The translations under genes and the position numbers were made by a program. A model generated the notes under the pieces. That model was not told where the DNA came from. It worked only from the letters and a program-made list of their open reading frames with translations, and did no database searches. DNA of 22,529 nt from a virus: positions 1-22,529 of the IMG/VR virus record IMGVR_UViG_3300006734_000046; one strand, given 5' to 3'. Below, piece after piece: positions 1-22,529 of the stretch. Within the stretch, counting starts at the first letter, position 1. Each line of letters begins with the position of its first letter.

Positions 1-621
1 GGTATTTAAATAACCATCTTCTATCCAAGCTTCATTTTCACAAGTATAAAATAAGTTAGGACAATCACAATCTACATTAGGATTAGGTCTCATCTTTAAA
101 GGAAGTAAAGATTTAAACTTTACAGTTTGCGAAGGACCAATAATCTGAATTAATTCAAATGGTTCATTCTTACAGTTAATAAAAACTCTAGGTGTATTAC
201 AAGTTGGACCATAAGGTAATAAAGGATCATAGCCTTCAGGTATATTACAATTACATCCTGAACCATTAACAACATGTTCTGTACAAGGATTTAATGTAGG
301 TGGTGTTTCTACATATGGAACTTCTTCAATATGTGTACCGCCCATATCATATCCTGTATGAATAGTCCTATCTAAGCAAAGCAAAGCATAGTTAAAAGAG
401 TAAAAGTTATCTGGTAACTTTGCTCTTCTATGTGTTACATCTAAAACAGTCTCTGCTGTTTGCTGTATTCTTAAACCTAAATCATAATTAATTCTTCTAG
501 CTGTTTTAATTAAGGTTTGAGGCTCAATCATTTCTTCCAAGTTATAATTTTGAAATTCTAATTGAACATCATCTAGAAGTTGATCAAAGGTTCTATATTT
601 TAAAGTATAATTAAAGTCCAT
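1..621 (-). CDS. Neck/ring protein, C-terminus cut by window edge (207 aa visible)
   Basis: The ATG is at 621-619, overlapping the previous stop by one base. The frame then runs open to the window edge. The start is helical (FDQLLDDVQLEFQNYNLEEM, then IEPQTLIKTARRINYDLGLRI), leading to LPDNFYSFNYALLCLD. A Cys-containing loop region follows (CTEHVVNGSGCNCNIPEGYD, PTCNTPRVFINCKN), then FELIQIIGPSQTVKFKSLLP and a last Cys group. About nine cysteines occur in 207 residues. The helix-plus-'LPDNFY' beginning resembles neck ring proteins of Bacteroidota/crAss-like phages as I remember them. It is a 5' fragment (minus strand), so length and C-terminus are unknown. Confidence 0.7.
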   Translation of the reverse strand, partial: MDFNYTLKYRTFDQLLDDVQLEFQNYNLEEMIEPQTLIKTARRINYDLGLRIQQTAETVLDVTHRRAKLPDNFYSFNYALLCLDRTIHTGYDMGGTHIEEVPYVETPPTLNPCTEHVVNGSGCNCNIPEGYDPLLPYGPTCNTPRVFINCKNEPFELIQIIGPSQTVKFKSLLPLKMRPNPNVDCDCPNLFYTCENEAWIEDGYLNT

Positions 622-1292
622 TATCTATGAGGATTTTGACTATCATCAGCTCCTGGATCATTAATCTTAAGAGTTAATGTAAGTTCGTTTAATACCATTT
701 GTTCTATCTCAGCAAAAAGATATTCTGGAAAAGGAAACTGTTGATCCTGTTTTATTGTACACTGTGCTTTTGGGTCACATAAAAAATCTCCAGTATCTCC
801 TTCAAAAATACCCTCTACTCTAATAGCATCCCAATCTACATTAGGAATATACAAGTATCCATTTAAATACCAGAAATAAGCTTTCTTATTATATTTAAAA
901 GTGCTTGATCTACTTATAGAAGTATAAGTTTTAGATTCTGTTTTATATAACTTAATAGTACCATCAATAGATGTTACAGCTCTTAATAAAGGTCCATATG
1001 TTCCTTCATAAGGTAATGGTAATTTTTCTTCAGTTCTTTTAAAGGTACATCCTGAGTAAATACCAGTACATCCTGCTTCTATCTTATCTACATCAATAAG
1101 TTCCATAAAAGGTAAAGTAGTAATAAGTCCACTAAGTCTCATTAGTTTATTTTTATCACTTTCTCTTTTAATAAGAGCTTTACCAAACTTTACAATGTTG
1201 TAGTATATTTGACGGTCTGTAACAAAAGGATCTTCTTTTACAGCTTTTAGAGTATTACGTATTCTAGATACACTTTCACCTACAGTTGTCAT
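621..1292 (-). CDS. Head-tail adaptor / ring protein candidate (223 aa)
   Basis: Helical N-terminus with DPFVTDRQIYYNIVKFGKAL (21-40), a beta-rich middle (IKLYKTESKTYTSI, then AYFWYLNGYLYIPN at about 138-151), and a C-terminal helix EYLFAEIEQMVLNELTLTL (190-208) followed by NDPGADDSQN. The alpha-beta-alpha plan matches the other adaptor candidate (233 aa), though with low sequence likeness. In crAss-like phages the neck is a stack of several such rings. Four cysteines occur in two pairs (C75/C82 and C172/C178). It overlaps the preceding gene by four bases and its stop shares one base with the next ATG (TAATG), so the three neck genes are coupled. Confidence 0.68.
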   Translation of the reverse strand: MTTVGESVSRIRNTLKAVKEDPFVTDRQIYYNIVKFGKALIKRESDKNKLMRLSGLITTLPFMELIDVDKIEAGCTGIYSGCTFKRTEEKLPLPYEGTYGPLLRAVTSIDGTIKLYKTESKTYTSISRSSTFKYNKKAYFWYLNGYLYIPNVDWDAIRVEGIFEGDTGDFLCDPKAQCTIKQDQQFPFPEYLFAEIEQMVLNELTLTLKINDPGADDSQNPHR

Positions 1293-1873
1293 ATCTCAAA
1301 GTCTTTATAGTTTTTACTATCTAATTCAGTTTTTTTAACAGCATATTGTTTTCTTGCCATTTTTACAAACTGTTCATTTATTTTTTTGTGTGGGTTAACT
1401 TCATGATACATAGTCCATCTTTTAGGATATTCTTCAGATACAGATCTTTTAAAGTTTCTGCAAGCAAAAAAGTTCCAACACTCTCTATTTTTGTAATGAT
1501 ACTTTTCTGAGTAAGAAGAATAAAATATTTTAGCTACATTACCATCTGTTTCCCAATTTTTATTTTCAACACTTGTGTTATACTCACTTGATGTTTTAAA
1601 ATCAAAATTATATTTCTTTACATTCTTACACGAACCTATAAAAATATAACCTATTCCTTCTGGTAATTGAACACCATCTCTGTTCTCAATTACCTCTGAC
1701 CAAACCTCCTCGTTAAAAAGCTTAATTATATTATTAAATTTAACTTTTGTAATATCTTTATACTTAGGATATTTCTTTTTAAATTTATTAATTAAAGTAT
1801 CTGTTACTAATACCTTGCCTTTTTGTCTAAATCTTGGAGCTTTAACATCAGGTTTCTTATAACTTTTTTTCAT
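1289..1873 (-). CDS. HU/IHF-like protein with C-terminal extension (194 aa)
   Basis: The core (residues 24-85) has two helices (TDTLINKFKKKYPK and KVKFNNIIKLFNEEVWSEVI) followed by VQLPEGIGYIFIGSCK. This fits the HU/IHF pattern of helices then a Val-x-Leu-Pro-Gly-x-Gly strand turn. The C-terminal half is aromatic and basic (YHYKNRECWNFFACRNFKRS, residues about 125-144), as I recall for the IHF-type proteins of crAss-like phages. It is strongly basic overall and opens MKKSYKKPDVKAPRF. It is the second HU/IHF-like protein in this window, the other sitting before the terminase. The ATG has an AT-rich leader after a terminator, and the stop overlaps the next gene by four bases (ATGA). Confidence 0.62.
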   Translation of the reverse strand: MKKSYKKPDVKAPRFRQKGKVLVTDTLINKFKKKYPKYKDITKVKFNNIIKLFNEEVWSEVIENRDGVQLPEGIGYIFIGSCKNVKKYNFDFKTSSEYNTSVENKNWETDGNVAKIFYSSYSEKYHYKNRECWNFFACRNFKRSVSEEYPKRWTMYHEVNPHKKINEQFVKMARKQYAVKKTELDSKNYKDFEI

Positions 1874-1879
1874 ACACTA

Positions 1880-1896
1880 TACTATTTAATATAGTA
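1880..1896. promoter_or_regulatory. Inverted repeat before the 194-aa gene
   Basis: TACTAT and ATAGTA (1880-1885 and 1891-1896) flank TTAAT, ending seven bases before the 194-aa ATG. On the minus strand it lies in TTTACTATATTAAATAG, an AT-rich promoter-like stretch downstream of the terminator. It could be an operator or simply the core of a promoter; a small AT palindrome can also arise by chance. Confidence 0.35.
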
Positions 1897-1930
1897 AATT
1901 TAACTGAATTTTTCAAGTATTCCTAGCAAT

Positions 1931-1960
1931 AAAAACAAAACCCCTACTGTTAGTAAGGGT
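1931..1960 (-). terminator. Rho-independent terminator after the fibre gene
   Basis: On the minus strand ACCCTTACT and AGTAGGGGT form a nine-base stem (one G-U pair) with an AAC loop (1940-1960), followed by TTTTGTTTTT (1940-1931). It lies in the 152-base gap between the 446-aa and 194-aa genes. The 194-aa gene therefore probably has its own promoter. Confidence 0.85.
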
Positions 1961-1973
1961 TCTGTTCTTGTTA

Positions 1974-2000
1974 GTCGTAGAAAAACCAACAAACCACGAC
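1974..2000 (-). other. Second hairpin in the 3' UTR
   Basis: GTCGT (1974-1978) pairs with ACGAC (1996-2000), enclosing the plus-strand sequence AAAAACCAACAAACC. The pairing is short and shares bases with the hairpin at 1998-2013, so only one can form at a time. Confidence 0.35.
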
Positions 2001-2013
2001 ATATTTTTATGTC
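1998..2013 (-). other. Small hairpin in the 3' UTR after the fibre gene
   Basis: GACATA and TATGTC (1998-2003 and 2008-2013) pair around a four-base AT loop, 12 bases beyond the 446-aa stop. It partly competes with the next hairpin, so it may be alternative structure. Confidence 0.45.
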
Positions 2014-2025
2014 TGACAAATATTA

Positions 2026-3366
2026 TTACATAGATGCTATAGCAGTTTGAATATCTGTTAAAGTAACTGTACTAGGTAAAGGATATGAAGCTTGAATAAC
2101 TATTTGAAACCCACCCAACTCATCTGATTGTTTTCCATCAAAACTAAATGGATAAGTTTGTCCTGTATCTATACCTGTATATACTATTGATCCTGCTAAA
2201 ACTGAAGCTGCATAATCTATATTTTCATAAGTTAAAATTGCATCTCCTAATGAATGTTTACCAACTAAATGATAAGCTTCTGAATTTCTTTGTGTATTAG
2301 CACCACCTGGTGTTGAAACTATATTTCTTGCAGAGTCATCTATATCTTTTTGTGTAGATATAACTATTTTACCATCACTTCCTAAAGTTGTATTTAATAT
2401 AGATGTAAGTGTATATTCTACAGTTGGTGTTGCTCCTCCATTAACCATACATGCTCTATTAGAAATATTATTTCTGTCATTTAATCTTACAATTCTGTCA
2501 GGTCTTAAATTTACAGGTATAATAGGTTCTAATGTAATCATACCTTGTTGATCAGTTGTAATATTCATTCCTCCTCCTGCTGTTGTCCAAACATTTTTAT
2601 CTGAAGTTGGTAATGGGTAATCACTATAAAGTGTTATAAGATTTCCTGGAGCACCTGGATTATCTAAAGGAACAATATATTGACCTTGAATAAATACAAC
2701 TCTATCTACTACTCTTAATTCAAAAGATGGTCTACCTACAATAGGTGCAACCCCAAATGTTCCATTAAAATTAGGAATAGCTACCCAACCTGAATCATAT
2801 ATGTTTGAAAATACATTTTGTTGTGTAACACCTGTTCCTGTAAAAGCTATAGTTAAATCAGTACCATCATCTGTAATAGAAACATCAGTTCCTCCTACAA
2901 GACCTTTTGTTGTTAAAGTTGGTCCTGTTCCATCTTTTACAATAGATTCACTTGAAACAGATCCATCACTAGCTAAAGTAACAGTAGGTAAAGCAGCAAT
3001 AGCATCACAAAAATAAGTTACTATTAAAGGTAAAGCATCTACTACACTAGTTCCTTGAAGTACTACTAAATCTTCACCACATGTAATATTTGAAGGTACA
3101 TCTGGAGCACTACCTGCACAAAAGTATGCAGTAATTTGAGATAAAGCATCTTGTACTGTATCACCTGTTTCTACAACAGTATCTGGTCCACAAATAATAC
3201 TTGCTCCATTATATATTAAACACTGACTATCAAATACTTCTGAACATGGTTGTTCATCAGGACATGCATCAGGTGTTGGACATGGATCGGGTGTAGTTAA
3301 ATAATCAGTCTTACAACCACAACTTAAATTACTACACTTACTTTTATGTGAATTACTATAATACAT
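2026..3366 (-). CDS. Fibre-like virion protein with Cys-rich anchor (446 aa)
   Basis: The N-terminus has CSNLSCGCKTDYLTTPDPCP and then CPDEQPCSE (residues 11-42), a CxC/PCP anchor I recall at the start of many phage fibre-region proteins. Two Cys-helix modules follow, C49-C83 (QCLIYNGASIICG and GDTVQDALSQITAYFC) and C96-C120, like those of the preceding gene. Residues 125-180 are a Thr/Gly-rich repeat-like shaft. The C-terminal 260 residues are beta-rich, with ELRVVDRVVFIQGQYIVPL (217-235) resembling fibre-tip strands. It is probably a tail or head fibre, perhaps a receptor-binding partner of the 452-aa protein, whose stop lies upstream with an 11-base gap. The gene ends just before a structured UTR and terminator. 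Confidence 0.72.
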   Translation of the reverse strand: MYYSNSHKSKCSNLSCGCKTDYLTTPDPCPTPDACPDEQPCSEVFDSQCLIYNGASIICGPDTVVETGDTVQDALSQITAYFCAGSAPDVPSNITCGEDLVVLQGTSVVDALPLIVTYFCDAIAALPTVTLASDGSVSSESIVKDGTGPTLTTKGLVGGTDVSITDDGTDLTIAFTGTGVTQQNVFSNIYDSGWVAIPNFNGTFGVAPIVGRPSFELRVVDRVVFIQGQYIVPLDNPGAPGNLITLYSDYPLPTSDKNVWTTAGGGMNITTDQQGMITLEPIIPVNLRPDRIVRLNDRNNISNRACMVNGGATPTVEYTLTSILNTTLGSDGKIVISTQKDIDDSARNIVSTPGGANTQRNSEAYHLVGKHSLGDAILTYENIDYAASVLAGSIVYTGIDTGQTYPFSFDGKQSDELGGFQIVIQASYPLPSTVTLTDIQTAIASM

Positions 3367-3377
3367 AGTTAATTAAT

Positions 3378-4736
3378 TTATATTTCTTTTACATATAATT
3401 GAGCTCTATTCAAGAATCCTGTAGCAGCAGTTGCATCTGTTTTAAACTTTAATGATACGCTATCACCTGCTGGTAAAGTTCCTCTCCAGAATATAGCAGA
3501 ATTTTTAATCATATTTACTTGAATATTATCTCCAGCAACTCCGCCACCAGCAAGCTCTATAAAAATAACACTCCTACCTCCATAGGTTTCATACTCTACT
3601 GTATCAGCTCCACCAGAAGTAGTTACAATAGCTCCATCAACCCAATCTGAATAAGTATCTGAAGATGTCACATCAGCTTTACCTGAATCAAAACTAGCAT
3701 GTACTTCAATCTCAATATCACTACCTGTTATATTTAAGTACGATAAAGTACCATAACCAGCAGGGAAATGATATGTATTTGGTAAAGTGCTTAATTTTAA
3801 ATCTACAGCACCTGTTGCATTAAGATATTGATTAACTCCTGCTGCTACGGGTGCAGTTTCAACAGTAAATGTTGTTAAACCACCTACGTTAGCAGAAGAT
3901 ACATTAATACCTGTACCAGCAACTACATCATATTCTCTAGCTCTTAGATCACATAATGCTATCCATAGGTTTCTAACTGCATCAGCAATTGTAGCACCTG
4001 TATTGTAAGTAGGGTATGCAGCAACCATACTTGTTCCAGGATTTGCTATTGAACCATCTGTAGTAGCAATACACTGTGCTGCAACAGCTGCTACTAAATC
4101 TGCATTATCACCTAAAGTTGTACTTATAGGACACCATACAGCATTAATAAATTCTTCAAGGATTACATCTATATCTTCAGTAGAACCTGAAATAAGAGAA
4201 CCTATATCACAACCAATTGTAAATTGTGGTAATACAAATACTGGAGGTGGTGCTGTTTCTAAAGCAGTCACCCTACCATCTAAACTAGTAATTGATGCGT
4301 TAATTACTGATAACTCATCGAGTATATCACAAATTTGTTCTCCTAAATATACTGCATAGTCAGTAACTAACATTTGAGTAGTTATACCAAAACACGATGC
4401 TGGTGTAACATATAAGTTTACATCACTAGGTGTGCTTGGTGTATCAGGATTAGCTGGTGTTGTATCACAACATTCACATATTTTTTCAATAAGTGCTTGT
4501 ATTAATTCTTCAAAAGTTTTAGGAGCACATCCATTTAATGTTAAACAAGATAAATCATAGTTATCTACATTTAATGTATCTAATATGGTACAGAACTCTG
4601 TTGCAAGTTTATATACAACGTCTGTTACGGTGTCACCTTTACACAAGCTTAAGCAAGGTATATCAGGTCCATTCCATATCACACAATTTGATGATGTAGG
4701 TGAACAAGGTGAGTTATCTAAATTTACAGGCTTCAT
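3378..4736 (-). CDS. Fibre-like virion protein with repeated Cys-helix modules (452 aa)
   Basis: The first 270 residues are a chain of about five modules, each opened by a cysteine strand and closed by a helix ending in Cys: C18-C49 (CVIWNGPDIPCLSLC, then GDTVTDVVYKLATEFC), C64-C90, C115-C136, C176-C202 and C222-C262. Residues 139-160 (ELSVINASITSLDGRVTALE) are a short coiled coil of the kind found in trimeric fibres. The rest is a Gly/Thr-rich beta domain ending FLNRAQLYVKEI. Layout (helical N-terminal chain, coiled coil, beta tip) fits a trimeric head or tail fibre that contacts the host surface. The next gene uses the same module. No enzyme motif is visible. Confidence 0.72.
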   Translation of the reverse strand: MKPVNLDNSPCSPTSSNCVIWNGPDIPCLSLCKGDTVTDVVYKLATEFCTILDTLNVDNYDLSCLTLNGCAPKTFEELIQALIEKICECCDTTPANPDTPSTPSDVNLYVTPASCFGITTQMLVTDYAVYLGEQICDILDELSVINASITSLDGRVTALETAPPPVFVLPQFTIGCDIGSLISGSTEDIDVILEEFINAVWCPISTTLGDNADLVAAVAAQCIATTDGSIANPGTSMVAAYPTYNTGATIADAVRNLWIALCDLRAREYDVVAGTGINVSSANVGGLTTFTVETAPVAAGVNQYLNATGAVDLKLSTLPNTYHFPAGYGTLSYLNITGSDIEIEVHASFDSGKADVTSSDTYSDWVDGAIVTTSGGADTVEYETYGGRSVIFIELAGGGVAGDNIQVNMIKNSAIFWRGTLPAGDSVSLKFKTDATAATGFLNRAQLYVKEI

Positions 4737-4771
4737 AATATAATATACTAAATTTTATTCATTTTTACTAA

Positions 4772-6610
4772 TTAAGCTTCTGGTTCTGGACATTCTGTAT
4801 AATATATAGTACTACTTATATAACCACATCCTCCACAATTACTACTAGTTTCTGTACATTCATAATCAGGATCATTAAGAACATCTAACATTAGAAGATT
4901 AAAATCAATTTCTCTTTTATAAAGATCTTCCTCATCACAACAATCAGATATTCCATACCTAGATTGTAAAACTTCTTTATATAAAAGCTCTGAATAAGAG
5001 CAAACTATTTTTTCATATTTATCTGCTGAACAAACTGGAGTGTCATATCCAGGTTTTACTTTTCTTGCAGGTTGAGGTATACTAGGACATTCACCACCAG
5101 TACACGTACCTAATTCATATATATTAGTAGCATTAGCATCTGCAAAACCAATCATACAAGTTCTTTCTGATCTTGCACCTGGTTGAACAACTTCTGTAAA
5201 TGCTTCTAGTCCATCACATCCTATATATCTTAAAGCAACTGCTATCTCACTTCCATTAACAGCTGAAGAACAAATACACTTAGGTAAACATTCTTCACAA
5301 GTATCTAAACAATCAGCTATAATTAATGAAAATACAGGAGGAGTTACTTCTGGACATTCATCAGCTTCTGAAACAGTATAACAAAATACTTCATCATCTA
5401 TAACTACTTGTAGAGTCTTACCAACATAATTACCTAGAAGAGTCCCTGAATAAGTAGTTTCTTCTAATGTTAAGCAATCTGTTAATGTATAACATGGTGG
5501 TACTTCAAGTATTCTACAATCTTCACAAGATTGAAAAGTATTAGTTACTGCATATTCTACAACATCTCTATCAGGACATTCAGTTAATTCTAAAGTCCAA
5601 CAGTTATCAAAGTCACCAATAGATGTAGGTACTCTTCCTGGAATAATTATATCACCAGGTTCTATACTTAATGAATTAGTAGCTCCTATTTGACTTGGAT
5701 TAGTAACATTTAAAATAAATGTTAATTCACTGTCAAAACAGTTTGTAGCTAAATAACAAGTGTTTTGACAACTAGGACAATCCTCATATGGTCCATCAGT
5801 TACTGTTACAGATATTGGGTCTATACAATCACCTTCATTAATTTCTACAAAGAAACATTCATCTGAACCATCTATTCTAATGTATTGACCATTATATTCA
5901 AATAAATTAGTAGTTGTAGTTACAACTTGATTTGCAGTTCCACAAGAAGTATTTTGTGCAGCAATAGCATTAAAACTTCCTCCAGTATTTAAAACATAAC
6001 CAAGAGGATCTCCTGGAAACATGCTAATATTATTTGGACAGTCATCTGTATTTTTACTAGTAAACAGTATTGTTCCACCATTTGGTGTTCCTGTTATACT
6101 TGCTATTTCACGTATTTTCCAAACACCTACACCAGCATCTTGTGATAACTCAAAGAAAGCACCTGTAGGACCTCCACCATCTACAAGTTCAAATTGCCAA
6201 AATGGCTGCATGTTAGGAAAACTACCAGTTGCAATTGTTAACTGTGCAGTACCAAAACCAGAAAGATTGTCTATTCTTATATCAATGCAATCACATGTAG
6301 TATTACAACTAGTTAAAGTATAACAACCACATTCATTAGTTGGACATAAAACATTATCACAATCATTGTTATCTGCTACTATATACGCTGTATCTGGATC
6401 ATAAGGTCCTCCTCCTGCAGCTCCACCAAAAGTAGGTTCATTTGGAAATGAAGGTGTTCCAAAACCTAAAGCTAATACTACAGTATAACACAAACCATTG
6501 TATATAACAGTTTGTCCACCGCTATAATTACTTGGATTATCTGCTATGAATTGTAAAGTATCTAATTCTTCACAACAAGGATTAAAATTAATAACGGTAT
6601 ATGCTGCCAT
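4772..6610 (-). CDS. Extremely Cys-rich modular virion protein (612 aa)
   Basis: About 43 of 612 residues are cysteine. Three modules start with CY-(T/L)-L/A-x-x-C: CYTLTSC (96-102), CYLATNC (285-291) and CYTLTDC (373-379). Each later has an aromatic Cys strand (ECFFVEI near 251, CWTLELTEC at 337-345, CYTVSEADEC at 410-419) and a closing CxxC-type pair (CPSC 278-281, CEDC 362-365, CEEC 438-441). A conserved C-terminal part begins RKVKPGYDTPVCSADKYEKI (516-535) and continues with RYGISDCCDEEDLYKRE. I recall this CYxL-module type from other environmental and Bacteroidota phages. It is probably an exposed tail or fibre-hub protein. Cytoplasmic cysteines make metal binding or post-lysis disulphides equally possible. 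Confidence 0.75.
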   Translation of the reverse strand: MAAYTVINFNPCCEELDTLQFIADNPSNYSGGQTVIYNGLCYTVVLALGFGTPSFPNEPTFGGAAGGGPYDPDTAYIVADNNDCDNVLCPTNECGCYTLTSCNTTCDCIDIRIDNLSGFGTAQLTIATGSFPNMQPFWQFELVDGGGPTGAFFELSQDAGVGVWKIREIASITGTPNGGTILFTSKNTDDCPNNISMFPGDPLGYVLNTGGSFNAIAAQNTSCGTANQVVTTTTNLFEYNGQYIRIDGSDECFFVEINEGDCIDPISVTVTDGPYEDCPSCQNTCYLATNCFDSELTFILNVTNPSQIGATNSLSIEPGDIIIPGRVPTSIGDFDNCWTLELTECPDRDVVEYAVTNTFQSCEDCRILEVPPCYTLTDCLTLEETTYSGTLLGNYVGKTLQVVIDDEVFCYTVSEADECPEVTPPVFSLIIADCLDTCEECLPKCICSSAVNGSEIAVALRYIGCDGLEAFTEVVQPGARSERTCMIGFADANATNIYELGTCTGGECPSIPQPARKVKPGYDTPVCSADKYEKIVCSYSELLYKEVLQSRYGISDCCDEEDLYKREIDFNLLMLDVLNDPDYECTETSSNCGGCGYISSTIYYTECPEPEA

Positions 6611-6613
6611 TTA

Positions 6614-6736
6614 TTATTTTTTTAATGATGCCTCATACTGTTTAACGCATGCTGCACAACAAGACTTACCATCTGATGCTTTTCTTTTTTTACATCCACA
6701 ATTTAAAGCCTTTCCACAATTTCCACATTTACTCAT
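6614..6736 (-). CDS. Cys-rich zinc-ribbon-like microprotein (40 aa)
   Basis: An intact short frame from ATG (6736-6734) to TAA (6616-6614) fills the gap between the 180-aa and 612-aa genes. It begins MSKCGNCGKALNCGCKKRK and then carries SCCAACVKQYEASLKK. Seven cysteines are arranged C4-xx-C7, C13-x-C15, C26-C27-xx-C30, and about nine lysines/arginines are present. CxxC plus CCxxC suggests one or two structural zinc sites. It is flanked by tight spacing (three bases to the 612-aa start) and has an AACCAAC leader, both supporting a real gene. It shares its cysteine habit with the neighbouring virion proteins. Function unknown; a metal-binding linker or redox partner for them is a guess. Confidence 0.7.
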   Translation of the reverse strand: MSKCGNCGKALNCGCKKRKASDGKSCCAACVKQYEASLKK

Positions 6737-6746
6737 TTTCGTTGGT
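6737..6746 (-). promoter_or_regulatory. AACCAAC element before the 40-aa gene start
   Basis: The minus strand reads AAAACCAACGAAAATG, with the core four bases before the ATG. It is the third copy of this element; a purine-rich Shine-Dalgarno site is absent. Confidence 0.4.
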
Positions 6747-6757
6747 TTTAAAAATGT

Positions 6758-7300
6758 TTAACAATTCTTACATTCAAGTTTATTTAAAAGTTTAATAGCA
6801 TAGTTATAAAGACTCATACCTTTTTGTACTTCATGGCATGTTTCTACTTTTGCTACTGCAGCATCTAAATAACTTTTAATTGTTCTGAGTTTATCTAATT
6901 TATCTTTAGTTTTCTTGCTTGGTTCACAATCAGCTAAATCTAAATCACATAAAGCCTTTCTGTATCTATTTAATGCTTTACTTATTCTTAAATGATTATA
7001 CTCTACGTATACTACATCATTAGGAGATACGCTATATTTAATAACATATACTCCGTCAGGTAAAGCTAAATAACTACTATCACAGTTTTCAGTTTGTAAT
7101 TGTAAATCACAAGCTGTTATAACTACATTATCTCCAGGTGTAAAATCTAATTGTATAGAATATCCAAAACCTGGGACAGTTACATTTAAAGTTGGACAAG
7201 TTAAAGGTACTAAGTTAGAATATACACTAGTATCAAGTATTTTCATGATACATGTATTCAATACTGTTGGAACCTCTAAACTTAATACATGATTTGCCAT
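6758..7300 (-). CDS. Conserved small virion-module protein (180 aa)
   Basis: The first 100 residues form a beta-rich domain with strands LNVTVPGFGYSIQLDF, GDNVVITACDLQ and GVYVIKYSVSPNDVVYVEY. A helical Cys-containing C-terminal part (residues 105-180) follows, with RISKALNRYRKALCDLDLADC and ending NKLECKNC. Nine cysteines are present. The N-terminal fold resembles small adaptor or fibre-hub domains, but I do not recognise the family. Its position between the 547-aa virion protein and the Cys-rich 612-aa protein suggests a virion component. The ATG is close behind a strong terminator, which predicts lower expression than the preceding gene. Confidence 0.75.
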   Translation of the reverse strand: MANHVLSLEVPTVLNTCIMKILDTSVYSNLVPLTCPTLNVTVPGFGYSIQLDFTPGDNVVITACDLQLQTENCDSSYLALPDGVYVIKYSVSPNDVVYVEYNHLRISKALNRYRKALCDLDLADCEPSKKTKDKLDKLRTIKSYLDAAVAKVETCHEVQKGMSLYNYAIKLLNKLECKNC

Positions 7301-7311
7301 AATATTTTAAA

Positions 7312-7349
7312 TAAAAAAAGGAGAGGAGAGATAACCTCTCACTCTCCTT
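7312..7349 (-). terminator. Rho-independent terminator after the 547-aa gene
   Basis: On the minus strand AAGGAGAG-(T bulge)-GAGAG pairs with CTCTC-CTCTCCTT around a five-base loop (7318-7330 and 7336-7349), followed by TTTTTTTATTT. It is strong. Its T-tract ends only about 11 bases before the ATG of the next (180-aa) gene, so that gene must depend on read-through or processing. Confidence 0.85.
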
Positions 7350-7373
7350 ATAATTAGAATTTCACTCTATTTA

Positions 7374-9017
7374 CTATGCTGGTGGTTGAAGTAAATCAAG
7401 TGGAGGAAGTTCTGGGAAAACTAAATCGTTATCACAAACAGCACCACAAGTTAATTCTTCAATCTTACATACTCCACAAGCATCCAACCATGTAGATAAG
7501 TCAGTATATACATCAGCTGCACCTCCTTCAGGAAGAATGATTTCTAGTAAATACTGATCATTATCAAATACTCCAGTTGGGTTATTGAAACGAGGAACAT
7601 TATGTTGTAAGTAAACTCTGTCATAAAGAGCTGCACGATCAATAACTTGTAACTCTTGATCTCCTTGAGTAATCTCACGGATTCTCAAATCTGAGTGGAA
7701 GAAGTTTTGACGGTAAGACTCTGACATAATCAAATCTCTTACAGCTTGTTCACCAAATCCATTAGCTTGACGTGATTCACATTCTGTTTCAACACAGATA
7801 CCACCAAAAGCACAAGGATCTCCATTATAATCTACTTCAGAGATATACAATCTTACTGGCTCTTTTTCAAAGAAGTCAGAAGTTTGGAAAGTACAATCTC
7901 CAAAACGAGTATCAACATAAGCACCTGCAATAATTAAACCTGCACAAGCATCAGCAGTGTGTCCTGCAGATACATAGTTATCCCAAGTATCAAAACCAGC
8001 AGGAAGTTGAGCAGCAGGAGTTGAAGGTGGGTACCAAATAGTACCAGTCTCATCTACTACAAGAATAGAAATAAAAGGACGAATAAGTGGAGAGTTCAAT
8101 AATTGCTCAGCCCAACCTACCATAACTAAAGTAGAATCAACAGCTACTGGAGCAATAGTTTCATCTTCACAACATCCAGTGTAGTAATCTGCTGTATAGT
8201 AAGAGTTACGGTTCAAGAATCTTAATGCTGGAGAACCTTTAACATCTAAACGTAAAGAGTAAGTCTCATCACATAAAAATTCTTTACAACAATCTGCTCC
8301 ACCTGCAGCAGCACTTACTGTAAGTACATCAATAGTAGCATCATTATTTCCTCCAACAATTGTTAAAGTATCTCCAATTGTATAACCTTTACCTGGAGCA
8401 ACAATTGCTACAGCAGTAACTAAACCACCTGCACTAATAGTTGCTTCAACAACAGCACCTGAACCTGTACCACCAGTTACTGTAGTAACCAATGTACCTG
8501 GAGCAGGAGCATATCCTGTACCAGCTACCAAAGTACCTGCATCAAGAGTTGCTAAACCACCACCTGCAGTAAAGTAAGTTGAACCTACGTGTACAATTTG
8601 ATTTTGAGCTGGACAAGCTGGAGAAGCATACAATCTGCTTGCATACCTAGGGTTAATCATTTTAGACTTGTTAGTCTCTTGATACCCTCCGTGGAAAGGT
8701 CCCACTTTGTCATTAGTGTAAATTGTAGATCCTGCAAGGATTACATTACAACAATCAGATGCTCCCGCTAATGTAGCTCCTGTAGTGGAAAGTTGAGTTT
8801 CTGCAACAAACAATCCAATATAACCATTAGTTAGTCTTGAAGAAGCAGCTGCTGAAAGCTGATTCAAAACAACTGTTGGCAAACCTGTACTAGCTAACTG
8901 ACCACCAGAAGCATTAGCTGTGGTAGCAGTTCCATCAGGCAAAACAACGGCAGTACCTGTTTGGTCCTCACCTGTTGCTAAAAACGTTTTTTTAAACGCA
9001 TGATTAAAATAAGCCAT
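7374..9017 (-). CDS. Abundant virion structural protein with inserted GxGY domain (547 aa)
   Basis: The protein has Gly/Thr/Ser-rich beta character and about 17 cysteines, three of them as CC pairs (89-90, 243-244, 282-283). Residues about 165-233 form an insert with two G-x-G-Y motifs (GTGYAPAP and GKGYTIGDTLTI) around a TGGTGSGAVVEATISAGGLV beta segment. This module is widespread in phage virion proteins. The C-terminal half is conserved-looking, with SYRQNFFHSDLRIREITQGD and YDRVYLQHNVPRFNNPTG, and ends in CGVCKIEELTCGAVCDN before a Pro-rich tail. Frequent CGT Arg codons and a strong terminator right after the stop suggest high expression. It could be a main tail, head-decoration or muzzle-type protein; I cannot say which. 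Confidence 0.72.
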   Translation of the reverse strand: MAYFNHAFKKTFLATGEDQTGTAVVLPDGTATTANASGGQLASTGLPTVVLNQLSAAASSRLTNGYIGLFVAETQLSTTGATLAGASDCCNVILAGSTIYTNDKVGPFHGGYQETNKSKMINPRYASRLYASPACPAQNQIVHVGSTYFTAGGGLATLDAGTLVAGTGYAPAPGTLVTTVTGGTGSGAVVEATISAGGLVTAVAIVAPGKGYTIGDTLTIVGGNNDATIDVLTVSAAAGGADCCKEFLCDETYSLRLDVKGSPALRFLNRNSYYTADYYTGCCEDETIAPVAVDSTLVMVGWAEQLLNSPLIRPFISILVVDETGTIWYPPSTPAAQLPAGFDTWDNYVSAGHTADACAGLIIAGAYVDTRFGDCTFQTSDFFEKEPVRLYISEVDYNGDPCAFGGICVETECESRQANGFGEQAVRDLIMSESYRQNFFHSDLRIREITQGDQELQVIDRAALYDRVYLQHNVPRFNNPTGVFDNDQYLLEIILPEGGAADVYTDLSTWLDACGVCKIEELTCGAVCDNDLVFPELPPLDLLQPPA

Positions 9018-9037
9018 TTTTTTAAAATTTAATTAAA

Positions 9038-9045
9038 CAAAAATA
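9038..9045 (-). promoter_or_regulatory. Possible Bacteroidota-type -7 element before the 547-aa gene
   Basis: The minus strand of the 66-base gap before the 547-aa gene contains TATTTTTG, which fits the TAnnTTTG -7 consensus of Bacteroidota sigma-ABfr promoters, about 20 bases before the ATG. No clear TTTG -33 box sits at the right distance, so support is weak. An adjacent AT-rich TATATTATAGTATA stretch recurs in related form in three other gaps. Confidence 0.3.
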
Positions 9046-9083
9046 TATACTATAATATAATAAAAAGATTTAAATAAGCAAAA

Positions 9084-9539
9084 CTATTTAAGAAATAAAA
9101 GTTTATACTTAGCTTTACTTATTGCATCTTTTATTAAATCCATATTATTTACTATTTCAGAATATGGTACTTTACTTTGTACTAATGTTACTTTTTTGTA
9201 CAACATTCTTAAATAGTTAATTGCATCCTCCACATCTTCCAAAACTTTTGGTTCAACAGGAGAACACTCTAAAATAGTTTCTTCAACACCTTGAAATCCT
9301 TCAACTATTGTGTCAACTAAACCAGGTAATGCATCATATAACTCATTTAAAGCCATATGTGCTGCAAATGCTCCAGGTCCTTTTACTTTTAAATGAAGTA
9401 AATGAAATGAAGTTCTGGCTGCCATTAACTCCGCAGATAAATAAGATACATCAGAAGCTACTGATTCTTTTGGAGTATAACTTGGTGCTGCAGGTCTAGG
9501 CATAGCATCTACTCTTTTTAACATTCTAGATCTTTCCAT
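9084..9539 (-). CDS. Dps/ferritin-like protein (151 aa)
   Basis: A helical protein whose central region matches Dps ferritins. It has LLHLKVKGPGAF, then AAHMALNELYDALPG and LVDTIVEGFQG (residues 47-84). The spacing equals E. coli Dps exactly: H49 and H61 are 12 apart like H51/H63, and D76 and E80 sit 15 and 19 after H61 like D78 and E82. One ligand differs: N65 replaces D67. So four of the five ferroxidase-type residues are kept. Dps proteins form 12-subunit shells that bind DNA and oxidise iron; phage homologues exist but their role is not settled. The Pro-rich N-terminus (residues 10-25) could anchor it to a virion. It lies inside the virion module, between adaptor and 547-aa genes. Met6 is an alternative start. 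Confidence 0.78.
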   Translation of the reverse strand: MERSRMLKRVDAMPRPAAPSYTPKESVASDVSYLSAELMAARTSFHLLHLKVKGPGAFAAHMALNELYDALPGLVDTIVEGFQGVEETILECSPVEPKVLEDVEDAINYLRMLYKKVTLVQSKVPYSEIVNNMDLIKDAISKAKYKLLFLK

Positions 9540-9544
9540 TTTTA

Positions 9545-10246
9545 TTAGTTATTACGTTCAGCAGTTTGTGTACCTCTACCAGATTGGTTTATTGATTCAA
9601 TATCACCAGCTAGTATACTAACAGCTTCATCTATTATTAATTCTATTATATCATCTTTAAATTCAGACTCAACATCAACTGTAGTAGCTGTATTTGTATA
9701 AGGATCTACACAATTAAGTACTTCAATTCTAACAGGTTGACGATAGTAAGTTAAATTAGCTTTATCAATATTAAACTCATTATTAGTATAGATAAATACT
9801 CTATTATTTTTTAAAGTAGCAAAAGTCTCAGCCCAATCAAAACTAGGTCTTTTAGAAACATCTCTAAGTAATTGACTAAGGTTTCCTTCTTCAGCTAAAT
9901 ATACTGTCATAGGTCTTTTTTCTTCACAACAATCATTTGTTGCAAAAGCATCTACTCTTTTCCACTGTAAATAGTTTTCAGGAATAGGTGCAGAAAAAGA
10001 CCTGTCAGCATTTGATAAACTGACAGGTATGGTATTTAAAAGTATTTGTAAGTCATCTTTTCTTCTGGTAGATTGTTCATCACCTTCTTTAACTACATTT
10101 ATACCATGTAGCTGTCTTCGGACCCATTCTACTTGAGCTTTATTAAAAGCCTCAACAATTTGCCAACACTCAAAATTATCATAGTCTTGACTATCTAACT
10201 TATTAAGTCTTTCTTTAACTTTTATGATAATAGTACTATTAAGCAT
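9545..10246 (-). CDS. Head-tail adaptor / neck ring protein candidate (233 aa)
   Basis: Helical N-terminus (residues 4-45, with ECWQIVEAFNKAQVEWVRRQ), then a beta-rich core containing PIPENYLQWKRVDA (87-100), KRPSFDWAETFATL (132-145), RVFIYTN (149-155) and YYRQPVRI (167-174). A final acidic-to-hydrophobic helix, EFKDDIIELIIDEAVSILAG, occupies 195-214. Helix, beta core and C-terminal helix are the layout of P22 gp4/T7 gp11-like adaptor proteins that bind the portal and tail. The placement after the head genes agrees. A CC pair (105-106) is an early sign of the Cys-rich set downstream. The exact ring position in the neck cannot be assigned. Confidence 0.7.
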   Translation of the reverse strand: MLNSTIIIKVKERLNKLDSQDYDNFECWQIVEAFNKAQVEWVRRQLHGINVVKEGDEQSTRRKDDLQILLNTIPVSLSNADRSFSAPIPENYLQWKRVDAFATNDCCEEKRPMTVYLAEEGNLSQLLRDVSKRPSFDWAETFATLKNNRVFIYTNNEFNIDKANLTYYRQPVRIEVLNCVDPYTNTATTVDVESEFKDDIIELIIDEAVSILAGDIESINQSGRGTQTAERNN

Positions 10247-10251
10247 TATTT

Positions 10252-10533
10252 TTATTTATAGTTACCTCTACGTATTTTTCTTGCATACTTCCTTCCACTA
10301 ATTTCCTTGTCTTTTCCTCCAACTTTACCTTTATAGTATGTATTTTCACCATCTGCTGTTTTTACTCTTGTGAGAGTCTTTGCAGGTCCCATACCTCTAT
10401 TTTTAGTGGAAGTAACAGCTTCCTTAACAATAGGAACTGTTACCGTTGTACCTTTTTGAGCTTTAGGTAAGGATTTTTTAACTTTAGCTTTAGTAGCTTT
10501 AGTAGCTTTAGTTGTTTTAGTTGCTTTTTTCAT
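10252..10533 (-). CDS. Lys-rich protein with KAT repeats (93 aa)
   Basis: The N-terminal 25 residues are tandem Lys-Ala-Thr repeats (KKATKTTKATKATKAKVKKS), similar in composition to histone-H1-like tails. The rest is basic with TRVKTADGENTYYKGKVGG and ends GRKYARKIRRGNYK. It could be a nucleoid-type protein packaged with DNA, an idea supported only by charge and by its partner, the adjacent basic 64-aa protein. The leader TAAATAAAAATG precedes the ATG. No cysteine. Confidence 0.75.
   Translation of the reverse strand: MKKATKTTKATKATKAKVKKSLPKAQKGTTVTVPIVKEAVTSTKNRGMGPAKTLTRVKTADGENTYYKGKVGGKDKEISGRKYARKIRRGNYK
10487..10522 (-). repeat. 9-base tandem repeat encoding Lys-Ala-Thr units
   Basis: Four consecutive nine-base units (GCTTTAGTA, GCTTTAGTA, GCTTTAGTT, GTTTTAGTT on the plus strand) encode the KAT-type repeats in the 93-aa basic protein. 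The number of units may vary between relatives by slippage. Confidence 0.75.
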
Positions 10534-10539
10534 TTTTAT

Positions 10540-10734
10540 TTATTTTTTCATTTTACCTAATGTAATAGCAAGTCTAGCTCTTTTAGCTGTTTTACCAGAT
10601 CCTTTAGCTTTTTCTTTTAACCAGGATTTTTTAATAGTTCCATCTGACTTAACAGCTCCTGCTTTCTTAGCAATTGCAGTCAGAGACCCTGGTTTTTTAA
10701 TAGCTCCTTTAATCCAATTTTTTTTAGCTGCCAT
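10540..10734 (-). CDS. Short highly basic protein (64 aa)
   Basis: Lys/Arg-rich small protein with GAIKKPGSLTAIAKKAG at the N-terminus and GSGKTAKRARLAITLGKMKK at the end. GKTAKRARLA-type endings recur in small basic phage proteins next to virion genes, as I recall. There is no cysteine and almost no acidic residue. The start ATG follows TTAAAAA, and the upstream stop is three bases away. The high charge suggests nucleic-acid binding, perhaps packaging with DNA or condensing it, but no experiment is known to me. Confidence 0.75.
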   Translation of the reverse strand: MAAKKNWIKGAIKKPGSLTAIAKKAGAVKSDGTIKKSWLKEKAKGSGKTAKRARLAITLGKMKK

Positions 10735-10737
10735 TTT

Positions 10738-11748
10738 TTAACTATTCCAATTTTTTTCAATCTTGTCATTAATTGCTTTATAGATATCTTCATTTAATGG
10801 ATTCTTAAGATATTCTACAACATCAGATACATTTCTTCCTAAAAGAGTTCCAGACTTCATATGATAGATATATCCATCAGACTTAGTAGTTAATTCTTTA
10901 TAGAATATTGCATCTTTAACTAATGACCTAATTTTAAGATCCTCCATACTAGAATTTACAGAATCAAGGAAAACTCTTGCTGCTCTTTCTTTATTAGATT
11001 CTCCACCTTCTCCATTAATGAATTTATCCATATTATCATATAGTACATCATTAGGAGTATTCTTTTTATATTGAACACTAGTGATATCTACAACTTTTGC
11101 TACATAAAATAACTTAGCTGAATTTTTATCAAATAATTTTTGTAATTCAGAAAGTGCTTTGTTACGCAATTTTTTGTATTCAGTTTTAGTAGATACTGTT
11201 TCTTCTTCTTTATCTAAATAAAATTTTGGTGGTTTTGGTTTAGACTTTGCATCTTCATAACTTTTAGCTACAATATCAAATCCTCCAGCCTCTATTGCAT
11301 AAAATTTAATTCTATCATATGGGTTTTTCATATCCAAATAAACTGGATCATTACCACATTGAATAGATATTTTATTCCAAAATTTAGCATTATTAGGTTT
11401 AAGTAATTCTACTTTAGCCCAAAATTCTTTATCCTCAACATCAAGGACATTTGAAGCTAGTTCCATTTCTAGTTCTGCAACAGCAGATCTAATTTCTTTT
11501 ACTCTAGCTTCTTTAATTTCTTTTGGTAAGTTTTTAATTTCAGGAGCAAATTCATTTAATCCTGTAACATATCTAACTACACCATTATTTTCTAAACATG
11601 CTAACTGTTCAAAATGAACAACTCCATCATATAGAGCCATGTTATATTCTTCTAGACCCATGTTAGCAACTGCTTGATCTACATATGGTCTAATAGCAAT
11701 CTTGCTTTTTTTACCTGTTGGTGTTTCCACCATTGTGAAATTTTCCAT
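10738..11748 (-). CDS. Unknown head-module protein (336 aa)
   Basis: I do not recognise a family. The protein is charged and mostly helical. About residues 75-105 form an acidic helix (KNLPKEIKEARVKEIRSAVA), a Pro/Lys-rich linker KSKPKPPKFYLDKEEE sits near 190, and a long Lys-rich helix follows. The C-terminal 60 residues (FYKELTTKSDGYIYHMKSGT, then VVEYLKNPLN) look like a small compact domain. Only two cysteines occur (LACLE and IQCGND). It directly follows the capsid terminator and has its own leader with the AACCAAC element, so its level may be set separately from capsid. Position after MCP and before the basic proteins suggests a head-internal or head-completion role; that is inference. 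Confidence 0.75.
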   Translation of the reverse strand: MENFTMVETPTGKKSKIAIRPYVDQAVANMGLEEYNMALYDGVVHFEQLACLENNGVVRYVTGLNEFAPEIKNLPKEIKEARVKEIRSAVAELEMELASNVLDVEDKEFWAKVELLKPNNAKFWNKISIQCGNDPVYLDMKNPYDRIKFYAIEAGGFDIVAKSYEDAKSKPKPPKFYLDKEEETVSTKTEYKKLRNKALSELQKLFDKNSAKLFYVAKVVDITSVQYKKNTPNDVLYDNMDKFINGEGGESNKERAARVFLDSVNSSMEDLKIRSLVKDAIFYKELTTKSDGYIYHMKSGTLLGRNVSDVVEYLKNPLNEDIYKAINDKIEKNWNS

Positions 11749-11750
11749 AA

Positions 11751-11760
11751 TTTGTTGGTT
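11751..11760 (-). promoter_or_regulatory. AACCAAC element before the 336-aa gene start
   Basis: The minus strand reads AAAAACCAACAAATT before the ATG, five bases after the CCAAC core and just downstream of the capsid terminator. It shares its core with the elements before the 417-aa and 40-aa genes. Confidence 0.4.
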
Positions 11761-11765
11761 TTTAA

Positions 11766-11804
11766 TTTAAAAATATCAGAGAGGAACCTAAGCTCCTCTC
11801 CGAT
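11766..11804 (-). terminator. Rho-independent terminator after the major capsid gene
   Basis: On the minus strand an 11-base stem ATCGGAGAGGA / TCCTCTCTGAT (one G-U pair) closes an eight-base loop (11775-11785 and 11794-11804) and is followed by ATTTTTAAATT. It starts 15 bases beyond the capsid stop codon. It should cut capsid transcripts from the downstream genes, leaving those to read-through or a separate promoter. Confidence 0.82.
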
Positions 11805-11819
11805 TTATATATATGATGA

Positions 11820-13436
11820 TTAGAATGAACCACCTGTAATTGGGTTTCTCATCACAATTTTCAATACTTTAGTTGGATCTTTAACCCATACTGCAGGCAT
11901 TGTTTGTGACATCATTACTCGGTAACCATTGAATTGTCCAGAAGACTGGAATCCTTGACTACGTCCCATATAGTCCATAGTACCGTTTTGATACCACCAC
12001 TTTAATTGATTATCCCAAGACAATTTCAATAAGAAGATATTGTCATTAGTATTATCAGTGATATCAAAGATAATGAATGAATAAGATGATAATGGGTAAC
12101 CATCAATGATTGGGTTCTCAATATCATTAGTATGAACATTGTCAAATGCTGGGTTCAATACAAACTTAACATTTGCCAAGAATGGAATTACATATGAAGT
12201 ATAAGCAAATCCAAAGTTCAAGTCCATTCCTTTACCTGTAATAGCACCTATATCAGCAGCTTGAATTACAAGACCTGAAGAAACAGCTTCTTGCTTAATA
12301 GCTTCATTTACAAGACGCATACCTGCCATACCTGTTTGTACAATCAATGTACGGTTGGGATCTGGACCTTCAAACTCAACTTTTCCATTGTAGAAGTTGT
12401 AGATTTCTCCACGGAATAAATCTAATGTAAAGTTGTTCTTGTTATATACTCTTTTGTAAGAGTTATCAAGTTGTTTCCAAAGACCTACAGACAATCTAAC
12501 ATCATCTGGTCCATCTTGACGAACTCTACCACCTTGTCCCCACATTAAGTAAGTCTCAATATCTTTAGATATTTTTGTAAGGTGTGCAGCTTCCATTTGA
12601 GTTAAGAAAGTTCTAGAAAGATCTCCGTTATCAAAAGCTTTCTTTACTTTATCTTTACCCATTACTTTAACCATATCCTCTAAAGAAGTAATAGAAGGAT
12701 CAACTGAACGATCAAATGATCTCCAAATTTCAGTTACAGGTACAGTACCGTCAGCATTCATTCCACCTTTGATCATAAGATCAGCACGTGAAGATACTGA
12801 ATAATGTACGTGTGCTTCAGCACCACCTACAAAGTTATAGAACTCACGGAAACCTGCTCCTGTTGTGATATCAGAAAATCTTTCTCCATATTCTCCTCTA
12901 GCAGAACCTTTTCTAAAGAATTTAGTTCCATTAGCTAAGTATCGGTTATCTAGGAAACGAGCATTACCATTATTAACAAGAGTAACAGTATAGATAAATC
13001 CATCACCAATTGGAAGAATGTCTTCATCAGTAATGTAAAGTTCAATACCATTATACTTATCATAAGTAATAATGTCTCCATGACCAAACTCACGCTTGTT
13101 AAGTTTAATACGGAATGAATTTCCATCAACACCTTTAGTTTCATTAGCTGCTTCAATATCCTCAACGATATAAGGAAGATCTTGTGAAACTGGTGTTTGC
13201 CACTTATACTCTCCACGAGCATTGTCTACGTTAATAACATTCTTTCCTCCAAAGTTAGCCATTTGATAAAGAGGCATTTCAACTCTTTGAGCCATAGCCC
13301 AAAGATCTACTGGGCCCATATCCATAGGCTCTGCATCTTTCAACATGTTAACCAAGTGATAAGAATCTACGTGTGAGCTTGCATTGTAAGCCGTATCCCG
13401 TAGAAAGATACCATTGTTTAAAACTGGTGTACTCAT
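11820..13436 (-). CDS. Major capsid protein (538 aa)
   Basis: This is the shell-forming protein, placed after the portal and scaffold genes. It is a long mixed alpha/beta protein. The ending WVKDPTKVLKIVMRNPITGG is, as I recall, typical of crAss-like major capsid proteins, and the HK97 fold is expected for the family. The region GFREFYNFVGGAEAHVHYSV (about 198-217) leads into an inner domain. It contains no cysteine at all, in sharp contrast to the tail and fibre proteins downstream. Arg codons are often CGT here, while many neighbours use AGA, which fits high expression. The start has the AT-rich leader AAATAAATAAAAATG. A strong terminator lies directly after the stop. Identity rests on order, length and C-terminus. 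Confidence 0.88.
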   Translation of the reverse strand: MSTPVLNNGIFLRDTAYNASSHVDSYHLVNMLKDAEPMDMGPVDLWAMAQRVEMPLYQMANFGGKNVINVDNARGEYKWQTPVSQDLPYIVEDIEAANETKGVDGNSFRIKLNKREFGHGDIITYDKYNGIELYITDEDILPIGDGFIYTVTLVNNGNARFLDNRYLANGTKFFRKGSARGEYGERFSDITTGAGFREFYNFVGGAEAHVHYSVSSRADLMIKGGMNADGTVPVTEIWRSFDRSVDPSITSLEDMVKVMGKDKVKKAFDNGDLSRTFLTQMEAAHLTKISKDIETYLMWGQGGRVRQDGPDDVRLSVGLWKQLDNSYKRVYNKNNFTLDLFRGEIYNFYNGKVEFEGPDPNRTLIVQTGMAGMRLVNEAIKQEAVSSGLVIQAADIGAITGKGMDLNFGFAYTSYVIPFLANVKFVLNPAFDNVHTNDIENPIIDGYPLSSYSFIIFDITDNTNDNIFLLKLSWDNQLKWWYQNGTMDYMGRSQGFQSSGQFNGYRVMMSQTMPAVWVKDPTKVLKIVMRNPITGGSF

Positions 13437-13465
13437 TTTTATTTATTTATTTATTATTTACTTGT

Positions 13466-14719
13466 TTATCTACTAAAAAAGCTTTTAGTATTTCTTTTAA
13501 TTGTCCTAGTTGGTTTACTACTTCTAGTAGTTGTTTCTTCTCTATTAGTATTTAACGAACTAGAATTTTGTTTACGTCCTTCTTCAGTTTTTAATTTTCT
13601 TACTGTTTGTTCAACAGCAGTTTTTGTACCAATAGATTTAATTTTATCTTTATATCCATCAGGATCTTGTAAAAGCCATAAAGCTTCCGCAATTAAATCA
13701 TGTCTTGGTTCTACAAACTGATACTTTTCTAATAAGTGTCCAAGTAAGTTTGTAGGTTTACCTGATATAGAAGGATAATTAGGTTGAACTAAACCAGAAT
13801 ATAACATACTTTGTGTTTTTCTATCTAGTTTAAGTCCTCCAATTTCTCCTTGAACAAGAGTGTTATATACATTTTCAGTATAAACTTGAGCTGCTTGAGC
13901 TTGTTGTTGTTGCTTTTGTTCTTGCTCTGCAAGCTGTCTTGCAACAATTTGCTCTTGCATTTTATCAAGCTTAGGTTTAAACTGATTTGCTTTTTGTTCT
14001 AATCTATCTAAATCTTTCCAATCTTCAATTTCTTGCTCAATTTCTTCAGCAGTTCCAAAGTTTGTTGCGTATAGATATTGTCTTGCAATCTCAGCCTGAT
14101 CATTTTCATTAGCAGGATTTAAATCCCTAACTTCTTCTACATGAGATAAAGTTCTAAATAAACCTTTTAAGTCTTGACCACCATCAGCAATATATTTAGC
14201 TGCTACTTGTAATTCTGGTGGTAATGATTGAAAAAATTCTTGAGGAACTCTTTGTGCTACTTTAGATTCTCTATCTTGAAAGTTTGCTTCAAATAATTCT
14301 CTAAAGTCTGCAGCTGTATACTCTTCCATTGGTTTATCATCATCAAATGGAATAAGTGAGCCTTCTTCAATCATTTTAGTTGCTAGATCAAACAATCCAC
14401 TTTTATCAAGCTTAGGTCTACCTCCTTTATTTTTGATTTCATTTTCTTCTTCTTCTGCAATCATTGAATCTAATTCATTAATTACAGCTTCTGGAGATTC
14501 TGATTCTTCAAATTTAGTAGTAGCTGTTACTTCTTTTTCTTGTTCTTCAGTCTTGTCAATGAACGATGTATCAATTGTTTCTTTAGAGAATATAGAAGGT
14601 TTTTTATCTTCTTCAGGAACCATAACACTGTCTGCTCCTACTCCTCCAAAAATATCATCAATGTCAATTTCAATTTGTTCTACCGTTGTAGAATCTTGTA
14701 ATTTTTCTTCTTCTTCCAT
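13466..14719 (-). CDS. Probable scaffolding protein (417 aa)
   Basis: Located exactly between portal and major capsid protein, where scaffold genes are usual. The N-terminal 95 residues are strongly acidic and probably disordered. A mid-part of helices includes PQEFFQSLPPELQVAAKYI. A Glu/Gln-rich helix (about 245-280, KMQEQIVARQLAEQEQKQQQ) looks like a coiled coil. The last 40 residues are Ser/Thr/Lys/Arg-rich and end in KSFFSR. An acidic start, a coiled-coil centre and a basic tail that could dock on the coat protein are the general layout of P22- and T7-type scaffolds, though sequence alone does not prove it. There are no cysteines. A 132-base gap precedes it, so it may have its own promoter. 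An internal head protein that stays in the virion is the alternative. Confidence 0.72.
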   Translation of the reverse strand: MEEEEKLQDSTTVEQIEIDIDDIFGGVGADSVMVPEEDKKPSIFSKETIDTSFIDKTEEQEKEVTATTKFEESESPEAVINELDSMIAEEEENEIKNKGGRPKLDKSGLFDLATKMIEEGSLIPFDDDKPMEEYTAADFRELFEANFQDRESKVAQRVPQEFFQSLPPELQVAAKYIADGGQDLKGLFRTLSHVEEVRDLNPANENDQAEIARQYLYATNFGTAEEIEQEIEDWKDLDRLEQKANQFKPKLDKMQEQIVARQLAEQEQKQQQQAQAAQVYTENVYNTLVQGEIGGLKLDRKTQSMLYSGLVQPNYPSISGKPTNLLGHLLEKYQFVEPRHDLIAEALWLLQDPDGYKDKIKSIGTKTAVEQTVRKLKTEEGRKQNSSSLNTNREETTTRSSKPTRTIKRNTKSFFSR

Positions 14720-14722
14720 AAT

Positions 14723-14732
14723 ATTGTTGGTT
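14723..14732 (-). promoter_or_regulatory. AACCAAC element before the scaffold gene start
   Basis: The minus strand reads AAAACCAACAATATT before the ATG of the 417-aa gene, with CCAAC six bases from the start codon. The same AACCAAC core sits before the start codons of the 336-aa and 40-aa genes. Its function is unknown; a translation-initiation or leader element is possible. Confidence 0.4.
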
Positions 14733-14782
14733 TTGTTATACTTTAATATAAGTATTTATTTGTAAATAAACTTATTAAATTT

Positions 14783-14812
14783 AAAATTACTTATTTTTTA
14801 TTAAGTAATTTT
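14783..14812. other. AT-rich hairpin in the portal-scaffold gap
   Basis: An 11-base perfect inverted repeat AAAATTACTTA / TAAGTAATTTT (14783-14793 and 14802-14812) flanks an eight-base loop. It lies in the 132-base gap between the portal stop and the scaffold start. The minus-strand side has no long U-tract beyond the stem, so it is a weak terminator at best; an RNA-processing or regulatory hairpin is equally possible. A second palindrome, TTTATTT-GT-AAATAAA, sits at 14755-14770. Confidence 0.45.
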
Positions 14813-14851
14813 TGGCAGTATATAGCTAAAAAAATAAATGGTCATTTTTAA

Positions 14852-17602
14852 TTATTTCTTTTTATTATTTTTTGGAGAAACATCATACTTATTTTTATTC
14901 TCTCTAGCTATTTGTAACTGTGTATTTGCTATATCTTTTTGAGCCTGTATCTTTTCTCGTTCAATTTGGTTCTTCTCAGTTTTAATCTGATTATCCATTG
15001 ATTGCTTTTCTCTTTGAACTTGAGTTTGTTGTTGATACTGCTCTGTTTGACGAATTTGATCCATAGCATCTACAAAGTCTGACTGCTTGTTTTCATTTAT
15101 ATCCATCATTGATCCATAACCAGATGCTCTAATTTCAGCAATAAGAATATCTTTTTGTCTATTCTTTTCATTTTCCATAGACTCATGATCAAGTTTCATT
15201 TTCTCTTCTTGTGCTTTTGCTTGAAGTGCTTGTTGTTGCATTTCTTGTTGCTGTTGCATTTCTTGATTTCTTTGCTGTTCTATTTTTTCTTCAGTAGCTT
15301 TCATTACTGTATTTAAATGAGCAAGAGAATCTGATTGAATAATTTTACCAAGATCATATATAGAAGCTCCAGTTGTATTATTTGTTATTGCTAACTGTTT
15401 TAACTGTTCAAGAACTGCTCTATGATTAGCCGTGGTAGAACAAAATATATTAAGATCTCTAAGTAATAAATCAGTACCTTCAATAGCAAAGTTTACTTTT
15501 TCATCTGCAGAAGTAATATATGTTAATCGTGCAGATGGTTTATTACTATGATAATACTGTGCAAGATCTGTTCTCATCTGATGCACTCTAGGCATCAAAT
15601 AATCTGAGTGTTGTATAAAATAAACTTCTGTTTGTGCATATGATGCATTAAGAGCTTGTTCTACTCCTGTTGCTGTTTGTTGACTAATTTGTTGACCCAT
15701 TCTTTGTGGATTAACACCGATAACTTCATATGCTTGTTGCTTAAAGTAATTAGCAAGTTGTATTCTAGACATTAATCTGTTAGTTTGTTCCATGTCTAGT
15801 TTTTGGAAATGCTGGAAGTTTAATGGATTTTCTGTATTAGTTATTGTAGTATCTAAAGGAAGTATTTGGAAATTTTTCATTGCAGCATAAGCTTTTGCAT
15901 AATTTCCTTTACCCCAATCTTCTCCTAATGAATGTTTAGGTAAACCATTTTGATCTAATAAGATAACAGTACCTAATTCATCCACTAATATATCAGCTAT
16001 TTGATTATTTACAATATTATATCCTATTTGAAAAGGTTTCATTAAATCTACAAGAGATGTAGATTTAGTATTTCTATCAGAAAATACTGCACCTTCTACT
16101 GGTATTTTACAACCATATAATGAGTTATCTCCTTTAAATTGAAAACGTAAAGGTCCAATATCTTTCTTATCTATACCTAAATAAATTGGAGAAAAACCAT
16201 CAGGTGAGTTCATTCCCCAGAAGCTAGGTAAATTTGGTCCAAGTTTAATACCACCCCAAACTTCATTAATCCAAATCCAATCAATGTGTTCTCCAAATAC
16301 TAAGTTATCTCTAGTTTTATTTTTAAATAATCTAGTATCATATTGAGGTTTATCAGTAATTTTGTAAGCCTCTGTTACTATTTCAGTAACTATTTCTCCG
16401 TTATCATAAACTTTTGTAAGATGTCCTACTTTTCTTTGTGATTTCCAATAAGCAACAGTTTCTCTAATTAAATAAGCTGTTCCTTCATTTTCATAATCTT
16501 CACTTTCTCTGAGTACATCATTAATAACATCACCACCTTCTAATACACTTTGAGAAGTTGCTGAAGTATATTGTCTCATAGCTAATGAAGGCATATTAGT
16601 ATTCCATTCATGAGATTTAGTAGAGTCATAATAGCTACCATCATTTTGATAACCATTTAAAGTATATCCTGCTGATCTAATTGGATAAATTGCTTCTAAT
16701 GCTTCTAATTGTTCATCAGTCATAAGATAACCATACTTATCTATAGCATCCGCAACTGTAAGCATCTCTGTTTTACCTACCCAGTTTGATTGAGATATAT
16801 ATCTTGCATCAGGAGATTTATGATAGAATACTAGAGTAGGATTCCAAAGTTCTACATCATAGTCATCATCCATCATTCTAAAATGCCAAAACTCTCTATC
16901 AGTTATAAGCATATCTCTAAAACCTCTTTCTTCTAATTCATCCATTCTGAACTTTTCAACATCAACTTTATGTTGGTGATCAGCCCATTGTTCAATCATA
17001 GATCTATAATCCTTTTTAAAGAACTCTTCTATTTCAGGTAAAGTTTTTAGTTTTTCTGGATTTAACTCTTGTTGAAACTCTTCACTATTAGGATCTGCTC
17101 CTTGAGCAACTAAAGCAGAAACTATTTCCATTTGAGCATCAGCTAATAGAACTTCTTCTACCATTGCTCTTTTTTGCTCAAGCATTTCATTATATGAAAA
17201 ATCATCTACTGCCCTATATGTAACTCTACTGTTTCTTTTTGCAAATTCAGAAACTAAAACATTTACAACATTAGGTATAATAGGATAGAATTTTAATTCT
17301 AGTGCTGTGTCATCTTCTTGAGTAAGGTATTCTAGTATATCTCTATATTCTGGATTTTCTTCAACAATGTAATCTCTTTTATCAATTACACCTTTTGCTA
17401 ACTTATAGTTTTTAAGAAGTTTTCTAGCATTTTTTCTAATTTGTTTTATACCATTCCACTCTAACCAATCTAAATTCCAAGCAGCCCACTCTGCATCTTT
17501 TTCTTTAGCGGGCAGAAACTGCAAAGGTTGGATTATAGAACCCATCCTGTTTTCTTTTGTCTTAGCTCCATTTTTGAGCTGCATTGCATTAAGAACTTGC
17601 AT
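14852..17602 (-). CDS. Portal protein (916 aa)
   Basis: A long protein directly after TerL and before the scaffold/capsid pair, as expected for the dodecameric portal that forms the DNA channel. It has an early basic and helical region, a beta-rich mid-part and long helices (about 580-700, including the PQRMGQQISQQTATGVEQAL segment), typical of portal stems and wings. The last 146 residues (771-916) are extremely Gln/Glu/Lys-rich, with heptad-like helical runs such as EMQQQQEMQQQALQAKAQEE. This is likely a coiled coil or an internal barrel/crown. Only two cysteines are present. The first ATG (17602) is preceded by TAAATAAAAATT; Met20 (MGSIIQPL) is an alternative start. No catalytic motif is expected. 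Identity rests on size, order and architecture. Confidence 0.88.
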   Translation of the reverse strand: MQVLNAMQLKNGAKTKENRMGSIIQPLQFLPAKEKDAEWAAWNLDWLEWNGIKQIRKNARKLLKNYKLAKGVIDKRDYIVEENPEYRDILEYLTQEDDTALELKFYPIIPNVVNVLVSEFAKRNSRVTYRAVDDFSYNEMLEQKRAMVEEVLLADAQMEIVSALVAQGADPNSEEFQQELNPEKLKTLPEIEEFFKKDYRSMIEQWADHQHKVDVEKFRMDELEERGFRDMLITDREFWHFRMMDDDYDVELWNPTLVFYHKSPDARYISQSNWVGKTEMLTVADAIDKYGYLMTDEQLEALEAIYPIRSAGYTLNGYQNDGSYYDSTKSHEWNTNMPSLAMRQYTSATSQSVLEGGDVINDVLRESEDYENEGTAYLIRETVAYWKSQRKVGHLTKVYDNGEIVTEIVTEAYKITDKPQYDTRLFKNKTRDNLVFGEHIDWIWINEVWGGIKLGPNLPSFWGMNSPDGFSPIYLGIDKKDIGPLRFQFKGDNSLYGCKIPVEGAVFSDRNTKSTSLVDLMKPFQIGYNIVNNQIADILVDELGTVILLDQNGLPKHSLGEDWGKGNYAKAYAAMKNFQILPLDTTITNTENPLNFQHFQKLDMEQTNRLMSRIQLANYFKQQAYEVIGVNPQRMGQQISQQTATGVEQALNASYAQTEVYFIQHSDYLMPRVHQMRTDLAQYYHSNKPSARLTYITSADEKVNFAIEGTDLLLRDLNIFCSTTANHRAVLEQLKQLAITNNTTGASIYDLGKIIQSDSLAHLNTVMKATEEKIEQQRNQEMQQQQEMQQQALQAKAQEEKMKLDHESMENEKNRQKDILIAEIRASGYGSMMDINENKQSDFVDAMDQIRQTEQYQQQTQVQREKQSMDNQIKTEKNQIEREKIQAQKDIANTQLQIARENKNKYDVSPKNNKKK
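15234..15265 (-). repeat. Short direct repeat in the portal Gln-rich tail
   Basis: A 14-base repeat (TGTTGCATTTCTTG on the plus strand) occurs at 15234-15247 and again at 15252-15265, 18 bases apart. It encodes repeated Q-E-M-Q-Q units in the portal C-terminal tail and is probably the product of in-frame slippage or duplication. Confidence 0.7.
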
Positions 17603-17607
17603 AATTT

Positions 17608-19806
17608 TTATTTAAGATTTTTAAATGCACTTCTAATAACCCTTCCATTAGCTTTTTTACCTTTGCCTAAATTACGAAAAGGGCTATTATATAATTTATA
17701 TAAATTATCTGACTTTTGCAACTTTTTAGCTGCTTCATCTCTCTCTATTCTCTTTTTAAATCCTAAGTTTGAATGTAATATCTTCATATAGGACACTAAA
17801 GCTGCAAATGATACTAAACGGTCAACGTTAACATCATCGTTATAAGCAGCCATTTCAATTAACAACATAGGGTCAGGTATTCTCTCTACACCATACTTTT
17901 TTCTAACAACTGTACCATCTGGTTTAGTTTCTTGATCTATCTCTTCTTTTACATACTCAATAGCATATGAAAGCATATGATCTTTAAACAAACGTCCCGT
18001 GTTTTTCCATCCATATTCTTGGTAAACATTTTTATTTGCTCCTAAATCTTTTAAGAATACCATTTGGTCTTTAGGAACTAGATACATCTGTTTATTTTTA
18101 CTAATCATATATTGGATAAATAATGATATATTGTTTTCTATTATAGTCTTAGCTTTATACCATTCTATTATATGCATTAATTGTTTATGCGTTTTATTAA
18201 TATCATCATATCTACCACACCAAGCTGCAACAATTTTATCTCTTTCTATGTATGTTTCAACTTCTTCACCAGTCATTCTAGTAACTTCAACTGGAGCTTT
18301 CATTACATATATTGAACATAGTGATTCTGAAGTAGTTGTCCTACCTTCACCCACGGGGTCAATAGATGCATAATACATTCCAAACTCAACATCTTTTACA
18401 GGACGTTCCCATACTACAATAGATCCAGTTTTATCTTCTGCTTTTTTACTTACTGGAAATTCTGATATAGGTAATTTATTTGTAACCTCAACATTTAGTT
18501 TACCTGTTGCATCTTCATTTATTTTAACAAACTCATAAGGATATTCTTTTTGTTTTATTCTATCTTGCTGTGCAGAGATAAGATGCATAGGAAACTTTGA
18601 TACTGTCCTTGTATCAAAAGCTTCTTTAATGTTTCTTGGATGCTGAGAGATTCTAAGTTGATATTGTTCAGGTGATAAAGCTTTTTTCCATTCCGCAAAT
18701 TGTTCATCTAAAGCAATTAAAGCTTCTTCTACCTTAGAATTACCATATTCATCAATATAAGGAGGCATAGACCATTGCTCAGGAATAAATAAACCTGATA
18801 AACCTATTGTTCCCTTATCATCAATAAGATTTGTTTCTACTGCATAGATATCATTAGGTATTGGATCTAGCATCATATCTTTTAACGGTTCACATTGTGC
18901 CAAATCACCAACTGATCCTGCAGCAATAAAAACACCAGTAGTTATCATACCTGATTTTAAAGCAGGTCTTATATACTCATATGTCTTATTCATCTTAGGT
19001 GCAATTCCAGCTTCTTCATGAAAGAAGTACTTAACAGGTCCACCTACACCATTTGTTGGATCTTTTTCAAATGACATACCTTGTATAGTACCTTTAAGAC
19101 CTCTATCAAAACTTCTACCACTTACTCTTTCTTCAATCTTTTGTTGCCACATCATAACCTTCATAGGATTAAAAGGTCTATACCATGCCGTGTGTTGATT
19201 TAAAAAGTTAGCGTATTCATCTAAAAATTTCCAAGTACCTTTATCATTTATATAGTCTTTAAGACTTGCACCCATTTTAAGGGTTACTCCTTCTTCAAAC
19301 CATACTTGATTTATAAGCTTAGCACTATGAAAATATGATGAAGCAATCTGACGTTTTTTAAGAATAGCAACATGTTTATAATCTAGTTCTGCCAGTAACT
19401 CATATAAAGCCATATGATACTGTGCATCTCTTATTTTTGCAAAACCAAACTTCTGATTTTCTTTATCAAATATTGGTAAAAAGTTTAACCACATATAATA
19501 GTCTCTAGAAATAAACCATGTTTTATCTCCAGATTTAACTATTATACCTTTTCTACATTTTTCTTTTTCAAAATTCCAATATTCTATAAAATCCTTTGAT
19601 TTAAAAGGAGCATCACAATAGTAACCATTTTGATTAAAAAGTTTACCTTGCTCATTAAAGATTAAAGAGTCTTCATTAAAGTTATATTCTCCAGGTTTAA
19701 AAAATATATTTTTAATAAAAGATTTAAATTCTTCTCTTGATTCAAAAGATGTTTTAGACCACTCACCTTTTTCATATGTGGGTATGTCTATAATAAACTC
19801 TTCCAT
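17608..19806 (-). CDS. terL: Terminase large subunit, TerL (732 aa)
   Basis: This is the packaging motor that pumps DNA through the portal and cuts it. The ATPase half shows a degenerate Walker A region ILKKRQIASSYFHS (148-161), a Walker B strand KYFFHEEAG (259-267) with catalytic E264/E265, and a coupling segment TTGVFIAAGSVGD (289-301). The RNase H-like nuclease half shows D483 in YYASIDPVG, E557 in TIIENN and a last acidic cluster NDDVNVDRLVSF (656-667). This is the usual D...E...D arrangement of TerL nucleases. The size is somewhat larger than classical TerL (about 450-600 aa) and fits crAss-like terminases. The ATG overlaps the upstream stop by one base. The portal start lies only five bases beyond the stop. 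Identity is sure from the ordered motifs and the portal neighbour. Confidence 0.95.
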   Translation of the reverse strand: MEEFIIDIPTYEKGEWSKTSFESREEFKSFIKNIFFKPGEYNFNEDSLIFNEQGKLFNQNGYYCDAPFKSKDFIEYWNFEKEKCRKGIIVKSGDKTWFISRDYYMWLNFLPIFDKENQKFGFAKIRDAQYHMALYELLAELDYKHVAILKKRQIASSYFHSAKLINQVWFEEGVTLKMGASLKDYINDKGTWKFLDEYANFLNQHTAWYRPFNPMKVMMWQQKIEERVSGRSFDRGLKGTIQGMSFEKDPTNGVGGPVKYFFHEEAGIAPKMNKTYEYIRPALKSGMITTGVFIAAGSVGDLAQCEPLKDMMLDPIPNDIYAVETNLIDDKGTIGLSGLFIPEQWSMPPYIDEYGNSKVEEALIALDEQFAEWKKALSPEQYQLRISQHPRNIKEAFDTRTVSKFPMHLISAQQDRIKQKEYPYEFVKINEDATGKLNVEVTNKLPISEFPVSKKAEDKTGSIVVWERPVKDVEFGMYYASIDPVGEGRTTTSESLCSIYVMKAPVEVTRMTGEEVETYIERDKIVAAWCGRYDDINKTHKQLMHIIEWYKAKTIIENNISLFIQYMISKNKQMYLVPKDQMVFLKDLGANKNVYQEYGWKNTGRLFKDHMLSYAIEYVKEEIDQETKPDGTVVRKKYGVERIPDPMLLIEMAAYNDDVNVDRLVSFAALVSYMKILHSNLGFKKRIERDEAAKKLQKSDNLYKLYNSPFRNLGKGKKANGRVIRSAFKNLK

Positions 19807-20120
19807 TATTTAATATGCTTTAAAACTTCTTCTATTTCTTCTTTTAAGTATACGTGTTTATCTTGTCCACCACTTACAGTTATACAAGTTAAATCATCAG
19901 CATCCTTATATAATTCAATAATATCCACATCTCTAACATAATATGGAGTTTCTTTTATATTATAGTCATCTAGAGTTAAAGTATATTTTGGTACGTTAGG
20001 TAAATTTAGATTAAGCATTTCAGCTCTTTCTGTTTGCTCTTGATATTCATCACGTAATGCCTCTATTTTATCTAAAGTAGATTCTTTTACAGTTAGTAAC
20101 AGCCTTGTAAATTTTATCAT
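19806..20120 (-). CDS. Small FlbD-like protein (104 aa)
   Basis: The N-terminus MIKFTRLLLTV and the C-terminal part (DIIELYKDADDLTCITVSGG, then KHVYLKEEIEEVLKHI) together resemble the short FlbD-type fold. In that family MI-x-L-T-R is followed by an Ile-Glu strand, 'T-x-ITL-x-G', and a V-x-E-(S)-x-x-E-V-x-x-x-I helix. Here about 50 extra residues, charged and helical (residues 15-60), lie between the two parts. In bacteria FlbD is a small flagellar-operon protein of unclear chemistry; a phage role is unknown to me. The stop codon shares one base with the TerL ATG, so translation of the two is likely coupled and this protein may be a terminase accessory. The resemblance is by eye and only moderate. 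Confidence 0.7.
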   Translation of the reverse strand: MIKFTRLLLTVKESTLDKIEALRDEYQEQTERAEMLNLNLPNVPKYTLTLDDYNIKETPYYVRDVDIIELYKDADDLTCITVSGGQDKHVYLKEEIEEVLKHIK

Positions 20121-20135
20121 TTATTTTATTTTTAA

Positions 20136-20651
20136 TTATTGATCATAAGCCATAGAACTGCCACCTCGTATTCTTGATTGCTGCTCATCTTGTAAATCTT
20201 TATAAGCCCCTTTAAATGATTGCCTTATTGCTTCAAAATCTTTTGCCATAGCTCTAATCTGACCAATATTTCCATCTTTACCATCTGTAATTTGTGTAGT
20301 TGCCATGTATTTAGCTATTCTATCTAAAGCTTTTCTTATACCATCATATGCTCTTTTAGTAGGTGTTTCATATAATGTTTCACAAAAAGCTAAAGCTCTT
20401 TGTATTAATTCATCTTCTGTAGAAAACTCAGGATCTATTTCATTTATAATAAGTATTTCTTTATCAGCTTCTGGTGTATGAAAAAATGGATTTGAATCTG
20501 GATCTGGACATGTCATATAAAATAAATACTGATAAACTTTTAAATAATCTTCAGGATACTTGTCCATTAAATTTTTAAGTGTAGTTAAAGTATAACAATG
20601 TTCTGTTGGAATTACTTTACCATTCTGTATATCAAATAACTTTACTATCAT
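20136..20651 (-). CDS. Conserved helical protein upstream of terminase; possible small terminase (171 aa)
   Basis: The N-terminal 70 residues contain a helical Tyr-rich stretch (DYLKVYQYLFYMTCPD) with an acidic, Pro-rich loop. A central acidic helix (about 80-120) and a C-terminal helix (about 133-160) follow. The end is Gly/Ser-rich (RGGSSMAYDQ). I recall similar proteins beside terminase genes in Bacteroidota phages. Its position two genes upstream of TerL and its all-helical character make a small terminase or packaging partner plausible, but no helix-turn-helix is clear, so this is inference only. It overlaps the nuclease stop by four bases. The spacing to the next gene is 15 bases of A/T-rich leader. 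Confidence 0.7.
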   Translation of the reverse strand: MIVKLFDIQNGKVIPTEHCYTLTTLKNLMDKYPEDYLKVYQYLFYMTCPDPDSNPFFHTPEADKEILIINEIDPEFSTEDELIQRALAFCETLYETPTKRAYDGIRKALDRIAKYMATTQITDGKDGNIGQIRAMAKDFEAIRQSFKGAYKDLQDEQQSRIRGGSSMAYDQ

Positions 20652-21481
20652 TTCTTTTTATTTAATTTTTGTCTATTATCTTTTAACCAAGAAATAATAG
20701 ATAAGACTTCATCTTTTAAATAAGGCACATCCATAACTATTACTTCTTTAACAACAGGATCTCCGTTATCTAGTTTTTTATAAATTGGATAACCATATTC
20801 ATCATCACCTTCTTGTTCAAAAATAACATGATGTATATAGATATTACCAGGTTTTAATTTAGGGTTATGCTTTAATATAATATACATATAAATACTCAAT
20901 TGTAAAGCATAATGATTAAAACTACAATCATCTAAGTTATTTACAGGATGCAAAAGTTTTTTAGATATACCTTCCCAGTTTACATAAGATTCAGTTTTAA
21001 TTTCTTTATTTGTTTTATAATCAATAATATTAACCTTTCCATTAACTACTTCTACTAAATCTGACTGACCACATATACCTGCAGATTTTAAATATACCAT
21101 ATGTTCAGGATAAACACCTTCTGTAAGTTTAGGTTCAGGTGCATATTTTATACCTTCTTTTTCAATAGGTGAATATATAGGTAATGGTACACCTTCTTTT
21201 TCAATAGATGCTAAAGAGCACAAATCAGATTCTCTTTGGTTATGATAAAAAGTACCTAATTCAAGAGCTCTCTCAGATTCACTTTTCCAAGCATTCTCAA
21301 TTTCTTTAGGTTTCATTCCATACCATTTAGAATTTTTATTTTTACTTACTTTTTTTGCTATACTTTTTGCATCAAAAGGTTCTTTAAATTCAGAAATTAA
21401 TGTAGTAACAGAAATCCAATTAATATCATCTTCTTGTAAACTTACATAACTATGATCTTCTGCATTAAATATTATACTCAT
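20648..21481 (-). CDS. PD-(D/E)XK nuclease, RecB/Cas4-like (277 aa)
   Basis: The protein carries the ordered motifs of RecB/Cas4-type PD-(D/E)XK nucleases. These are LGTFYH with H80, an acidic E121 in TEGVYPEH, G-Q-S-D141-L-V, then NIID154-Y-K156-TNK, and the helix Q194-xxx-Y198. D141, D154 and K156 are the expected metal-binding and catalytic residues; H80 and Q194/Y198 are typical extra motifs of the RecB clade. All are present, so it is probably active. No cysteine cluster for an Fe-S site is visible (Cys only at about 88, 137 and 186), unlike Cas4. No helicase domain is attached. It precedes the terminase genes, so trimming of packaged concatemers, recombination or host-DNA degradation are possible roles. 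The stop overlaps the next start by four bases (ATGA). Confidence 0.88.
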   Translation of the reverse strand: MSIIFNAEDHSYVSLQEDDINWISVTTLISEFKEPFDAKSIAKKVSKNKNSKWYGMKPKEIENAWKSESERALELGTFYHNQRESDLCSLASIEKEGVPLPIYSPIEKEGIKYAPEPKLTEGVYPEHMVYLKSAGICGQSDLVEVVNGKVNIIDYKTNKEIKTESYVNWEGISKKLLHPVNNLDDCSFNHYALQLSIYMYIILKHNPKLKPGNIYIHHVIFEQEGDDEYGYPIYKKLDNGDPVVKEVIVMDVPYLKDEVLSIISWLKDNRQKLNKKK

Positions 21482-21482
21482 T

Positions 21483-21785
21483 TTATTTATATTTTTCTAA
21501 TTCATCTTCATCTTCTTCAGTAATTAAAGCCTTCCATTTACCTGCAGGACATTCTGAAGATAAAGCTCTTGTTTTCATAGATAATGTGCAACCACAAAGA
21601 CTACAGCAAGGTTGTGTACCTTTTACTAAACATTCTTTTCCTGTGTTATCTTTTTTATCACACTTATTACAAATTTCATATCTATCTTGAGCAACAGCTT
21701 CAATATAACTTTTACGTAATAAAGAGTTTTTTAAACCCTCCATAATTTGCTTTCTATTTTTCCAAGCTTCTAGTATCTTTTGCAT
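21483..21785 (-). CDS. Small zinc-ribbon protein (100 aa)
   Basis: An N-terminal helix (residues 1-35) is followed by a cluster of cysteines: CNKC at about 38-41, C52, then PCCSLCGC at about 58-66, and a last Cys in LSSECPAGKW (about 75-84). The CxxC...CCxxCxC layout suggests one or two zinc-binding knuckles. The C-terminus is very acidic (EEDEDELEKY). Similar proteins ending in the S-x-E-C-P-x-x-K-W motif are familiar to me from Bacteroidota phages, but no activity is established that I know of. The ATG start at 21785 overlaps the HU/IHF-like gene by 32 bases. An internal ATG (Met15, about 21743) would remove the overlap and is a fair alternative. Its stop is one base from the nuclease start (TAAAATG), so the two are coupled; a DNA-transaction role is only a guess by context. 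Confidence 0.8.
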   Translation of the reverse strand: MQKILEAWKNRKQIMEGLKNSLLRKSYIEAVAQDRYEICNKCDKKDNTGKECLVKGTQPCCSLCGCTLSMKTRALSSECPAGKWKALITEEDEDELEKYK

Positions 21786-22131
21786 TTTTCCAGTTTTCTT
21801 TTTCTTCTAAAAATTTATCTATTTTAATTTTAATTGCCTCAAGTTTTTCTAACTTTTCTTCAGTTGTTTTTTTATAATGATATCCTGAAAAAGAAGAAGT
21901 ATCAACTACGTTTAATTTTCTTTTACATTTTGTAATTGATTCATCTACTTTATTTTTTCTAATTAAAAAGTAACCTAAACCTGGTACATTAATTTTTAAA
22001 TCTGAAAGATCAGATAAATTAGTTCTTAATTCTTTATAAAAAAAATTTACAATATCATAAACTTCTAATTCATCAATGTCCATGTTTTCTGAAATTGTTT
22101 TTACAATTGTATTATACTTTTTCGGAATCAT
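21754..22131 (-). CDS. HU/IHF-like DNA-binding protein (125 aa)
   Basis: The pattern is two N-terminal helices (IVKTISENM and YDIVNFFYKELRTNL), then a beta stretch DLKINVPGLGYFLIRK. This matches the HU/IHF core, in which two helices precede a 'V-x-(L/V)-PGFGTF' strand turn. The C-terminal 40 residues are charged and helical (EEKLEKLEAIKIKIDKFLEE), possibly a coiled coil, unlike plain HU. crAss-like phages are known to carry IHF-subunit homologues near their virion genes. I place the start at the ATG at 22131-22129 (MIPKK) rather than the in-frame TTG nine bases upstream, because ATG is used everywhere else. It overlaps the previous gene by 20 bases and the next gene by 32. The assigned family is moderately sure; the role (genome bending or packaging) is inferred. 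Confidence 0.65.
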   Translation of the reverse strand: MIPKKYNTIVKTISENMDIDELEVYDIVNFFYKELRTNLSDLSDLKINVPGLGYFLIRKNKVDESITKCKRKLNVVDTSSFSGYHYKKTTEEKLEKLEAIKIKIDKFLEEKENWKNAKDTRSLEK

Positions 22132-22492
22132 TTTTAGCAAAAAACTTTATTTCTAGTAATATATTACCAGATGTTTTCAAATTTATTTTAGGATTTAGTT
22201 TTATAATTTTTTTATTGCTTTTATCTTTTACAACTATACCTTTTTTAATACATTTATTAATTGCATTTCTAACAGACTGTGGTGTTTTAAATATCCAGTC
22301 TTCTTCAGAAGAAGCATCATAACAAAAGTCAGTAAGCTCAGTAGGTTCATTAAAACTTAAAAGAGTTAAGCAATTTAATTCAGAGTCACTTACTGTTAAT
22401 CTATTTAAATAACAGTAAGTGACTATCTGAAACTTTACTAAATCCCATTTAGGCATCATAGCCTTTTTTTCAATGCGATTTACTAAAGCCAT
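22112..22492 (-). CDS. Winged-helix-like conserved phage protein (126 aa)
   Basis: This is a small basic protein. Its middle part (about residues 15-70) is a helical, Leu/Cys-containing region that includes WDLVKFQIVTYCYLNRL. The C-terminal half begins IFKTPQSVRNAINKCIKKG (about residues 67-85) and is followed by short beta-like strands (IVVKD, KKIIKL, NILLEIKFF). A helix pair plus a beta wing suggests a winged helix-turn-helix fold and possible DNA binding; this is inference from pattern. I recall similar proteins in Bacteroidota phages but cannot name a function. It is the first complete gene in the window, starts ATG, and overlaps the next gene by 20 bases, so the two are probably translationally coupled. 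It sits ahead of the packaging genes with the HU/IHF-like protein, so a role in late regulation or DNA organisation is possible. Confidence 0.75.
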   Translation of the reverse strand: MALVNRIEKKAMMPKWDLVKFQIVTYCYLNRLTVSDSELNCLTLLSFNEPTELTDFCYDASSEEDWIFKTPQSVRNAINKCIKKGIVVKDKSNKKIIKLNPKINLKTSGNILLEIKFFAKNDSEKV

Positions 22493-22527
22493 TTCTTAAG
22501 ATTTTTTAAGTTTTCTACTTGAAGTTT
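22483..22527 (-). CDS. Possible 3' end of an upstream gene (partial)
   Basis: One minus-strand frame is open from the window edge to a TAG at 22485-22483. It would encode a C-terminus ending in NLKKWL and overlap the start of the next gene by 10 bases, which fits the tightly packed, overlapping genes here. A second frame is also open from the edge to a TAA at 22498-22496, so the choice between them is uncertain. Too little is visible to name a product. Confidence 0.25.
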   Translation of the reverse strand, partial: KLQVENLKNLKKWL

Positions 22528-22529
22528 TA

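Follow-up and report, generated by a model that had tools for sequence, protein, structure and literature searches.

A conserved slot directly after the tail-ring gene of crAss-like phages holds the gene of a Dps-like protein. A canonical ferritin stands in place of this gene, in the same slot, in some of these phages, with repeated swaps, and the N-terminus of the Dps-like protein consists of a conserved RxLKR-type peptide followed by a variable linker rich in Pro, Thr and Ser. These three results are new, and an incomplete search of the literature found no report of such an iron-protein slot. The Dps-like protein itself is not new and belongs to a known phage family, DUF5856/phrog_858, which includes T4 rI.-1. 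The window (the whole stretch of DNA that was analysed) is a piece of virus DNA from IMG/VR, 22.5 kb long, that encodes a crassvirus capsid protein, a portal and a terminase, and the features discussed below lie on its minus strand:

6758..7300, minus strand: g180, conserved next neighbour (synteny)
7374..9017, minus strand: g547, conserved downstream neighbour, presumed virion protein (synteny)
9084..9539, minus strand: Dps-like gene (DPSL), 151 aa, DUF5856/phrog_858 (family matches, AF2 model, codon changes)
9300..9395, minus strand: putative metal site H49, H61, (N65), D76, E80 (conservation across 141 sequences)
9402-9404, minus strand: H46, just beyond the putative metal site
9474..9512, minus strand: variable Pro/Ala-rich linker, residues 10-22 (composition)
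9513..9527, minus strand: N-terminal peptide RMLKR, residues 5-9, proposed docking/loading peptide (common to the slot ferritins of sister phages)
9545..10246, minus strand: tail ring protein 3/4 homologue, directly upstream with a 5-nt gap (PF25710, phrog_29507)
11820..13436, minus strand: crassvirus major capsid protein (PF23898, E 4.5e-30)
14852..17602, minus strand: portal protein (phrog_6547, E 7e-93)
17608..19806, minus strand: terminase large subunit (phrog_6681, E 6e-58)

Family, fold and putative metal site

The 151-aa protein matches DUF5856 (PF19174) with 50.5 bits (Pfam curated cut-off 34.6, E 4.6e-13) and phrog_858 over residues 26-149, a full-length PHROG match (E 2.9e-19), and membership of both families holds for all 93 dereplicated relatives. 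T4 rI.-1 is recovered by the family profile with E 2.5e-23, and the aligned members include RB49 rI.-1. When the protein was compared with the PDB by phmmer the best matches were Dps proteins (2d5k, E 0.0013), and the family profile likewise reaches solved Dps proteins (HP-NAP, E 7e-6). The Pfam Ferritin family PF00210 gave no match to the protein at E up to 1 and matched 9 of the 93 relatives at E up to 0.1. Among 84,980 cellular genomes scanned with the protein no relative was found, but such a scan reaches close relatives only and shows little. Between the window and its closest sister contig (L001), codons 66-151 differ by 13 synonymous and 0 amino-acid changes. In all these comparisons the open reading frames were called with a simple longest-ORF script on metagenomic contigs, some of which are near-duplicates of one another; the broad alignments A1 and A4 proved too diverse to serve in pattern searches.

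The sequence-only reading had predicted a Dps/ferritin four-helix fold and had named any other fold as evidence against it. An AlphaFold2 model from the single sequence was poor (pLDDT 64) and the alignment-based model was used: with the 93-relative alignment the monomer is predicted as a four-helix bundle (pLDDT 93.3) with helices at residues 23-51, 57-86, 103-123 and 127-149, which bears the prediction out. The top Foldseek matches of this model in the PDB are Dps proteins, with probability 1.00 and TM up to 0.71 at an E-value of only ~2e-3, and structural alignment to MsDps2 with VIA gives Z 15.9 and an rmsd of 2.2 over 127 residues. Bacterioferritin, YciF-type and other ferritin-like proteins trail MsDps2 narrowly (VIA Z 14-15), and because they score so close behind, the predicted fold is called ferritin-like; within it, the sequence matches point to Dps as the nearest branch. 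The model also aligns to three BFVD entries of uncultured phages annotated 'prohead protease' (A0A6J7WPK9, A0A6J7XDU5 and A0A6J7WIS1), a hint that Dps-like domains may occur fused to head-maturation proteins.

The same reading had placed H49, H61, D76 and E80 in the spacing of E. coli Dps H51, H63, D78 and E82, with N65 replacing D67, and both statements were confirmed (codons 49-80 occupy 9300-9395). When the 151-aa protein is shuffled, the spacing H-12-H-15-D-4-E turns up in 8e-5 of trials. Loss of these residues in homologues would have spoken against the assignment; all four, and Y68 as well, are invariant in 141 of 141 unique relatives, although the search patterns covered the H61 region, and one of them also D76/E80, so that those columns are partly selected. 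H46, kept in 140 of the 141, and H49 were in no search pattern, apart from the close-relative scan. Position 65 is N in 75 relatives, G in 45 and Q in 12 (132 of 141 together) and acidic in only 4; the acid is therefore absent family-wide. Four of the five residues of the Dps inter-subunit ferroxidase set (H51, H63, D67, D78, E82) are thus found, and by its sequence the protein is assigned to the phage Dps-like family, full Dps being ruled out by this five-residue test. In Dps, D67 helps to hold a second, weaker iron. Since it is replaced by N, G or Q, the Dps-like form is likely to hold one metal ion per site or to have unusual chemistry, and a classical di-iron centre is unlikely. A remote relative of the protein in the gut crAss-like phage cr106_1, annotated 'putative DpsA' (L187:21700-22143), lies in a tRNA cluster outside the virion module and retains an acid at the D67 position, as judged by eye in a profile alignment.

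A slot shared by Dps-like genes and ferritins

The neighbours of the gene had been taken for a neck adaptor and a virion protein. The upstream gene proved instead to be a homologue of crAss tail ring protein 3/4: PF25710 is matched with E 0.038 by the window protein and with E 1.4e-5 by the best of its relatives, and phrog_29507 (virion structural protein) with E 5.4e-12. The downstream gene, g547, can still be presumed to encode a virion protein and has only weak matches among the tail and virion families of phages. No solved structure was matched by profiles of the ring protein, of g547 or of g180 (for g180, none in the PDB).

The gene order portal, unknown, capsid, g336, ring, Dps-like, g547, g180 recurs in dozens of contigs of the window's lineage. 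So as to avoid selection by the Dps-like gene, 80 crAss-like loci were fetched with the ring protein alone, and in 65 of them the Dps-like gene follows the ring gene directly, typically 2-11 nt after its stop codon. No copy elsewhere was found in the 15 records that lack it in the slot, though these records are fragments. In 11 of the 80 loci neither a Dps-like gene nor a ferritin is present, hence the Dps-like gene is dispensable and non-essential for tail building.

The remaining 4 of these 15 loci have a ferritin of 205-209 aa in the same slot. These ferritins match PF00210 with 86-92 bits (cut-off 24.5, E ~1e-25), and the best PDB match is a bacterial ferritin (E 5e-25). When viral contigs were scanned with a ferritin query, 25 contigs were found, in 22 of which the ring gene lies directly upstream; four of the ring-ferritin contigs carry both the ferritin and the Dps-like gene. 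A second scan added 9 further contigs with the ring-ferritin order (~30 contigs in all). The six ferroxidase ligands are complete in 25 of 25 ferritins of the first scan. Mapped onto a tree of 102 ring proteins, the ferritin label requires 6 changes, at least 5 of them forced by well-supported branches, which indicates that the exchange between the Dps-like gene and the ferritin happened repeatedly.

The Dps-like gene is also met in other places. A second lineage has it right after the portal, and in a third set of crAss-like contigs (L126, L141, L129, L164) it comes after or near the portal. Among unrelated phages a PHROG tally of the neighbours gives late structural, packaging and endolysin genes; a family member beside or overlapping a lysis gene (rI antiholin, holin) recurs in several of them. 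A general link with lysis was considered and dropped, the neighbour tallies in unrelated phages having no single theme.

Other genes near the slot vary as well. In two contigs (L028:8589-9968 and L069:8547-9920) an unrelated gene of 457-459 aa, glycosyltransferase/Stealth-like by eye, separates the ring gene from the Dps-like gene, from which it follows that the slot can accommodate further genes too. Window positions 10252-10734, which lie between g336 and the ring gene, hold two small Lys/Ala-rich ORFs of 93 and 64 aa on the minus strand, and the equivalent place in sister contigs holds variable basic proteins (217 aa in L002); all of these are perhaps DNA-condensing or internal proteins.

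The N-terminal peptide and its linker

The pattern [RK]-[MLT]-L-[KR]-R occurs within the first ten residues of all 53 unique slot proteins of the ring-selected loci, be they Dps-like or ferritin, and an RxLKR-type peptide is present in 63 of 71 slot proteins as against 1 of 865 other ORFs in the same loci. Slot ferritins usually bear the same kind of N-terminal peptide as the Dps-like proteins, and more distant members have LK(R/K)-type remnants or LKRP forms. The leucine codons of the peptide vary synonymously, which points to selection on the protein. Behind the peptide, the linker of the Dps-like proteins is variable, 12-34 residues long and rich in Pro, Thr, Ser and Ala (P 18%, T 13%, S 12% and A 10% over 49 sequences).

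The Pro-rich N-terminal arm that had been compared with that of Dps looks more like a short conserved peptide plus a linker than like the Lys-rich tail with which Dps binds DNA. That it is less basic than in Dps is not clearly so, given 5 basic and 2 acidic residues among the first 22.

The peptide stays while the domain behind it changes, and this suggests a docking or loading signal. In two long contigs RxLKR was found on the slot protein and nowhere else; the idea of a general virion-targeting signal was dropped on this account, and for the same reason a partner particular to the slot is more likely. A portal-adjacent lineage (L301, approximately 4300-5240) independently offers another shared N-terminal peptide: there a Dps-like gene (134 aa) and a ferritin gene (177 aa) are adjacent and both proteins start with the heptapeptide MALDINK.

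Proposed role and comparison with known systems

The explanation that we favour, at about even chances, is that the Dps-like protein is tethered by its peptide and serves the virion, or the site where it is assembled, as an accessory that sequesters or oxidises iron, most likely as protection against iron-driven oxidation. A Dps-like protein with the ferritin fold, specific to phages, would have retained a putative metal site (H49, H61, D76 and E80, probably with H46); the RxLKR peptide and the flexible linker would tether it to a partner from the same late tail/head operon; once there, it would bind iron and sequester or oxidise it at the virion or assembly site, the most likely purpose being to shield DNA or particle proteins from iron-driven oxidation. 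The choice between iron handling and a structural use of the fold leans to the former because a canonical ferritin replaces the Dps-like gene in the same slot; taken together, the conserved slot, the tag-like peptide and the repeated ferritin replacement speak for iron handling at the virion or assembly site rather than for a purely structural fold.

The support for packaging comes from distant relatives, through published virion mass spectrometry. ORF78 of LIMEstone1, listed as a 'confirmed structural protein', was recovered through 3 unique peptides that cover 28% of it (PMC3296691). In Sajous1, 10 spectra from CsCl-purified virions were assigned to gp217. The authors modelled this protein as a ferritin and suggested that it plays a Ferrojan horse role; infection was unimpaired in tonB/feoB host mutants, and the paper itself warns of contamination at low spectral counts (PMC10892097). 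Both proteins, from Ackermannviridae, match the family HMM built here with E ~5e-30 each, and it is on this similarity that the two studies are linked here to one another and to the crAss-like gene. The modest peptide counts of both studies weigh against the favoured explanation, as do the tonB/feoB result, the lack of the acid at Dps position 67, the 11 of 80 ring loci with neither gene and the family members outside virion modules in other phages (T4 rI.-1 adjoins rI).

Some of these observations would suit a free auxiliary protein of the infected cell, unpackaged, whose late iron storage or peroxide removal protects the host and the replicating phage DNA, the operon merely setting the timing. 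The Dps and Mn-catalase genes of gut phages have been read as oxidative-stress helpers (Benler et al., PMC8008677), the Dps-like gene is dispensable, T4-like and jumbo phages have members of the family elsewhere than in virion modules, and the gut crAss-like relative annotated DpsA sits in a tRNA cluster. We nevertheless consider this rather unlikely in view of the conserved slot between the ring gene and g547, the slot-specific N-terminal peptide common to the ferritin and the two relatives reported from purified virions. It is well established that Dps proteins contact and bind DNA through basic tails, and the near-invariant basic RxLKR peptide might in the same way act on DNA at the portal or tail, binding or condensing it, with iron of secondary importance; this is improbable, as the peptide has just ~5 residues and is followed by a neutral linker, the protein body has a net charge of -4 (14 basic, 18 acidic) and the Ackermannviridae members lack the arm.

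There is very little probability that the fold is a purely structural piece of the neck or tail with fossil ligands: its position in the tail-ring module and the loss of the D67 equivalent would agree with this, but even very divergent phages keep the ligand-like residues unchanged, some ring loci have lost the gene, and its replacement is a ferritin that is catalytically complete, with six ligands. Even slighter is the chance that the protein times lysis or acts as a regulator, which the database name and the position of T4 rI.-1 might suggest. It is true that rI.-1 overlaps the antiholin gene rI (T4, L186:1320-1996), that a family member adjoins the holin in P19250A (L008:5929-6770) and that there are several endolysin neighbours; however, no lysis gene was recognised beside the gene in crAss-like loci, and Pfam and PHROG profile scans found no DNA-binding regulator domain in the protein. 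The name 'starvation-inducible transcriptional regulator', used in PHROG and RefSeq, probably derives from Dps similarity and is probably misleading for T4 rI.-1 homologues.

Returning to the tethered iron-handling accessory, a bolder form of it, to which we give somewhat less than even chances, is that environmental crAss-like phages have a dedicated slot in their tail-ring operon in which a short N-terminal peptide, evolving independently of the domain behind it, directs either a Dps-like protein or a true ferritin into the particle or onto its surface, and the virion thereby handles iron. If this is true, the virion itself carries, sequesters or oxidises iron in a large group of environmental crAss-like phages, which belong to an abundant phage order. 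RxLKR is in addition a candidate for a peptide that loads cargo in phages. The suspicion that phage particles contain iron is an old one (the Ferrojan horse idea), and for most phages we know of no clear conserved iron-binding virion protein. The converging lines here are the invariant ligands, the fixed place in the tail module, the ferritin swaps behind a similar peptide and the detection of relatives in virions.

Within DUF5856/phrog_858, T4 and RB49 rI.-1 included, the homology is full-length, with the same H-x2-H, H, Y, D, E signature and a C-terminal YKLxxL; unlike other members, the crAss-like gene sits in the virion module and has an added N-terminal peptide and linker. LIMEstone1 ORF78 and Sajous1 gp217 belong to the same family and were detected in virions (PMC3296691, PMC10892097), whereas they are 117 aa long, lack the N-terminal arm and have another gene context. 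The miniferritins Dps and NapA of bacteria have the four-helix fold, the H51/H63/D78/E82 spacing and the HxxH of Gram-positive type in common with the window protein, which differs in having no acid at position 67 and no Pfam Ferritin match. Bacterial non-heme ferritin (Ftn), from another branch of the ferritin superfamily and with a complete di-iron centre, fills the same slot in sister phages behind a similar N-terminal peptide. A further likeness is offered by encapsulin cargo, in which ferritin-like proteins are joined through a flexible linker to a short loading peptide that binds the encapsulin shell. The slot proteins may be regarded as analogous in that they too combine a short peptide, a flexible linker and a ferritin-like domain, with the difference that the encapsulin cargo peptide is usually C-terminal and theirs is N-terminal.
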